A stretch of DNA of 64,000 bases from Thermoanaerobaculia bacterium (GTDB taxonomy: Bacteria > Acidobacteriota > Thermoanaerobaculia > Multivoradales > JAGPDF01), in NCBI GenBank assembly GCA_018057705.1, contig JAGPDF010000001.1, positions 1 through 64,000 on the forward strand, read 5' to 3'. A program made the position numbers and the translations under genes. The number at the start of each line of letters is the position of its first letter. Within the stretch, counting starts at the first letter, position 1. This document shows, one piece after another, positions 1-64,000 of this stretch. Under the pieces are notes generated by a model that saw only the letters and a program-made list of their open reading frames with translations, was not told where the DNA came from and searched no databases.

Positions 1-502
1 GCGTGAAGCCAGGCTCGAGGCCGGCGTACTTCCTCAGGCGCGCCAGCGCCGCCTGGCGCCGCTCGGCCGGAACCCGGTCGTCGAGCAGCGCGCGCAGGCC
101 GCCGAAGATCTGGGCATGGACGTTGAAGTAAGGCAGGTCGTACTTCTCCGAGAGGCGGGTGCCGCGCACGTTGTCCTCGGCCGCCTGGATCAGGATCTCC
201 AGATCCTGCCGGACGTCGCCGTCCTTCTCGGCGGCGAGCCGCTGGCGCAGCGTCGCGATCGCCCCCTCGACGTCGCGCACGAGCCGCTCGTTGAGGTCGA
301 GCGGGAACTGGCTGACCGCCTCGTCGAAACCGTCGACGCCGATGCGCGCCGCGCCCTCGGGCCCATATTTCGCCTGCACGTCGAGCAGGAGCTTGGTGTT
401 GACGTTGCTGCGCTCCACCCAGCCAGGGCTTTCCGCCGCGACGAGCGGCAGGGATGTGACCAGAAGAAGCGGGGCGAACAGGAGGCTGCGGGAACGGATC
501 AT
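1..502 (-). CDS. DUF885 family secreted protein, N-terminal part
   Basis: The gene runs off the left edge of the window, so only the first 167 residues are present. It begins with a typical signal peptide (basic MIRSRS followed by a hydrophobic run and an Ala-rich cleavage region near residue 24). The mature part contains the segments RQDLEIL, EKYDLPY and RKYAGLEPGF, which are characteristic of the DUF885 family. DUF885 proteins are predicted zinc metallopeptidase-like hydrolases of uncertain substrate. The catalytic region would lie downstream of the visible part. The start is supported by GAGGAG five bases upstream. It is divergent from the M36 peptidase gene at 824. Confidence 0.75.
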   Translation of the reverse strand, partial: MIRSRSLLFAPLLLVTSLPLVAAESPGWVERSNVNTKLLLDVQAKYGPEGAARIGVDGFDEAVSQFPLDLNERLVRDVEGAIATLRQRLAAEKDGDVRQDLEILIQAAEDNVRGTRLSEKYDLPYFNVHAQIFGGLRALLDDRVPAERRQAALARLRKYAGLEPGFT

Positions 503-823
503 CGGGTCTCCTCGGAAGAGTGGAGCGGAAGCGGCGGCAGTCATCGATCCTACGCGTGCCGGGATCGAAAGTTCACTGGAAGAACCTCCCCTGGGCCGAC
601 GCCACCACCGACCGACCGGAGCAGGACGGCTTGAGCGAACGGCGGCGTCGTGCACGTCAACTTTCTGAGGCCATGGGCCAGATAGGCGGCAGCGGAGACG
701 GCTCCGGAGAAGTCGTCGGCGAGCTCGTCTCGCCCGGCGGGGCTCGGCGCAGGGGCCGCTTGCGATTTGCCGTGTTCGCAAGTAGCCTCCCCGCTTCCAT
801 CGCAGGAAACCCTGGAGGGCGCA
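503..823. other. Divergent intergenic region without a recognised gene
   Basis: These 321 bases separate the DUF885 gene and the M36 peptidase gene, which point away from each other, so promoters for both must lie here. I found no convincing coding sequence, repeat, terminator or sigma-54 site. Open frames across it have no family resemblance and no ribosome binding site. Confidence 0.5.
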
Positions 824-3217
824 ATGTCCCGAAGAATCCCCGATCGCCGGACGAGTGGCTTCACCCTGGCGCTGACCGCCGCCTTGCTGCTTCCGCTGGC
901 GGCCTCCGCCGGGCTGACCCAGGCCACCTACTACTCCGAGCCCTCGGCTCTGCCGGCAGCGGAGATCGCGCTCGCGCATCTGCGCGAGGCCGCCGCCGAG
1001 CTCGACCTGACGGCGAGCGACGTCGCCGACGTCGCGGTGACGGACCTGGTGCCCTCCGGGCACAACGGCGTCACGCATGTCTACCTGCGCCAGCGGGTCA
1101 ACGGCCTCGAGATCGACGGCGCCGAGATGGGAATCCACATCGACCGCCGCGGACGGATCTTCCATCGCACCGGAGCGTTCGTCCGCGCCGCCGGCAGTCG
1201 CGCCGCCGCCGTGCCGGCCTTTCCGGCGCTCGCGCCCGACCAGGCGATCCGCGCCGCCGCACAGGAGCTCGGTCTCGGCGACCGTGCAGCGGACCTCACC
1301 CTGGTCGAGAGTCTCGGCGGCTTCGACCGCCGGACGGTCTACTCGAGCCCGGCGCTCTCCGAGGCCGAGATTCCGGTCCGCCTGCGGTACCTCCGCGCCC
1401 CCGGCGGCGACCGTCTGACGCTCGCCTGGAATCTGAACCTCAAGGTGACCGGCGACTCCGGCTGGCTCGATCTCTGGGTCGACGCCGCGAACGGCACGAT
1501 CGCGAGCCGGGTGAACTGGACCGCGGAGGCCGATGCCACCTACAGCGTCTTCGCGTCACCCAAAGAATCGCCGGACGACGGCCCGCGCACCGACGAGGTC
1601 GATCCCGATCTCACTGGCGGCACCGCCCCGGCCAGCGGCGCCAGCCCCTATGGCTGGCACGACACCAACGGCGTGCTGGGAGCCGAAACGTTCGTCACCT
1701 CCGGCAACAACGTCAACGCCTGCACCGACATCGACGCCAACAATCTCTGTGACCCCGGCAGCCAGCCGAGCGGCGGAGCGGCGCCACCGCTCGTCTTTCA
1801 ACCGGTGCTCGACCTCTCGACACAGCAGCCGGCCGACTATCGTGACGCCGCGGTGGTGAACCTCTACTACTGGAACAACATCATCCACGACGTCGCCTAT
1901 CAGTACGGATTCAACGAGGCGGCGGGCAACTTCCAGGAGAACAACTACAGTCGCGGCGGGCTCGGCAGCGACTCGGTCAACGCCGACGCCCAGGACGGCT
2001 CGGGCACCAACAACGCGAACTTCGGTACCCCGCCGGATGGCTCCAACCCGCGTATGCAGATGTTCGTCTGGACCAACCCGTTCAGCCAGTTCGTGACCGT
2101 GAACTCGCCGGCTGGGATCGCCGACTCGTACGTCGCCAACCCCTCCAACAACGGCGGCGTGGGCAACGGCCTGACCGCCGACCTGGCGCTCGTCGTGGAC
2201 GGCACGGCGCCGACCGACGATGCCTGCCAGGCGGTCACCAACGACCTCACCGGCAAGATCGCTCTCATCGTCTGGAGTGAGGGAATCTGCAACTCCAGCG
2301 CCTTCATCCTGAACGCCGCCAACGCCGGCGCCGTGGGCGCGATCATCGTCGACGTGACGGTCGATCCGCTGACCAACTTCGGCGGCAACGCCGCCATCCC
2401 ATCGGTCGCGGTGGGATCGACCGATGGCCAGCTCCTTCTCACGACGATCGGTAGCCAGACGATCAACGCCACCCTCGAGGACAACCCGGCGGGCCAGATC
2501 AACCGCGACAGCGATCTCGACGCCGGCGTCATCGTCCACGAATACGGCCACGGAATCTCGAACCGGCTGACCGGCGGTCCCGCCAACACCAGCTGCCTCG
2601 GCAACCAGGAGCAGATGGGCGAGGGCTGGAGCGACTGGCAGACCCTCTACCTGCACGCCGCTCCGGGCGATACGGCGACGACGCCGCGACCGGTCGCCAC
2701 TTACCTCACCTTCGAGAACGCGGCGACCGGTTTCGGCATCCGCGCCTTCCCCTACAACACCGACGAAATTGCGAATCCGCTCACCTACAGCGACATCCCG
2801 ACCCAGTCGGTGCCGCACGGCGTCGGCGCGGTCTGGGCGAACACCCTGTGGGAGATGTACTGGAATCTGGTCGGCGAGTTGGGCTACGACCCGGATCTCT
2901 ACTACGGCAGCGGTGGCAACAACATCGCCTACCAGCTGGTCCTCGACGGCATGAAGCTGCAGCCGTGCAACCCGGGCTTCGTCACCGGCCGGGATGCGAT
3001 TCTCGCCGCCGACCAGTCAAACTACGAGGGCGATCTCTCCTGCGCCATCTGGAACGCCTTCGCCGAGCGCGGGGTCGGCTTCGGTGCGAGCCAGGGCTCG
3101 AGCGGTGTGCTCGGCGACGAGACGGAGAGCTTCACGCTGCCCTCCGCGTGCGTCGACCTGATCTTCGCCGACAGCTTCGGCATCGGCACCGATCGCTGGA
3201 GCAACGTCGTCGACTGA
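824..3217 (+). CDS. Secreted M36 (fungalysin) metallopeptidase with PA domain and C-terminal tail motif
   Basis: This 797-residue secreted zinc endopeptidase has a signal peptide (residues 1-30), then an FTP-like propeptide (about 40-230), then the M36 catalytic domain. The zinc site is visible as HEYGH at 572-576, with the third ligand E600 in GEGWSDW, as expected for fungalysins. A protease-associated (PA) domain is inserted at about 445-545, just before the active site. The protein ends with LIFADSFGIGTDRWS, a variant of the F-D-F-G-W tail shared by four other secreted proteins in this window. ATG 824 is chosen because GGAGGG precedes it and the signal peptide starts there; upstream in-frame starts lack these. 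A strong terminator follows, so it is probably monocistronic. Role: extracellular protein degradation. Confidence 0.9.
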   Translation: MSRRIPDRRTSGFTLALTAALLLPLAASAGLTQATYYSEPSALPAAEIALAHLREAAAELDLTASDVADVAVTDLVPSGHNGVTHVYLRQRVNGLEIDGAEMGIHIDRRGRIFHRTGAFVRAAGSRAAAVPAFPALAPDQAIRAAAQELGLGDRAADLTLVESLGGFDRRTVYSSPALSEAEIPVRLRYLRAPGGDRLTLAWNLNLKVTGDSGWLDLWVDAANGTIASRVNWTAEADATYSVFASPKESPDDGPRTDEVDPDLTGGTAPASGASPYGWHDTNGVLGAETFVTSGNNVNACTDIDANNLCDPGSQPSGGAAPPLVFQPVLDLSTQQPADYRDAAVVNLYYWNNIIHDVAYQYGFNEAAGNFQENNYSRGGLGSDSVNADAQDGSGTNNANFGTPPDGSNPRMQMFVWTNPFSQFVTVNSPAGIADSYVANPSNNGGVGNGLTADLALVVDGTAPTDDACQAVTNDLTGKIALIVWSEGICNSSAFILNAANAGAVGAIIVDVTVDPLTNFGGNAAIPSVAVGSTDGQLLLTTIGSQTINATLEDNPAGQINRDSDLDAGVIVHEYGHGISNRLTGGPANTSCLGNQEQMGEGWSDWQTLYLHAAPGDTATTPRPVATYLTFENAATGFGIRAFPYNTDEIANPLTYSDIPTQSVPHGVGAVWANTLWEMYWNLVGELGYDPDLYYGSGGNNIAYQLVLDGMKLQPCNPGFVTGRDAILAADQSNYEGDLSCAIWNAFAERGVGFGASQGSSGVLGDETESFTLPSACVDLIFADSFGIGTDRWSNVVD

Positions 3218-3250
3218 TCGCGCCACACCGGCAGCGATCTTCTCCTAGAA

Positions 3251-3279
3251 GGGGCCGCTCCACGGAGCGGCCCCTTTTT
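3251..3279 (+). terminator. Rho-independent terminator after the M36 gene
   Basis: A perfect 10-bp GC-rich stem (GGGGCCGCTC with GAGCGGCCCC), a four-base loop and a run of five T form a textbook intrinsic terminator 33 bases after the stop codon. Confidence 0.93.
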
Positions 3280-3322
3280 CGTTGCGGCTCGACCCCCGCC
3301 GCGGACGTAAGATGGTCGGGCG

Positions 3323-5248
3323 ATGGCGAAGCAGTACAGCCAGGGAGGTCGAGCGGCGCCGCCGCTCGCGGGGGCGCGGCCGGGGCGGCCGGTCGACGGC
3401 CGGGCGCCGCGATCGCTGCGGCAGCGCTTCTCGGCTCTCGGCAACCTGCGGCCGTTTCTCCGCCTCATCTGGGAGATCCACCCGGGCTTCGCGCTCGCGA
3501 CGCTCCTCCTGCGGCTTCTGCGCGCGCTGTTGCCGGTCGCGACACTCTTCGTCGGCAAGTGGATCATCGACGAGGTCCTGCGGCTCGCCTCTCTGCCCCA
3601 TCTGCCGGGAGCGCCGGCGGACCTCGGGGGCTGGCTCGCGAGCGGGCACCTGCGCCCGCTCCTCACTTTTCTCGGCCTCGAGCTCGCCCTCGCGGTGCTC
3701 TCGGACGTCGTCGGGCGGCTGGTCTCTCTCCTCGAGGCGCTGCTCGGCGAGCGCTTCTCGAACACCGCGAGCATCCGTCTCATGGAGCACGCCGCCACCC
3801 TCGATCTCGAGGACTTCGAGGACAGCGAGATCCAGGACCAGCTCGATCGCGCGCGCCGCCAGGCCTCGGGTCGCACGGGCCTGCTCTCCCAGATCCTCGG
3901 CCAGGCGCAGGATGTCGTCAGCATCATCGCCTTCGCCGCCGGGCTGACGGTCTACGCCCCCTGGCTCATCGTGCTGCTCGCCTTCGCGGTGATCCCGGCA
4001 TTCCTCGGCGAGAGCCACTTCAATGCCCAGAGCTACGAGCTCGCCTGGCGGCGGACGCCGGCGCAGCGCGAGCTCGACTACGTACGCGCCACCGGCGCCA
4101 GCGTCGAGACCGCGAAAGAGGTCAAGATCTTCGGCCTGAACGCCTTCCTGATCGCGCGCTACCGCGAGCTCGCCGAGGAGTTCTACCGCGCGAACCGGGC
4201 GCTTGCCGTGCGGCGCGCCGGTTGGGGAGGGCTGCTCACCACCGTCGGCACGATCGGCTATTACGGCGCCTACGCCTATCTTGCCTGGCGCACGGTTTCG
4301 GGCGCACTGACGATCGGCGACCTGACCTTCCTCTCCGCCTCCTTCCGGCGCCTGCGCAACCTCCTCGAGGGGCTGCTCATCGGCTTCTCGCAGGTCGCCG
4401 GCCAGGCGCTCTATCTCGACGACCTGTTTTCGTTCTTCGACATCCGGCCGGAGATCGGCTCGCCGGCCGACCCGCTGCCCTTCCCGCAACCGGTGCGCCA
4501 GGGCTTCGTCTTCGAAGACGTCGGCTTCCGCTACCCGGGAGCCGAGCGCTGGGCGGTGCGCCACCTCTCCTTCGAGTTGCGGGTCGGCGAGGTGCTGGCA
4601 CTCGTCGGCGAGAACGGCGCCGGCAAGACGACGCTGGTCAAGCTCCTGGCGCGCCTCTACGACCCGGACGAAGGCCGCATCCTCCTCGACGGCCGCGACC
4701 TGCGGGACTACGACCTCGAGGGGCTCCGCGGCCACATCGGCGTCATCTTCCAGGACTTCGTGCGCTATCACCTGACCGCCGGCGAGAACATCGCCGTCGG
4801 CCGGATCGAGGCGAAAGGCGATCACGAGCGCATCCGCGAAGCGGCGCGACGCAGCCTCGCCGACGAGGTGATCGAGCGCCTGCCGGCGGGCTACGACCAG
4901 CTCATCGGACGGCGCTTCAAGACCGGCGTCGAGCTTTCCGGCGGCGAGTGGCAGAAGATCGCCATCGCGCGGGCCTACATGCGCGATGCCGACGTCCTGA
5001 TTCTCGACGAGCCGACCGCAGCGCTCGACGCTCGCAGCGAGTTCGAGGTCTTCGAACGCTTCGCCGAGCTCTCGCGCGGCAAGACCACGGTGCTCATCTC
5101 GCACCGCTTCTCCACCGTCCGCCGCGCCGACCGGATCCTCGTCCTCGCCGACGGCGAGATCGAGGCCGCCGGCACCCACGAGGAGCTCCTGGCCGGAGGC
5201 GGCCGCTACGCCGAGCTCTTCGACCTCCAGGCCGCCGGCTTCCGCTGA
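3323..5248 (+). CDS. ABC exporter, fused permease and ATPase
   Basis: This 641-residue half-transporter has an N-terminal six-helix exporter domain (about 45-370) and a C-terminal nucleotide-binding domain. The ATPase motifs are complete: Walker A GENGAGKTT near 429, signature LSGGEWQ near 538, Walker B VLILDEP near 557 and the switch histidine in LISHR near 592. Such proteins homodimerise, or pair with a second half, to export lipids, peptides or drugs across the inner membrane. Nothing in the sequence identifies the substrate. The N-terminal 40 residues are charged and probably cytoplasmic. It stands between the M36 terminator and the porin gene. There is no good ribosome binding site before ATG 3323, so the exact start is less certain than the gene. 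Confidence 0.9.
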   Translation: MAKQYSQGGRAAPPLAGARPGRPVDGRAPRSLRQRFSALGNLRPFLRLIWEIHPGFALATLLLRLLRALLPVATLFVGKWIIDEVLRLASLPHLPGAPADLGGWLASGHLRPLLTFLGLELALAVLSDVVGRLVSLLEALLGERFSNTASIRLMEHAATLDLEDFEDSEIQDQLDRARRQASGRTGLLSQILGQAQDVVSIIAFAAGLTVYAPWLIVLLAFAVIPAFLGESHFNAQSYELAWRRTPAQRELDYVRATGASVETAKEVKIFGLNAFLIARYRELAEEFYRANRALAVRRAGWGGLLTTVGTIGYYGAYAYLAWRTVSGALTIGDLTFLSASFRRLRNLLEGLLIGFSQVAGQALYLDDLFSFFDIRPEIGSPADPLPFPQPVRQGFVFEDVGFRYPGAERWAVRHLSFELRVGEVLALVGENGAGKTTLVKLLARLYDPDEGRILLDGRDLRDYDLEGLRGHIGVIFQDFVRYHLTAGENIAVGRIEAKGDHERIREAARRSLADEVIERLPAGYDQLIGRRFKTGVELSGGEWQKIAIARAYMRDADVLILDEPTAALDARSEFEVFERFAELSRGKTTVLISHRFSTVRRADRILVLADGEIEAAGTHEELLAGGGRYAELFDLQAAGFR

Positions 5249-5385
5249 GTCGACGGCGGGCGGCGAAGGCCCCTTCCGATCGCGCGCTGACGAGTCGAAG
5301 ACTCCGGCAGGCTCGCGTCCCGGGCCTCGCTCGAGAACGGAAACTGGTGAATAATCCGCCCTCGTTTCTGACTCCCGAGGAGCCG

Positions 5386-6738
5386 ATGCCGGAGAGTGAC
5401 GAGCGACACTTGCGAAGCGGGCCGCGCAGCAGCGCCATGGTGCTCGCGGGTCTGCTGTGCGGCTTCTGCACCGGCGGCGAAGCGCTGCGCGCGCAGACGG
5501 CCGCCGATGCCACGGACGCCGGTTCGGCGGATCGGACGGGCTTGCCGGTGGCGGGGCCTCCGACGACCGACGGCGACTCGCATCTGGGCGGCGATCTCCT
5601 CGGCCTCCGGCCCTGGCTGGCAAGCCGTGGAATGAGCCTCGAGGCGCTCCTCCTCGGTGACCTGTCGCGCAACTTCCGCGGCGGCATCAGCACCGGCAAG
5701 GAGGCATTTCGGCATCTTCTGGAGGTGAGCTTCACGCTCGCGACGGAGCCGCTCTTCGGATTCGAGGGCGGCACCTTCTTCGTCGACTTCCAGACCCAGG
5801 ACGGACGGCACGGCACGGAGAATCTCGTCGGCGATTTCCAGGGCTTTTCGAACATCGACGCGCCCGGCTTCACCGCCCTCTACGAGCTCTGGTACGAACA
5901 GGTCTTTCTCGGCGGCCGGCTGCGCCTGAAGCTCGGCAAGATCGACGCCAGCAACGAGTTCGCCTTCGTCGAGCATGGCGGCCCGCTGATCAACTCCTCG
6001 GCCGGCTTCAGCCCGACGATCGTGGGCCTCCCCACCTATCCCAACCCGGCGACCGGCGCGGTCCTCTTCGCCTCGCCGGTCGAGAGCCTGTACTTGGGCG
6101 GCGCCCTCTTCGACGGCGCGACCCAGGCCGGCCAGCCCACCGGCACGCGCGGTCCCGCAACGCTGTTCGGCGAGCCGAGCGATCTCTTCCTCATCGCCGA
6201 AGCCGGAGTCCGGCGCACCACCGCGAGCGGCCGGCTACGCCGCGCCGGCCTGGGCATCACGCACCACACCGGCACCTTCGACCGGCTGGACAGCGGCAGT
6301 ACCGGAGCGACCTCGGAGGGCGCCACCTCCTTTTACCTGGTGCTCGACCAGCATCTCGAGCGCCAGTCGCTCCAGCCGTCCACTGGAGAGCGACCGGGGA
6401 GTCCGACCATCGACGGCTTCCTGCAGATCGGTGTCACCGACGACCGGCTCTCGGCCGTAGACCTGCACACCGGCGGCGGAGTCGTCTGGAACGGCTATCT
6501 GTTCGGGCGGCGAGCGGACAGCTTCGGCGTCATGGGTACCTACGTTCGCTTCGGCGACGGCGCGCGCGCGGCGGGCATCGCCGTCGACGACTACGAGCTC
6601 GCCTGGGAGCTCTTCTACCGCTTCGAGGTCACTCCCTGGCTGCACTTGAAGCCCGACCTCCAGTACATCGTCCACCCCGGCGGCGTCGGCAACCCGGACG
6701 CCTTCGTCGGCACCCTGCGCCTCGAGCTAACGCTCTAG
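5386..6738 (+). CDS. OprB-like carbohydrate-selective porin
   Basis: This 450-residue outer-membrane protein has a signal peptide ending near LRAQ (about residue 38). A beta-barrel rich in alternating aromatic residues follows, and the last residues form a terminal strand (TLRLELTL). The segment [15 protein letters not shown] followed by [19 protein letters not shown] is characteristic of OprB-family porins, which admit mono- and oligosaccharides. GAGGAG lies just upstream of ATG 5386. Its last 12 bases overlap the 3' end of the oppositely oriented gene at 6727. No sugar operon is adjacent, so the substrate is unknown. Confidence 0.85.
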
Positions 6739-7188
6739 CCCGGGCGCGGCTTCGGCGACGTCTGCGCGGCGGTTGGGGGCCCCCTTCGGGGAGTCCCGGA
6801 CCGCTGCCACCGCAGCGGTTGCCGACCAGGCGGTGGTGTTTCCCGACGCGAAACCGTCGGCGAAAATCAACCGGTTGCTCAAGGCGACCGCCGCCCTCCA
6901 GAAGCCGCCGTCGAGCCGGTAGGTTCCGACCACGAGAGGGACTCCGGCGTCGGGCTGACCGATCGTTCCACTCAGCGCATAGATTCCCGCGGCCGAGACG
7001 CCGCCGCCGGCGTCGATCGTGCGCCAGGTGGAGTTCAGCGCCTGGGCCCGCAGCGCCGGGCACGAGAACGAGGTGACCGTCACGAGCCCGAAGGCCATCG
7101 CAGCCATTGCAGCCGTCACGGCGCGGCGAGCACCTCTGGGCATCGCCGCGCGAGCGCCGCGAGGAGGCATCGTTCCCGGTGCGCTCAT
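6727..7188 (-). CDS. Small secreted protein with C-terminal tail motif
   Basis: This 153-residue protein has a long basic signal peptide ending around residue 49 (ALRAQA). A short Gly-rich mature domain follows, with DGGFWRA, which resembles a segment common in secreted acidobacterial proteins. It carries the motif [16 protein letters not shown]. Unlike the other tagged proteins, about 34 hydrophilic residues follow the motif. The start overlaps the stop of the upstream gene (7185-8624) in an ATGA, so the two are probably translated together. The 3' end overlaps the porin gene tail to tail. Function unknown. Confidence 0.7.
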
Positions 7189-8624
7189 GGCAGCTTCACG
7201 TAGACCGGAACCAGCCCCGACTCGTCATCGACGGGCCCGAGGGCGACACCAATCACAGGAGTGCCCTCGGTAACCTCCATGCCCTCGAGCGAGCGCGTGC
7301 GCAGCGGCCGCACGGTGCCCTCGTCTTCCGCCACGGTGAGGCGCTGCCCGGCTTCGACCGATTCGGCGCGATCGATGCGCACCCATGTGACGCCGCGCAC
7401 CGTCAGCGCGACGAAGTCGCCCGGTTCGGCCGGCCCGGGGAGGCTCTCCAGGGCAAAGGCATCCTCGCCCTCCTTGCCCGGCCTCGGCACCAGCGCCATC
7501 CGGGTACGGACCACCCCGATCACTCCCAGGCGGTCCGGTCCCGCGGCGGCGCCGACCTGCGGAATGAAGTCGTGGGCCCCGACCACGCCGGCACCGAATC
7601 CGGTCGCTGCGACGACCTCGCCGCCGAGGAGCGGCCGGTCGCCCGCGACGCGGGCGATCTGGGTCTCGCCAGCGGCGAAGACGTTGCCGGCCTGGATGTT
7701 GTCGACGCTGTAGAGCGCCCACTCTCCGGAGGCGTTCGCGGTGTTCGACCAGAGGCCGTAGGTGCTGACGCCGGGCGACGGAATGTAGACGCCGTAGTTG
7801 CCGACATCCGGGGGGCTGCCGATCTGGATCGAGTCATCGCCGGTGTCGAGAATCCGGATGCCGTCGGAGCCGGTGGTGTTCTCGATGACCAGGCTGTAGT
7901 CCGCCGACGGCCCGATGCGCAGGCCGCCCTCGTTCGGTACGGTCAGCCGCAGTCCGGCGTTGTAGAGATGCCAGTCGCTCGTGGTGCCGTTGTAGTAGGT
8001 CCAGGCCCGGAACGAGCCGTTGGTGGCGAAGCCGTAGAACGGCCAGCCCGCGGCGTCGCTGGTCTCGACATACATGCCGCCGTACTGGTCGGCACCGCCG
8101 ATGTAGCGCACGCCGAAAACCTCGTTGCCACTGATCCGGAAGTCGCGCCCCACGCCGACGAAGCTGGTGGCCTCGCTGGTGTAGAGATTGGGCATCGAGA
8201 GCGCCATCGGCGCCGGCGCGACGGACTGGCGCGGCGCCAGGGTGCTGTAGGCGCCGATGCTGGCGCCGGGGCGGACGCGAATCTCGAGCCAGCGCGCTCC
8301 GCCGCCGAAGACCCCGGCACCGAAGTCGAGCGTCGCCGTGAAAACTCCGGCGGTGGTGGCGAGATCGCCAACCGTCACCGTCGGTCCCTGCTGAGCGCCG
8401 CCGGCGGCGGCGTCGAAGAGCAGGAACTCGAAATCCCAGGCGCCGGTGGCCACCACTCCCGACTGGGTGAGAAACCCCTGATAGGTGAAGCCCGTCCCGA
8501 CGAGCGCCTCGACGACGCCGCCGGAGTCGCCTGGAGTCATGCTCTGCGGGAGCGCGGGAGTCGCGAAGGCGCCGCCGAGCAGGAGGGCGTTCGCGAGGGC
8601 GATGACTGTCCGCTTTCCGTTCAT
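7185..8624 (-). CDS. Secreted tail-fibre-like / collar-type protein of unknown function
   Basis: This 479-residue protein has a signal peptide (cleavage near ALPQ, residue 27). It opens with a compact domain containing [11 protein letters not shown] and LEIRVRPG, seen at the N-terminus of many large secreted acidobacterial proteins. The middle (about 165-330) is a repetitive beta-rich stretch with ADQYGGMYV and GNYGVYIP, like trimeric tail-fibre shafts. The C-terminal third (about 330-479) has PVIGVAL and resembles beta-structured capping domains of such fibres. It is divergent from the P-type ATPase gene and is followed by a small tagged secreted protein with a 4-base overlap. A surface appendage or matrix role is inference. 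Confidence 0.75.
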
Positions 8625-8839
8625 GTCTCACCTCCGGTCGCAACGGGGGAAGGCCCCCCGTGGGAAGCCGTGCAGGAACGAGATGTACTCAGATGGTAGT
8701 ACCCCAATCGCCGGCGCCAAAGGACAGGCTGTTCTCAGGGCCTTGCCAGGATGCGGCCTGGGTCCCGCACGTATCGTGGCAAGATGGAAGATTCACGGCG
8801 GTCGCCGACCGTGACCGGCGGCGAAGGAGCAGCAACCAA

Positions 8840-11011
8840 GTGACCATCGAAAAGGCGCGGGCCTTCCGCGTCACCGGCCTGGATTGTGCCGAGGAGATCG
8901 CTGCGCTGCGGCGCGAGCTCGGGCCGATCGTCGGCGGCGAGGCGCGGCTGGGCTTCGACCTGCTGCGCGGCCGGATGACGGTCGACGCGGCGGCACGGCG
9001 GATCCCCGACGCCGCCATTCTGGATGGGGTGCGCCGGGCGGGGCTCGCGGCCGAGCCCTGGCGGACCGCGGGCGAAGAGCGCGGCGGCTCCGGCGAGCGC
9101 CTGCGGCGGCGACGCCGGCTCCTGACCGTCCTTTCCGGCATGGCGGCGGCTGCCGGCTTCCTCGGCCACGCGCTCCTCGCCGGCGACCTCGGCGCGGCCC
9201 TCGGCCGCGAAGGACTGGGCGGCGAGCTGCCGGTCCCTCTCCTCGCCCGTCTCTTCTATGCCGTCGGTATCGCGGCCGGAATCGTCCCGGTCCTGCCCAA
9301 GGCCTGGCTGGCGTTGCGGCGGCTGCGCCCCGACATGAATCTCCTGATGACCATCGCCATCGCCGGCGCGATCGCCATCGGGGAGTGGTTCGAGGCCGGC
9401 ACCGTGGCCTTTCTCTTCGCGCTCTCGCTGACGCTCGAGGCCTGGAGCATCGGCCGGGCACGGCACGCCATCGCCAAGCTCCTCGACCTCGTGCCGCCGA
9501 TGGCGCGCCTGGTCACGGCGCAGGGCGAGCGCGAAGTCCATCCGTCGGAGGTCCCCGTCGGGGCCCGGATCGCGGTGCGGCCCGGGGAGCGGCTGGCGCT
9601 CGACGGCCGGGTCGTCGCCGGGCGCTCGACGCTCGACCAGGCGCCGATCACCGGCGAGAGCCGGCCGGTCGAGAAGGCGCCCGGAGACGAGGTCTTCGCC
9701 GGCTCGATCAACGGTCCGGGCGCCCTCGAGATCGAGACCACCGCCCCCGCCGAGGCGACGATGCTGGCCCGGATCCTGCGACTCGTCGAGGAGGCCCAGG
9801 CACGCCGCTCCCCCTCCGAGCGCTGGGTCGACCGCTTCGCCGCGATCTACACCCCGGCGGTCTTCGCCGCCGCGCTCGCGGTCGCTCTGCTGCCGCCGCT
9901 CCTCGCCGGTGCGAGCTGGAGCGAATGGGGCTATCGCGCGCTCGTCCTGCTGGTGATCGGCTGCCCCTGCGCGCTCGTCATCTCGACGCCGGTCGCGATC
10001 GTCGCCGGCCTCGCGGCCGCGGCGCGGCACGGCGTGCTCATCAAGGGAGGCGCCTTCCTCGAGGTGCCCGCCACCCTGCGTGCCTTCGCCTTCGACAAGA
10101 CCGGGACGCTCACCCACGGACGGCCGCGGGTGCTCGAGGTCGTGCCGCTCTCCGGTCACGACGAACGAGAGGTGCTCGAACGGCTGGCGGCGCTCGAGGC
10201 GCGGAGCGAGCATCCGCTCGCCTCGGCCCTGCGCGGTTACGCCGCCGAGCGCGGCATCTCCGCCCCCCCCGCCGAGGAGTTCCGCGCCTTCGAAGGCAAG
10301 GGCGCCTCCGGAAGGGTCGGCGGACGATTGTTCTGGGTCGGTTCCCACCGCTACCTCGAGGAGCGCGGGCAGGAGACGCCCGAGGTCCACGCCCGCCTCG
10401 AGGCGATGTCGCAGGCCGGCCAGACCGCCGTGGTGGTGGGCAACGAAAGCCACGTCTGCGGTCTCGTCGCGGTCGCCGACGGCGTGCGGGAGAGCGCCCG
10501 CGCGACGGTCGCCGAGCTCCACCGGTTGGGGATCGAGACCACCGTCATGCTGACCGGCGACAATCGCGGCACGGCGGAGGCGATCGGCCTGGCGACCGGC
10601 CTCTCCGAGGTGCGCGCCGAGCTGCTGCCCGACGAGAAAGTGGCGGCGATCGAAGAGCTCGTCGCGCGCTACGGGCGGGTGGCGATGGTCGGCGACGGGA
10701 TCAACGACGCGCCGGCTCTCGCCTGCGCTACTCTCGGCATCGCCATGGGTGGCGCCGGCTCGGACGCCGCTATCGAGACCGCCGACGTGGCTCTCCTCTC
10801 TGACGACCTGTCGCGCCTTCCCTGGCTCATCGGACACTCCCGGCGGACGCTCGCGGTGATTCGCCAGAACATCACTTTCGCGCTCGCCGTCAAGGCGCTC
10901 TTCGTCGCCCTCACCTTCCTCGGCACCGCCTCGCTCTGGGCGGCGATCGCCGCCGATATGGGAGCGTCGCTCCTCGTCGTCGCCAACGCCCTCCGCCTGC
11001 TGCGCGGCTGA
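8840..11011 (+). CDS. zntA: P1B-2 type Zn/Cd/Pb-exporting ATPase
   Basis: This 723-residue metal-pumping P-type ATPase has an N-terminal heavy-metal-associated domain (about 8-70) with GLDCAEE. Only C16 of the usual CxxC pair is kept, and Glu replaces the second Cys. The membrane metal site is C375-P-C377. The phosphorylated aspartate is D419 in DKTGTLT, and GDGINDAPAL is present further on. The last helices contain the Lys and Asp (in AADMGASLLV) that define the zinc-type P1B-2 group. The GTG start at 8840 is chosen because AAGGAG lies 10 bases upstream and the HMA fold starts immediately after it; longer in-frame starts add sequence without resemblance. Role: efflux of Zn, Cd or Pb across the inner membrane. 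Confidence 0.9.
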   Translation: MTIEKARAFRVTGLDCAEEIAALRRELGPIVGGEARLGFDLLRGRMTVDAAARRIPDAAILDGVRRAGLAAEPWRTAGEERGGSGERLRRRRRLLTVLSGMAAAAGFLGHALLAGDLGAALGREGLGGELPVPLLARLFYAVGIAAGIVPVLPKAWLALRRLRPDMNLLMTIAIAGAIAIGEWFEAGTVAFLFALSLTLEAWSIGRARHAIAKLLDLVPPMARLVTAQGEREVHPSEVPVGARIAVRPGERLALDGRVVAGRSTLDQAPITGESRPVEKAPGDEVFAGSINGPGALEIETTAPAEATMLARILRLVEEAQARRSPSERWVDRFAAIYTPAVFAAALAVALLPPLLAGASWSEWGYRALVLLVIGCPCALVISTPVAIVAGLAAAARHGVLIKGGAFLEVPATLRAFAFDKTGTLTHGRPRVLEVVPLSGHDEREVLERLAALEARSEHPLASALRGYAAERGISAPPAEEFRAFEGKGASGRVGGRLFWVGSHRYLEERGQETPEVHARLEAMSQAGQTAVVVGNESHVCGLVAVADGVRESARATVAELHRLGIETTVMLTGDNRGTAEAIGLATGLSEVRAELLPDEKVAAIEELVARYGRVAMVGDGINDAPALACATLGIAMGGAGSDAAIETADVALLSDDLSRLPWLIGHSRRTLAVIRQNITFALAVKALFVALTFLGTASLWAAIAADMGASLLVVANALRLLRG

Positions 11012-11112
11012 AGGCCTGGCCAGGCGGCAGCGGGACCGCAATCTTCGCCGAGGGGAGGCCGTCGGCCTTCCGCAGGACTCGGATCGGCCTCCAGCCGCGA
11101 TATCGTCAGCGC

Positions 11113-12501
11113 ATGATCCGGAAAACGAGCCTCGAGCCGGGCGCGCACTCCGCGGCAGCAAGGTCGGGTATGTGGCTGGCGCTCTGCCTCACCCTTCCGC
11201 TCCCAGCGCTGGCAGTCGTGGTGGCCAGTCCGGTTGCCGGTCTCCAGCCTGTCGCGCCCGTCGCCACCCCAGACGCCGACGAGGTCTGGATCACCCTCGG
11301 CGCGGACGCCTTCGCGACGGCGAGCCGCCTCTTCGTCGCCGGCGCGGACGGCCTGGCTCTCACCCGCATCGCCGAGGTCGAGGGCGTCGTCCTGACCCGC
11401 GTGCCGCGCTCGGAGCTGCCGGCGTTGAGCGCGCGCATCCATGACGAGCTCCGGCGCTGCGGCGGCTACTTCGCCCACGAGAGCCGTGCCGAAGGCGAAG
11501 CGGCGCTCGCCCGCCTCGCCTCCCCGCCGCAAGGATCGGCACCAGCCGCGCTCCCCTTCGCGATCGACCGGCCGAACGAAGTCGCGGCCCTCGCGGGCGC
11601 GATCGACGAGGCGCAGATTCTCGCCACGATCACCACCCTGTCGACGAGCTTCCCCAATCGCTATCACGCCCACCCGTCGGGAACGGCGTCCGCGAACTGG
11701 ATCCGCGATCTCTGGGCCGGTTACGCCGCCGCTCGCCCCGAGATCACCGTCGAGCTCTACTCACACGCCGGGATCACGCCGCAGCCCTCCGTCGTCCTGA
11801 CGATCCCGGGGACGACTCTTGCCGACGAGGTCGTCATCCTGGGCGGGCATCAGGACTCGATCAGCTCGGGTTGCTCATTCAATGCCAACTGCACCGCACC
11901 GGGCGCCGACGACGACGCCTCGGGGATCGCGACGCTCTCCGAGGTGCTGCGGGTGGCACTCGCGGCCGGTTTCGCCCCCCAGCGCACCGTGAAGTTCATC
12001 GCCTATGCCGCCGAAGAGGTCGGGCTCGATGGCTCGGACGACATCGCCGCCGATTACTCCGCGGCGGGCGTCGATGTGATTGCCGTGCTGCAGCAGGATA
12101 TGACCGGCTACAACGGGTCGGTCGAGGATTTGGCGCTCATCTCGGACTACACCCACCCGGATCTCACCGCCTTTCTCGGCGAGCTGCTCGATACCTATCA
12201 GCCCGGCCTCCTCTGGACCACGACCACCTGCGGCTACGCCTGCTCCGACCACGCTCCATGGACGAGCCGCGGCTACCGCGCGGCGTTCTCCTTCGAATCC
12301 AGGTTCGGCGACTACAATCCCGAAATCCACTCCATCGACGACACCGTCGCGACACTCGGCGGGAGCGCCGCGCACGCCGCGAAGTTCGCCCGTCTGGCGG
12401 TTGCCTTCCTGGTCGAGACCACGCTCGACGGCTCGGGTCTCTTCAGCGACGGCTTCGAGACCGGCAACGCCAGCAGGTGGTCCGCCGCCGTCTCGCCGTA
12501 G
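11113..12501 (+). CDS. Secreted M28 aminopeptidase with C-terminal tail motif
   Basis: This 462-residue secreted di-zinc aminopeptidase is of the Vibrio/Streptomyces M28 type. A signal peptide covers about residues 1-36, followed by a propeptide-like region. The metal ligands and catalytic residues are recognisable: H246 (GGHQD), D266 (ADDDASG), E301/E302 (AAEEVG), D329 (QQDMTG) and H406 (NPEIHS). The protein ends with LFSDGFETGNASRWS and six more residues, the fullest form of the tail motif in this window. A start at an internal Met (residue 20) is possible but would remove the basic n-region of the signal peptide. It probably completes breakdown of peptides released by the M36 and S8 endopeptidases. 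Confidence 0.9.
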   Translation: MIRKTSLEPGAHSAAARSGMWLALCLTLPLPALAVVVASPVAGLQPVAPVATPDADEVWITLGADAFATASRLFVAGADGLALTRIAEVEGVVLTRVPRSELPALSARIHDELRRCGGYFAHESRAEGEAALARLASPPQGSAPAALPFAIDRPNEVAALAGAIDEAQILATITTLSTSFPNRYHAHPSGTASANWIRDLWAGYAAARPEITVELYSHAGITPQPSVVLTIPGTTLADEVVILGGHQDSISSGCSFNANCTAPGADDDASGIATLSEVLRVALAAGFAPQRTVKFIAYAAEEVGLDGSDDIAADYSAAGVDVIAVLQQDMTGYNGSVEDLALISDYTHPDLTAFLGELLDTYQPGLLWTTTTCGYACSDHAPWTSRGYRAAFSFESRFGDYNPEIHSIDDTVATLGGSAAHAAKFARLAVAFLVETTLDGSGLFSDGFETGNASRWSAAVSP

Positions 12502-12612
12502 TCGCCCGCGCTCCGGGCGCCCAGCACGCCGACGGTCCCCGTCGTCGGTTCGCCGGTCTTCGCGGACGGGCGGCCCGCAACCGGTTTCAGCCAGGACCTT
12601 CACCCGGCGAGC

Positions 12613-12656
12613 GTGTTAACTACCTACAGGCCACCCGGCTGCCGCGTAGAAATTGC
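12613..12656 (+). promoter_or_regulatory. Inverted-repeat regulatory element, copy A
   Basis: The arms are GTGTTAACTAC (12613-12623) and GTAGAAATTGC (12646-12656), separated by 22 bases. The right, gene-proximal arm matches the family consensus best and continues into CTCTTCCCG. A -10-like TACTTT (12682-12687) begins 37 bases from the start of that arm, with TTCCCG in the -35 position. The site serves the lmo0937-family gene at 12771. The left arm is degenerate, consistent with one-directional use. Confidence 0.65.
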
Positions 12657-12770
12657 TCTTCCCGCGGAACGACAGAACGGCTACTTTTCAGAGGCGCCCG
12701 GAGGGGCGGCGACCCGTGACGCCGCCGTTCGACGCAGCATCTCGAACCCGCTTCTGAAAGGGGACTTCTC

Positions 12771-12917
12771 ATGCTCTGGACCATCTTCGTCATCCTCGTC
12801 ATCCTCTGGCTGCTCGGCCTCGTGACTTCGTACACGATGGGCGGCTTCATCCACATCCTGCTGGTGGTGGCCGTGGTCATCCTGATCTTCCGGCTGGTCA
12901 CCGGGCGGCGGCTCTGA
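12771..12917 (+). CDS. lmo0937-family small membrane protein
   Basis: This 48-residue protein is almost wholly two hydrophobic helices (about 2-20 and 26-41) ending in a basic RLVTGRRL. The internal sequence ILWLLGLVTSYTMGGFIH is the hallmark of the lmo0937 family, which is small inner-membrane proteins often induced by stress. AAAGGGGA lies seven bases before the ATG. Its TGA stop overlaps the next ATG by one base (TGATG), so the two genes are translationally coupled. Copy A of the inverted repeat lies about 115 bases upstream. Confidence 0.85.
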   Translation: MLWTIFVILVILWLLGLVTSYTMGGFIHILLVVAVVILIFRLVTGRRL

Positions 12918-13135
12918 TGAGCCCGCTCAAAATCGTGGCGCTGCTGCTCGTCGTCGGCGGCATCGTCGGGCTGATCTACGGCGGCTTCACCTACACCAAG
13001 TCGACCCACGACGCGAAGATCGGTCCGCTCGAGTTTTCGGTCAAGGACAAGGAACGGGTCAACGTTCCCGTCTGGGCCGGCGTCGCCGCCATCGTGGTCG
13101 GCGGCGTGCTGCTCGCCACGGGGCGGAAGACTTAG
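12917..13135 (+). CDS. Small two-helix membrane protein
   Basis: This 72-residue protein has hydrophobic helices at about 5-23 and 51-67. They are separated by a charged periplasmic or cytoplasmic segment containing YTKSTHDAKIGPLEFSV. The arrangement and the YGGF-YTK...IGPLE pattern resemble the small DUF3185-like proteins found beside other stress-induced membrane peptides. That assignment is tentative. Translation is coupled to the lmo0937 gene through a one-base stop/start overlap. It is likely in the same transcript under inverted repeat A. Confidence 0.75.
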   Translation: MSPLKIVALLLVVGGIVGLIYGGFTYTKSTHDAKIGPLEFSVKDKERVNVPVWAGVAAIVVGGVLLATGRKT

Positions 13136-13278
13136 TCCGCCCTCGTGTCGCCGGGGATCGAGCATGAAGCCGCGTGAGCACCCATGCGACTTGCTGAGAA
13201 CGACGTGACCCCCGAAGGGCAGGGCCGTATCCGCGAGCCCGGCCCTTCCGGCGGCACGATCCCGGAGCGCCGAGCTCG

Positions 13279-14292
13279 ATGACCAGAGTCAACCGACAGA
13301 TCATCCTCGCGGCCCGGCCGTTCGGATTCCCCCGAATCTCGGACTTCGAGCTCGCCTACACCTCCCTGCCCTCGCCGGCCGAAGGGGAGGTGCTGGTGCG
13401 AACGGTCTATCTGTCGCTCGACCCCTACATGCGGATCCGAATGAACGCCGGCGGCGCGGATTCCGACTCGATCGGCCTCGGAGCGGTCATGACCGGTGGT
13501 GCGGTCGGCTTCGTCCTCGAGTCCGCGGATCCCGCATTCGAGGTCGGGGACTCCGTCTTTGGCATGCTGGGCTGGCAGGAGTACGCCGTCGCCCGGGCCG
13601 GCGAGCTGCGCAAGCTCGATGCCGCTTCCGCCCCGATCTCCTCGGCTCTGGGCGTCCTGGGCATGCCGGGGCTCGCGGCCTATTTCGGCCTGGTCGACAT
13701 CTGCGCTCCGCAGGCCGGCGAGACCGTCGTGATCTCGGGGGCCGCCGGCGCGGTCGGAATGGTCGCCGGACAGATCGCGAAACTGCGCGGCTGCCGCGTC
13801 GTCGGGGTCGCGGGCAGCGGCGCGAAGGCTGCCTGGCTGCTCGAAGAGCTCGGCTTCGACGCCGCCTGGAACTACAAGGTGGGCGACGATTTCGACTCCA
13901 GATTCGAGACGCTCTGCCCCGCCGGCATCGACGTCTACTTCGACAACGTCGGCGGCGCGATCACCGACGCGGCCATGCGCCACCTCAATCCGGGCGCCCG
14001 GATCAGTCTCTGCGGACAGAACTCGCAGTACAACCTCGAGGCTCCCGAGAGCGGTCCGCGCTGGCTCGACCAGTTGATCGTCAGGCAGGCGAGAGTCCAG
14101 GGCTTTCTGGTTTCCGCCTACCTCGACCGGTTCCCCGAGGGGTGCGCGCAACTGACCCAATGGCTGCATTCCGGGCAGCTCAAGTACCGGGAGGACGTGG
14201 CGCACGGAATCGAGGCGGCGCCGCAGGCTTTCATCGGGATGCTCCAGGGAAGAAACGAAGGCAAACAACTCGTGCAGCTATCGGAGCTCTAG
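13279..14292 (+). CDS. NADPH-dependent MDR oxidoreductase, CurA-like
   Basis: This 337-residue zinc-independent medium-chain reductase is of the leukotriene-B4 12-hydroxydehydrogenase / curcumin reductase family. The N-terminal catalytic domain contains LSLDPYMRIRM. The nucleotide-binding domain carries SGAAGAVGMVAGQIAK (about 155-170), and YFDNVGG follows, all family signatures. It reduces the C=C bond of alpha,beta-unsaturated carbonyls with NADPH, which detoxifies reactive electrophiles. It lies inside the stress-gene island, between the small membrane protein pair and the DUF883 gene. Only a weak GGAG precedes the ATG. There is no inverted repeat immediately upstream, so it may be read through from repeat A. 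Confidence 0.88.
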   Translation: MTRVNRQIILAARPFGFPRISDFELAYTSLPSPAEGEVLVRTVYLSLDPYMRIRMNAGGADSDSIGLGAVMTGGAVGFVLESADPAFEVGDSVFGMLGWQEYAVARAGELRKLDAASAPISSALGVLGMPGLAAYFGLVDICAPQAGETVVISGAAGAVGMVAGQIAKLRGCRVVGVAGSGAKAAWLLEELGFDAAWNYKVGDDFDSRFETLCPAGIDVYFDNVGGAITDAAMRHLNPGARISLCGQNSQYNLEAPESGPRWLDQLIVRQARVQGFLVSAYLDRFPEGCAQLTQWLHSGQLKYREDVAHGIEAAPQAFIGMLQGRNEGKQLVQLSEL

Positions 14293-14355
14293 ACCCGGCA
14301 CCGCGCCGCGGACGAAGCGTCGTTAGTTGCGCACACCTCGAAAGGACGGCGATCC

Positions 14356-14733
14356 ATGATCAAGAACATCGAACGCACCCAGGGCGGAGTGGACTCGCTG
14401 ATCGACCGCACTCGCGACGCCGTCGTCGCGGCCACGGATCGCACCGAACAGGGCATCGAGTCGGCGGCCGGGCGGGTAGTCGAGAAGGCTCATGAGACCG
14501 GCGAGAAGATCCGCGAGAAGGCCGAGTCGGCCTCGCTCGGCGCGCATCGCAGTGTCGCCGGAGCAGCGCAGGCGATCGACCACGGCTACAACAGGGCGAA
14601 GAGTGACTTGACGTGCGCCGCGGCGAAGGCGACCGACTACGTCACCGCCAACCCTGGGAAATCCCTGCTGCTCGTCGCCTCGGCCGGCTTCCTGCTGGGC
14701 CTCCTGGTCCGCGGACGGCGGACGGCGGTCTAA
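14356..14733 (+). CDS. DUF883/ElaB-YqjD-like membrane-anchored protein
   Basis: This 125-residue protein has a long charged amphipathic helical region (about 1-90, rich in Glu, Lys and Arg). A C-terminal anchor follows, YVTANPGKSLLLVASAGFLL, then basic residues. That end is diagnostic of the DUF883/ElaB/YqjD family. In E. coli these tail-anchored proteins associate with ribosomes in stationary phase or stress. GGA lies upstream of the ATG. A degenerate GTCGTTAGTTGC just upstream (about 14320-14331) resembles half of the island's inverted repeat but lacks a good partner. Confidence 0.85.
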   Translation: MIKNIERTQGGVDSLIDRTRDAVVAATDRTEQGIESAAGRVVEKAHETGEKIREKAESASLGAHRSVAGAAQAIDHGYNRAKSDLTCAAAKATDYVTANPGKSLLLVASAGFLLGLLVRGRRTAV

Positions 14734-14800
14734 AGACGATGCAGCCCCGCTTCCCGGACGCCGTCGCCCGTCGCGACGCCGCCCGGGGAGCGGTCCCGAT

Positions 14801-14887
14801 TCACCTTCCCCGGCGCCAGTAGAAGCCGCCGCCGCCAAAGACCAGGACCAGGACGATGATCAGGAGAATCAGGTTCGTGTTGCTCAT
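14801..14887 (-). CDS. 28-residue hydrophobic stress-type peptide
   Basis: This very short gene encodes one hydrophobic helix (NLILLIIVLVLVFGGGGFYW) followed by RRGR. It has a good ribosome binding site (GAGAGGGA six bases before the ATG). The LLIVLVLVFGGGG pattern resembles small DUF3309-like peptides common in stress islands, but it is too short for a firm assignment. Inverted repeat copy B lies 62 bases upstream on its coding side. A CATACT hexamer (14908-14913) is positioned as a -10 element, one helical turn further from the repeat than at the other sites. Confidence 0.7.
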   Translation of the reverse strand: MSNTNLILLIIVLVLVFGGGGFYWRRGR

Positions 14888-14948
14888 GGTTGTCCCTCTC
14901 TTTCTGAAGTATGGGCAAGTCTGTTCCGTTCCTCCCCGTGCGTGAAGC

Positions 14949-14993
14949 GCACTTTCTACCCGGTTGCAGAGCCGCGATTCAGGTAGAAACTGC
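14949..14993. promoter_or_regulatory. Inverted-repeat regulatory element, copy B
   Basis: The arms are GCACTTTCTAC (14949-14959) and GTAGAAACTGC (14983-14993), with a 23-base spacer. The symmetry extends outward to GTGAAGC on the left and GCTGCAC on the right. The 19 bases 14941-14959 are identical to the left arm of copy D at 27036-27054, although the spacers are unrelated. It lies between the 28-residue peptide gene (minus) and the GGDEF gene (plus). Confidence 0.7.
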
Positions 14994-15250
14994 GCTGCAC
15001 GAGCACCCGCCCGCCAGGTAGCCCGAGAAATCGGCAAGGGGCGCCTACCTCGGCGCGCCGGTGCGAGATCCTGAGCTCCTCGCCAGAGCTCCGCAGTCTG
15101 GATTCCGGAGACGAATCAGGCCCCCCCGTGCCTCTCCCGAAGGCTCCACGGCCCGGGTACGCCTCGGCAGCTCCGCGCAAGTCGTTGATTTCATTGAATC
15201 GAACACCTTGCCGGTCGGTCCTCTCGATGGTCAAGGGAAGGTCCCCAAGT

Positions 15251-15265
15251 CGGCATCGGGCTTGC
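15251..15265 (+). promoter_or_regulatory. Candidate sigma-54 promoter for the diguanylate cyclase gene
   Basis: CGGCATCGGGCTTGC has GG and GC separated by exactly ten bases, with GGCA and TTGC matching the -24 and -12 cores. The predicted transcript start is near 15277, about 128 bases before the gene. The match is less complete than those at 34190 and 39369. Confidence 0.45.
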
Positions 15266-15404
15266 GTTCGAGTGTTCTGACCCCCATGCGCCGCCCGCCC
15301 ACGACTTCGCGGTTCGACAGATCGGGAGACTCCTCCCGGAGGAACCGGCATGGAATCGACGTCGGGCCCGGCGCCGGCGGACGCGCCGGTCGGAGGTGCG
15401 AACG

Positions 15405-16772
15405 ATGAACCTCTCCTGGATCCGGTCCCGAACAACGGCAGCGCAACGCCTGTCCCACCGACTCCTCTTCACTCTCGGTGCTCCGCTGGCGCTCATGGCC
15501 GCCGCGGTGGCCCTCGCCGTCGAGAGCCGGCCGGACCTCGCAACGACGATTCTCGTCGGCGGGTTGACGGTGTCGGCGCTGCTCGGAACCGCTCTCGCGT
15601 TCCACTTCGCCCGCCGCCTGTTGCTGCCGCTCAAGGCCATCGTGAAGGCCTCCGACGCCTTGAAGAGCGGTCAGCTCTCTGCACGCGCCCTGGTCCATTG
15701 CGATGACGAGATCGGGCGCCTGGCGCGCTCGTTCAACTCGATGGCCGAGCGGCTCGAGCGCCGCGAACGCGCGGCAACGCGCCTGCACGAGCTCTCCCAC
15801 CTGCTGCAGACGGCCACCGATGCCGGCGAAGCGCTGGCCATTTTCGAGCGCCTGACGCCGGTCCTGCTTCCGGGCGTCTCGGGAGCGATCTACGCCATCA
15901 GTCCGTCGCGCGACGACCTCGAACTGAAGATCCGGTTCGGCCCCGAGGTGCACGAATACAGGCCGCAGGCGGCGCCCGCCGACTGTTGGGCTCTGCGCCA
16001 GGGGCACAGCTACTCGGTCGCGGACGCCGAGCTCAAGCTCGTCTGCGAGCACCTCGGCGGTCGGCACGGCCTGCGCGACGCCTACGCCTGCCTGCCGCTG
16101 GTCACCCAGGGAGAGACCATCGGCCTGCTGCATCTCTCCTTCTCCGCCGCGACGCTCGAGGAGACATCGCTCGACCAACGCGGCGAAGAGCTCGACACCA
16201 TCGCCACCGCCGTCAGCCTGGCGCTCGGCAACCTCGCGCTACGCGAGAAGCTCAAGTCCCAGTCGGTCCGCGACGGACTCACCGGCCTCTACAACCGGCG
16301 ATTCCTCGAGGAGTCGCTGCCGCGCGAGATCGACCGCTGCCGGCGGCGAAATCTGCCGCTGACCGTGGTGATGGCCGATCTCGACCACTTCAAGAAGCTC
16401 AACGACACCTGGGGTCACGAGGCGGGTGATCTCGCGATCCAGAGCTTCGCAGAAACAGCCCGCCGCCACTTCCGCAGCGAGGACCTGCTCTGCCGCTATG
16501 GCGGTGAGGAGTTCTGCTTCGTCCTGCCGGAGTGTTCGCCCGAGGATGCTCTCGCCCGTGCCGAGGCGCTGCTCAGGTTCCAGCGCGAATCGAGCCTGCG
16601 TTTCGGCCGCGACGCGATCGGTCCGGTCACGACCTCGATCGGCATCGCCACCTACCCGGATCAGACCCTCGACGCCAGCGCGCTCGTGCGGCTCGCCGAC
16701 GCCGCGCTCTATCGCGCCAAGCTCAGGGGAAGGGATCAACTGGTGGTGCACGACGGCTCGGCCGCGGCCTGA
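15405..16772 (+). CDS. Membrane diguanylate cyclase (HAMP-GAF-GGDEF)
   Basis: This 455-residue protein has two transmembrane helices (about 20-36 and 44-62) and a HAMP segment (about 63-115). A GAF-like sensor (about 125-285) and a GGDEF domain (about 290-450) follow. The active site is GGEEF at about 367-371. The product-inhibition site RSED lies exactly five residues before it, so the enzyme should make cyclic di-GMP and be feedback-controlled. ATG 15405 is preceded by CGGAGG at ideal spacing; the GTG nine bases upstream overlaps that site. It lies in the stress island downstream of a sigma-54-type promoter match and inverted repeat B. Confidence 0.9.
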   Translation: MNLSWIRSRTTAAQRLSHRLLFTLGAPLALMAAAVALAVESRPDLATTILVGGLTVSALLGTALAFHFARRLLLPLKAIVKASDALKSGQLSARALVHCDDEIGRLARSFNSMAERLERRERAATRLHELSHLLQTATDAGEALAIFERLTPVLLPGVSGAIYAISPSRDDLELKIRFGPEVHEYRPQAAPADCWALRQGHSYSVADAELKLVCEHLGGRHGLRDAYACLPLVTQGETIGLLHLSFSAATLEETSLDQRGEELDTIATAVSLALGNLALREKLKSQSVRDGLTGLYNRRFLEESLPREIDRCRRRNLPLTVVMADLDHFKKLNDTWGHEAGDLAIQSFAETARRHFRSEDLLCRYGGEEFCFVLPECSPEDALARAEALLRFQRESSLRFGRDAIGPVTTSIGIATYPDQTLDASALVRLADAALYRAKLRGRDQLVVHDGSAAA

Positions 16773-16799
16773 CCGTAGAGATTCCACGAGAAAAGCGAA

Positions 16800-16832
16800 G
16801 GGCCGGCGATCGACAGTTCGACCGGCCGGCCC
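16800..16832 (-). terminator. Terminator between convergent genes, mainly for the minus strand
   Basis: GGGCCGGC and GCCGGCCC form an 8-bp stem around a 17-base loop. On the minus strand it is followed by TTCGCTTTTCTC, a T-rich tract, 20 bases after the DUF6600-like gene. On the plus strand no T run follows. Confidence 0.5.
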
Positions 16833-16853
16833 CAATGTGTCCTCGAATCCGTA

Positions 16854-18536
16854 CTACTGCGGCGGCTTCTGACCCTCGTTCGAGCTGTTCTGCTTCTGAC
16901 TCTTCTTCTTGTTCTTCTGCTGCTCCTGCTGCTTCTCCTCTTCGGTCTGTTCCTTGCCCTGCTTGCCCTTGCCGCCCTTCGGGGGCTTCGCCTCCTCGGT
17001 GGCGGCCTGGGGGGCCTTGCCCTGGCCCTTCGCCTTCACGGCGCTCGCCTCGGCGGCCTGGCGCTGGATCTGCTGGCGGTTCTTCAACTGCGCCGCTTCG
17101 CGCTCGCGCAGCAGCTGCTGCTCGGCGCGCTCCGCCGCGTGACGCTTCTGGATCTCCTGCGCATCGGCCTTGGGAGCTGCCTGTCCTTTCGCCTTGGCCG
17201 CTCCCTGGGTCTCGGCCGTGGCCGCGCCTTTCCCATCCGATCGATCCTTCGATTTCTGCTCCACCTGGGCCTTCTCGCGGCGCTGGATCTGTTCCACGGC
17301 CTGCTGCTGCTTCTGCTGGTTCGCCTTGAGCTCCTCCTGCTCACGCGCGAACTGCTTTTCGTTCACCTTCTGCGGCGCCGTCTGGACGCGCGGCGCGACC
17401 GCAATCGGCACCTTGTCGGAGTTCTGCTTGCGCTCCGAGCTCGCCGTGGGCGGCCGGTTGGCGGGAGCGGTGTCGGGGGCCTGGGCCCTGGGGGCCTTCT
17501 CCGGCTTTGCCACTTGGCGCAGTCCGGCGTTGTTGCGCTTGGCTACCTTGACCGACTCGAGCTTGGTCTCGGCCGGACGGTAGATCCGCACGACGTCCTT
17601 TTCGATCACGTTGGTGGTGGGCGCGCTCGCGTTGGCAACGCGCATGCGCTGCGCCCGCCTGCCGGTCACCCTCTCGACACGCTCGACCGGAACACCCCGA
17701 TTGATCACCCGGTTGTCCACCACGGTGTAGTTGGTGATGTTCGTGGTGTTGTGGATGATCGTCACGTTGCGCGCCTCCGGCACGATGTAGCCGCCGATAC
17801 GGTTGTCGAGAAAGCGGCGCTCCTCGACGAAGGCGTAGTTGCGCGGCGCGATTCCGAAGCTCAAGTTGAACCCACCGAGCTGGATGCCGACCCGCACATC
17901 GAAGCCGACGGCCGGCGGCAACGGCGCCCAGCCGATATAACCGTTGCCCTGCTGCCAGGCCACCCAGGCCGGGCCCCAGTCGGTGCCGGGGACCCACAGC
18001 CAGCCGACGTAACGGTCCCAGGCCCAGCGGCCGTAGTGATAGGTCGCCCAGCCGAAGCGCTCGTAGGAGACCCAGGTCCAGCCGTAGTCGCTCATGACCC
18101 AGCGGCCGACAGAGTAAGGACGCCAGCCCGCGTGGACGTTGCGCGGGAACCAGACCCAACCGTAGTAGGGATGCCGCACCCACTCGCCGTACGGCGAGAG
18201 CTCGTTGTAGAAGAAGCCGACCTCTACAGAGGGCGGCTGATAGCGGTTGTCGCGACCGCTGTAGTCGTCGTAGCCACCGTAGCCACCGGAGCCACCGGAG
18301 CCATCGTAGCCATTGCGATCGTAGTCGTCGTTCGACTGGCGTTCGTACCAGTCGTCACCCTCACGCCAGTCGTCTTCGTACCGGCCGGGATCGTAGCCCT
18401 GTCCCTGCTGGCCATACTGTCCCTGCGGCCCCGGCCCCGGATTACCGGGCGGGCCGTACGGATCGGACTGGGCCTCTGCCACGCCGACGGCGAATCCCGC
18501 CGCGAGCATCACCATTGCGATTCGATTCCGTCTCAT
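16854..18536 (-). CDS. Secreted DUF6600-like Trp/Tyr-rich surface protein
   Basis: This 560-residue protein has a signal peptide (about 1-23, ending VAEAQ). A Gly/Tyr/Asp-rich low-complexity linker (about 25-105) follows. Next comes a region with repeated aromatic units such as GEWVRHPYYGWVW, GWRPYSVGRW and YGRWAWD (about 115-215), typical of DUF6600. The C-terminal half (about 300-560) is a highly charged Lys/Gln/Glu/Ala coiled coil. GGAGGTAAC ideally precedes ATG 18536; an upstream in-frame Met at 18581 is less likely. Inverted repeat C lies 150 bases upstream. Such proteins are thought to be cell-envelope associated, and the function is unknown. Confidence 0.8.
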   Translation of the reverse strand: MRRNRIAMVMLAAGFAVGVAEAQSDPYGPPGNPGPGPQGQYGQQGQGYDPGRYEDDWREGDDWYERQSNDDYDRNGYDGSGGSGGYGGYDDYSGRDNRYQPPSVEVGFFYNELSPYGEWVRHPYYGWVWFPRNVHAGWRPYSVGRWVMSDYGWTWVSYERFGWATYHYGRWAWDRYVGWLWVPGTDWGPAWVAWQQGNGYIGWAPLPPAVGFDVRVGIQLGGFNLSFGIAPRNYAFVEERRFLDNRIGGYIVPEARNVTIIHNTTNITNYTVVDNRVINRGVPVERVERVTGRRAQRMRVANASAPTTNVIEKDVVRIYRPAETKLESVKVAKRNNAGLRQVAKPEKAPRAQAPDTAPANRPPTASSERKQNSDKVPIAVAPRVQTAPQKVNEKQFAREQEELKANQQKQQQAVEQIQRREKAQVEQKSKDRSDGKGAATAETQGAAKAKGQAAPKADAQEIQKRHAAERAEQQLLREREAAQLKNRQQIQRQAAEASAVKAKGQGKAPQAATEEAKPPKGGKGKQGKEQTEEEKQQEQQKNKKKSQKQNSSNEGQKPPQ

Positions 18537-18683
18537 TGTTACCTCCATTGGTGGAACCTGATAGTGCGGAGCAACCGACACTCCGCGGCACTGCGCGACG
18601 ACCCACGGGCCGATCGCTGACGCCGCGCCCGAGTGTCCCCGAACGTGACTCCAACCTAGTCTGCAGATCTCGTGCCGGGAAGA

Positions 18684-18727
18684 GCACTTTCTACGCGGCT
18701 CTCCATCGTCGTCTGCGTAGTTAGTGC
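18684..18727. promoter_or_regulatory. Inverted-repeat regulatory element, copy C
   Basis: This is the most symmetrical copy. GAAGAGCACTTTCTAC (18679-18694) and GTAGTTAGTGCTCTTC (18717-18732) match at 14 of 16 positions across a 22-base spacer. It lies between two divergent genes. A -10-like hexamer occurs on both sides at the same distance: TAGGTT on the minus strand and TTAAAT/TAAATT on the plus strand, each starting 36-37 bases from the proximal arm. It therefore looks like a shared activator site for the DUF6600-like and CsbD genes. Confidence 0.72.
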
Positions 18728-18823
18728 TCTTCCTCGCGCCCGCGCCGGGAATTAAATTGAACGCAAGCTGCGCACCGACGCGCGGCCGGGACGCGGTTCG
18801 CCGAGATCCGCCGAGGAGACGGG

Positions 18824-19024
18824 ATGAGTCAGGAAATGGATGGCAAGGTCAAGAAAGTCACCGGCCAGGTGAAGGAGGCCGCCGGCATTCTCACGGGCAA
18901 CGAGAAGCTCGAACAGAAAGGTGCGGCGGAGCGCGCCGAGGGCGCCGTCGAAGAGAGCCTGGGTAAGGCGCGGCGCAAGGTCGGCGAGCTCGTCGACGCC
19001 GTCGCCAAGGCGATCAAGGAGTAA
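18824..19024 (+). CDS. CsbD family stress protein
   Basis: This 66-residue hydrophilic helical protein carries the CsbD pattern: DGKVKKVTGQVKEAAG, then a Gly/Asn turn, then LEQKGAAERAEGAVEE. In Bacillus subtilis csbD belongs to the sigma-B general stress regulon, and in other bacteria relatives respond to osmotic or stationary-phase stress; the biochemical role is unknown. GGAGACGGG precedes the ATG. It is followed three bases later by the GlsB-type gene, with which it forms an operon downstream of inverted repeat C. Confidence 0.9.
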   Translation: MSQEMDGKVKKVTGQVKEAAGILTGNEKLEQKGAAERAEGAVEESLGKARRKVGELVDAVAKAIKE

Positions 19025-19027
19025 GCG

Positions 19028-19309
19028 ATGACCATCTCACTCCCGGCACTCCTGATCCTGCTGGTGATCGCCGCCGTCTGCGGCGCCCTGGGCAAGGCGA
19101 TCGCAGGCGACGTGCGCGGCGGCCTGCTGGTCTCGATCGTTCTCGGTTTCATCGGCGCGCTGCTCGGCCCATGGGTCGCCGGCAAGCTCAGCCTCCCCGA
19201 GCCGTTCATGCTCTCGATCGGCGGGCACCCGTTCCCGATCCTCTGGTCGATCATCGGCTCCGCCCTCTTCGTAGCCCTGATCCACCTCTTCTCGCGCCGG
19301 CGGTGGTAG
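19028..19309 (+). CDS. GlsB/YeaQ/YmgE family stress-response membrane protein
   Basis: This 93-residue inner-membrane protein has three hydrophobic segments (about 5-24, 33-52 and 72-87). Gly-rich motifs GALGKAIAG and VLGFIGALLGPWV are typical of the transglycosylase-associated (GlsB/YeaQ/YmgE) family. Relatives are induced by osmotic, acid or stationary-phase stress. It starts three bases after the csbD-like stop, so the two are cotranscribed from inverted repeat C. Confidence 0.88.
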   Translation: MTISLPALLILLVIAAVCGALGKAIAGDVRGGLLVSIVLGFIGALLGPWVAGKLSLPEPFMLSIGGHPFPILWSIIGSALFVALIHLFSRRRW

Positions 19310-19324
19310 GCGGCTGAAAGAAGT

Positions 19325-19356
19325 CCGCCCGCGCTCACTTCGATGAGCGCGGGCGG
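19325..19356. terminator. Strong hairpin between convergent genes
   Basis: CCGCCCGCGCTCA and TGAGCGCGGGCGG form a perfect 13-bp stem with a six-base loop, 15 bases after the GlsB gene and 48 before the end of the convergent gene at 19404. There is no T run on either side, so it may slow polymerase or protect mRNA ends rather than act as a classical terminator. Confidence 0.55.
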
Positions 19357-19403
19357 GAGTCGCCGTCAGGAATCGGCGGGGAAGGCGAGACCGAGCGTAT
19401 TCC

Positions 19404-20249
19404 TCAAGCGCAGCGCCGGCGCCTCAGGACGAAGAGAGCCGCGCCGCCGAGCACCAGCATGAGCAGGACCATGCCGGCCCTGTCGAGCGCCGGGATCTCG
19501 ACCAGGGAGGGCGGCGGCGGCAGCGGTGGCCCACTGCAGCCTCCGATGGTGTTGCCGCCGGAGCCCGCCATCGTCACTGCGCCGGTCGCGCCGGTGCCGG
19601 CGAGGAGCTGCCCGGCGACATTCGAAGTCGAGCCGACGGTGATGCTGGCGTCCGCGATCACGTTGCCATGGAATGTGATGCCGTTGAGGGTCGCGGAAGT
19701 TCCCACCCGCCAGAAGACGCTGCAGGGATCCGCCGTGCCGACGACATTCGAGCCGGTATTCGCCGTCAGAGCGCTGTCCACCTGGAAGACGAAGATCCCG
19801 GGTCCATTGAGAGTGAGGGTCCCGTTGGCGGCGAGGTCGGCGGCGCCCGAGACGAAGGAATAGATGCCGGAGGTGAGCACCGCGGCGTCCAGCTGGTCCG
19901 CGATCACGAGGCCGGGCCCCTGGGCGGCGAGGAAGTTGTAGGCCGCGATGGCGTCCGTATGCGCCTGCTGCACCGTGCTGTCGTTCAGCAGGTGAACGGT
20001 GTAGGGGAAAGCCGTTGTGGAGGGCGGGAAGTTCGAGATCGCGGGCGTCGGCGACGAGCCGACGTCACCGTTGACGATCGTGCCGAGGCCGGTGGATCCG
20101 GTCACCCCCGAGTTGCCCAGCGCGCCGAACTGCGCCGCCGTGCCGAGCGGCGGCGCGACCTGGGCGAAGGCCGCGCACGGCATGCCCAGCAGGGCTGCGC
20201 AGCCCGCCACCGCCAGCAAGTTCTTCCTGCCTGTCGATCTCCGGTTCAT
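19404..20249 (-). CDS. DUF3494 ice-binding-like adhesin with IPTL-type C-terminal anchor
   Basis: This 281-residue secreted protein has a signal peptide (about 1-27, ending AFAQ). A DUF3494 beta-helix domain (about 30-235) begins with the usual FGALGNSGVT and GDVGSSP segments. A proline-rich linker follows. The end, IPALDRAGMVLLMLVLGGAALFVL plus RRRR, in pieces reads as an IPTL-CTERM-like sorting signal: a short motif, one membrane helix and a basic tail. The family includes ice-binding and adhesion proteins, and cold function cannot be inferred from sequence alone. ATG 20249 follows AAAGGAG and begins the signal peptide. A degenerate copy of the island's inverted repeat at 20314-20357 is noted but not accepted. 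Confidence 0.82.
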   Translation of the reverse strand: MNRRSTGRKNLLAVAGCAALLGMPCAAFAQVAPPLGTAAQFGALGNSGVTGSTGLGTIVNGDVGSSPTPAISNFPPSTTAFPYTVHLLNDSTVQQAHTDAIAAYNFLAAQGPGLVIADQLDAAVLTSGIYSFVSGAADLAANGTLTLNGPGIFVFQVDSALTANTGSNVVGTADPCSVFWRVGTSATLNGITFHGNVIADASITVGSTSNVAGQLLAGTGATGAVTMAGSGGNTIGGCSGPPLPPPPSLVEIPALDRAGMVLLMLVLGGAALFVLRRRRCA

Positions 20250-20426
20250 GTCTCGAGGCTCCTTTGTTCGCGGCGAGCTCGCCCTTGGGGCGCACATCGA
20301 CGTACGCGACCTCGCACTGTAGGCCTTCGCAGGTTCCCCGGATAGCGTAGATAGTACGGACCAGTCGTCCCCCGCCCCTCCGTCCGGGGGCCGGAGCGAG
20401 CGCGCGGCAGCAGGCGCCCGCAGATC

Positions 20427-21065
20427 TCAGAGCAACTTGTGCTCTTCGGCGAAATTCACCAGTTCGACCCGGCTGGCGAGGCCGAGTTTGCCCATCAGGT
20501 TGGCGCGATGGTTCTCCACGGTGCGCATCGAGAGCTCGAGGAGGTTGGCGATCTGCCGGTTCGTGTTGCCCCTGGCGAGCAGTCGCAGGACGTCGATCTC
20601 GCGCCGGGTCAGCGGATTCGCGGGCGCCCCGCGCCGGTGCTCCGACGTCACGGGCTGGTGCAGGAGCGCCCGGGTCATGGCGGGATGGACATAGATGTCG
20701 CCGCGCATCGCGGCATGGATCGCCTGGAGAATCTCCATCTCTTCGGCCCGCTTGATCACGTAGCCGGCCGCTCCGGTGCGCAGCGCCTCGTGCAGCAGCG
20801 CCTCGTCCTCGTGCATGGTGAGGAAGAGCACCTTGATGCCGGGGTGCACCTCCTTGAGCCGCTGCGCGATCCTGACGCCGCTCTCCTGCGGCATCGTGAT
20901 GTCGAGCAGGATCAGATCCGGATGGAGCTCGGCGGCCAGCTGCATCGCCTCGACGCCGTTCGCCGCCTCGCCGACGACGTCGAGATCGGTGTCCGCACAG
21001 AGCAGTGCCCGGAGGCCCGAGCGCACGACGGCGTGGTCGTCAGTGATGAGGATGCGGATCGGCAC
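20427..21065 (-). CDS. NarL/LuxR-family response regulator
   Basis: This 212-residue regulator has an N-terminal receiver (about 1-120) with the acidic pocket at D9/D10 and phospho-acceptor D55 in LLDITMP. The C-terminal LuxR-type helix-turn-helix (about 148-210) contains PLTRREIDVLRLLARGNTN and SMRTVENHRANLMGKLG. It is the last gene of a five-gene minus-strand operon and overlaps the preceding kinase gene by 26 bases. That kinase is of the HisKA_3 class, which pairs with NarL-type regulators, so it is almost certainly the cognate kinase. It is the only obvious DNA-binding product of the operon and therefore a candidate binder of the inverted repeats, a hypothesis from context. Confidence 0.92.
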   Translation of the reverse strand: MPIRILITDDHAVVRSGLRALLCADTDLDVVGEAANGVEAMQLAAELHPDLILLDITMPQESGVRIAQRLKEVHPGIKVLFLTMHEDEALLHEALRTGAAGYVIKRAEEMEILQAIHAAMRGDIYVHPAMTRALLHQPVTSEHRRGAPANPLTRREIDVLRLLARGNTNRQIANLLELSMRTVENHRANLMGKLGLASRVELVNFAEEHKLL

Positions 21066-23070
21066 TCGCCACCTCCACGACGATCGTCGTCCCCGCGCCG
21101 GGGGAGCTCTCGAGCGTCAGACTACCGCCCAGGGCTTCGGCGCGCTCCTTCATTCCGAGCAGGCCGAAGTGGTCGTGACGCTGGGCCTGCATGGGATCGA
21201 AGCCCGCGCCATCGTCCTCGACCATCACCATCACCCGGTCGCCGCGGCGCTCCACCAGGATATCGACCCGTTTCGCGGCGGCGTGGCGCACGACGTTGGT
21301 CATCGCCTCCTGCACTACGCGGTAGAGCGCCGTCTCCACGACGGTGGGCAGCCGTTGGTCCGTGAAGCCGAGCGCTTTGAAGTGCACCGCCAGGCCGAAC
21401 TTCGCGGCCGCTTCGCGGGAGTACTGGCGAAGGGCCGCATCGAGGCCCAGGTGATCGAGGCTCGCCGGCCGCAGATCGGCGGCCAGACGGTGCAGGCCGT
21501 CGATCACGGCGTCGGTCGTCTTGACCAGCTCGGCGACCCGTCCGGTGATCTCCCCGCCGTTGGCGATCTCGCGCTCCAGCAGACGAAGACCGATGCGCAG
21601 CGAGGTCAGCGACTGGCCCGCCTCGTCGTGGAGCTCGCGGGCGATGCTGCGCCGCTCGCTCTCCTGCGCTTCGACCAGCCGGCGGGAGAGCGCCTGCATG
21701 CGCAGGGTCGAAGCCTGCATTTGCGCGAAGAGCACCGCATTCTCCACCGCGACCGAGGCCTGGGAGGACATCGTCTCGGCGAGACGGACCTGGTCCTCGC
21801 TGAAGGCATCGGCCTCGACTTTGCCGAGCGCCACCAGCCCGGCGACGTTGCCGCGCGCGAACAGCGGCACGCCCATCCAGCTCCCCGCGGGAGCCGCGAC
21901 CGTGGGCAGCTTCCATTCGGGGTGGAGGGAGAGGTCGGGGATCAGGACGGCGGCGCCGCTGGTGAGGATGCCGTGCACGATCGGGTGGTCGGAGGCCTCG
22001 AACTCGGGCCGCTTCTCCGCCGGCAAGGGAACGACACGGTTGCCGTCGAAGACCGCCCTCACGGAGAGCCGGGTCGCCTCCTCGATCAGCATGACGCTGG
22101 CACGATCGAAAGGCACCAGCTGGCGCAGACGGTCGAGCAGCGTCACCAGCACGACCTCTCGGTCGAGGCTGCGCGTGAGCTCGATGGTCGCCTCACGCAG
22201 CTCTTCCGCCACGCTGCGGGCACGGCGTTCGGCTTCGAGCGCGTTCCATCTCTCGGTCACGTCGCGCGCCACGGTGAGCACGGAGTGCGGGGCGCCGGCG
22301 TCCCCGAACTCGGGCACCAGCCGGCAGTCGAACTGCACCGTCCCCTGCAGCGCGGGAAAGGCGAGCTCCAGGCGCTCGGCGTTCCCGCTCGAAAGCACGC
22401 GGCGGAGAGCTGTCTCCCAGGTGTCCAAGAGGTCGGCCGGCATGCCCAGTTCGCGGCTGGTCTTGCCCAGGAACTCTTCCGGCCGCAGGCCCGTTACGGC
22501 TTGAACGGAAGGGCTCATGTAGAGGAAGTGCAGGTCCGGATTCAGGCGCGAGATGACGTCGGGCAGGTTCTCGACCAGCGTGCGGAAGAGGCGGGCAGCA
22601 ACCTTGGATTCCGCCTCCTCTTCGACGAGCGCCTCCCGCAGCGCCTTGCGCTCGACGGCATGCACCAGGGCGCGTTGCAGACTCCGCGTCTCGATCTGGC
22701 CCTTGACGAGAAAATCCTCGGCACCCGCCTTCAGGGCCTCGACCGCCAGCGCCTCGTTGTCGAGCCCGGTCACCACCACCAAAGGCACTCGCGGTGCCGC
22801 GCCGTGGGCCCTGCGCACGGCCTCCAGTCCCTGCGCATCGGGCAGCCCCAGATCGAGGACCACGACGTCGACCGCCCCCAGCTCGAGGTGCCTCTCGGCC
22901 TCCCGCATGGTCGCGACATGAGCCAACTCGATACCGCGAGCGCTGCCCTCGGTGATGAGCTCGCGAATCAGTCGCGCATCGCCGGCACTGTCCTCGACCA
23001 GCAGCAGCCGCAGGACCGGGTCGGCAGCGCGAGCGCCCGGAGGGGTTCGAGGCGGGTTCACACTCACCAT
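21040..23070 (-). CDS. Soluble REC-PAS-GAF-HisKA_3 sensor kinase
   Basis: This 676-residue cytoplasmic kinase starts with its own receiver domain (about 20-140, acceptor Asp in VVLDLGLP). A PAS domain (about 160-285, FLYMSPSVQAVTG) and a GAF domain (about 305-460) follow. The HisKA_3 dimerisation helix carries the phospho-histidine in SIARELHDEAGQSL (about 480-495). A NarX/DegS-type ATPase domain is at the end, with VVQEAMTNVVRHA and GLLGMKERA. The receiver input suggests a phosphorelay fed by another kinase, perhaps the first gene of this operon. The gene overlaps its neighbours by 7 and 26 bases. No membrane segment is visible. Confidence 0.9.
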   Translation of the reverse strand: MVSVNPPRTPPGARAADPVLRLLLVEDSAGDARLIRELITEGSARGIELAHVATMREAERHLELGAVDVVVLDLGLPDAQGLEAVRRAHGAAPRVPLVVVTGLDNEALAVEALKAGAEDFLVKGQIETRSLQRALVHAVERKALREALVEEEAESKVAARLFRTLVENLPDVISRLNPDLHFLYMSPSVQAVTGLRPEEFLGKTSRELGMPADLLDTWETALRRVLSSGNAERLELAFPALQGTVQFDCRLVPEFGDAGAPHSVLTVARDVTERWNALEAERRARSVAEELREATIELTRSLDREVVLVTLLDRLRQLVPFDRASVMLIEEATRLSVRAVFDGNRVVPLPAEKRPEFEASDHPIVHGILTSGAAVLIPDLSLHPEWKLPTVAAPAGSWMGVPLFARGNVAGLVALGKVEADAFSEDQVRLAETMSSQASVAVENAVLFAQMQASTLRMQALSRRLVEAQESERRSIARELHDEAGQSLTSLRIGLRLLEREIANGGEITGRVAELVKTTDAVIDGLHRLAADLRPASLDHLGLDAALRQYSREAAAKFGLAVHFKALGFTDQRLPTVVETALYRVVQEAMTNVVRHAAAKRVDILVERRGDRVMVMVEDDGAGFDPMQAQRHDHFGLLGMKERAEALGGSLTLESSPGAGTTIVVEVASADPHPHH

Positions 23071-25235
23071 TGTAGCGACTCGCCTTCACGAGCCACCTCG
23101 TCCGCTTCGAGATCGGCGCGCGGCGCCGCAAACCGGCTCCGGGCGGGCAAACCGCTCGCAAGCAGCTGGGCGAATCGCTTCGGGGGGAGCGGGCGGCTGA
23201 AGTGGAACCCCTGGGCCTCCTCGCACTGGAGCGCCTTCAAGAACTCCGCCTCCGCATGAGTCTCGACGCCCTCGGCCACGACCCGGAGCTTGAGGCTCCG
23301 CCCCATGCTGATCACGGCGGTGACGATGCTGGTCTCGTCGGGCGTGGTGGAGATCTGGCGGACGAACGACTGGTCGATCTTCAGCGCGTCGATCGGGAAC
23401 CGCCGGAGATAGCTCAGGCTCGAGTAGCCGGTGCCGAAGTCGTCCACCGCCAGCGTCACGCCGAGAGCCTTCAATGCCCGCAGCGTCGACTCCGTGGAGT
23501 CCGCCCGTTTCATGAGGACACTCTCGGTCAGCTCGAGCTCGAGCAACTGCGGCTCGAGCCCGGTCACTTCGAGGATCGAGAAGACACCCTCGAGGAACTT
23601 CTCGGAGCCGAACTCCATCGCGGAGATGTTGACCGCCATGGTGATCGCCGGCAGGCCCTCGTCGCGCCAGGCCCGAGCCTGCCTGCAGGCCTCGCGCAGG
23701 ACCCACCCGCCGATCGCCACGATCAGGCCGCAGTCTTCCGCGACGTGGATGAACTCCGCCGGCGTCACGACGCCCCGCACCGGATGGGTCCATCGGAGCA
23801 GGGCTTCGGCGCCGGAGATCTTGCCCGTCTGAAGATTGACCTTCGGCTGGTAGTGCAGCGTGAGCTCCTGCCGCTCCAGGGCGCGGCGCAGGCCCTCCTC
23901 GATCGACTGGCGCTCCACGGCCCGCAGGTACATGGCCGGCTTGAAGAACTTGTAGCCCTGCCGCCCGTTCGCCTTGGCCTGGTACATGGCGGTGTCGGCG
24001 TTCTTGACGAGGGTCTCCGCGTCCATCCCGTCGTCGGGATAGACGCTCACGCCGATGCTCGCGGTGACGTGCAGATCGTGCAGGTCGACGGTGTGCGCCT
24101 CGGCCACGGTGCGCAGCATCCGCTTCGCCTCCACGGCGGCCTCCTCCCAGCGCTCCACCTCCGAGAGCAGCACGACGAACTCGTCGCCGCCCTGGCGGCT
24201 CACCGTGTCCGGGGCGCGCACGTTGGCCACCAGACGCAGGGCAATCGCCTGCAACAGCTTGTCGCCGACGGTATGCCCCAACGAGTCGTTGATGTGCTTG
24301 AAGCCGTCGAGATCGAGGAAGAGCACCGCCACTTTCTTCCTGTGCCGCGCCGCCAGGGCAATGGCCTGGCCGAGGCGATCGTTCAACAGCATCCGGTTGG
24401 GCAGCCCGGTCAGGAAGTCGTGCTCGGCGGAATGCGCGATCTGCGCCGCCACTGCCCGTGCCGCGCTCACGTCGCGGAAAACGATCACCGCGCCGGCAGC
24501 CCGCCCGTCGCGGTCGTGAATAGGGGCGGCCGAGCCCTCGATCGGAATCTCCAGGCCGTCTCTGCGGACGAGCGTCCAGCTCGCCGGCAGATTCATGGTC
24601 TGCTCGAGATCGATCGCCATCGGCGTCGAGTCCGCCGAGATCTCGATGCCCATGGCGTCCAACACCCGGAGCACCTCTCCCCGGGGCCGCCCGATGGCCT
24701 CTCGGAGCGACCAGCCGGTCGTCGTCGCTGCGACGACGTTCAGGAAGGTGATACGCCCCGCGATATCCGTGCAGATCACGGCGTCGCCGATGCACTTGAG
24801 CGAGACCTGGGCGCGCTCCTTCTCGGCGAACAGGGACTCTTCCAGGATCTTGCGCTCGATCGCATAGCGCAGGGCCCGCAACAGGCCGCGGCTCTCGATC
24901 TGACCCTTCACGAGATAGTCCTCGGCGCCCTCCTTCAGAGCACTCAAGGCCAGCGAGTCGTCATCGAGGCCGGTCAGCACCACCAGCGGAACGCGAGGCG
25001 CGGCGGCGTGCGCCCGCCGGACGGCGTCCAGTCCCACGGCATCGGGCAAGCCCAGGTCGAGCAGAACGAGGTCGACGGGAGTTCCGGCCAGATGCCGCTC
25101 GGCCTCGCCCATGCTCGCGACATGCGCCACCACAATGTCGTGCGGAGCCTCTTCCCCGATCATCTCGCGCAGGAGCCGCGCGTCTCCCGGATTGTCCTCG
25201 ACCAGCAGGAGTCGCAGGAGTGGGGACTTTCTCAT
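23064..25235 (-). CDS. REC-PAS-GGDEF-EAL cyclic-di-GMP protein
   Basis: This 723-residue protein begins with a receiver (about 8-125, acceptor Asp in VLLDLGLP). A PAS domain (about 145-265), a GGDEF domain with an intact GGDEF in SRQGGDEFVVLL (near 350) and a full EAL domain (about 455-700) follow. The EAL domain keeps GAEALLRW, LELTESVLM, AVDDFGTGYSSL and VAEGVET, so phosphodiesterase activity is likely; the GGDEF core is also intact. The first 125 residues closely resemble the receiver of the next kinase, suggesting duplication. ATG 25235 overlaps the upstream stop (ATGA). It probably adjusts cyclic-di-GMP in response to phosphorylation by an operon kinase. Confidence 0.92.
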   Translation of the reverse strand: MRKSPLLRLLLVEDNPGDARLLREMIGEEAPHDIVVAHVASMGEAERHLAGTPVDLVLLDLGLPDAVGLDAVRRAHAAAPRVPLVVLTGLDDDSLALSALKEGAEDYLVKGQIESRGLLRALRYAIERKILEESLFAEKERAQVSLKCIGDAVICTDIAGRITFLNVVAATTTGWSLREAIGRPRGEVLRVLDAMGIEISADSTPMAIDLEQTMNLPASWTLVRRDGLEIPIEGSAAPIHDRDGRAAGAVIVFRDVSAARAVAAQIAHSAEHDFLTGLPNRMLLNDRLGQAIALAARHRKKVAVLFLDLDGFKHINDSLGHTVGDKLLQAIALRLVANVRAPDTVSRQGGDEFVVLLSEVERWEEAAVEAKRMLRTVAEAHTVDLHDLHVTASIGVSVYPDDGMDAETLVKNADTAMYQAKANGRQGYKFFKPAMYLRAVERQSIEEGLRRALERQELTLHYQPKVNLQTGKISGAEALLRWTHPVRGVVTPAEFIHVAEDCGLIVAIGGWVLREACRQARAWRDEGLPAITMAVNISAMEFGSEKFLEGVFSILEVTGLEPQLLELELTESVLMKRADSTESTLRALKALGVTLAVDDFGTGYSSLSYLRRFPIDALKIDQSFVRQISTTPDETSIVTAVISMGRSLKLRVVAEGVETHAEAEFLKALQCEEAQGFHFSRPLPPKRFAQLLASGLPARSRFAAPRADLEADEVAREGESLQW

Positions 25236-25689
25236 TCGTCCACCCGCCTCTGCGGCAGCTTCACTTTCGTCAGCCAGAAGTCGTTGACGCTCTGGATGAG
25301 GCTCTCGAACGCCTCCAGCTGCACGGGCTTCGCGAGGTAGCAATTCGCCTGGAGCTCGTAGCTCTTCAGGATGTCCGATTCCGCCTCGGAGGTGGTCAGG
25401 ATCACCGTCGGAATGGTCCGCAGGCTCTCGTCCTCCTTGATCCGCGCCAGGACCTCGCGGCCGTCCATCCTGGGGAGATTCAGGTCCAGCAGGATGAGAT
25501 CCGGGCGCGGGACCCGGGCGAACTCGCCCTCGCGCCGCAGGAAGGCCATGGCCTCGACGCCGTCGGCGGCGACGTGCAGGGGCCTCTCCATCCGCGCGCT
25601 GCGGAACGCTTCCCGGGTCAGCCGGACGTCTCCCGGGTTGTCCTCCACCAGCAGCACCTCGATCGGCGGAGCCGCTTCCCGCCCCGCGC

Positions 25690-25693
<4 letters not shown>
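25232..25693 (-). CDS. Rcp1-like single-domain response regulator
   Basis: This 153-residue receiver has no output domain. It carries EDNPGDVRLTREAF (about 18-31), acceptor D70 in LILLDLNLPRMDG and the conserved Lys in CYLAKPVQ (K122). This pattern, with an extended C-terminal helix, is typical of Rcp1-type regulators that serve PAS or phytochrome-type kinases by shuttling phosphoryl groups. The gene overlaps both the upstream kinase and the downstream GGDEF-EAL gene by ATGA junctions, so stoichiometric, coupled translation is likely. Confidence 0.9.
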
Positions 25694-26832
<1,139 letters not shown>

Positions 26833-27043
26833 CGTCTGCTCTGCCCGGTGCGCGCCACGGTGCCGGCGGTGCCGGCCGAGGCCGATCCCTCCCGGCGGAG
26901 GAGCCGTGTACTCTGCCTGACGCGCGCCGCACGAGACCCGACCCGCGGTGCGGCCGCAACCGCCATGACTGTGAGTAGCATCGAGCACCCGCCCCTCTTC
27001 GCCTGCTTTTCAAATCTAAATTGCAGCGCGGCCAACGTGAAGC

Positions 27044-27088
27044 GCACTTTCTACGCCCGGGCGCGCCGGCTCACTAGGTAGAAACTAC
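27044..27088 (-). promoter_or_regulatory. Inverted-repeat regulatory element, copy D
   Basis: The arms are GCACTTTCTAC (27044-27054) and GTAGAAACTAC (27078-27088), with a 23-base spacer. On the minus strand the proximal arm reads GTAGAAAGTGCGCTTCACG, and TTAGAT (27014-27019) follows at the -10-like distance of 36 bases. It therefore faces the five-gene signalling operon starting at 26832, with a leader of about 170 bases. The distal arm diverges after GTAGAAACT, and there is no gene on that side to activate. Confidence 0.7.
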
Positions 27089-27117
27089 TCAGGGAAGCCC
27101 AGGGCCAGGAGGTCGGC

Positions 27118-28269
27118 CTAGGAGCCGACGGTCGCCTCGGGGACCTGCTCCACCGGCCCGATCGGCCCCACTGCCCCGCCCTCGCGCGCGGCGTCCACGC
27201 GGCCATCGCGAAAGAGCTCCAGCAGCGACCAGCCGATCGCGAAGAGCGCCGGGCCGACGAGCAGTCCGACGACACCGAAGAGCTTGAGGCCTCCGAGAAC
27301 GGCGAAGAAGACCACCAACTCATGGAGCCCCGTGCGGCCGCCGACCAGATAGGGCCGCAGAAAGTTGTCGATTGTTCCAATCAGCAGCGCCCCGACCGCG
27401 CAGAGCGCGATCGCCTTCCCGGGCTCCCCGGCGACCATGAGTAGGATCGCCGCTGGCAGCCAGATCGCACCGGCGCCGATCATCGGAATCATGGCGAAGA
27501 AGGCCATGACGACGCCCCAAAGGATCGGCGACGGCAGGCCGAGGACCGCGAACATCGCTCCCCCCAGGGCCCCCTGCAGGGCGGCGACCGCGAGCACGCC
27601 GACCACCGAAGCGTTCACGACCTCCACCGTGCGGCCGATCAGGAGGTCGCTCTGGCGGCGCGACAGGGGCAGAAGCCCGCGCAGAACGGCCTCGAACCGG
27701 TCGGCGTCGCGCAGCATGAAGAAGAGACTGAAGACGATCATCACGAATCCGACCAGAGCCCACAGTACGCTGCCGACAAGACCCACCGAACGCTTCACCA
27801 TCGACTCGCCGAGGGCGGTGAGGCTCTCCTGGATGCGCCCGACGTCGATCCGCTCCACGAAGGGAAAGCGTTGGGCAAGATCGCCGCGCCAGCGGGCCGC
27901 GCGCGCCTGCAGAACGGGATCGCCGGCCCATTCGCTCCATTTCGCGGGCGCCTCGTCGATGAGCGACCCGACCTCAGCCGCGACCGCCACCGTGATCGCT
28001 CCTACCGGCAGCAGGACTGAAACGATCGCCACCGAGAGCGTCAGGGCGGCCGCGAGATTCCGGCGGCGGGTGCGGGCGAGGATCTGGCGGAAGAGGGGCC
28101 GGAACATCGAGGCCAGCACCATCGCCCAAAGGAGAATCGTCGCGAAGGGCTGCAGGGTGCGCCAGCAGAGGTAGGCCGCGACGGCGGTCAGCACCGCGAG
28201 CAGAATCCGGGCTTTCGCGGCCTCTCGCGGTACGGGCGACTCCGACGTGCCCTGCAGCTCCTGGCTCAT
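27118..28269 (-). CDS. AI-2E/PerM-family membrane protein
   Basis: This 383-residue inner-membrane protein has about seven to eight helices in the AI-2E family arrangement: an N-terminal pair, a long periplasmic or cytoplasmic loop (about 95-160), then a helical core. The motifs GVVMAFFAMIPMIGAGAIWLP, split by helix, and DNFLRPYLVGGRTGLH are hallmarks. Family members include the E. coli TqsA quorum-signal exporter and sodium/proton antiporters, so the substrate is uncertain. ATG 28269 is preferred over the upstream GTG because of a GAGG seven bases before it. It ends 30 bases before inverted repeat D and is divergent from the FAD oxidoreductase gene. Confidence 0.85.
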   Translation of the reverse strand: MSQELQGTSESPVPREAAKARILLAVLTAVAAYLCWRTLQPFATILLWAMVLASMFRPLFRQILARTRRRNLAAALTLSVAIVSVLLPVGAITVAVAAEVGSLIDEAPAKWSEWAGDPVLQARAARWRGDLAQRFPFVERIDVGRIQESLTALGESMVKRSVGLVGSVLWALVGFVMIVFSLFFMLRDADRFEAVLRGLLPLSRRQSDLLIGRTVEVVNASVVGVLAVAALQGALGGAMFAVLGLPSPILWGVVMAFFAMIPMIGAGAIWLPAAILLMVAGEPGKAIALCAVGALLIGTIDNFLRPYLVGGRTGLHELVVFFAVLGGLKLFGVVGLLVGPALFAIGWSLLELFRDGRVDAAREGGAVGPIGPVEQVPEATVGS

Positions 28270-28396
28270 CCCAATCCTCGCTTTCTCGGGCACCGCGGTG
28301 CCGCCCTCACTTCGCCTTCCTCACCCACGGGGGCCGGAGGAGTCGCAGCGCCGGCCTGCCGTGCGACGGGTGGCCACCCGGGCGTACGATGCAGCA

Positions 28397-29545
28397 ATGA
28401 TGCCGCGCGCGAAGGCAGCCCGCCGATTGGTCCTCCTCGGCGGTGGACACGCTCACGTTCACCTGCTCGCCCAGGCGGCGCGGGCGCCGCTCGCCCCTCC
28501 GGGGGAGCTCGAACTGACGCTGGTTTCGCCGTACGAACGCCACCTCTATTCGGGAATGGTGCCGGGCTACCTGCAGGGGATCTACGCCGAGACCGATCTC
28601 ACCTTCGACCTGCGCGCCCTCGCGGCGCGCGCCGGCGCGCGATTCATCACAGCGAAGGCGGACCGGATCGACGCTGCAGCGCGGCGGGTCGAGGTCGCCG
28701 GCGAACGGCTCCCCTACGACCTGCTGTCGCTCGACGTCGGCTCCGAGCCGGCGGGCCTCGAGACGTCGGGCGTACGCGAGCACGCGCTCACCGTCCGCCC
28801 GATGAACCGCGCGGCCGCCTTGCGGCGACGCGCCGAGGAGCTGTTCGCGTCCGGCGCCGCCGACAGAGTCGAAGTTGCGGTCGTGGGCGGCGGCGCTGCC
28901 GGAGTCGAAGTGGCGTTCGCGCTCGAACGGTTGGGCCGCGAGCGCGCCGCCCGTGTCCGGGTGACGATCGTCGAGGCCGCCACGGACGTGGTTCCGGAGT
29001 TCTCGCGGCGTGTTCAGGGGATCGCCGGGCGACTGCTCGCGGCGCGCGGCATCGCCGTCTGCGCCGGCCGTCCGGTCGCCGCCGTCGAGGCGGCGAGCGT
29101 GGTGCTCGACGACGGTCGGCGACTGCCTTCGCAACTCACCGTCTGGATCGCGGGCGCGGCCGCGCCCCGCCTGCTCGCCGAGTCCGACCTTCCGAAGGAT
29201 CCGGACGGCTTCCTCTTGGTCGACGCGACCCTGCGCGCCGTCGACGGAGGGCCGCTCTTCGGCGCCGGCGACTGCATCGGGATCGCCGGCTACCCCGGGC
29301 TCGCCAAGGCCGGCGTCTACGCGGTCCGCGAGGCGCCGATCCTCGACCACAACCTGCGGGCCGCCCTCGCCGGCACCGAGCCCCGACGCTTTCGTCCCCA
29401 AGCCGGCTTTCTCGCGCTGCTCAACAGCGCCGACGGCCGCGCGATCTGGCGGTGGAAGGGGCTCGCCGGACATTCGAGGCTCGCCTGGCGGCTCAAGGAC
29501 CGCCTCGACCGCGCCTTCCTGCGGCGCTATCCGGAGGCCCGGTGA
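28397..29545 (+). CDS. FAD/NAD(P)-dependent oxidoreductase, NDH-2/SelD-associated type
   Basis: This 382-residue flavoprotein has an N-terminal FAD-binding motif LVLLGGGHAHVHLL (about 10-23). A central NAD(P)-binding motif VAVVGGGAAGVEVAF (about 155-170) and a second FAD segment GPLFGAGDCIGI follow. GGGHAHV with YSGMVPGY is characteristic of the dinucleotide-disulfide oxidoreductase subgroup that is sometimes fused to selenophosphate synthetase SelD. Here it stands alone, with no SelD visible. It probably oxidises NADH or NADPH toward a quinone or small acceptor. Two adjacent ATG codons (28397 and 28400) make the exact start uncertain by one residue. Confidence 0.82.
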   Translation: MMPRAKAARRLVLLGGGHAHVHLLAQAARAPLAPPGELELTLVSPYERHLYSGMVPGYLQGIYAETDLTFDLRALAARAGARFITAKADRIDAAARRVEVAGERLPYDLLSLDVGSEPAGLETSGVREHALTVRPMNRAAALRRRAEELFASGAADRVEVAVVGGGAAGVEVAFALERLGRERAARVRVTIVEAATDVVPEFSRRVQGIAGRLLAARGIAVCAGRPVAAVEAASVVLDDGRRLPSQLTVWIAGAAAPRLLAESDLPKDPDGFLLVDATLRAVDGGPLFGAGDCIGIAGYPGLAKAGVYAVREAPILDHNLRAALAGTEPRRFRPQAGFLALLNSADGRAIWRWKGLAGHSRLAWRLKDRLDRAFLRRYPEAR

Positions 29546-29570
29546 CGAAGGGGTGACCGTCAAAAGAATT

Positions 29571-29672
29571 CGTGACAGTTACCAATTGAATGACCCCGCC
29601 CCCTCCCATGGCTTTGGAGAGCGGGTCGGAAATCAGTAACTGTCACGGTTTTTGGAAATGCGTGACAGTTAC
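29571..29672. repeat. Three-copy CGTGACAGTTAC repeat forming hairpins
   Basis: The 12-base word CGTGACAGTTAC occurs at 29571-29582 and 29661-29672 and in inverted orientation at 29636-29647. The inverted copy can pair with either partner to give perfect 12-bp stems. The shorter hairpin has a 13-base loop containing GTTTTTGG. It lies between two convergent genes, so it could end both transcripts. The layout resembles REP-like elements mobilised by Y1 transposases, but no transposase gene is in the window. Confidence 0.75.
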
Positions 29673-29678
29673 CGGTTT

Positions 29679-31247
29679 TCAGGGCTGGGGCGCGGCCTCG
29701 GCGACGGTCAGGAACATCGGCGACCCCGGACCGAGCGGCAGCTCGAGCAGCACCCAGCCCACGAACAGCAGGCTCCAGCCGATCCAGAAGACGAAGGTGT
29801 AGGGCAGCATCGTTGCGACGACGGTGCCGAGCCCCGCCTTGGGCTCGTACTTCTGGACGAAGGCGATGATCAGCGCGAAGTAGCTCATCATCGGCGAGAT
29901 GATGTTGGTCACGCTGTCGCCGACGCGGTAGGCAGCCTGGGTGAGCTCGGGGCTGTAGCCCAGGAGCGCGAACATCGGGACGAAGACCGGCGCCATGACC
30001 GCCCACTTCGCCGAAGCACTGCCCATGGCGAGGTTGATCACCGCCGCGAGCAGGATGAAGGCGAGGAGGAGCGGAATCTCGTGCAGCCCGGCGCCGCGCA
30101 GGAAGTCGGCGCCGCGCACCGCGAAGATCAGCCCCAGATTCGTCCAGTTGAAGAAGGCGACGAACTGCGCGGCGAAGAAGACCAGGACGAGGTAACCGCC
30201 CATGGTCGACATCTGCTGGCTCATCCCTTTGATCACGTCGGCGTCGTTCTTGACCGTGCCGGCGCCGACGCCGTAGGCCACTCCGAGCATCGTGCCGGCG
30301 AGGAAGATCACGGTCACGATGCCGGAGAGGAACGGCGAGTGGATCACGCTCCCGGTCCCCTCCTGGCGCAGGAACCCCTGGGCAGGCAGGAGGCCCCAAA
30401 GCAGAACAGCGGTGATGCCGGCCAGGGTGAGGAAGGCGAACTTCAGGCCGCGCTTCTCGGCCGGCGTCAGCCGCTGGAGCTCGGGCGCCTCGACGGCGCC
30501 GGAATAGGCGCCGAAGCGCGGCGCGACGATGCGCTCGGTGACCCAGGTGCCGAGCGCCGCGATCAGGAAGGTCGAGGCGACCATGAAGTAGTAGTTGCAG
30601 GCCGGGTTGACCTCGTAGCCGGGCAGCACGATGCGCGCCGCCTCCTGCGTGAGGCCGGAGAGCAGCGGGTCGACCGTGCCGAGCAGCAGATTCGCACTGT
30701 ACCCGCCCGAGACACCGGCAAAGGCCGCCGCCATGCCGACGACCGGATGGCGGCCGACCGCCTGGAAGATGATGCCGGCGAGGGGGATGAGGAGGACGTA
30801 CCCGACCTCGCTGGCGGCGTTCGACATCACGCCGGCGAAGACGATGACCAGAGTCAGGAGCTTGCGCGGCGCGCCGAGAACGAGCAGCCGCAAGAGGGCA
30901 CCGATGAAGCCGCTCGACTCGCAGATGCCGATGCCGATGAGCGCCACCAGCACCGTCCCGAGAGGAGCGAAGCCGGTGAAGTTGGTCACTGTCTGGCGCA
31001 GGATCCGGTGCAGGCCGTCGATCGACAGCAGCGAGACCGGGCGGACCGCCTCGCCGGTGACCGGGTGCATCGCGACCAGATCGAGCCGCAGCGCGATATC
31101 GGAGGCGACGATGATGAAGAGCGCCAGCAGCGCGAACAGCGTCGCGGGATGCGGCAGCGCGTTCCCGGCACGCTCGACGCCGGAGAGAAAGCGGTCGAGC
31201 GCCGTGCGCTTCGCGCCAGGCTTGGGTGCAGCGGTCGTCTCGGTCAT
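29679..31247 (-). CDS. AbgT-family transporter
   Basis: This 522-residue inner-membrane protein has about 12 hydrophobic segments. AbgT-family signatures are [21 protein letters not shown] in two parts (near 195-215), [16 protein letters not shown] and [18 protein letters not shown]. coli AbgT imports p-aminobenzoyl-glutamate, while relatives such as MtrF export sulfonamide antimetabolites using the proton gradient; which applies here is unknown. No peptidase genes AbgA/AbgB are adjacent. The gene is convergent with the FAD oxidoreductase across the repeat at 29571-29672. Confidence 0.9.
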
Positions 31248-31295
31248 CGGCGCATCGTAAGGAACCGCGCCGCCGCACGCAAGCGCGACCCGCGC

Positions 31296-32057
31296 TCAGA
31301 GGTCGAGCGGAGACTTCTCCGTTGAGTTCGCCGGCAGGGCGGCCTCGCGAAGGGCGAGCATGCGCCGCGCGTGGCGTACGAGCAGCCCGAGGACGACGAT
31401 CGCCGCGACGAGCGCGCCGAGCAGCGCCCAGGGCACCCGCCCCTCGGCGAGACCCTGCGCGACGGCGTCCGCGCCGACCACGTAGAGGACCGTCCCCGGC
31501 AGCATGCAGAGCCATGACCAGAAGATGTAGGTGCCGAACGAGACGCGGGTCAGACCGAAGCCGTAGTTGAGCAGATTGAACGGGAAGATCGGCACGAGCC
31601 GCATGATCGCCACGATGATCGCGCCGTGGCGCTCGGTCAGGGCGTCGAGCCGGCGGAACCTCTCGTTGCCCTCGAGCCAGCGCGACACTGCATCGCGCGC
31701 GAACCAGCGCGCCAGGGCAAAGGCGCCGGCGGCGCCCAGCGTCGACCCGATACTGACCAGCACGACGCCCGTCACCGACCCGAACATCGCCCCCGCGGCG
31801 ACAGTCAGGACCGAGGCCGGCAGCGCCACGGTCGTCGCGACACCGTAGATCAGCACGAAGACAACCGCGCCGAGCGGCCCCAGCGCGAGGATCCAGGCCC
31901 GGAGCTCGACCAGCCGATCGCCCAGCCCGAGAAGCTCGAAGGAGACGACGAGCGCCGCCAGGACGACGACGAACAGGACCGGTTTCAGCCAGCCCCGGCG
32001 GCGAAAGGGAACCGCCGCAACGCGCTGCGCACCATCTTCATCTCCCGACTCGATCAC
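31296..32057 (-). CDS. TVP38/TMEM64-family (VTT domain) membrane protein
   Basis: This 253-residue protein has about six hydrophobic helices. The VTT (DedA-like) core contains GSTLGAAGAFALARWFARD and IVAIMRLVPIFPFNLLNYGFG, family hallmarks with the conserved Arg and Pro. DedA-superfamily proteins are linked to lipid flipping and envelope stress. The start is GTG 32057, set by GGAGGAATC immediately upstream; longer frames lack a ribosome binding site. It is divergent from the ArsS-like radical SAM gene. A TVP38 gene beside such a radical SAM enzyme is a known arrangement. Confidence 0.85.
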   Translation of the reverse strand: MIESGDEDGAQRVAAVPFRRRGWLKPVLFVVVLAALVVSFELLGLGDRLVELRAWILALGPLGAVVFVLIYGVATTVALPASVLTVAAGAMFGSVTGVVLVSIGSTLGAAGAFALARWFARDAVSRWLEGNERFRRLDALTERHGAIIVAIMRLVPIFPFNLLNYGFGLTRVSFGTYIFWSWLCMLPGTVLYVVGADAVAQGLAEGRVPWALLGALVAAIVVLGLLVRHARRMLALREAALPANSTEKSPLDL

Positions 32058-32176
32058 GATTCCTCCCCATCGACCTGCGGTTCCGACACGGAAGACGTTA
32101 CCTTGGATGCGTCCCTTCTCGTCATCGCCCCCGGTTCTCTCCCGGCCTTCTGACAGACTAGAGGAGAGGACCCTGC

Positions 32177-33199
32177 ATGCCCCCTTCCCGAACATCGCGA
32201 CTGCCCGTGCTGCCGGCGCCCCTGCGGGACGCCACCTTCGACGACGCCCTGAGCCGGAACGGGCTGGGTGCGCTCAGCCGCGCCCGGGTGACGACACTGC
32301 AGGTCAACGTCGGGCGGTTGTGCAATCTCGCCTGCCATCATTGTCATGTCGAGGCCGGTCCGAAACGCACCGAGTCGCTCTCCGCGGTGATCGCCGACCG
32401 GCTGCTCGAGCTGCTCGCCCTGAGCCCGGAGGTCGCCGTGCTCGATCTGACAGGCGGCGCCCCGGAGATGAATCCCGAGTTCCGGCGCCTGGTCGCGAGT
32501 GCTCGCGCGCTGCGGAGGCGGGTGATCGACCGCTGTAATCTCTCGATCCTCGAGCAGCCGGGCCACGACGACCTCGCCGGCTTCCTCGCCGCGCACCAGG
32601 TCGAGATCGTCGCGAGTCTCCCCTGCTACACGGAGGGGAACGTGGATCAACAGCGCGGGCGCGGCACCTTCGACGAGAGCATCGCGGCCCTGCGGCGCTT
32701 GAACGCGCTCGGGTACGGCAAGCCGGGCTCGGCGCTGCGCCTCGATCTGGTCTACAACCCGCTGGGGCCATCGCTGCCGCCGGCGCAGGCGGCTCTCGAG
32801 CTCGACTACAAGCGCGAGCTGGGCGAGCGCTTCGGCATCGAGTTCCATCACCTGATCACGATCACCAACATGCCGATCCGCCGCTTCGCCGAGCAGCTCG
32901 AACGCCTCGGCAAGACCGCGAGCTACCAGAAGCTGCTCGTCGCGAGCTTCAACCCGGCGACCGTCAACGGCCTGATGTGCCGCACCCAGGTGAGCGTCGA
33001 CTGGAACGGCGACCTCTACGACTGCGACTTCAACCTGATGCTCGAGCTGCCACTGCCGGCGGAAGAGGGGGCGGTGCGCCGGACGATCTGGGACATCGCG
33101 CGCCTCGAGGACCTCTCCGGCAGCGCCATCGCCACCGCCGGCCACTGCTTCGGCTGCACCGCCGGCGCCGGCTCGAGCTGCTCGGGAGCGCTTGCCTGA
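32177..33199 (+). CDS. ArsS-like radical SAM enzyme
   Basis: This 340-residue radical SAM enzyme has the [4Fe-4S]-binding C49-x3-C53-x2-C56 in CNLACHHC. LTGGAPEMNPEF and CRTQVSVDWNGDLYDCDFNLM are typical of the arsenosugar biosynthesis ArsS / DUF3641 family. The C-terminal end GHCFGCTAGAGSSCSG supplies a Cys-rich auxiliary cluster region. Family members attach the adenosyl moiety of SAM to arsenic in some organisms. Many genomes, including this window, carry it without an ars operon, so the substrate is open. It is followed 8 bases later by a DUF547 gene. GAGAGG precedes the ATG. Confidence 0.88.
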   Translation: MPPSRTSRLPVLPAPLRDATFDDALSRNGLGALSRARVTTLQVNVGRLCNLACHHCHVEAGPKRTESLSAVIADRLLELLALSPEVAVLDLTGGAPEMNPEFRRLVASARALRRRVIDRCNLSILEQPGHDDLAGFLAAHQVEIVASLPCYTEGNVDQQRGRGTFDESIAALRRLNALGYGKPGSALRLDLVYNPLGPSLPPAQAALELDYKRELGERFGIEFHHLITITNMPIRRFAEQLERLGKTASYQKLLVASFNPATVNGLMCRTQVSVDWNGDLYDCDFNLMLELPLPAEEGAVRRTIWDIARLEDLSGSAIATAGHCFGCTAGAGSSCSGALA

Positions 33200-33207
33200 G
33201 CCCGCGG

Positions 33208-34035
33208 ATGCGCACGACGGCCACTTCGCCCCGCGGGCTCGCGCCACTGGCTTTCCTCGCGCGCTTGCTCCTGCTTTCCTGCGCTTCTCTTCCCGGCACC
33301 GTGGCGGCCGCGGAGTTTCCCCATGCGGATTGGACCGCCGTCCTCGAGCGCTTCGTCGACGAAGGCGGGCGTGTCGACTATGCCGGTCTCGCCGGTGACC
33401 GCGGCGTGCTCGACCGCTACCTCGGGAGCCTCGCGCAGGAGAGCCCCGACTCCACGCCGGCGCTCTTCCCGACCCGCGCCGACGAGCTCGCCTACTGGCT
33501 CAACGCCTACAACGCCCTGGTCGTCGCTGGCGTTCTCGACCGCGGCGTCGAGACCCCGAGCGTCTGGGGCGACGGCCTCTTCGGCATCGGCTTTTTCACC
33601 GTCCGCCGCGCGACGCTCGGCGGACGCAGAATGAGTCTCAAGGGTCTGGAAGACGAGCAGGTGCGCGAGCGCTTCCACGATCCGCGCGTCCACGCCGCTC
33701 TCAACTGCGCCTCGGTCGGCTGTCCGCGCCTGCCGCGGCGCGCCTTCGCCGGGGCAACGCTGCAGGCGGAGCTCGACGCGGCCATGAGGGAGTTCGTCAG
33801 CGACGAGCGCAACTGCCGGATCGATACCGCGGCGCGCACGGTTTGGCTGTCGAAGATCTTCGACTGGTTTGACGACGACTTCCTCGACCACGAGCGCGCT
33901 GGCGGAGCGAAAACTCCGACCGTCATCGACTACGTGAACCGCTACCGCGCCGCCGACCAGAGAATCCCGGCCGGCCTACGCGTGCGTTTTCTCGACTACG
34001 ACAAGCGCCTGAACCGGCAGCACGCGCCCGGCTGA
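33208..34035 (+). CDS. DUF547 secreted protein
   Basis: This 275-residue protein has a signal peptide (about 1-34, ending TVAAAEF). A DUF547 domain (about 85-215) contains ELAYWLNAYNALV, LNCASVGCPRL and LSKIFDWF with its conserved Cys pair. DUF547 is a papain-like-fold domain of unknown activity, often found next to ArsS-type radical SAM genes, as here, where only 8 bases separate the genes. It is presumably periplasmic or extracytoplasmic. A terminator follows at 34047. Confidence 0.87.
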   Translation: MRTTATSPRGLAPLAFLARLLLLSCASLPGTVAAAEFPHADWTAVLERFVDEGGRVDYAGLAGDRGVLDRYLGSLAQESPDSTPALFPTRADELAYWLNAYNALVVAGVLDRGVETPSVWGDGLFGIGFFTVRRATLGGRRMSLKGLEDEQVRERFHDPRVHAALNCASVGCPRLPRRAFAGATLQAELDAAMREFVSDERNCRIDTAARTVWLSKIFDWFDDDFLDHERAGGAKTPTVIDYVNRYRAADQRIPAGLRVRFLDYDKRLNRQHAPG

Positions 34036-34046
34036 ATCGGGCGCCG

Positions 34047-34080
34047 CGGCCGGAACGAGCTTTCCGGTGGCCGGTTTTTT
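34047..34080 (+). terminator. Terminator after the DUF547 gene
   Basis: An inner stem CCGGAA/TTCCGG with an outer CGG/CCG pairing, a three-base bulge and then a run of six T forms a plausible intrinsic terminator 11 bases after the stop codon. Confidence 0.6.
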
Positions 34081-34189
34081 CCGGCGATTCGCAGAATCTT
34101 CACGGATCGGCCTGCCGTGCCGCCTCGGTGACCCGCCGTTTTCTCACCGGACGACGCCCATCCGCGACCTTCCAACGCTTCATGGATCG

Positions 34190-34204
34190 TGGCAGGACTC
34201 TTGC
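34190..34204 (+). promoter_or_regulatory. Sigma-54 (-24/-12) promoter of the DUF892 gene
   Basis: TGGCAGGACTCTTGC matches the consensus TGGCACG-N4-TTGC, with TGGCA, the following G and TTGC all present and exactly ten bases between GG and GC. The next base is T, also as expected. The predicted start is near 34216, leaving a 44-base leader that contains AGGAAGAGG before the ATG at 34260. Confidence 0.75.
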
Positions 34205-34259
34205 TCTTACTCCTTTCCGGCAAAGCTGCCGCACTCCAGAAAGGAAGAGGGGACCGCCC

Positions 34260-34766
34260 ATGAAGCTCGAGTCTTTGCACAAGCTCTGGATTCACGAGTT
34301 GAAGGACCTTCACAGCGCCGAGACGCAGCTCCTCGAAGCGCTACCCAGAATGGTCGCCGCCGCCTCGCATGACGAGCTCAAGATGGCGCTGGCCGAGCAC
34401 CTGCAGGAAACCCGCACGCATGTCAGCCGGCTGGAGAAGATCTTCAAGGGGCTCGACTTCTCCGCCTCGGGCCAGCGCTGCAAGGGCATGGAGGGCCTGC
34501 TCGAGGAGGGTCGGGGCCTGCTCGAGGACGCGGCCGACGAGCCACAGGTCCGCGACGCCGCCATCATTGCCGCCTGCCAGCGCGTCGAACACTACGAGAT
34601 CGCCGGTTACGGCACCGCCGGGGCCTTCGCCGAGCTGCTCGGCGAGCACGAAGCGGCGGCCTTGCTGCAGGCGACGCTCGACGAAGAGTCCGCGGCCGAC
34701 ACGGGCCTCTCGCGGCTGGCGCGCAAGCGCATCAATTTCGAAGCGATGGTTGCCGATCGCGCCTGA
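34260..34766 (+). CDS. DUF892 (YciE/YciF-like) ferritin-fold stress protein
   Basis: This 168-residue four-helix protein opens with LHKLWIHELKDLHSAETQLLEALP and, near 106, has CQRVEHYEIAGYGT, each family-defining (split here by domain). DUF892 proteins have a ferritin-like fold; E. coli YciE and YciF are induced by osmotic and other stresses and their reaction is unknown. The Glu and His residues in the two helix pairs could bind metal. The gene has its own strong sigma-54-type promoter. The sigma-54 activator gene at 35226 lies two genes downstream and is a plausible regulator. Confidence 0.9.
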   Translation: MKLESLHKLWIHELKDLHSAETQLLEALPRMVAAASHDELKMALAEHLQETRTHVSRLEKIFKGLDFSASGQRCKGMEGLLEEGRGLLEDAADEPQVRDAAIIAACQRVEHYEIAGYGTAGAFAELLGEHEAAALLQATLDEESAADTGLSRLARKRINFEAMVADRA

Positions 34767-34880
34767 AGCCGGACCGGGTTCCGCCGGACTCAAGGCGAAC
34801 CGTCCGAAGGTAAACTTCACAACGTCCGCTGGGCGCGCCGGAATCCATCGGTGCGCTTTCCGGGCGACCCGAGAGGCGGC

Positions 34881-35171
34881 ATGCCCGATTCCGACGGCAA
34901 GTTAACGCAGATCGAGTCCGCACGGTCCCCCGGAGAAAGCGCGTCCGCGTCTCTGCGGGATCCCGTGCGCCACATCGTCCATGGGCTCAACGGCGCGCTC
35001 AACAGCCTGAGCCTGAACATCGAGCTGCTCGAAAAGGTGGCCGAGACCGGCGACGACAAAGAGCGCCGGGCGCGTTGCCTGGCCAGTCTCCGACGCGCCA
35101 CCCGGGAGATCCAGCAGATCGTCGAACGCGAGCTCTTGCCCCTCGCCCGCGAGGACCGCTCGCGCTCCTGA
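34881..35171 (+). CDS. Small protein with a lone histidine-kinase dimerisation helix
   Basis: This 96-residue protein has a polar N-terminus and then a helical hairpin resembling a DHp domain: RHIVHGLNGALNSLSLNIEL (about 33-52), with a central His in the usual H-G/D-L-N-N position, and a second helix with ASLRRATREIQQIV. There is no ATPase domain. It could be a phosphotransfer protein, a decoy dimerisation partner or a phosphatase cofactor for the response regulator encoded 54 bases downstream. GAGAGGCGGC precedes ATG 34881, supporting it as a real short gene rather than a truncated kinase; no kinase remnants follow. Confidence 0.7.
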   Translation: MPDSDGKLTQIESARSPGESASASLRDPVRHIVHGLNGALNSLSLNIELLEKVAETGDDKERRARCLASLRRATREIQQIVERELLPLAREDRSRS

Positions 35172-35225
35172 GCGCGGCCCGGACGCTTGACCCTACCTCT
35201 CCGATATTCCAGGATCCACCTCTCC

Positions 35226-36677
<1,452 letters not shown>

Positions 36678-36704
36678 AGAAGGCCCGGCGGCGCTGTTGC
36701 GCTG

Positions 36705-39008
36705 TCAGGCTTCGCGCGAGCCGGGCGGAAGCTTCGCAAGCAGCCGGCCCAGCAGCTCGACATCGACCGGCTTCACCAGGTGATCGTCGAAGCCGGCTTC
36801 ACGCGACCGGTTGCGGTCCTCGTCCTGGCCCCAGCCGGTGACCGCGATCAGGCGCATCGCGCCGCCCGCCGGCGACAACCGGATGCGGCGCGCGGCCTCG
36901 TAGCCGTTCAGGCGCGGCAGGCCGATGTCGAGCAGCACGACGTCGGGCAGCGTCCTCAGAGCCTTCTCCACAGCCTCCAGTCCATCGCGTGCCACCTCGG
37001 TCTCGTGCCCCTGAAGGCCGAGGAGAATCGCCAGCGAGTCGGCCGCATCCGCATTGTCGTCGACGACCAGAATCTTCCGCCGCTCGCCGCTCGACGAAAG
37101 CCGGGCGCCGCTCTCCTCGCCCGCGACAGATGCTGGCGCCGGTGCCGCAGATACCGCCGATACCGCGGCGACCGCGGATACCGGCACCATCGTCGGTTCG
37201 GAGGGCGGCGGCGCATCGGTAGCGCTGTCGAGCACCGACAGCACCGGGAAGTGAACGATGAATTCGCTGCCCTTGCCGATCCCGCCGCTACGGACTTCGA
37301 CGCGCCCGCCGTGCATCTCGACCAACTGCTTGACGAGATTGAGCCCTATCCCCAGGCCCCCCTGGGTGCGCTCGAGGCTGGTGTCGATCTGCGAAAACAT
37401 GTCGAACAGCCGGGGAAGATGCTCGGCCGCGATGCCGATGCCGTTGTCCTGGATCCGGACGATGGCATGGCCGTTCTCGACACCGACGGTGAGCCGGATC
37501 CGGCCTCCGCGCTGGGTGAACTTGCAGGCGTTGTTCAGGAGGTTGGCGATCGCCTGCGTGATCCGCACGGCGTCGCCGTCGACATGGAGCGGCGTATCCG
37601 GGATCTCGACGTCCAGCACCTGTTCGTTCTCCCTGCACATCGGGAGGCTGACCTCGATTGCCTGCTCGAGGGCCTGCCGCAGGTCCATCCGCGACCGCTG
37701 GAGCGCGAGCTTCCCTCGGCTGATCCGGGCGACATCCAGGAGGTCATCGATCAGCCGCACCAGATGCACCATCTGACGCTCGATCGCCCCCTGCGCCGCC
37801 GCGATCTCCGCTTCGCGGCCCCCGTGCCTGAGGATCGCCACCGAGTTGCGGATCGCCGCGAGCGGATTGCGGATCTCGTGCGCCAGCATGGCGAGGAACT
37901 CGTTCTTGCGGCGGTCGGTCTCCGAGAGCTCGCTGGCGAGCTGACGCAGTTGATGGGTCGAGGACCGCTCCTTGCTGACGTCCCGGAAGATCAATACGGC
38001 GCCAGCGATCCTGCCTTGAGAGTCGCGGATCGGGGCGGCGAGGTGGTCGATGGGCCGTTCGTCGCCGTCCCTGCCGATGAGCAGCGTCGGATGTGCCGGG
38101 CCGGCGTCGGCGCCCTCGCGCAGGGCGATCGCGGCAGGGTTGTCGAACGGCTCGCGGGTCTCCTCGTCAACGATCGGGAAGACCCGCTCGAGACGGCTGC
38201 CGGCGGCCTTCGAGGTCTCCCAGCCGGTGAGGCGCTCCGCCTCGGCGTTGAGGAAGACCACCCTGCCGAGAACATCGGTGCTGATCACGCCGTGGCCGAT
38301 GCTCGCCAGGGTGACCCGCAGGGTCTCGCGCTGGCGTGCGATCTCGTCCGCGGCGGCTTCGCGGGCCCGCAGGGTCCGGTCGACCAGAAAAACGAAGGCA
38401 CCCAGCGCCAGCAGACCCAGCACCCCCGCGGCCAGATTGAGGCTCTGCGACCGGCGATGACTCGCGTCGGCGCTCCGCAGCCGCTTCGCCAGGACCTCGT
38501 CCTCGGAGGCCTTCATCGCCACGATGAGCCCCTGGATCGAGGTCATCGTCTCCTTGCTGCGATTCGCGAGCAGCACACGGCGCGCCTCCAGCAGCCCTTT
38601 TCCTTTGCTGACCTGGACCACCTCATCCGTCTGCTTGAGGCGCTCGTTGACCAGCGCCCCGAGGCGCTGGACGAGCGCCCGTTGCCGCAGATCGTCCCAG
38701 CTCGCGGTCTTCAGCTCGTCGATGCGCTGCTCCGCGGCGGCCGCCGTAGTGGCATACATCGAGAGGAAGTCGGCGTCGCTGGTAAGAATGAAGCCGCGCT
38801 GCGCCGACTCGGATTCGAAGACGAGAGCGTAGATCTCGTCCAGACGGGCGATGACGTCGAGGGTGTGGATGACCCTGGCCGTCGCGCTGCGCTGATCCTC
38901 GCTGGTGTTTTGCGTGACGAAGATGTTGCCGATCATCAGGGCGAGGACCGCAGAGATACCCAGCAGGAGAGAGCCGGTGAAGATCTTTTCGCGGCGCTGC
39001 GCTTTCAC
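36705..39008 (-). CDS. CHASE3-PAS hybrid sensor histidine kinase
   Basis: This 767-residue membrane kinase has helices at about 10-30 and 197-215 enclosing a CHASE3 periplasmic sensor. A PAS domain (about 245-360), a HisKA helix (phospho-His in EFLAMLAHEIRNPLAAI), a HATPase domain with GIGLNLVKQLVEMHGG, an Ala/Pro/Val linker and a C-terminal receiver (acceptor Asp in VVLLDIGLPRLNG) follow. The GTG start at 39008 is chosen for the perfect GGAGG six bases upstream. It is convergent with the NtrC-type regulator gene 27 bases away, suggesting a kinase-regulator pair. The sensed signal is unknown. Confidence 0.9.
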   Translation of the reverse strand: MKAQRREKIFTGSLLLGISAVLALMIGNIFVTQNTSEDQRSATARVIHTLDVIARLDEIYALVFESESAQRGFILTSDADFLSMYATTAAAAEQRIDELKTASWDDLRQRALVQRLGALVNERLKQTDEVVQVSKGKGLLEARRVLLANRSKETMTSIQGLIVAMKASEDEVLAKRLRSADASHRRSQSLNLAAGVLGLLALGAFVFLVDRTLRAREAAADEIARQRETLRVTLASIGHGVISTDVLGRVVFLNAEAERLTGWETSKAAGSRLERVFPIVDEETREPFDNPAAIALREGADAGPAHPTLLIGRDGDERPIDHLAAPIRDSQGRIAGAVLIFRDVSKERSSTHQLRQLASELSETDRRKNEFLAMLAHEIRNPLAAIRNSVAILRHGGREAEIAAAQGAIERQMVHLVRLIDDLLDVARISRGKLALQRSRMDLRQALEQAIEVSLPMCRENEQVLDVEIPDTPLHVDGDAVRITQAIANLLNNACKFTQRGGRIRLTVGVENGHAIVRIQDNGIGIAAEHLPRLFDMFSQIDTSLERTQGGLGIGLNLVKQLVEMHGGRVEVRSGGIGKGSEFIVHFPVLSVLDSATDAPPPSEPTMVPVSAVAAVSAVSAAPAPASVAGEESGARLSSSGERRKILVVDDNADAADSLAILLGLQGHETEVARDGLEAVEKALRTLPDVVLLDIGLPRLNGYEAARRIRLSPAGGAMRLIAVTGWGQDEDRNRSREAGFDDHLVKPVDVELLGRLLAKLPPGSREA

Positions 39009-39132
39009 CGTCCACCTCCGGAGGTTCGCTTCCGTCCGCCCCATCCGTTTCGAGCCCGCCGCACCGGAAGGCGCGCGGCCGTCGGGAGGACGCGAGTCTG
39101 TCAGGTCATCGACCTGGGCGGCGAAAACTGCG

Positions 39133-39294
39133 TCAGCTGCGTCTGCGGCCCACAACGAGGGCGACCACGAAGAGCACCAGGAAGACGAAGACAGCGACCT
39201 TGGCGAGCAGTGCTGCGGTGCCGGCGATCACGGCGAAACCGAGTACCGCCGCGATGACGGCGATGAGGAGGAAGGCGACGGCCCAGGACAGCAT
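39133..39294 (-). CDS. DUF1328-family small membrane protein
   Basis: This 53-residue protein consists of two hydrophobic helices (about 3-28 and 33-48) and the basic end [25 protein letters not shown] at the N-terminus and the [15 protein letters not shown] segment identify DUF1328 (YtjA-like) proteins, which accompany stress genes in many bacteria. AGAGGAG lies seven bases before ATG 39294. A near-perfect sigma-54 promoter lies 75 bases upstream. Confidence 0.88.
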
Positions 39295-39368
39295 CAGTGG
39301 CTCCTCTCAGAGCTCGTTCGAATCGGATCGAGAAGCCTCCCGCAACGGCGGCAGCGCAGATGTCGATA

Positions 39369-39383
39369 GCAAGGAGAGTGCCA
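39369..39383 (-). promoter_or_regulatory. Sigma-54 (-24/-12) promoter of the DUF1328 gene
   Basis: On the minus strand the sequence is TGGCACTCTCCTTGC followed by TA. It has the full TGGCAC and TTGC cores with ten bases between GG and GC, the best sigma-54 match in the window. The predicted start near 39357 leaves a 62-base leader. Confidence 0.8.
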
Positions 39384-39530
39384 ATCCGGCAGAACCGGAG
39401 CCGACGCGAAACCAGGCCGATACGGGCCCGAACTGCAGATCGAGAGGCTCGCGGCCGTCGCGGGACGGATTCCTTTGTAGAACCTGCGCCGCCCGCCTCC
39501 GCGCCTGCGCCAGCGTCCCGGACCGGCCGA

Positions 39531-42239
39531 TCAGGGGACCACGAGAGACCACTGCGAGGCGTTCCCGGCCTCGAAGTCCCCGAGGAAGAGCGTCGTGGCG
39601 ACGAAACAGCTCTGGACTCTGATGTCGTCGAGGTACCAGCCGTCGGGCGCCCGGCCGAGGCTGCCATCGGACGTCGCGCGGAAGCGAAAGTGCACGGTTT
39701 GCCCCGCCCAGGGGGCGAGATCGACGACCGAGCGCATCCAGTCCTGCGGATCGCCGCACCAGGCGGAGAGTCCCGCGGCCGGATTGCCACTGCCGAGCGG
39801 CCCGTCGTACGGATCGGTCAGGAGTCCGGCGGTGATCGGGGTGTAGGTCGCACCGCCATTGGTGGAGATTTCGAGCAGCCCGCCGTCCCAGCAGCCGCCG
39901 CTGCGGGGTTCGAAGGTCTGGTGATTCCAGAACTGCAGCGTGAGCGGCAGCTCGCCGCTGGGCAGCAGCATCGCCGGAGAGACCAGGCGCTGATCGGAGG
40001 TCGAGTCCACGTCCAGGGCACGCCAGGCGAAGGCGCCGGAGTGGACGCGCGCCGACGACTGCGCCCAGGTGTTGCCCGTGCCGCTCGAGGCCCAGTCGCC
40101 AATGCCCGCTTCGAAACCGTACTCGTAGATCGCGTTGGCGATGGCGCCGGTCGCGCAGTCTCCGGGCAGCGGCACGGTGGCGAGCGAGAAGGTCGGCGAC
40201 ACCGCCGATGCGCAGGGGTTGCTGGCGGTCACCCGCCAGTAGAGCTCCGCGTTCGAGGGCAGATCGCTCGCCGGGGTGTGGGTCGTGCCCGTGAGCGTGG
40301 CACTATGGACCGGGCTCGCGAAGTCGGCAGCATCGTCGACTTCGAGGAGATAGGAGGCGGCGCCGGCCGCCGGGCTCCAGGTGAAGGCCGGCCGCACCGC
40401 GACGTTGGTGGCGGCGTTCGCAGGCGTCGTGAGCGCGGGAGCGGCCGCTCCGGTCGTGAAGACCTGGAGCGTCGCCGTGTCACTGCGCTCGAGGCCGCTC
40501 GGCAGCGCCGTGCCGGTGACGGTGATCGTCGAGGCGCCGGCCGCGACACCTGTGGTCGTGACGGTCATCAACGAGGTGCCGGGTGGCGCCACGGGATTGG
40601 TCAGAAAGTCGACCGTGGAGCCGGCCGGGTTCCCCGATGCCGAGAGCGTCACCGGTTCGGAGAAATCTCCCAGCTGGTCGACCGCGATATCGAACAGCGC
40701 ATTCGCCGGCGCGCAGACCGCCTGGCCCGACGGTGTCACGGCAGTCTGGAAACCGGCCTGCGAGAGGAGGAGGTTCACCGCCGCCAGGGCATCGATCCGG
40801 CCGGCACCGAAGGTGTTGTTCGGAAAGACGTTGGTATCCACGCCGCCACAGATCTGCGCGATGGCGGTCGGATGGAAGGCGCTCTGACGGATCACCTCTT
40901 CGAGCAGGTCGACCTCGCCGGCCGCTGCCGGCACCGCCGAGATCAACAACCCGACCAGGCCCGCGACGTGCGGGCCCGCCATCGAAGTGCCCGACTTGAA
41001 GCCGTAGCCGCCGCCCGGGAGCGCGGAGCGCACACTGTCTCCGGGCGCCGCGATGTCCGGCTTCATCCGGTTCGAGCCGTCCACGGTCACCGGGCCGCGG
41101 CTCGAGAAGCTCGAGGCTGCGTCGGACGACGTGGTCGAGCCGACCGAGAAGACGGCGTCATAGATGGCGGCCGGCGTATTCACGGTCGAGCACGACGAGC
41201 CGTCGTTGCCGGCCGAGACGGCGACGAAGATGCCGGCAGCACGCACGTTCTCGACCACCTGCTGCATGACGGCGAAGTTGCCCGGGTTGCAGCCTTCGGA
41301 TTCCGGGCAGCCCCAGGAGTTGTTGATCACGTCCGGCGCCATCGCGGGGTTCGCGTTCTGCCCGGTGAGGTCGGTCGGCGCGATGAACCATTCGAAGCAC
41401 TCGATGTAGGTGGTCGGGGTGCCAGCCCCCTCGTTCATGTTGCGGCAGCCGATCCAGCGCGCCCCCGGCGCCATGCCGACCTGATTCGTGGCGCCGTCGT
41501 CGCCGACCATGGTGCCCATGGTGTGGGTGCCGTGGTCGGTGTCGTCGCAAGGTACCTGGGAGTCCGCGCCGCAGTTGCTGCCGCCGGCGTGAATGGCGTC
41601 GTGCCAGTTGTAGTTGTGGTCAGCCACCGCGCCGTCCCACCCGCGGTACTGCTCCTTGAGCGCCGGGTGATCCCACTGATAGCCGGTGTCCTGGCCGGCG
41701 ATGACGGCGCCCTGCCCGTTGTAGCCGGGCGGCAGGGCCCAGACGTCGTCGGCGTTGACCTTCAGGATGTTCCACTCGATCGCTTCCGGCGCCCGCGGCA
41801 GGAGGTCCTCCGGCTCGGCGACCGGCGGCTGGAGGATCAAACGCGGGTTGGTGTCGAGCCGCGCCACGTCACCGCGCGCCGCGAGCGCCTCGGCGAGCGC
41901 GCGGTCGCCCTCGACCCAGATGAAGTTCGCCGCCCAGAAGGAGCGGTGCGGGACGCCCCGCCGCGCGAGCTCGGCGAGGAGCGGCGCCTGCGTCCGGCGC
42001 GCCGTCGCGGTGAGGCTCTCGAAGACGAAGCGGCCCTTGGCTGCCTTGCCCGAAATTCCGCGGGCCGCGCCGAGGTCGGCCTGCTCGGCCATCACGATCA
42101 GCATTTCGGCCCGGCCGTCGGGGGCCTCGCCGAGGGCTCGAGCCAGAGCCGGGGAGATCTTGTCGGCGAACGCCGCAGGTGCGGCGGCTGCGGCGGGCGG
42201 CAGGGCGAGCGCGAGGGCCACGGCGAGAAATCGATGCAT
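39531..42239 (-). CDS. Secreted S8 subtilisin-like peptidase with C-terminal tail motif
   Basis: This 902-residue secreted serine peptidase has a signal peptide (1-20), an I9-like propeptide (about 25-135) and an S8 catalytic domain (about 150-500). The triad is D184 (GQDTGYQWDHP), H236 (TDHGTHTMG) and S419 (GTSMAGPHVAG), with oxyanion N345 (SAGNDG). Downstream are a beta-sandwich region, a fibronectin-like module (about 605-690) and a jellyroll-like domain (about 720-880). The end is LFLGDFEAGNASQWS, the shared tail motif. CGGAGG immediately precedes ATG 42239. It should act outside the cell on proteins. Confidence 0.92.
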   Translation of the reverse strand: MHRFLAVALALALPPAAAAAPAAFADKISPALARALGEAPDGRAEMLIVMAEQADLGAARGISGKAAKGRFVFESLTATARRTQAPLLAELARRGVPHRSFWAANFIWVEGDRALAEALAARGDVARLDTNPRLILQPPVAEPEDLLPRAPEAIEWNILKVNADDVWALPPGYNGQGAVIAGQDTGYQWDHPALKEQYRGWDGAVADHNYNWHDAIHAGGSNCGADSQVPCDDTDHGTHTMGTMVGDDGATNQVGMAPGARWIGCRNMNEGAGTPTTYIECFEWFIAPTDLTGQNANPAMAPDVINNSWGCPESEGCNPGNFAVMQQVVENVRAAGIFVAVSAGNDGSSCSTVNTPAAIYDAVFSVGSTTSSDAASSFSSRGPVTVDGSNRMKPDIAAPGDSVRSALPGGGYGFKSGTSMAGPHVAGLVGLLISAVPAAAGEVDLLEEVIRQSAFHPTAIAQICGGVDTNVFPNNTFGAGRIDALAAVNLLLSQAGFQTAVTPSGQAVCAPANALFDIAVDQLGDFSEPVTLSASGNPAGSTVDFLTNPVAPPGTSLMTVTTTGVAAGASTITVTGTALPSGLERSDTATLQVFTTGAAAPALTTPANAATNVAVRPAFTWSPAAGAASYLLEVDDAADFASPVHSATLTGTTHTPASDLPSNAELYWRVTASNPCASAVSPTFSLATVPLPGDCATGAIANAIYEYGFEAGIGDWASSGTGNTWAQSSARVHSGAFAWRALDVDSTSDQRLVSPAMLLPSGELPLTLQFWNHQTFEPRSGGCWDGGLLEISTNGGATYTPITAGLLTDPYDGPLGSGNPAAGLSAWCGDPQDWMRSVVDLAPWAGQTVHFRFRATSDGSLGRAPDGWYLDDIRVQSCFVATTLFLGDFEAGNASQWSLVVP

Positions 42240-42362
42240 CGAGCCTCCGAAGCTGGACGAAAGGGTGCGGATCCTGATTCTATCGCGCACTTCGGGAGCG
42301 GGTCGGTGTAGGAGTTCACCCGGGTCGAACGGCGTCGGACAGGCTGGGGCGACGCCGCTCCC

Positions 42363-42806
42363 CTACTTCACGATGGCGCCCGGCTTCTCGTTGGGCGCGC
42401 AGTCGCGCAGCCACTTGGCGTCGAGGGTCATCGCGGTCGTCTTGCCCGCCGACTCCGACGTCACCTCGGCGTGGATCCGGCCGGTGAAGTCGCCGGTCGT
42501 CACGACCCGTCCGCTCGTCACCTCAGCGCCGATCTTGCAGGTCGAGTCGATGATCCAGGCCGGCCCGTCGCGGCGCACTTCGTAGCGCGAGCAGGCGGCG
42601 GCGGTGGTCTCCAGCACCTTCTTCTCGACCGCCGGGGAGAAACACATCCGGTGGGTGACCGGCGCGCCGCCGTCCATTGTCATCGTGGTCTCCCAGATGC
42701 CCGGCTTGCGGGTGGGGAAGTCGGCGGCGGCAGTGGCCGCGGCGAGCGGGAAGAGAGCGGCGAACGGCGAGAGGGCGAGCGTCAGTTGGAGGGCGAAGCG
42801 CGACAT
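42363..42806 (-). CDS. DUF3617 secreted protein
   Basis: This 147-residue protein has a signal peptide (about 1-28) and a single DUF3617 domain. KPGIWETTMTMDG, HRMCFSPAV and an internal Cys pair (C73 and C90) with a further Cys at 136 are typical. Members are small periplasmic proteins of unknown function. GAGGAG lies eight bases before ATG 42806. It is divergent from the secreted-protein gene at 43033. Confidence 0.83.
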   Translation of the reverse strand: MSRFALQLTLALSPFAALFPLAAATAAADFPTRKPGIWETTMTMDGGAPVTHRMCFSPAVEKKVLETTAAACSRYEVRRDGPAWIIDSTCKIGAEVTSGRVVTTGDFTGRIHAEVTSESAGKTTAMTLDAKWLRDCAPNEKPGAIVK

Positions 42807-43032
42807 GCGTGGACTCCTCGAGGATCGGTGAGAGTGGAACAGGCGGGCGGACCGGAAGCGTCGTAGAGACGAACGCCATCCGCGCCGCCAAACGGACATG
42901 CGGCCGTCCGAACCACCAGCACCCGTCGGGCTGCCCCTGCCAGATCGTCGGAAACGACGGCCGGCCAGGCCCTTCGGTTGCGGAGTGTCCTCTTCGTGCC
43001 CCTTTCGGCGTCTCAGGTTCAAGGAGACCCCC

Positions 43033-43581
43033 ATGCCCCATTCGAACGCCCGCTCTTGCAGAATCGCCATCGCTCTTCTCGTCGCCACGCCCTTTCTCGC
43101 TCCGGCCTTCGCAGTGACCCCGATCACGCCGCAGAAGACCGCCGGCAAGGTCACCGTCAACGGCAAGCCGCTGGCGGTGAACCACGCCTACCTCTTCCAC
43201 GCCCCGGACAACTGGGAGGAGGGTGAGATCAATTCCGTCGTGATGATCACGGCGAAACCGCTCGACGAGGCGAAGCTCCGGCAGGCGAAGACGCTCGTCG
43301 AAGCGCTGCAGTTCGCCCCGCAGCGGGTCGTCGTCGAGGCGCGGTCCGGCGGCAAGGCGGACATCTCGATCTGCCACCCGGAGTTCGGCGACGGCATGTG
43401 CTACTCGACCACCGTTTCGGGCGACGACGAGTGGAAAGTGGAACCCGCCGTGGCGGGGCACTTCGCCGGCCGCCTGCGGGTCTTCGGCGGCCAGGCCTGG
43501 AAGGTGTTCGAGAAGTACGACCTCTTCTACGACCTGACCTTCGACGCCGCGCCGGTCGCCGACTTCAAGAACCGACGCTAG
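43033..43581 (+). CDS. Small secreted protein, family not recognised
   Basis: This 182-residue protein has a signal peptide (about 1-27, ending APAFA). The mature domain begins with GKVTVNGKPLAVNHAYLF and continues with ITAKPLDEAK, and it contains two cysteines (in SICHPEFGDGMCY). This looks like a compact beta-sandwich found in acidobacterial exported proteins. No function is assignable. AAGGAG precedes the ATG. A weak sigma-54-like match lies upstream at 42965-42979 and was not accepted. Confidence 0.75.
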   Translation: MPHSNARSCRIAIALLVATPFLAPAFAVTPITPQKTAGKVTVNGKPLAVNHAYLFHAPDNWEEGEINSVVMITAKPLDEAKLRQAKTLVEALQFAPQRVVVEARSGGKADISICHPEFGDGMCYSTTVSGDDEWKVEPAVAGHFAGRLRVFGGQAWKVFEKYDLFYDLTFDAAPVADFKNRR

Positions 43582-43664
43582 ACAGCCCACCCTCTGGGGT
43601 GTGGACACCTCCCGGTGGCAGGCCGACCCTTGAGGGAGCGGCCGATTCCGGCCGGGAGGTGTTC

Positions 43665-45050
43665 ATGCCCCGAAGCCGCTCCGCAGTTCTCCTCTCTTCT
43701 CTACTCTCCCTCGCCTGCCTCTTCGCCGGCCCGCTCGCCGGACAGGGGGCACCCAGAGTCAGTGACGAAGCCCTGGGCACCCAGCCGTACGACGCGTTCG
43801 AGCGTCCGGCAGCGTGTGCCACCTGTCACATCGACATCGCCCGGCAGCACGAGCAGGCGATGATGTCGCAGGCGTACACGCATGCCTGGGACGAGATCGA
43901 GTACTTCGAGCTCGCCGTCCTGCACGCAGAGAAGGAGGCCAAGGTCGCCGGTGTCAAGGCCGGCTGCAACGGCTGCCACGCGCCGCTCGCCTTCCTCGCC
44001 GGCGACATTCCGCCGCAGCGCCCGGAGAAGGGTAGCCGCGCCAACGAATCGGTGTCGTGCGACCTTTGCCACACGGTGACCGGCTTCAGCGGCGACGTGC
44101 CGGTCAACTTCAACTGGACGATCTCTCCCGGCAAGGTCAAGCAGGGCCCGCGCGCCGGCGCGGTGAGTCCGCACCACGAGACGCGCGAGAACCCGTTCCT
44201 GCGCAGCGCCGAGTTCTGCGGCACCTGCCACAACGAGAAGAATCCGTGGGGGCTGTTCGTCAAGTCGACGCACCTCGAGTGGAAAGAGGGGCCACACGGC
44301 CGCGGAGGCGTCGTCTGCCAGGAGTGCCATATGCCGCCGGCGCCGGGGCGTAGCGCCCGCATGGGGGCCGAGCTTCCGGACGTCCGTCAGCACCTCTTCC
44401 ACGGCGCGCACGACCCCGGCAAGCTCGCCGGCGTCGCCGAAGTGCGGATCCACCCGGAGACGCGGGAGGCCGAGCCCGGGGACACCCTGAAGATGACCGC
44501 CGTGGTGGTCAACGCCAAGGCAGGGCACAAGATCCCCAGCGGCTCGGCCGAGGAGCGCGTTCTCTGGCTGCACGTCGAAGCCACCGACGCCGCCGGCAAG
44601 AGCTACCACCTGGCGGTCGACCCCAAGGGGTTCAAGGACGAGGAGCTCACGATTGCGTCGGCGAGCGCGCTCGCCTACCAGGACATCGGCGACATCCGGG
44701 ACATCGCCGGGTTCGCCGGCCTCAAGCGCGACGGCACCTACGAGACCATGGCCGCAGGCGACCGGATCTTCCGCCTGCCGTATCTCGACGCCAAGGGCCG
44801 GATGACGATCGCGCAATGGGCGACCGCATCGTTCGCCACCGACTACCGCCTGGCGCCGCTCCAGGCGGTCGCCGAGACCTACACCTGGAAGCTGCCGCAG
44901 GAGATGGCCGCCGGACCGGTGACGGTGAGGGCGAGCCTCTACTACTCGCGCCTGGTCTCGTCGGTCGGCGAGTTCCTCAAGGTCCCCGCCGAGGAGTACG
45001 CGCCGGTGACCCTCAACTTCCACGAAACGACTTTCACCGTTCTTCAGTGA
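43665..45050 (+). CDS. Five-haem c-type cytochrome
   Basis: This 461-residue exported protein has a signal peptide (about 1-27) and five CxxCH haem-binding sites: CATCH (51), CNGCH (101), CDLCH (132), CGTCH (185) and CQECH (218). Several extra His residues between them, for example HHETRE and HLEW, could be distal ligands. The first half resembles the cytochrome c554/NrfB-type multihaem fold. The second half (about 255-461) is a beta-rich domain with GHKIPSGSAEERVLWL, seen in a widespread group of multihaem proteins. It is followed 11 bases after its stop by the porin-cytochrome gene, so the pair probably forms an electron-transfer unit. Confidence 0.87.
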   Translation: MPRSRSAVLLSSLLSLACLFAGPLAGQGAPRVSDEALGTQPYDAFERPAACATCHIDIARQHEQAMMSQAYTHAWDEIEYFELAVLHAEKEAKVAGVKAGCNGCHAPLAFLAGDIPPQRPEKGSRANESVSCDLCHTVTGFSGDVPVNFNWTISPGKVKQGPRAGAVSPHHETRENPFLRSAEFCGTCHNEKNPWGLFVKSTHLEWKEGPHGRGGVVCQECHMPPAPGRSARMGAELPDVRQHLFHGAHDPGKLAGVAEVRIHPETREAEPGDTLKMTAVVVNAKAGHKIPSGSAEERVLWLHVEATDAAGKSYHLAVDPKGFKDEELTIASASALAYQDIGDIRDIAGFAGLKRDGTYETMAAGDRIFRLPYLDAKGRMTIAQWATASFATDYRLAPLQAVAETYTWKLPQEMAAGPVTVRASLYYSRLVSSVGEFLKVPAEEYAPVTLNFHETTFTVLQ

Positions 45051-45061
45051 CGGAGCCCGCG

Positions 45062-46240
45062 ATGACCTATACCCGCTCGTTCGTCCTGTCGTTGCTCGCG
45101 GTGGCCGTGCTGCTGGCGGTCACCGTCACCGATGACGCCGGCGCCATTCCGGCTTTCGCCCGCAAGTACCAGATCTCGTGCAGCACCTGCCATGCGCCGT
45201 TCCCCCGCCTGAAGCCGTTCGGCGAGGAGTTCGCGGCCCGCGGCTTCCGCATGGAGGACCCCACCAAGGAGCCCTCCCGGGCGACGTTCGACGTCGGCGA
45301 CCCGCTGCTCAAGCTGGTGCGCGACGTGCCGCTCGCGGTGCGCATGGACGCCTGGGCCTCGTACGAGGACAACGGCGGTCCGCAGACCGACTTCGAGTGG
45401 CCCTGGTCGCTCAAGCTCCTCTCCGGCGGGCCGATCACCGAGAAGATCTCCTACTACTTCTACGCCATCTTCGAGCAGGGCGAGTCGGTCAAGCTGGAGG
45501 ACACCTTCTTCCAGTTCAACGACCTCTTCGGTCTGCCGGTCGACATGGTGGTCGGGCAGTTCCAGCTCTCCGATTCGCTGTTCAAGCGCGAGCTGCGGCT
45601 CGAGCGCAACGACTACACGATCTTCAAGACCCGCGTCGGCGTGCTGCCGAGCAACCTGACCTACGACCGCGGCATGGTGCTCACCTGGCACGCCCCCGCC
45701 GCCGTCGAGGTCGTCGGGCAGATCGTCAACGGCAACGGCATCGAGGCGGCGGAGAACGGCAACTTCGACGACAACGACTTCAAGAACACGGCGCTGCGTC
45801 TCGCGCGGCAGTTCGGACCGGTGCGCGTCGGCGCCTTCGGCTACTGGGGCAAGGAGGAGCTCGTCGATGGACCGTCGACGAGCTTCACCTACCTCGGTCC
45901 CGACCTCGCCATCGAGATCTCCGAGAAATGGCAGTTGAACGCCATCTATCTCGAGCGCAGCGACGAGGATCCGTTCCTGGTCGGGCGCACCGGACCGGAT
46001 CTGAAAACCGAGGGCGGATTCGCCGAGCTGATCTTCCTCCCCGGCGGCCCGGACGGCCGCTGGGCGATCGCGGGGCTCTACAACAAAGTGGATTCGGACG
46101 TCCTCGAGTCGCAGGCCGAGAACGTCTCTCTGACGCTCTCCTACCTCCTGGCGCGCAACATGCGGGCGAACGGCGAGATCTACCACGATCTCGATCTCGA
46201 CGACGACCGGGTGAGCTTCGGCCTGATCGCGGCGTTCTGA
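45062..46240 (+). CDS. Outer-membrane beta-barrel with N-terminal c-type haem
   Basis: This 392-residue protein has a signal peptide (about 1-28), one haem site C40-STCH, then PFPRLKPFGEEFAARGF. The rest is a beta-barrel with many alternating aromatic strands, ending in Phe as outer-membrane proteins do (SFGLIAAF). The YQxSCxTCH-x6-LxPFGE motif is widespread in Deltaproteobacteria, Nitrospirota and Acidobacteriota porin-like proteins. With the preceding five-haem cytochrome it suggests a two-gene conduit that moves electrons across or at the outer membrane. That role is inferred from architecture; no terminal oxidase or nanowire gene is adjacent. Confidence 0.82.
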   Translation: MTYTRSFVLSLLAVAVLLAVTVTDDAGAIPAFARKYQISCSTCHAPFPRLKPFGEEFAARGFRMEDPTKEPSRATFDVGDPLLKLVRDVPLAVRMDAWASYEDNGGPQTDFEWPWSLKLLSGGPITEKISYYFYAIFEQGESVKLEDTFFQFNDLFGLPVDMVVGQFQLSDSLFKRELRLERNDYTIFKTRVGVLPSNLTYDRGMVLTWHAPAAVEVVGQIVNGNGIEAAENGNFDDNDFKNTALRLARQFGPVRVGAFGYWGKEELVDGPSTSFTYLGPDLAIEISEKWQLNAIYLERSDEDPFLVGRTGPDLKTEGGFAELIFLPGGPDGRWAIAGLYNKVDSDVLESQAENVSLTLSYLLARNMRANGEIYHDLDLDDDRVSFGLIAAF

Positions 46241-46424
46241 AGAGCTGACTTCGTTGGCGGCTGCGGCGGGGTCGACGATGTCGGCACGCCCCGGCCGCCG
46301 CCCGCCGGCCGCCACTGTCCTTGGTCGTCGGTAGCCATCGGCTGCCGCAGGCAGTCGTCGGCCGGCATCGGCAACCCTTGGCGGCCCCTGCGCTTCGCGG
46401 TCCGGATTGCTATCCTCGCTCCCG

Positions 46425-47423
46425 ATGAGCGTCCGAAAGGTCTTCGAGAAAGTCTCCGATGCCGTCGGCGATACGCCGATGGTGCGTTTGCGCCGGGCGG
46501 TGCCCGGCTTCGCGGGTGAGGTCTACGCCAAGCTCGAGTACATGAACCCGATGGGCAGCATCAAAGACCGCATCGCCCGCCACATGGTCGAGCAGGCGAT
46601 GGCCGACGGCCGGCTCGCGGCCGGCGGCACGGTCGTCGAGGCGTCGTCGGGCAACACCGCCATGGGTCTCGCGATGATGGCGATCGAGTACGACCTGCGC
46701 TGCGTCATGGTGGTGAGGAAGCAGACCAGCCCCGAGAAGATCGACGCCCTGCGGGCCATGGGCGTCGAGCTCGTGCTGGTCGACGGCGACCTGCCCCCCG
46801 AGCATCCGGAGAGCTACAACCGGATGGCCCGCCGCCTCGCCGCCGAGATCCCCGGCGCCTACTTTCCCGACCAGCACAACGACCGGGCGAACAACGAGGC
46901 GCACTACCGCTCGACCGGCCCCGAGATCTGGCGCCAGATGGAGGGCCGCATCGACTGGTTCGTCGCCGGCATCGGCACCGGCGGCACGGTCTCCGGCGTG
47001 GCGCGCTATCTCAAGGAGCAGGACCCGAACGTGAAGGTGCTGGCGGTCGACATCGCCGGCTCGGTGTTCCTCGACCACTTCAAGCACGGCCGCCGCGTGA
47101 CGCCGCAGCGAACTCTCGTCGAGGGCCTGGGCGACGAAGAGATCATCGGCTGCCCCGAATGGGAGCGCCTCGACGACATGGTGCAGGCGACCGACCGCGA
47201 CGCCATCCTCGCCGCCCGCGAGCTCGCCCGCACCGAAGCGATCTTCGCCGGCGGCTCCTCCGGCGCCAGCCTCTGGGGCGTCCGCCAGCTCGCTGCCCGC
47301 CTCACCGCGACCGACGGTGCCGGCGCTGGAGTGCGCATCGCCACCCTGTTCGCCGACTCCGGCAACCGCTACCTCTCGACGATCTACAGCGACCCCTGGA
47401 TCGCCCGCCAGGGGTGGAGCTAG
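46425..47423 (+). CDS. PLP-dependent cysteine synthase / cystathionine beta-synthase family enzyme
   Basis: This 332-residue fold-type II PLP enzyme has the PLP lysine in NPMGSIKDRIA (near residue 47). The phosphate and substrate loops are SSGNTAMGLA and GTGGTVSGVARYL. The segment SPEKIDALRAMGVEL with PESYNRMARRLAAEIP resembles eukaryotic-type cystathionine beta-synthase more than CysK. There are no C-terminal CBS domains. Possible reactions are beta-replacement of serine or O-acetylserine with sulfide or homocysteine. No clear ribosome binding site precedes ATG 46425, and a TTG 18 bases upstream is an alternative. The 184-base gap before it is GC-rich with short TCGGC/GCATCGG repetitions and nothing recognisable. 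Confidence 0.85.
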   Translation: MSVRKVFEKVSDAVGDTPMVRLRRAVPGFAGEVYAKLEYMNPMGSIKDRIARHMVEQAMADGRLAAGGTVVEASSGNTAMGLAMMAIEYDLRCVMVVRKQTSPEKIDALRAMGVELVLVDGDLPPEHPESYNRMARRLAAEIPGAYFPDQHNDRANNEAHYRSTGPEIWRQMEGRIDWFVAGIGTGGTVSGVARYLKEQDPNVKVLAVDIAGSVFLDHFKHGRRVTPQRTLVEGLGDEEIIGCPEWERLDDMVQATDRDAILAARELARTEAIFAGGSSGASLWGVRQLAARLTATDGAGAGVRIATLFADSGNRYLSTIYSDPWIARQGWS

Positions 47424-47464
47424 CCGCCGCTCCTGCTATCTTCCGCTTCTTGGAGGCGAGAGGT

Positions 47465-49201
47465 ATGGGCAAGGAGAGGACGGGGCCGGCGCGCTGGGTG
47501 TTCGAAGCCCGACAGGCGCTGGCGGACCATCGCTTCCGGGTGCGTCAGGCCGGCGAACTGCCGGCGCCGGCGCCGCGCGAGCAGGGCGACGCGAGCGCGC
47601 CGCTCATCTGCAAGGCAGTTTTCGAAGAGGTCTGCGTGCTCGCCAACGGCGACGTCGTCTGTTCGTGCGCCGACTCGGTTGGGCTGCGGGTCTACGGCAA
47701 TATCCGAAAGCAGCCACTCGGGGAGATCCTGGCTGGGCCGATGTTCCGCGAGATCCGCGAGTGGCAGCTCGCCTCGCGGCCGGACCGCTGGTGCCCGGCG
47801 ATCTCCGGCGACTGCCCGCTGCGCGTCCACCGCGCGACGCCGCTCGATACGGTGGAGGGCCATCTGCCGCGCATGCTGCAGCTCGAGCCGACGTCGCACT
47901 GCAATTTGAAGTGCCCCGCCTGCCCGGTCACCGAGTTCGGCACGGACCCGCGCTACACCGCGGACCGGACCGGGTCGCTGACCCTCGCCGAGATGATCGC
48001 CATCTTCGAGCAGCTCCCGTCGCTCGAGAAGGTCCTGTTCTACAACTACGGCGAAGCGTTCCTGCACGCCGACGCGCTGCCGCTCCTGCGCTGGCTGCGG
48101 CAGAACCGGCCGCAGCTCGCGATCCACATCAGCACCAACGCTCTGGCGCTCACCGCGGCGCGGGTGCGCGAAGTCGTCGCCGAGCGCCTGGTCGACCGGA
48201 TGCTGTTCGCGATCGACGGCGCCCGCGCCGAGAGCTACGCTCGCTACCGCGTCGGCGGCAAGCTCGACAAGGCGCTCGGCGCGATGCGCCAGATGGTCGC
48301 CGAAGCGAACGCCGCCGGAACGCGCGACCGTTTCGAGATCTGGTGGCAGTACATCCTGTTCGAATGGAACGACTCCGACGAAGAGCTCGCGGAGGCGCGC
48401 GAGATCGCCGCCGGCATCGGCGTGCCGATCGAGTGGGTGGTGACCCACACACCCGGGGCCTCGCAGCGCTATCTCCCGGGGAGCGAGGCGCTGGCGGCGC
48501 TGGTCGGTGGCGAGCGTGCCTTCCGGGCGCTCTCCTGCGACTTGAAGGGCGCCGAGATCGTCCGCGCCGGCGGCTACGAGGCGCTGCGCCACCGCGCCGG
48601 AATCCGGCCGCGGATCACGGCTCTGCGCGGACGCCCGGGCGAACGGGTCCTTCTGCCAGTGACGGTGCGCCATGAAGGGCTCGCGGTCTGGGGCGGCCCC
48701 GGCGCCGGCTCGTTCCGCCTCGGCGTGCGGCTTCTCGACGGCGACGGCAGGGTTCTGGGCGAGCTCAGAGGCGTGCAGATTCCGCCTGGCGTACTGCCGG
48801 GAGCCGAGCTCACCTTCTTCGTGGAGGTCGACCTGCCGCAGTCGCTCGGCGCCTTCCACCTGCTGCTCGACCTGGTCGAGGAGGGCGTCTGCTGGTTCTC
48901 CGAGCGCGGTGGGAGCCCGGCGATCTGCGATCTCGCCGTCATCGCGGCGGCCGAAGCGACTCTCCGCCCGCCCGACCTCGTCGAACCGGCCCTCGCCGCC
49001 CTGGCGAGCGCGGTGGCGAACGCCGATCTCTCCGAAGCGCGCGCCAAGCTCGCCTCGGGCGGCGCCGTGGAAGACCTCCTCGTGCTCCTGCGCAGCCGCG
49101 ACACCCTGCCCCTCACCGCCGAGCTCGACCTGCGCTCCCGGCTCGGGGCGGCTGTCGGCCCCGGTGAGCCGAACGCGCGCCAGCTGCAGGCAGCGAGGTA
49201 G
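47465..49201 (+). CDS. Radical SAM protein with N-terminal SPASM-like and C-terminal beta-sandwich domains
   Basis: This 578-residue protein has an unusual order. Residues about 49-120 form a SPASM-like Cys-rich domain (CKAVFEEVC, DVVCSCAD, GNIRKQPLGEI, CPAISGDC). The radical SAM core then has C146-x3-C150-x2-C153 in CNLKCPAC and continues to about 385. A beta-sandwich domain (about 395-495) with RPGERVLLPVTV and a Wzt-like look follows, then a Glu/Ala-rich helical tail. That C-terminal domain occurs in glycosyltransferase and methyltransferase proteins of polysaccharide clusters. GGAGGCGAG precedes ATG 47465, 41 bases after the PLP enzyme gene, so cotranscription is likely. Substrate unknown. 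Confidence 0.83.
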   Translation: MGKERTGPARWVFEARQALADHRFRVRQAGELPAPAPREQGDASAPLICKAVFEEVCVLANGDVVCSCADSVGLRVYGNIRKQPLGEILAGPMFREIREWQLASRPDRWCPAISGDCPLRVHRATPLDTVEGHLPRMLQLEPTSHCNLKCPACPVTEFGTDPRYTADRTGSLTLAEMIAIFEQLPSLEKVLFYNYGEAFLHADALPLLRWLRQNRPQLAIHISTNALALTAARVREVVAERLVDRMLFAIDGARAESYARYRVGGKLDKALGAMRQMVAEANAAGTRDRFEIWWQYILFEWNDSDEELAEAREIAAGIGVPIEWVVTHTPGASQRYLPGSEALAALVGGERAFRALSCDLKGAEIVRAGGYEALRHRAGIRPRITALRGRPGERVLLPVTVRHEGLAVWGGPGAGSFRLGVRLLDGDGRVLGELRGVQIPPGVLPGAELTFFVEVDLPQSLGAFHLLLDLVEEGVCWFSERGGSPAICDLAVIAAAEATLRPPDLVEPALAALASAVANADLSEARAKLASGGAVEDLLVLLRSRDTLPLTAELDLRSRLGAAVGPGEPNARQLQAAR

Positions 49202-49218
49202 ATCGAGCGACGAACGCG

Positions 49219-49256
49219 CTACTTTTCGGCAGAGTCCTCGCGAAAGGTAGGTTTTT
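49219..49256 (+). terminator. Terminator after the radical SAM gene
   Basis: CTACTTTTCG pairs with CGAAAGGTAG (ten pairs including one G-T), with a 12-base loop, and is followed by GTTTTT. It lies 18 bases after the stop codon. Confidence 0.75.
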
Positions 49257-49351
49257 CGACTCGCCTAGCTGGATTTCGACTTCCTGCCCCGGCCCCTTTT
49301 CCAACTCAGGGAGAGGCCCCGCTCGGGCAGGGGGCGGTCCGCCACCCAGGC

Positions 49352-50293
49352 TCAGGAGGGGGGCAAGTAGCGACGGGTCATCGGAATCCAGCACCGCACC
49401 GCGGCGCGGTAGTTATCGAACTCGGCACCGAACTTCGTCGCCAGTTCGTCTTCCTCGGCCGGACGCACCAGAGCTTGCCAGATGAGGCCTCCGGTCAAGA
49501 CGTAGGCGACGACGGCATACGACCCGAAGAGCAGGCCCGAAGCCGCTCCCTGAGCCAGTCCCGCGACCACCATCGGATTTCTCAGGTGGCCGTAGGGGCC
49601 GTTCGTCACCAGACGATTCGTGGCGTCCATCGGAAGCGGTGTGCCCCGACCGTGCGCTGCGAGGGCCCAGCCGCTCGCGAGGCCGAGAAGACTCGCCAGC
49701 GTCAGGAGTAGCCAACCCGCAACATCCCGTCCAGGGAAAGCCAGCGGCGGCACCCCGAGTGCGCGCTCGACATGGGCGATACCGGCCGGGACGAACAGGA
49801 GAAAGAACGTCCAGAACACCAGAATCTGCCCTGCGGTAGCCGCGACGTTCCGCGTCGGCGAGGCCGGCGTCGCCCGGCGGAAGATGGGCACGACGCCGGC
49901 GCTGCCATCGAGCGCGGCGATGGTGGACAGGAGCGCAGCCGGAGCCATCGCGACGACGCTCACCCATCCTCCGCCGCGCAGCGCCGCCCAGGCGATGCAG
50001 TAGAGGGTCGCGTAGTCCATCGCGCCGGCCACGAGCCAGCCCAGGGGCATGGCCCAACTCGACTGCGTGAGCGCGAGCCCGCCGGCCGCAACCGAGCCGA
50101 GGACGAGCAGGAAAAGATCGGGAGCCGCGAAGGCGAGGAGCTCGACCTCGGAGGCCCCGGGCGGCCGAAAGTCGGCCCTCGACTCCGGGAGCGCCCAGAG
50201 TAGGATCCACCAGGCGCCGACCAGGAGGCCTTGAAACAGGAAATAGAAACCGGCGAACCGAGTGCGGGAAAAGGAGCGATTCGCTGTCCGCAT
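49352..50293 (-). CDS. Isoprenylcysteine-methyltransferase-like (ICMT/PEMT) membrane protein
   Basis: This 313-residue protein has about seven to eight membrane helices. Its C-terminal ICMT-like core has NRLVTNGPYGHLRNPMVVA (about 230-248) and, near the end, EEDELATKFGAEFDNYRAAV. The NGPY-x-x-xRNP and E-x-x-L...F...Y pattern is the SAM-binding signature of membrane-embedded ICMT/PEMT methyltransferases. In bacteria the substrates are mostly unknown lipids or isoprenoids. There is no clear ribosome binding site before ATG 50293. It lies downstream of a soluble methyltransferase and pcm on the same strand. Confidence 0.8.
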   Translation of the reverse strand: MRTANRSFSRTRFAGFYFLFQGLLVGAWWILLWALPESRADFRPPGASEVELLAFAAPDLFLLVLGSVAAGGLALTQSSWAMPLGWLVAGAMDYATLYCIAWAALRGGGWVSVVAMAPAALLSTIAALDGSAGVVPIFRRATPASPTRNVAATAGQILVFWTFFLLFVPAGIAHVERALGVPPLAFPGRDVAGWLLLTLASLLGLASGWALAAHGRGTPLPMDATNRLVTNGPYGHLRNPMVVAGLAQGAASGLLFGSYAVVAYVLTGGLIWQALVRPAEEDELATKFGAEFDNYRAAVRCWIPMTRRYLPPS

Positions 50294-50366
50294 CGGAGAA
50301 AAAACTCTAGCACCCGAGCTCGGTGAAGCAGGCGAGGCAACCCTGGAGCGGACCGGCCGCTTCGAC

Positions 50367-51497
50367 TTACCAGCGCCGGCCGACGAGGCCGCGCAGCGCC
50401 TGCAGCCACCGCCAGCCTCGGGACGAGCGCATCGTCGCGAGCTCCGCTCGCAGGGCGGCGATCTCCCGGGCGGCGGCGCCAGCGCCGCGGGGCGCGGCGG
50501 GGGCGGCCGCGCCGAGGCGAATCGGCGGCGCGAATCCGCCCGGCGGCACCTCGCGATCGTGGGCGAGCGGCCGCGCGACGAGGGCGGTGAAGTCGCTGTC
50601 GAGGAAGCCGGAATCGACGAGCACGGCCTCGAAGGCGGCGAGGAGGCGGAGGATCGCGGCGTCCTTCTCGTCCTCGGAGTCGAAGTTGTGGATGATGTTC
50701 TCGAGCAGCAGGTTGAGGATCGTCCCGCCGTAGTCGACGCGGACCGTGATCTCGAATCGCCGCTCGACCTCGGACAGGATGAGATCGGACCGGATCGCCT
50801 CCGACGGGTCGACCCGGTTCCAGAACTCGACCGGCCAGACGGCATAGTCGCGCTTCAGGACGCCGTTCGCCGTATCCCGGCGTAGCGACTCCGGCAGCGC
50901 CGCGAGCAGGGCGCGGACGGTCTCGACCTGCGCTTCGGGATACTGGAACTGGCGCGGTCCGACGAATTCATTGAGCAGGAGGGCCCCTCCCGGCGCGAGC
51001 CCGCGGCGGACGGCCTCGAGCCCCGCCGGGAGCTCGCGCACGTGATGCAGCGCCATGTTCATCAGGATGACGTCGAAGGCGCCGGGAGGCAGGGTGAAGT
51101 CGTCGAGGTCGATCGGTTCGAAAGTGAGCTGGTGGAGGCCCTCCGCCGCCGTCGATCGCCGGGCGAGCTCGAGCGACGCCGGCGAGGCATCGAAGCCGAC
51201 GAGCGATTCGAAGAGCCCGAGACGTGCCGCGCCCATCTCCTCCCCGGCGGCGCCGCACCCCAGACTCGCCCACCGCCCTCCTTTGGGGACGCCGCCGCGC
51301 GTCATCAGCCCTTCGAGCCAGTTCCGGTGCGGCGCTCCCGACAGGCGGGCCTGGAACACCTCGCCGAAGAGAAGCTGCGAATCGAGCCAGCCCTGGAGGG
51401 GGTTCCGCGCCCGGACGCAGGCCGTCTCGTCCCAGCGTTGCGCGACGCGCGGGTCCGCGCTGCCGGAGACCGAGGAGGCTGCAGGGATGTCGGACAC
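50367..51497 (-). CDS. Class I SAM-dependent methyltransferase
   Basis: This 376-residue protein has a Rossmann-type methyltransferase core at about 70-215. Motif I is WASLGCGAAGEEMGAA, then VGFDASPASLELAR, FDVILMNMALHHV and LAPGGALLLNEFVG. An additional helical region (about 215-310) follows, with an Ala/Arg-rich C-terminal helix. The core resembles methyltransferases from polysaccharide clusters in the same lineage. It starts 12 bases after the pcm stop, suggesting an operon. Substrate unknown. Confidence 0.83.
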   Translation of the reverse strand: MSDIPAASSVSGSADPRVAQRWDETACVRARNPLQGWLDSQLLFGEVFQARLSGAPHRNWLEGLMTRGGVPKGGRWASLGCGAAGEEMGAARLGLFESLVGFDASPASLELARRSTAAEGLHQLTFEPIDLDDFTLPPGAFDVILMNMALHHVRELPAGLEAVRRGLAPGGALLLNEFVGPRQFQYPEAQVETVRALLAALPESLRRDTANGVLKRDYAVWPVEFWNRVDPSEAIRSDLILSEVERRFEITVRVDYGGTILNLLLENIIHNFDSEDEKDAAILRLLAAFEAVLVDSGFLDSDFTALVARPLAHDREVPPGGFAPPIRLGAAAPAAPRGAGAAAREIAALRAELATMRSSRGWRWLQALRGLVGRRW

Positions 51498-51509
51498 CCG
51501 GCGGCGCGT

Positions 51510-52265
51510 CTATCTCGGCGGCGGCTTCTGCGCCTCGCCGGTCATCGGCACGAAGCGCACCGGGGCGACGTTCTTCCTCTCGATCCCGTTGGCCGTGCGG
51601 GTGTAGACCAGCAGGTCCTGGAAGAACGAGCCGACCGGAATCACCAGCTTGCCGCCGACTTTCAGTTGATCGAGGAGGGGCTGGGGGACCTTCTCCGGCG
51701 CCGCGGTGACCAGGATACCGTCGAACGGGGCCGCTTCCGGCCAGCCGGCATAGCCGTCTCCGACGCGGAAGTGGATGTTGTCGTAGCCGAGCCCGTCGAT
51801 CGCCTTGCGGGCGCCCTCCGAGAGCGCGCCGAGGATCTCGATGGTGTAGACCTCGCCAGCCACCTTGGAGAGCACCGCCGCCTGGTAGCCCGAGCCGGTG
51901 CCGATCTCGAGGACCCGCTCGCCGCCCTTGAGGTCGAGGAGAGAGGTCATGAGGGCCACGATGTAGGGCTGGGAGATCGTCTGCTGCGAGCCGATCGGCA
52001 GCGGAAAGTCCTCGTAGGCCTGCGGCCGTACCTTCTCGGGGACGAAGAGGTGGCGCGGCACCTGCCCCATGGCGTCGAGCACCCGGGCGTCGGAGACGCC
52101 GCGGTCGCGCACGACCTCGACCATCTGCTGCCTTCGCATTGTCGCAAGGTCCTCCTGGGCGGCGGCCGGCAGCGCGGCGAAGCTGGCGCAGGCGAACAGA
52201 AGCGCGACGCCGAGGCGCCGGGAGCAGGCTGAGAGGCGTCGAGGCTCGAACACGGTGGAGTGCAT
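51510..52265 (-). CDS. pcm: Protein-L-isoaspartate O-methyltransferase, exported form
   Basis: This 251-residue repair enzyme has the Pcm motifs LPIGSQQTISQPYIVALM, VLEIGTGSGYQAAVLS and GDGYAGWPEAAPFD. It methylates isoaspartyl residues that form in damaged proteins, starting their repair. The N-terminus (MHSTVFEPRR followed by a hydrophobic run ending ALPAAAQ, about residue 36) is a signal peptide, so this copy acts in the periplasm, unlike E. coli Pcm. The start at 52265 lacks a ribosome binding site; an in-frame Met 21 bases upstream is possible. It is followed 12 bases later by another methyltransferase gene. Confidence 0.92.
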   Translation of the reverse strand: MHSTVFEPRRLSACSRRLGVALLFACASFAALPAAAQEDLATMRRQQMVEVVRDRGVSDARVLDAMGQVPRHLFVPEKVRPQAYEDFPLPIGSQQTISQPYIVALMTSLLDLKGGERVLEIGTGSGYQAAVLSKVAGEVYTIEILGALSEGARKAIDGLGYDNIHFRVGDGYAGWPEAAPFDGILVTAAPEKVPQPLLDQLKVGGKLVIPVGSFFQDLLVYTRTANGIERKNVAPVRFVPMTGEAQKPPPR

Positions 52266-52391
52266 TCTGGCTGGGGCAGGCTGCAAAGTTCAAGCCATGG
52301 CCCGGCGCCTTTGGGCATCGGGCGGCAACCGACTCGATCGGCCGTCATCTTGGGGCATCGGCCGACATCTACCGATTGCTAGGATGCGAGG

Positions 52392-53735
52392 GTGAATCCC
52401 GGTCAACTCTCACTCGCCGAAATCGTCGAACGAAGCGAACACCTTCTGCGACTCTCCCCCGCCGACGCCACGATCCTCAGCTGGATCGAGACCTCCTCGA
52501 GTGTCGCGAACGAAAGCGCCCGCAGCCGGCGGGCCGAGGCCAGCGCTTCGCGCGTCGTCGTCGTGCGGGTGCGCGAGGGGCGGCGAACCGGACTCGCTCG
52601 CGGCGCGGCGAGTGACGTCGGCGAGCTGCAAGCGACCCTCCGGCAGGCGCTGGCCGTCGCCCGCGGAGCGTCGATCTCGCCCGACTGGGAGTGGCCGCGC
52701 GGCTCCGAAGAGCCGGTCGCGGCCGCCTCCCTGGCCGTGCTCCACGACGCCGAAACGGCGGCGCTTGCCCCTCCGGCCGTCCTCCAGCGGCTGCAGCAGC
52801 TTTCCGACAAGCGCTCGGCGCTGCGCTGCTCCTGGACGGAGCGCAATCTGGTCGTGGCGGCGACCGGGCGACCGCTGCGCGCCGCGAGCGCCACCGAGAT
52901 CAGCCTCGAAGCGCGCACCGGCCGGCGGCCCGGGTCGGGATTCGCAGCGGCGTCGAGCCGCTCGCTCGCCTCCCTGGCGATCGAAGCGTTGATCGCCCGC
53001 GCCCAGAGACTGCAGGCGACCGAGATCTCCGAGGCGGTTCCGGAGCCCGGAGCTCCAGCGGTGCTCGCTCCCGAGGCGGCCGTGGCTCTGCTCGAGCTCG
53101 TGGCGCGAGAGGTGTTCTCGGGCCGGCGCTTCCTGGCCGGTCAGGGGCCGCTCGCCGATCCCTCGGAGCGCCGTCCGCTCTCGTCCGTCGTCCGGCTGAT
53201 CGACGAGCCGGGCGAGGCGATGGCGCTCGGCTTCCCGTTCGACTACGACGGTGTTCTCAAACGCCGCCGCGAGCTCGTGCACGATGGCGAGCTCGGGGGA
53301 CCGGTGCTCGACCTCGAGCTCGCGGCCCGCTGCGGCCGGCATTCCACCGGACACAGCGTCGCCGGCGAGGATGCCATCCCCGGGCATCCGCAATGGCTGG
53401 CGGGCGAAGAGGACGAGGCTGGTCTCCTCGCGCGCTCGGAGGGCGGGATCCGCATCGGGTCGATCGAGAACCTGCGCTGCCTTCCCGGCCCCGGGCTGCC
53501 GTTCCGTGGCGTCGCCAGAAGCGTCCGGCGGATCGCAGCCGGCGGCGCGCTCGCGGCCGCGCTGCCGCCGTTGATCTGGACCGGAAAGCTCCTCGACCTG
53601 CTCGCCGCGGTCGACGGCTGCGCGCGGGAGCGGGTGCTCTGGGTTCCAGGGACGCACCGCTCGGCCGCCGTCGCGCCCGCACTGCGCCTCGCCGCGGTGG
53701 GCGAAATGACCCCGTCGCGCGAGGCGCGCGGCTAG
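52392..53735 (+). CDS. TldD/PmbA (TldE-like) family protein
   Basis: This 447-residue protein has the TldD/PmbA-type layout. An N-terminal domain (about 1-200) contains RVVVVRVREGRRTGLARGAAS. A C-terminal beta-rich domain (about 240-440) includes DYDGVLKRRRELVHDGEL, in the place where the family has its substrate-channel loop. No HExxxH zinc motif is visible, so it corresponds to the non-catalytic TldE/PmbA type rather than TldD. TldD-TldE complexes degrade unfolded peptides or mature modified peptides. No TldD partner is in the window. The start is a GTG. Its stop is one base from the end of the convergent phosphatase gene. Confidence 0.8.
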   Translation: MNPGQLSLAEIVERSEHLLRLSPADATILSWIETSSSVANESARSRRAEASASRVVVVRVREGRRTGLARGAASDVGELQATLRQALAVARGASISPDWEWPRGSEEPVAAASLAVLHDAETAALAPPAVLQRLQQLSDKRSALRCSWTERNLVVAATGRPLRAASATEISLEARTGRRPGSGFAAASSRSLASLAIEALIARAQRLQATEISEAVPEPGAPAVLAPEAAVALLELVAREVFSGRRFLAGQGPLADPSERRPLSSVVRLIDEPGEAMALGFPFDYDGVLKRRRELVHDGELGGPVLDLELAARCGRHSTGHSVAGEDAIPGHPQWLAGEEDEAGLLARSEGGIRIGSIENLRCLPGPGLPFRGVARSVRRIAAGGALAAALPPLIWTGKLLDLLAAVDGCARERVLWVPGTHRSAAVAPALRLAAVGEMTPSREARG

Positions 53736-53736
53736 C

Positions 53737-55353
53737 TCAGGAAGTAAGGGCGCTGCGGCGCAGCAGCAGGACGGTCTGGTCGTCGCCCTGCGGGAGGGTG
53801 CCGGCGTGGGCGCTGACCTCGAGGTCGATGCGCCGGATGATGTCGCCGAGGGGCGCTTCGCAGGCGTCCGCCAGGAGGTCCGCGAGACGGTCGAAGCCGA
53901 ACTCCACGTCGTCCGGTCCGACCGCTTCGGTGATGCCGTCGCTGTAGAAGCAGAGGAGGTCCCCGGGCTCGATCGTCGCCTGCTCCGTGCGGCAGGAGAC
54001 TCCCGGCAGGAGCCCCAGGGGCAGGCCTCCGGGCCCCATCTGCTCGACCCCTCCGCGACAGTGCACGATGATGCCTGGATTGTGTCCGGCGTTCAGGTAG
54101 TGGAGCACGCCGGTCGCGGTGTCCAAGCGCGCGGCGAGCAGCGTGATGAACTTGTTCGCCGCCGAGGAGGCGAGGATGTGGTCGTTCAGGCGCGAGAAGA
54201 GATCCGAGCCGAGCTCCAGGCGATCGAGCAGCAGCCGCAGCGCCGAGTGCAGCGTCGAGACCAGGAGCGCCGCCGGCACGCCCTTGCCGGAGACGTCCCC
54301 CAGCACCAGCCCCCAGCTGCGGCCTTTGTCGAACGGGAAGAAATCGTAGTAGTCACCGCCGATGTGCTTCGCCGGACGGTTCCACCCGGCGAGCTCGTAG
54401 CCCGCGATCTCGGGGGTCCCTTTCGGCAGAATCTGCCGCTGGATCTCGGAGGCGAGCTCGATCTCGCGCTCGAGGCGCTCCTTCTCGAGCGCCTGGCGGT
54501 GGAGGTCCGCGTTCTCGAGCGCGATCGCCGCCTGGTTGGCGAGCAGATCGAGGGTCCGGCGGTCGGCGGGTGAGAACGGGCCGACGCCCTGTCGGCTCTC
54601 CTTGTCGCCGATCACCAGCAGGCCCTTGGGCAGGCCGTCCACGGCGATCGGCACGCCCAGGACGTGCAGCGCCCCCGGCAGGACGCAACAGGTCGGGCGG
54701 GAGACGCCGGCCAGGAGCTCCCGGGTCTCGTCCTCCTGCGGGTCGAGCCGCGCCTGGGCGTCGCCGCCGAAGACGCGATGCAGGTCGAACCGGCCGCTCT
54801 GCATGAGATAGAGCGCGCCGCGCCGCGCATCGGAGAGCGAGACGGCGCGCATGAGGATCTCCTCGCACAGGCGCTCGAAGTCGAGCGTCGAGGCGATGGC
54901 CAATCCGACGTCGTAGAGCGCCTCGAGCTGCACGCCGCGCGACTTGGCCTCGAAATCCTGCCGCTTGAGCTGGCCACGCAGCACGAGCTCGCGCGCCGCC
55001 GTGACCAGCGCGAGGAGGAGCGCCGGCGTCGCCACCCCGGGCTCCACCGTCGCGCCGTTCCAGCGCACCAGACCGCCGCAGAAAGTGAGTTGCCCGGGGC
55101 CGTCGACCGGCGCCACGGTGAGCAGCTCCTCGTGTGCCGAGCCCGGGGTCGCGATCTCGCGGCGGAAACCGCGGTCGCTCTTCAGATAGAGCGCCGCTCC
55201 GCCCGAACCGGTCGCACGGTCGAGCAGCGCCAGCAGTTGTTCGGTGAGTTGCCGCCCCTGAGGTTCGCGGCGCGCCAGGGCGAGAAGGGCTTCTTCCAGA
55301 TCGTCCAGCGCCCGCCGGTTCGCGGCGGTTGAAGTAGGTCCGCCGGCGTTCAC
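53737..55353 (-). CDS. RsbU-like GAF-PP2C phosphatase of a partner-switching module
   Basis: This 538-residue protein has an N-terminal GAF-like region (about 20-135), a second GAF domain (about 150-290), a coiled linker (ERLEREIELASEIQRQILP) and a SpoIIE/PP2C phosphatase domain (about 330-535). Metal-binding aspartates are visible in GGDYYDFF, LGDVSGKG, YSDGITEA and GDDQTVLLL. It should dephosphorylate the STAS protein encoded just upstream, releasing it to bind the anti-sigma-type kinase. It starts with GTG overlapping the STAS stop (GTGA). It is the last gene of the operon at 56320-53737. Confidence 0.92.
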   Translation of the reverse strand: MNAGGPTSTAANRRALDDLEEALLALARREPQGRQLTEQLLALLDRATGSGGAALYLKSDRGFRREIATPGSAHEELLTVAPVDGPGQLTFCGGLVRWNGATVEPGVATPALLLALVTAARELVLRGQLKRQDFEAKSRGVQLEALYDVGLAIASTLDFERLCEEILMRAVSLSDARRGALYLMQSGRFDLHRVFGGDAQARLDPQEDETRELLAGVSRPTCCVLPGALHVLGVPIAVDGLPKGLLVIGDKESRQGVGPFSPADRRTLDLLANQAAIALENADLHRQALEKERLEREIELASEIQRQILPKGTPEIAGYELAGWNRPAKHIGGDYYDFFPFDKGRSWGLVLGDVSGKGVPAALLVSTLHSALRLLLDRLELGSDLFSRLNDHILASSAANKFITLLAARLDTATGVLHYLNAGHNPGIIVHCRGGVEQMGPGGLPLGLLPGVSCRTEQATIEPGDLLCFYSDGITEAVGPDDVEFGFDRLADLLADACEAPLGDIIRRIDLEVSAHAGTLPQGDDQTVLLLRRSALTS

Positions 55354-55700
55354 GGCTTGAGCTGCGTCACCGCGGTCTGCTGGTCGGGGTAGATCGAGGC
55401 GTACTGGGCGAGTCCCATGATGTGGAAGGTCTTCTCGATCGTCGGCGTCAGCGAGCAGAATGCGAGCTTGCCCTGGACTTCCAGCATCTTTTCGATGATC
55501 TCGATGAGGATCGAGATGCCGATCGAGTTGATGATCTTCGTCCCGGTGAGATCGAGCAGGAGCAGCGTGTAGCCCGATTCCAGCAACTCGTACGCGGCGC
55601 GAGCGATCTCCTCGCCGCCCTGGTTGTTGATGTAGCCCTCGGTCTGAATCACGGCGAGAGCGTCGCGGCGATCGATGGTCAGTTTGAGCGCTTCGGTCAT
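55350..55700 (-). CDS. STAS-domain anti-sigma factor antagonist (RsbV-like)
   Basis: This 116-residue STAS protein has the phosphorylatable serine in NSIGISILIEI (near 59). Before it is LLLLDLTGTKI, the typical beta-strand preceding the switch helix. In partner switching, the unphosphorylated form binds the RsbW-type kinase and frees its target. It lies 16 bases after the rsbW-like gene and overlaps the phosphatase gene by four bases, giving the classic kinase-antagonist-phosphatase order. Confidence 0.92.
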   Translation of the reverse strand: MTEALKLTIDRRDALAVIQTEGYINNQGGEEIARAAYELLESGYTLLLLDLTGTKIINSIGISILIEIIEKMLEVQGKLAFCSLTPTIEKTFHIMGLAQYASIYPDQQTAVTQLKP

Positions 55701-55716
55701 CGTTCCCCGTCCTTCC

Positions 55717-56151
55717 CTAGCGTGACTTGCTCATGACTACGGTGGTGCCCTCGTTGCCCGAGAGGATCCGAACTTCGTCCATCAGCCCCTGGATGATCTT
55801 AAGGCCCCAGCCGCGCTTGCGCGAGCCCTTGAGCTTGGCCTCGATCCTCGGCTCCTCCACCTCGGAAAAGGCGAAACCGACACCGCGGTCGTGGACGCTG
55901 ATCTCGAGGCAGTCCGGCTCTTTGTCGCCGATGAGGCAAAACGTGATCTCCACCTTGCGCTCTGAGGAGTGGCTGTGCTCGAAGGCGTTGATGCAGGCCT
56001 CGACGACGGCCAGTCGAACCTCGTCGACCCGGTCCGGGCTCATGCCGATGAACGCCGCCAGGGAGCTCGCGGCCTGACTGGCCACGACCTCCATGTCAGG
56101 CGCCATGGGGAGCGTCAACTTGACCTCCCGCAGCCGGGACCGTCCAGACAT
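55717..56151 (-). CDS. RsbW-like anti-sigma serine kinase
   Basis: This 144-residue GHKL ATPase of the RsbW/SpoIIAB type has EVRLAVVEACINAFEHSHS (N-box, about 44-62), ISVHDRGVGF (G1) and RGWGLKIIQGLMDEV (G2). It should phosphorylate the STAS protein encoded next and sequester a target, normally a sigma factor. No sigma-B-like factor occurs in the window, so the target may be elsewhere or may not be a sigma factor. It follows the 51-residue membrane-peptide gene by 13 bases in the same operon. Confidence 0.92.
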   Translation of the reverse strand: MSGRSRLREVKLTLPMAPDMEVVASQAASSLAAFIGMSPDRVDEVRLAVVEACINAFEHSHSSERKVEITFCLIGDKEPDCLEISVHDRGVGFAFSEVEEPRIEAKLKGSRKRGWGLKIIQGLMDEVRILSGNEGTTVVMSKSR

Positions 56152-56164
56152 CAGGTTCTCGCTC

Positions 56165-56320
56165 TCAAAAGCTCAGGAAGAGCTGCACCAGATAGACCAA
56201 CGCCGGGGGGATGCGGTCGGTGGCGAGGAGCCAGGTGACGCACCCGATAGCGACGGTTCCGGCGATCCACTCGATCGGCAACGCACGGACATCTATCGAC
56301 TTGGCGGCGGACTGTAGCAT
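56165..56320 (-). CDS. 51-residue membrane peptide heading the partner-switching operon
   Basis: This short gene has an excellent ribosome binding site (AAGGAG seven bases before ATG 56320). The product has a polar N-terminus (MLQSAAKSIDVRALP), one clear membrane helix (IEWIAGTVAIGCVTWLLA) and a second hydrophobic stretch at the C-terminus (ALVYLVQLFLSF). I do not recognise a family. It is the first gene after a sigma-54 promoter match and is followed 13 bases later by the rsbW-like gene. A membrane anchor or signal input for the partner-switching module is a reasonable guess from position only. Confidence 0.72.
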   Translation of the reverse strand: MLQSAAKSIDVRALPIEWIAGTVAIGCVTWLLATDRIPPALVYLVQLFLSF

Positions 56321-56350
56321 GTGCAATCTCCTTGGTGCCGTACGACAGAG

Positions 56351-56365
56351 GCAACCCCGCTGCCA
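56351..56365 (-). promoter_or_regulatory. Sigma-54 (-24/-12) promoter of the partner-switching operon
   Basis: On the minus strand TGGCAGCGGGGTTGC has the TGGCA and TTGC cores and ten bases between GG and GC. The predicted start near 56339 gives a leader of about 19 bases holding only the ribosome binding site. The upstream neighbour on the same strand encodes a sigma-54 activator-type protein. Confidence 0.7.
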
Positions 56366-56391
56366 GGTCCGTCCCGGGTTCGGTGAAGGTC

Positions 56392-56579
56392 GGATAAATG
56401 TCCTTTCTGCAATGGGTTAGGCTGGATGGCCCGCCTGCCGGCCCGAACCGGGCGCCCACCCTTGTTGGGACATATTGCCCCGCGGCCTGTGACCTTTCCT
56501 CTCCGAGAACGTCCGCAGTGCCCAAGTGTCACGGAACCAGCGCGCATGGGACAGTCTGGCGCAATAGAGACAAATTGTC
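56392..56579 (-). promoter_or_regulatory. Possible upstream activator sites in the 305-base control region
   Basis: Three related short palindromic words lie upstream of the sigma-54 promoter: GACATTTATCC (minus strand, 56392-56402), GACATATTGCC (56469-56479) and GACAAATTGTC (56569-56579). The last two are exactly 100 bases apart and centred about 135 and 235 bases from the predicted start, distances usual for sigma-54 enhancers. The region 56321-56625 holds no convincing gene. The assignment is tentative. Confidence 0.35.
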
Positions 56580-56625
56580 GCCATTGCTGTAAAGCTTTGA
56601 GAACAGGAGGGTTAATGAAACGCGG

Positions 56626-58101
<1,476 letters not shown>

Positions 58102-58164
58102 CGCACCAAGTCTACGCCTGTGTCAGGCGCGGGAGGCACCTGCGGGGCCCCTGCCCGAGGCCGA

Positions 58165-58899
58165 TCACGGCACAGCTGACGACCAACGTACCGTCGTCCC
58201 GGTGGCGAAGCCATCCATGAAGACCAGGGAGGACTGGACCGTCCGGATGTCATCGATCACCGCCGACCATGCCTGGTTCGACGGGCTCGTCGTGCCCAGG
58301 AAGAGCGCGCCGACGTTGGTGAACACAGCACCGCCGCCGCCGAAGACGCCGAAGCTGGCAAAGGGCAGGTCGATCGTTCCACCTCCGGCAGGCAGCGTCA
58401 GCTCCCCCCGCGAGAGGTTGCTGCCGTCGGTCCAGACATAGAAAGCCAGCGAGAGCGCAGCCGAAGAGCTGCTGGTGATCTGAAACCGGAAAGCGTTCTG
58501 GCCGTTCGCCGTGAGGTTCACGCCACCCAGCCCGGTCGGCTGAAAGGTCGTCGAGTTGTTGTTGCCGTCCCACCAGATCTCGAGGGTGCCGTCGGATCCG
58601 GCGGGCCGGGTGAAGCCGTAGCTGCCGAGGCCAGAAGTCGACGAGATGTTGCCGCCGGCGACGCTGCTCCCGCTCACACGCAGCGTGCGCTCGGTCTGCA
58701 GGACCGTGCCGGCGTTGCCATCCACGAAGTTCACGGCCGTACCCGGTGCGCTGTTGAGAACGACGGTGAGCGCGCCCGAGTTGAAGTCATCGATGACGAT
58801 CGACTGCGCGACGACCACGCCGGGGATCCCGACGACGGTCGAGAGCAGCAGTCTGCAAGCCCAGCGGACGAGAGGCCGGGTCCTGGCGAGCGATCGCAT
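58165..58899 (-). CDS. Secreted protein with C-terminal tail motif
   Basis: This 244-residue exported protein has a signal peptide (about 1-32, ending VVVAQ). A single beta-rich domain of carbohydrate-binding or jellyroll appearance follows, starting IVIDDFNSG and containing GTLEIWWDGN and AFRFQITSSSS. The end is LVFMDGFATGTTVRWSSAVP, one of five copies of the tail motif in this window. AGGAGGAG precedes the ATG. It lies 30 bases downstream of the second PP2C gene, so it may be cotranscribed with a signalling gene. Function unknown. Confidence 0.75.
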   Translation of the reverse strand: MRSLARTRPLVRWACRLLLSTVVGIPGVVVAQSIVIDDFNSGALTVVLNSAPGTAVNFVDGNAGTVLQTERTLRVSGSSVAGGNISSTSGLGSYGFTRPAGSDGTLEIWWDGNNNSTTFQPTGLGGVNLTANGQNAFRFQITSSSSAALSLAFYVWTDGSNLSRGELTLPAGGGTIDLPFASFGVFGGGGAVFTNVGALFLGTTSPSNQAWSAVIDDIRTVQSSLVFMDGFATGTTVRWSSAVP

Positions 58900-58929
58900 G
58901 CGGTCTCCTCCTGCGAGTATTCCTGGAGT

Positions 58930-60225
58930 CTACGCCTCTTCCGCCCGCCGCTCCCCGACGCACTTGACGACCACGAGAGTGCAGTCGTCTTCGGGTTCGG
59001 GGCTCGCCCGGTGCGCCGCGACACTGGCGAAGATCGCGGCGACGACCTCGCTCTCGGAGCGCTTCCGGCTCTTCATGAGGACCGCTTCGAGGCCCGATGT
59101 CCCGAATCGCCGCCCCGCCGCGTCGGTCTCCTCCCAGACGCCGTCGGTGAACAACAGCAGCAGGTCGCTGGGCTCGAGCCGCAGCGGCGCCTCGAGCCCG
59201 AAGCGCAGCCCGCGACGCACGCCGAGCGGGATGTTCGAGCCCACCGGCGGCAGGCGTTCGACGCGATCCCGACGCACCAGCACCGGCATGTGGTGGCCGG
59301 CCGTGGCGAACTCGAAGAGCCGTCCTTCGGGATCGAGAATGCCCAGCAGGAGCGTCATGTACATCTCGTCCGAGGTGTCGGCCTGCAACAGGTCGTTCAT
59401 GTGCTGAAGACAGGCCTCCAGCGAGTCGCCGTGCGCGAGGCACTCACGCAACGCCGCGCGCGCGTCGGCGGCGAGCAAGGCCGACCCGAGGCCATGCCCC
59501 GCGACGTCGCCGATCGCGATCGCCAGCCGGCCGTCGGCGAGCGGGATGAAGTCGTAGTAGTCGCCGCCTACGCTGCGGCACATCTTCTGGGCCGCAGCGA
59601 AACGGAAACCGGCCAGCTGCGGCACGCCCTGCGGCAGCAGGCGACCCTGGATGGCGCCGGCAATCGCGAGCTCCTGCTCGATCTCCTGTTTGTCCAGGAA
59701 CTGCCTGTGCAGCATGGAGCTCCACAGCACCACGGCCGCCTGATTGGCGATCAACAGGGCGAAGTCGAGATCCGTGCCGTCGAAAGGTCGGCCGTCCCGC
59801 TTGTCGTTGAAGGTCATCACCCCCTGGACGGCGCCGCGGATCTCGAGCGGGACGCACAGGGCCGAGTGATTCGCGTAGTCGCTGGTGTGCGCCGTCGCGC
59901 GCCGGCGCCGCCATCCGGGATGCTCGCGAACGTCCTGCAGCACGAGCGGCTTGCCGGTCGCCGCGACCTCGCCGGCGATCCCCGTGCCGAGGACGATCCG
60001 CGTCGAGCGCACCACCGCTTCGGAGAGTCCCTTCGCGCTGCGGATCGAGAGCGTCTTTCTCTCCGCGTCCAGGATCAGGATCGAGCCGCGCTCGACGCCG
60101 AGGAGGTCGGTCGCGCCCTCGAGGAGCGCCGCGAGCGCTGCGTCGAAATCCAGGGTGCGCGCCAGGCGTTCGGTGACCAGGTGGATGAGGCGCAGGGTCG
60201 CGGAGTGCGCCAGGCGTCCGCGCAC
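58930..60225 (-). CDS. GAF-PP2C (SpoIIE-type) phosphatase
   Basis: This 431-residue protein has a GAF domain (about 10-160, with GSILILDAERKTLSI) and a SpoIIE/PP2C phosphatase domain (about 205-425). Metal-site segments are GGDYYDFIP, GDVAGHGLGSALL, FTDGVWEE and EDDCTLVVV. The coiled linker EIEQELAIAGAIQGRLLPQG is typical of RsbU-like enzymes. It could act on the STAS protein encoded at 55350 or another one. The only start in frame is GTG 60225, without a clear ribosome binding site. A TATACT hexamer (minus strand, 60334-60339) may be its -10 element. Confidence 0.88.
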   Translation of the reverse strand: MRGRLAHSATLRLIHLVTERLARTLDFDAALAALLEGATDLLGVERGSILILDAERKTLSIRSAKGLSEAVVRSTRIVLGTGIAGEVAATGKPLVLQDVREHPGWRRRRATAHTSDYANHSALCVPLEIRGAVQGVMTFNDKRDGRPFDGTDLDFALLIANQAAVVLWSSMLHRQFLDKQEIEQELAIAGAIQGRLLPQGVPQLAGFRFAAAQKMCRSVGGDYYDFIPLADGRLAIAIGDVAGHGLGSALLAADARAALRECLAHGDSLEACLQHMNDLLQADTSDEMYMTLLLGILDPEGRLFEFATAGHHMPVLVRRDRVERLPPVGSNIPLGVRRGLRFGLEAPLRLEPSDLLLLFTDGVWEETDAAGRRFGTSGLEAVLMKSRKRSESEVVAAIFASVAAHRASPEPEDDCTLVVVKCVGERRAEEA

Positions 60226-60412
60226 GCGGGTGCGCGCGGCTGCGCTCCCGCGGCGCGCCGGCGCCGCAGCCCTGGGATCGTCGACGCCAGCCCGGCGCCC
60301 CGGTGCGGCCTTCGGTCCTTTTTCGATGGCCGGAGTATAGACAACTACCCCTCCGCGATGGCGCGACTCCCGCCCTCGGGCCGATCCTCAGCCCGCTCGA
60401 AGCCAACGCGCT

Positions 60413-62557
60413 TCAGCGGAACTGCGGGTGACCGAGGATCCGCTGCGCGAAAGCGGCGTGCTCGCCGGCGCCGACGTCGCTCGGGAAGCGCGCCTGCGAG
60501 CGACCCCAGCGCGCGAGCCACGCGGCGCCCAGCAGATCGTGGCGACGCCCGGCGGCGGTCACGGAGGCGGCCGTCAGCGCGATCGTGCTCTCGGGCCGGC
60601 CATCGGTGGGGCGTCCGCGGGCCACCCAGAATCCCGCCCCCAGCATGGCGACCCGTGCCGCCGTGGAGGCGGTGTAGGTGTAGAGCTCGACGGCTCTGCC
60701 GTCGCAGGCGGCGTGCAGGCCCTCGAAGGTCGAGAGCGTCCAGGCCGCAGGATGCGTCGAGCCCGAGAAGAGGTCGTAGAAAACCAGGTCCGGGGCGAAC
60801 GGCGCCCGCGCCATCGTCTCTGCGAAGTCCCCGGCGAGCAGCCGCCACTCGAGGCCCGGGTGAGTGCGCGACGTCCAGTGTCCGGTGGCGAGCAGGGTGG
60901 CCGGACCGCCGTGGCGCAGGTAAGGAAAGTGGCGGTGATGGCGCAGCGCCAGCCGGAGCGGATCGAGGTCGGTCTCGAAGCTGACGATCTGGAGTCCTCG
61001 GAGATCCCGCAGCCCGCCCGGACAGCCCGACTCTCCGATACCGACACCCGCGGCGGCGTCCTCGTAGCAGCCGATCGCCGCCATCGCGTTGGCCGCGGCG
61101 CCGAGCCCGACATCCCATACGACCAGTGCCTCCGCAGACGCCGCATCCTCGCCGTCGCGAAGGCGCAAGCGCTCGGCGAGCCCTGACTGCTCGAGGTACA
61201 GCGAGCGCGCCTCGTCCATGGGCGGCGTGCGCGCATGCATGGTCTCGCCCGAGGCGACGTGGCGAATGCTCGCGAAACCTGCGGGCGCCATGTGCACGGC
61301 GTAGGCACCCTTCGCGAGGGCAGCCGCCGATGCGGCCAGAGCCGCTGACGCCGGGAGTGTGCGCACGCGCGACCGCTTCACGGGGTTGTCGAGGTCGTCG
61401 GCGCCGAGGGACTCCCGCCTCGTGCGGTAGAGGTCCGCGAAGGTGTCCGCCAGGATGCTCTCCCGCACCTCGCGCATCAGCCGGTGGTAGAAGTGGAGAT
61501 TGTGCTGCCCCAGAAGCTGCCAGCCGAGCGGCTCCCGCACCTTGATCAGATGGTGCAGATAGGCGCGCGAATGGCGCGGGCAGGTCGGGCAGTCGCAGTC
61601 CGGATCGAGCGCACGGTCGGCCATCGCGTGGACGGTCCGGCGCATCTGCAGATACCCGCGGGAGGTGAAGGCTCCGCCGCGCTGCGCCACCTGCGTCGGG
61701 ATGATGCAGTCGAACATGTCGACCCCGCGGTGCACGGCCTCGAGGAGATCGAGAGGTGTGCCCACGCCCATCAGGTAGCGCGGCTTCTCCTCTGGCATCC
61801 GTTCGGCGGTGAGGGCGCAGACATCCTCGCGCTCTGCACGGCTCTCGCCCACTGCGAGTCCCCCGATCGCGAAACCGTCGAACGGCATCTCCGCGAGACG
61901 CGCCGCGCACTCGCGCCGCAGCTCGGGGAAGAGCGCCCCCTGCACGATGCCGAAGAGGGCCTGAGGGGACTGTCCCTGCGCCTTCTGCAGGGGCTGTCCC
62001 CGCGCGTTGGCAGCCTCCCGCGCTTGGAGGCAGCGCAACGCCCAGCGCGCCGTGAGATCGGCCGCGGCGCGCGCCGTGGCGAGGTCGACCGTGGAGGCCA
62101 CGCAGTGGTCGAAGGCCATCATGATGTCGGCGCCGATCGCGATCTGGGTCGCGATGCTCGACTCCGGGGAGAGGAGGACCGTTTTGTGGTCGACGTAGCT
62201 CCTGAAGGCGGCGCCTTCCTCGGAGACCGTACGAGCGCCGGGGAGGGAGAACACCTGGTAACCGCCGGAGTCGGTGAGCACGGCGCGCGGCCAGCTCATG
62301 AACCGGTGAATTCCCCCCACGTGGCGCAGGACCTCCGGGCCGGGACGCAGCAGCAGGTGGTAAGTGTTGGCGAGCAGCACCTGCGCCCCGGAGTCGAGGA
62401 GCGTCTGCGGCAGCTGCGCCTTCACCGTGGCCTGCGTGCCCACCGGCATGAAGACCGGTGTCAGGACGGGGCCGTGCAGGGTTTCGAGAATCCCGGCGCG
62501 CGCCCCCGACCCGCACGCCGTCGCGACCCTGCGGAAACCACTCCGGGAGATGTTCAT
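60413..62557 (-). CDS. tgt: tRNA-guanine transglycosylase fused to an MnmC-like methyltransferase domain
   Basis: This 714-residue fusion protein has a TGT domain at residues about 20-385, with D96 (LTDSGGYQVFSL), the DMFD segment at 280-283 containing the nucleophile, and zinc ligands C321, C323, C326 and H352. TGT inserts the queuosine precursor at position 34 of tRNAs. Residues about 430-714 form a DUF752/MnmC-type methyltransferase with DVGLGAAANAMAAIG and FYDLFSGSTHPAAW. MnmC methylates the wobble uridine, so two wobble-base modification activities may be joined. About 15 extra residues (184-198) before LFGIVQG are encoded by a palindromic repeat at 61965-62001. Start ATG 62557 has a weak ribosome binding site. 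Confidence 0.9.
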   Translation of the reverse strand: MNISRSGFRRVATACGSGARAGILETLHGPVLTPVFMPVGTQATVKAQLPQTLLDSGAQVLLANTYHLLLRPGPEVLRHVGGIHRFMSWPRAVLTDSGGYQVFSLPGARTVSEEGAAFRSYVDHKTVLLSPESSIATQIAIGADIMMAFDHCVASTVDLATARAAADLTARWALRCLQAREAANARGQPLQKAQGQSPQALFGIVQGALFPELRRECAARLAEMPFDGFAIGGLAVGESRAEREDVCALTAERMPEEKPRYLMGVGTPLDLLEAVHRGVDMFDCIIPTQVAQRGGAFTSRGYLQMRRTVHAMADRALDPDCDCPTCPRHSRAYLHHLIKVREPLGWQLLGQHNLHFYHRLMREVRESILADTFADLYRTRRESLGADDLDNPVKRSRVRTLPASAALAASAAALAKGAYAVHMAPAGFASIRHVASGETMHARTPPMDEARSLYLEQSGLAERLRLRDGEDAASAEALVVWDVGLGAAANAMAAIGCYEDAAAGVGIGESGCPGGLRDLRGLQIVSFETDLDPLRLALRHHRHFPYLRHGGPATLLATGHWTSRTHPGLEWRLLAGDFAETMARAPFAPDLVFYDLFSGSTHPAAWTLSTFEGLHAACDGRAVELYTYTASTAARVAMLGAGFWVARGRPTDGRPESTIALTAASVTAAGRRHDLLGAAWLARWGRSQARFPSDVGAGEHAAFAQRILGHPQFR
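61965..62001. repeat. Palindromic GGGGACTGTCCC repeat inside the tgt gene
   Basis: GGGGACTGTCCC (61965-61976) and GGGGCTGTCCCC (61990-62001) flank a 13-base centre. The whole element can fold into a hairpin in which 14 of 15 positions pair, with a seven-base loop. It keeps the reading frame and encodes part of an extra stretch rich in Gln, Gly and Pro. It resembles dispersed REP-type palindromes, but a genome is needed to show that it is dispersed. Confidence 0.7.
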
Positions 62558-62603
62558 CTCACCACGGCGAAAGCGGCGAGCGCCAACCGGCGAGATACAG
62601 CTG

Positions 62604-62912
62604 TCATCCCGCCTTGAGCAAGGAAGAGGGCAGCTTGGACGCCCGCTGCCTCGCAGCGTAGAGGTCCACGGCCGTCTGCGCGTTGAGCCAGAACGCAGCC
62701 GAAGTCGAGAGCGCGGCGCCCAGCTTCAGAGCCACTCCTGCCGTGACAGCACTCCGCCCGTTGACGATCCGGTTCACCACCTTGACGTCGCAGCCGAGGT
62801 GCTCCGCGAGTCGCTGCTGCGTGAGTCCGAGCGGCTCCAGAAACTCCTCGCGCAGGATCTCGCCCGGCGTCGTCGGCTTGCGCTGCAAGCTCTTTCCGTT
62901 CATCGTCATCAT
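62604..62912 (-). CDS. higA: HigA-type antitoxin (XRE family)
   Basis: This 102-residue protein has an XRE helix-turn-helix (about 15-70) with PTTPGEILREEFLEPLGL, TQQRLAEHLG and VVNRIVNGRSAV. FWLNAQTAVDLYAAR follows, the HigA/VapI signature. It should neutralise the HigB RNase encoded just upstream and repress the shared promoter. It begins 9 bases after the higB stop, with GAGGG as ribosome binding site. The toxin-first order is typical of higBA. Confidence 0.92.
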   Translation of the reverse strand: MMTMNGKSLQRKPTTPGEILREEFLEPLGLTQQRLAEHLGCDVKVVNRIVNGRSAVTAGVALKLGAALSTSAAFWLNAQTAVDLYAARQRASKLPSSLLKAG

Positions 62913-62921
62913 CGATCGCCC

Positions 62922-63212
62922 TCAGTGATAGTCCACTACATCCACCTGCTCAGGTCCGAAAGGCGTCCAGCGAAAGACAATGCGCCATTGATCATTGACC
63001 CGGATGCTGTGCATTCCCCCGAGGTCCCCCTTGAGCGCCTCCAGCCGATTTCCCGGAGGCGAAGCCTGATCGCTCAGGACGGCCGCGTAGTCGAGCATGT
63101 CCAGCTTTCGCAGAACAGCTCTGGCGACTCCGGACCACCCGGCGCCCCGAGGAGCGCGCCCCTCGAAGTAGAAGCGCTCGACGGCAGGGCGGGCGAAACC
63201 CCGAATCGACAT
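62922..63212 (-). CDS. higB: HigB/RelE-type toxin
   Basis: This 96-residue protein of the RelE/HigB fold has LEALKGDLGGMHSIRVNDQW and RIVFRWTPFGPEQVDVVDYH, the standard C-terminal half of HigB-1-type ribosome-dependent mRNases. ATG 63212 is preferred to the TTG nine bases upstream. It forms a bicistronic unit with higA and is preceded by a palindromic operator. All residues usually conserved in the C-terminal sheet are present, so the toxin looks intact. Confidence 0.9.
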   Translation of the reverse strand: MSIRGFARPAVERFYFEGRAPRGAGWSGVARAVLRKLDMLDYAAVLSDQASPPGNRLEALKGDLGGMHSIRVNDQWRIVFRWTPFGPEQVDVVDYH

Positions 63213-63236
63213 CGGCGACAACTTACCTTTATCAGG

Positions 63237-63255
63237 TATACCCTGTCAAGGTATA
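63237..63255 (-). promoter_or_regulatory. Palindromic operator of the higBA promoter
   Basis: TATACC and GGTATA form an inverted repeat around a 7-base centre, 25 bases before the higB start. On the minus strand a TTATAC-N17-GATAAA promoter candidate overlaps it. The position fits autorepression by HigA or the HigBA complex. Confidence 0.55.
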
Positions 63256-63317
63256 ACATCTACGGGCGAAGCTCTCCCACCGAGAGAGGGTGGCGGCGGC
63301 GCAGCTCGCAGCGGCGC

Positions 63318-63782
63318 TCAGCCGCCGAACTGGCGAAGGTGGTGGTCGAGGTGCTTGTAGATCAGGCGCCCCCACTCCGGTCCGGTCAGCCGGCCGAAGA
63401 AGGTGTGGACCGTTCCGGTCGCAGCCTCGGGTCCGCGCTCGACGAACTGCGCCAGCGCGGCTAGAAGTCTCGCCTTCTCGGCCTCGAAGCTCCGCCGGTC
63501 GCCGACGAGGAAGGCCGGATCCGTGGGCGAGGACTTCGGAAACGGCACGTCGCCCAGGTACTTGGCACGTACGAGCGGCGCGAAGAGCCGGCCGATCCAG
63601 CGCTGCTTGCGGTTCGGGTCGGCGAGCGGCAGCTCGATCGCGACCGCGCAGTGCGCCAGCATCTGTGCCGGATCCATCTTTCCCCACAGCCGAGCTCCGT
63701 CCGGGCGGAGAGCAGAGAGTCGAGAGAGGATCCGTTCGCGGTCGGAGGCGTCGAAGATGGAACCCACGGCAGGTCCGGGCAT
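63318..63782 (-). CDS. DUF1569 family protein
   Basis: This 154-residue cytoplasmic protein has a DinB-like four-helix layout. LWGKMDPAQMLAHCAVAIEL (about 33-52) carries the first His, and FGRLTGPEWGRLIYKHLDHHLRQF, in two parts near the C-terminus, carries the His cluster. These are DUF1569 hallmarks. The function is unknown; DinB-fold relatives bind metals and act on thiols. AAGGAG lies nine bases before the ATG, 19 bases after uvrA, so it is probably cotranscribed with uvrA. Confidence 0.83.
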   Translation of the reverse strand: MPGPAVGSIFDASDRERILSRLSALRPDGARLWGKMDPAQMLAHCAVAIELPLADPNRKQRWIGRLFAPLVRAKYLGDVPFPKSSPTDPAFLVGDRRSFEAEKARLLAALAQFVERGPEAATGTVHTFFGRLTGPEWGRLIYKHLDHHLRQFGG

Positions 63783-63801
63783 GGCGCGATCTCCTTCTGG
63801 A

Positions 63802-64000
<199 letters not shown>

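Follow-up and report, generated by a model that had tools for sequence, protein, structure and literature searches.

Copy C, a 54-base, nearly symmetrical pair of inverted arms in the intergenic region between divergent DUF6600 and csbD-glsB genes, is probably an activator region common to two divergent promoters of one two-component regulon; judging from sequence, we put the probability of this reading at roughly 0.75. In the mechanism that we propose, each arm would serve as a near site (GTAGWAAGTGCKCTTC) that touches the -35 region and has its centre about 43 bp upstream of the predicted start, and would double as the far site, further upstream, of the promoter on the other side. A phosphorylated NarL-family response regulator would occupy the two arms as dimers that lie on one face of the DNA, some three helical turns from each other, and would recruit polymerase both ways, so that DUF6600 and csbD-glsB would be switched on together. 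The arms, the grammar and its spacing, the recurrence on the same gene families and the linkage to a regulator gene are observed in the sequence; we infer which protein binds, that it activates rather than represses, that the two directions fire simultaneously and where transcription starts. We lean slightly toward a fuller reading, in which divergent promoters of a two-component regulon with a strict two-site grammar have been fused, each near site being the other's far site, and two stress operons may be forced to fire as one.

Predicted divergent promoters at copy C

The left arm of copy C is GAAGAGCACTTTCTACGC (18679-18696) and the right arm, in its minus-strand reading, is GAAGAGCACTAACTACGC (18732-18715). 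The arms are identical at 16 of 18 positions overall and at 14 of the first 16, the latter being the match given in the preliminary description. That description also placed -10-like hexamers at equal distances on both strands, and both indeed begin exactly 36 bp from the inner (GTAG) end of their own arm. The divergent flanking genes that it named, DUF6600-like and csbD-glsB, were confirmed by domain matches (Table 1). The whole 286-bp intergenic region holds only three TANNNT hexamers, two on the plus strand and one on the minus strand, and the composition-based chance that one stands at precisely the required offset on each strand is about 1e-5 to 3e-5. Across the window, the 64-kb stretch of DNA analysed here, the arm motif has five matches, with 0.5 expected from shuffles and no shuffle reaching five.

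Table 1 Features of the window that bear on copy C and its promoter family. PWM, position-weight model.
Feature	Position	Strand	Details
Copy C, double near-arm element between divergent DUF6600 and csbD-glsB	18679..18732	.	Arms 16/18 identical
Near site of leftward promoter, GTAGAAAGTGCTCTTC	18679..18694	-	PWM near score 31.8, equal to best training sites
Near site of rightward promoter, GTAGTTAGTGCTCTTC	18717..18732	+	PWM near score 24.5; 1 off-consensus base
-10-like TAGGTT, leftward (DUF6600) promoter	18653..18658	-	Within consensus CTAGGTT; 20-bp offset from near site exact
-10-like TAAATT, rightward (csbD-glsB) promoter	18753..18758	+	20-bp offset from near site exact
DUF6600 gene, left target	16854..18536	-	PF20245, E 4.3e-35
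csbD gene, right target	18824..19024	+	PF05532, E 9.4e-14
glsB (GlsB/Transgly_assoc family) gene	19028..19309	+	PF04226, E 5.2e-6; 3 bp after csbD
NarL-family response regulator (receiver + GerE), proposed activator	20427..21065	-	PF00072, PF00196; motif co-occurrence/proximity
HisKA_3 histidine kinase (receiver, PAS, GAF)	21040..23070	-	Overlaps regulator gene
Copy A promoter	12613..12687	+	Far 12613-12624, near 12646-12661, -10 TACTTT 12682-12687; PWM total 45.9
Copy B promoter	14918..14993	-	Far 14993-14982, near 14959-14944, CAGACT at -10 position 14923-14918; PWM total 45.9
Copy D promoter	27013..27088	-	Far 27088-27077 (12/12 consensus), near 27054-27039, -10 TAGATT 27018-27013; PWM total 63.8

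The predicted starts of the copy C promoters lie at about 18646 (-) and about 18765 (+). The distance between them, about 119 bp, could leave room for two polymerases back to back. The plus side is the weaker of the two in both its -10 and its near site.

The two-sided form recurs once. A relaxed back-to-back search of 149 genomes of the class, in which the arms were relaxed and each side had to carry TANNNT at the exact offset, returned two sites, copy C and a site in a genome of another family (G027:C178:10431-10537, locus L141); the control returned none. The second site, about 4 kb from that genome's regulator, is flanked by a dodecin gene (+) and a divergent gene (-), one starting on each side. 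A strict double near-arm search of the 149 genomes matched copy C only. Among the relatives searched we found no ortholog of copy C and no genome that keeps the csbD/DUF6600 arrangement: csbD is missing from the other genomes of the family, except for an unlinked gene in G006, and DUF6600 is represented there by weaker-scoring matches on other contigs.

The genes on both sides of copy C belong to families of the regulon. One-sided sites of their own precede DUF6600 genes in two relatives (G027, G116) and csbD, alone or in an operon, in five (G027, G076, G116, G120, G121). The motif also recurs before genes for BON-domain proteins, a 27-30 aa membrane peptide, Lmo0937-like and ice-binding-like proteins and an ECF-type sigma factor. 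The suggestion that copy C is a bidirectional activator site is supported in part: both strands fit an externally learned promoter model at the exact spacing, csbD and DUF6600 carry one-sided copies in relatives and a second double site occurs in another family. On these sequence grounds a bidirectional reading of copy C appears well supported.

A two-site promoter grammar

Read toward the gene, the consensus across relatives comprises a far site (GTAGTTTCTACC), a gap of 21-24 bp, the near site, 20 bp and (C)TAGNTT. The far-near gap is 23 bp in 30 of the 36 training sites, and the offset from near site to -10 is exactly 20 bp in 31. These 36 sites, on which the position-weight model was trained, came from other genomes only and included none from the window. 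The training and proximity sets were built through near-arm searches; the invariance of the near-site columns is therefore partly built in, as the search pattern required the near arm, and the far site, the spacing, the -10 and the leader length should be the more independent evidence. Many unrelated target genes share a predicted leader of about 25 nt, and this speaks for the predicted start.

Applied to the window, the externally trained model found only five strong promoters: D- (63.8), C- (46.4), B- (45.9), A+ (45.9) and C+ (41.9). The next scores, 30.1 and 8.3, fell on the reverse sides of B and D, and the same model found no strong promoter in the reversed window sequence. By sequence, A, B, C and D are one family of putative promoter elements. 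Copy A lies upstream of an Lmo0937-like gene at about 12773, and copy D upstream of a PAS histidine kinase gene (25690-26988) in which kinase domains were found. Copy B precedes the gene of a 28-aa membrane peptide (14801-14887, -; product MSNTNLILLIIVLVLVFGGGGFYWRRGR), and G035 and G116 have near-identical small genes after the motif, G118 and G120 similar ones. TANNNT is absent at the expected -10 offset of copy B. Its outer arm (14983-14998, +) scores 18 as a reverse near site and has no -10, so that B looks intermediate between the one-sided and two-sided forms.

In copies A and D, which have a target on one side only, the arm away from the gene had been described as degenerate. At D it is not; it matches a separate, conserved far-site consensus at 12 of 12 positions, and the outer arm of A is a weaker form of that site rather than plain decay. 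The idea that each arm works with its own promoter holds in that each arm of copy C is a near site with its own -10, but it is incomplete, as one-sided sites have for their outer arm a conserved far site, about 33 bp from the near site. Each arm of copy C therefore probably serves both promoters.

If the TA is placed at -12, the near site runs from about -48 to about -33 and the centre of its GTAGWAAGTGC core falls near -43; the CTTC of the site then provides a TTCNNN hexamer with the usual 17-bp spacing to the -10. The centres of the far sites lie 32-35 bp further upstream, or about three helical turns. A near site that abuts the predicted -35 region at a fixed distance from the -10 is the geometry of a class II activator.

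The grammar has about 60 occurrences in some Thermoanaerobaculia, and its reversed pattern none. The combined pattern was found in 13 of 149 genomes of the class (reversed control, 0 of 149). The exact two-arm pattern had eight matches in about 85,000 bacterial and archaeal genomes, every one in an Acidobacteria/Thermoanaerobaculia record. From these sequence matches the regulon looks small and restricted to some Thermoanaerobaculia (Acidobacteriota). We rejected a mobile repeat, since the sequence between and outside the sites is unconserved among copies. A viral origin was also rejected; the five viral-contig matches to the two-arm pattern lack CNCTT and are chance-like in AT-rich sequence.

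Candidate regulator

The activator of copy C is likely the NarL-family response regulator encoded 2 kb away at 20430-21065, and the overlapping HisKA_3 kinase gene likely encodes its partner. Orthologs of the regulator (at least 64% identity) occur in 13 of the 149 genomes and the motif in 14, with an overlap of 11 (Fisher p=2e-12, an optimistic value because the test treats related genomes as independent). The nearest site lies 39-2874 bp from the regulator in all 10 genomes that carry both on one contig. The regulators of motif-bearing genomes form one supported clade (99/98). Two clade members, G135 and G122, have the regulator and no motif; their recognition helix reads TVEGHR versus TVENHR, with TIESHR in the motif-bearing G027. 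Conversely, no close ortholog was detected in three motif genomes, of which G001 is 84% complete and G006 and G016 have their sites on contigs of 6.6-9.7 kb. The mismatches between regulator and motif are partly explicable by the incompleteness of G001, the short contigs of G006 and G016 and the recognition-helix difference in G135 and G122.

The closest solved relatives of the regulator over its full length are VraR and NarL (structures 7ve6 and 1a04; E 1e-35). Their targets differ from those proposed for the window regulator, and their DNA sites differ from the copy C motif.

Alternative explanations and known systems

We weighed copy C against two independent promoters placed back to back, in which each arm would serve its own promoter and nothing would be held in common. 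Each arm forms a complete near site and has a -10 of its own, and as far sites the arms match the consensus poorly, scoring 2.6 and 9.8 against a typical 15-24. Such low scores fit a compromise between two roles, and independent arms are also compatible with them. What makes independent arms doubtful is that nearly every near site in other genomes has a far site at a distance of 21-24 bp, and that copy C retains this spacing (22 bp between its arms) together with the common CTAC half. It is improbable that another regulator binds the motif and that the NarL-type protein is merely a co-located target or neighbour. The three motif genomes with no close NarL-type ortholog would favour this; against it stand the strong co-occurrence, the proximity in 10 of 10 measurable genomes and the fact that the regulator and kinase accompany the motif while the adjoining target genes change.

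Direct reading of the element by an alternative sigma factor, with the near arm as a long -35, would explain the fixed spacing between near site and -10 and the ECF-type sigma gene that follows the motif in some relatives. We consider it very unlikely: a conserved stretch of about 16 bp with a second site three turns upstream is too long and too distant for a -35, the -10 looks sigma-70-like, with TTC at the usual 17-bp spacing, and the regulator gene tracks the motif. An RNA hairpin formed by the inverted repeat (an attenuator, terminator or processing site) was rejected and is hardly credible. The strand does fold strongly, at -40.8 kcal/mol (z -6.35), but it has no terminal U run and matches no Rfam family, and the near and far positions show no pairwise co-variation (T stands opposite T in 14 sites and A opposite C in 12). 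Copy C also lies upstream of both predicted starts and would be transcribed from neither promoter.

The proposed activator region common to both promoters has a precedent in kind. In Mycobacterium tuberculosis, DevR/DosR, a member of the NarL subfamily, has paired sites at the divergent tgs1-Rv3131 and narK2-Rv1738 promoters; the start-proximal site overlaps the -35, and full induction needs cooperative occupancy of both sites (PMC3029386). The tgs1-Rv3131 case means that this kind of arrangement is already known, and copy C resembles it in its paired sites between divergent genes, its near site at the -35 and the proposed binding of a NarL-family regulator. The DevR sites are close-packed and adjacent, whereas in the copy C family about 33 bp separate the site centres, the gap is fixed at 21-24 bp, the near and far consensus sequences are distinct, and the site sequence and the lineage differ. 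Symmetrical bidirectional promoters of Escherichia coli have common or overlapping core elements and starts mostly 10-23 bp apart, at which polymerases compete (PMC12825309). Divergent transcription from near-symmetrical sequence, predicted at copy C, is the shared trait, but the predicted starts of copy C are much further apart and its symmetry resides in activator sites. Our search of the open-access literature found no paper on this regulon, and as far as that search went the regulon, motif, spacing and lineage are new.

These results yield a testable regulator, binding motif and target list (CsbD, GlsB, BON, DUF6600 and small membrane stress proteins) in a group of largely uncultured bacteria. 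Copy C would offer a natural experiment in which one activator drives two promoters through common sites, and the strict spacing makes single-base predictions testable in a reporter strain.

Two further features of the motif were seen in relatives. Perfect near sites with no -10 at the usual offset (L132 7774, -; L135 6456, +; L134 6767, -; L133 8127, +) sit directly before related membrane-protein-like genes, and three of them lie downstream of another copy. The motif also precedes an ECF-type sigma gene (Sigma70_r2) around 8532 (-) in L132, at 5698 (+) in L135 and at 770 (+) in L098, which suggests a regulatory cascade in which the two-component system controls a sigma factor.
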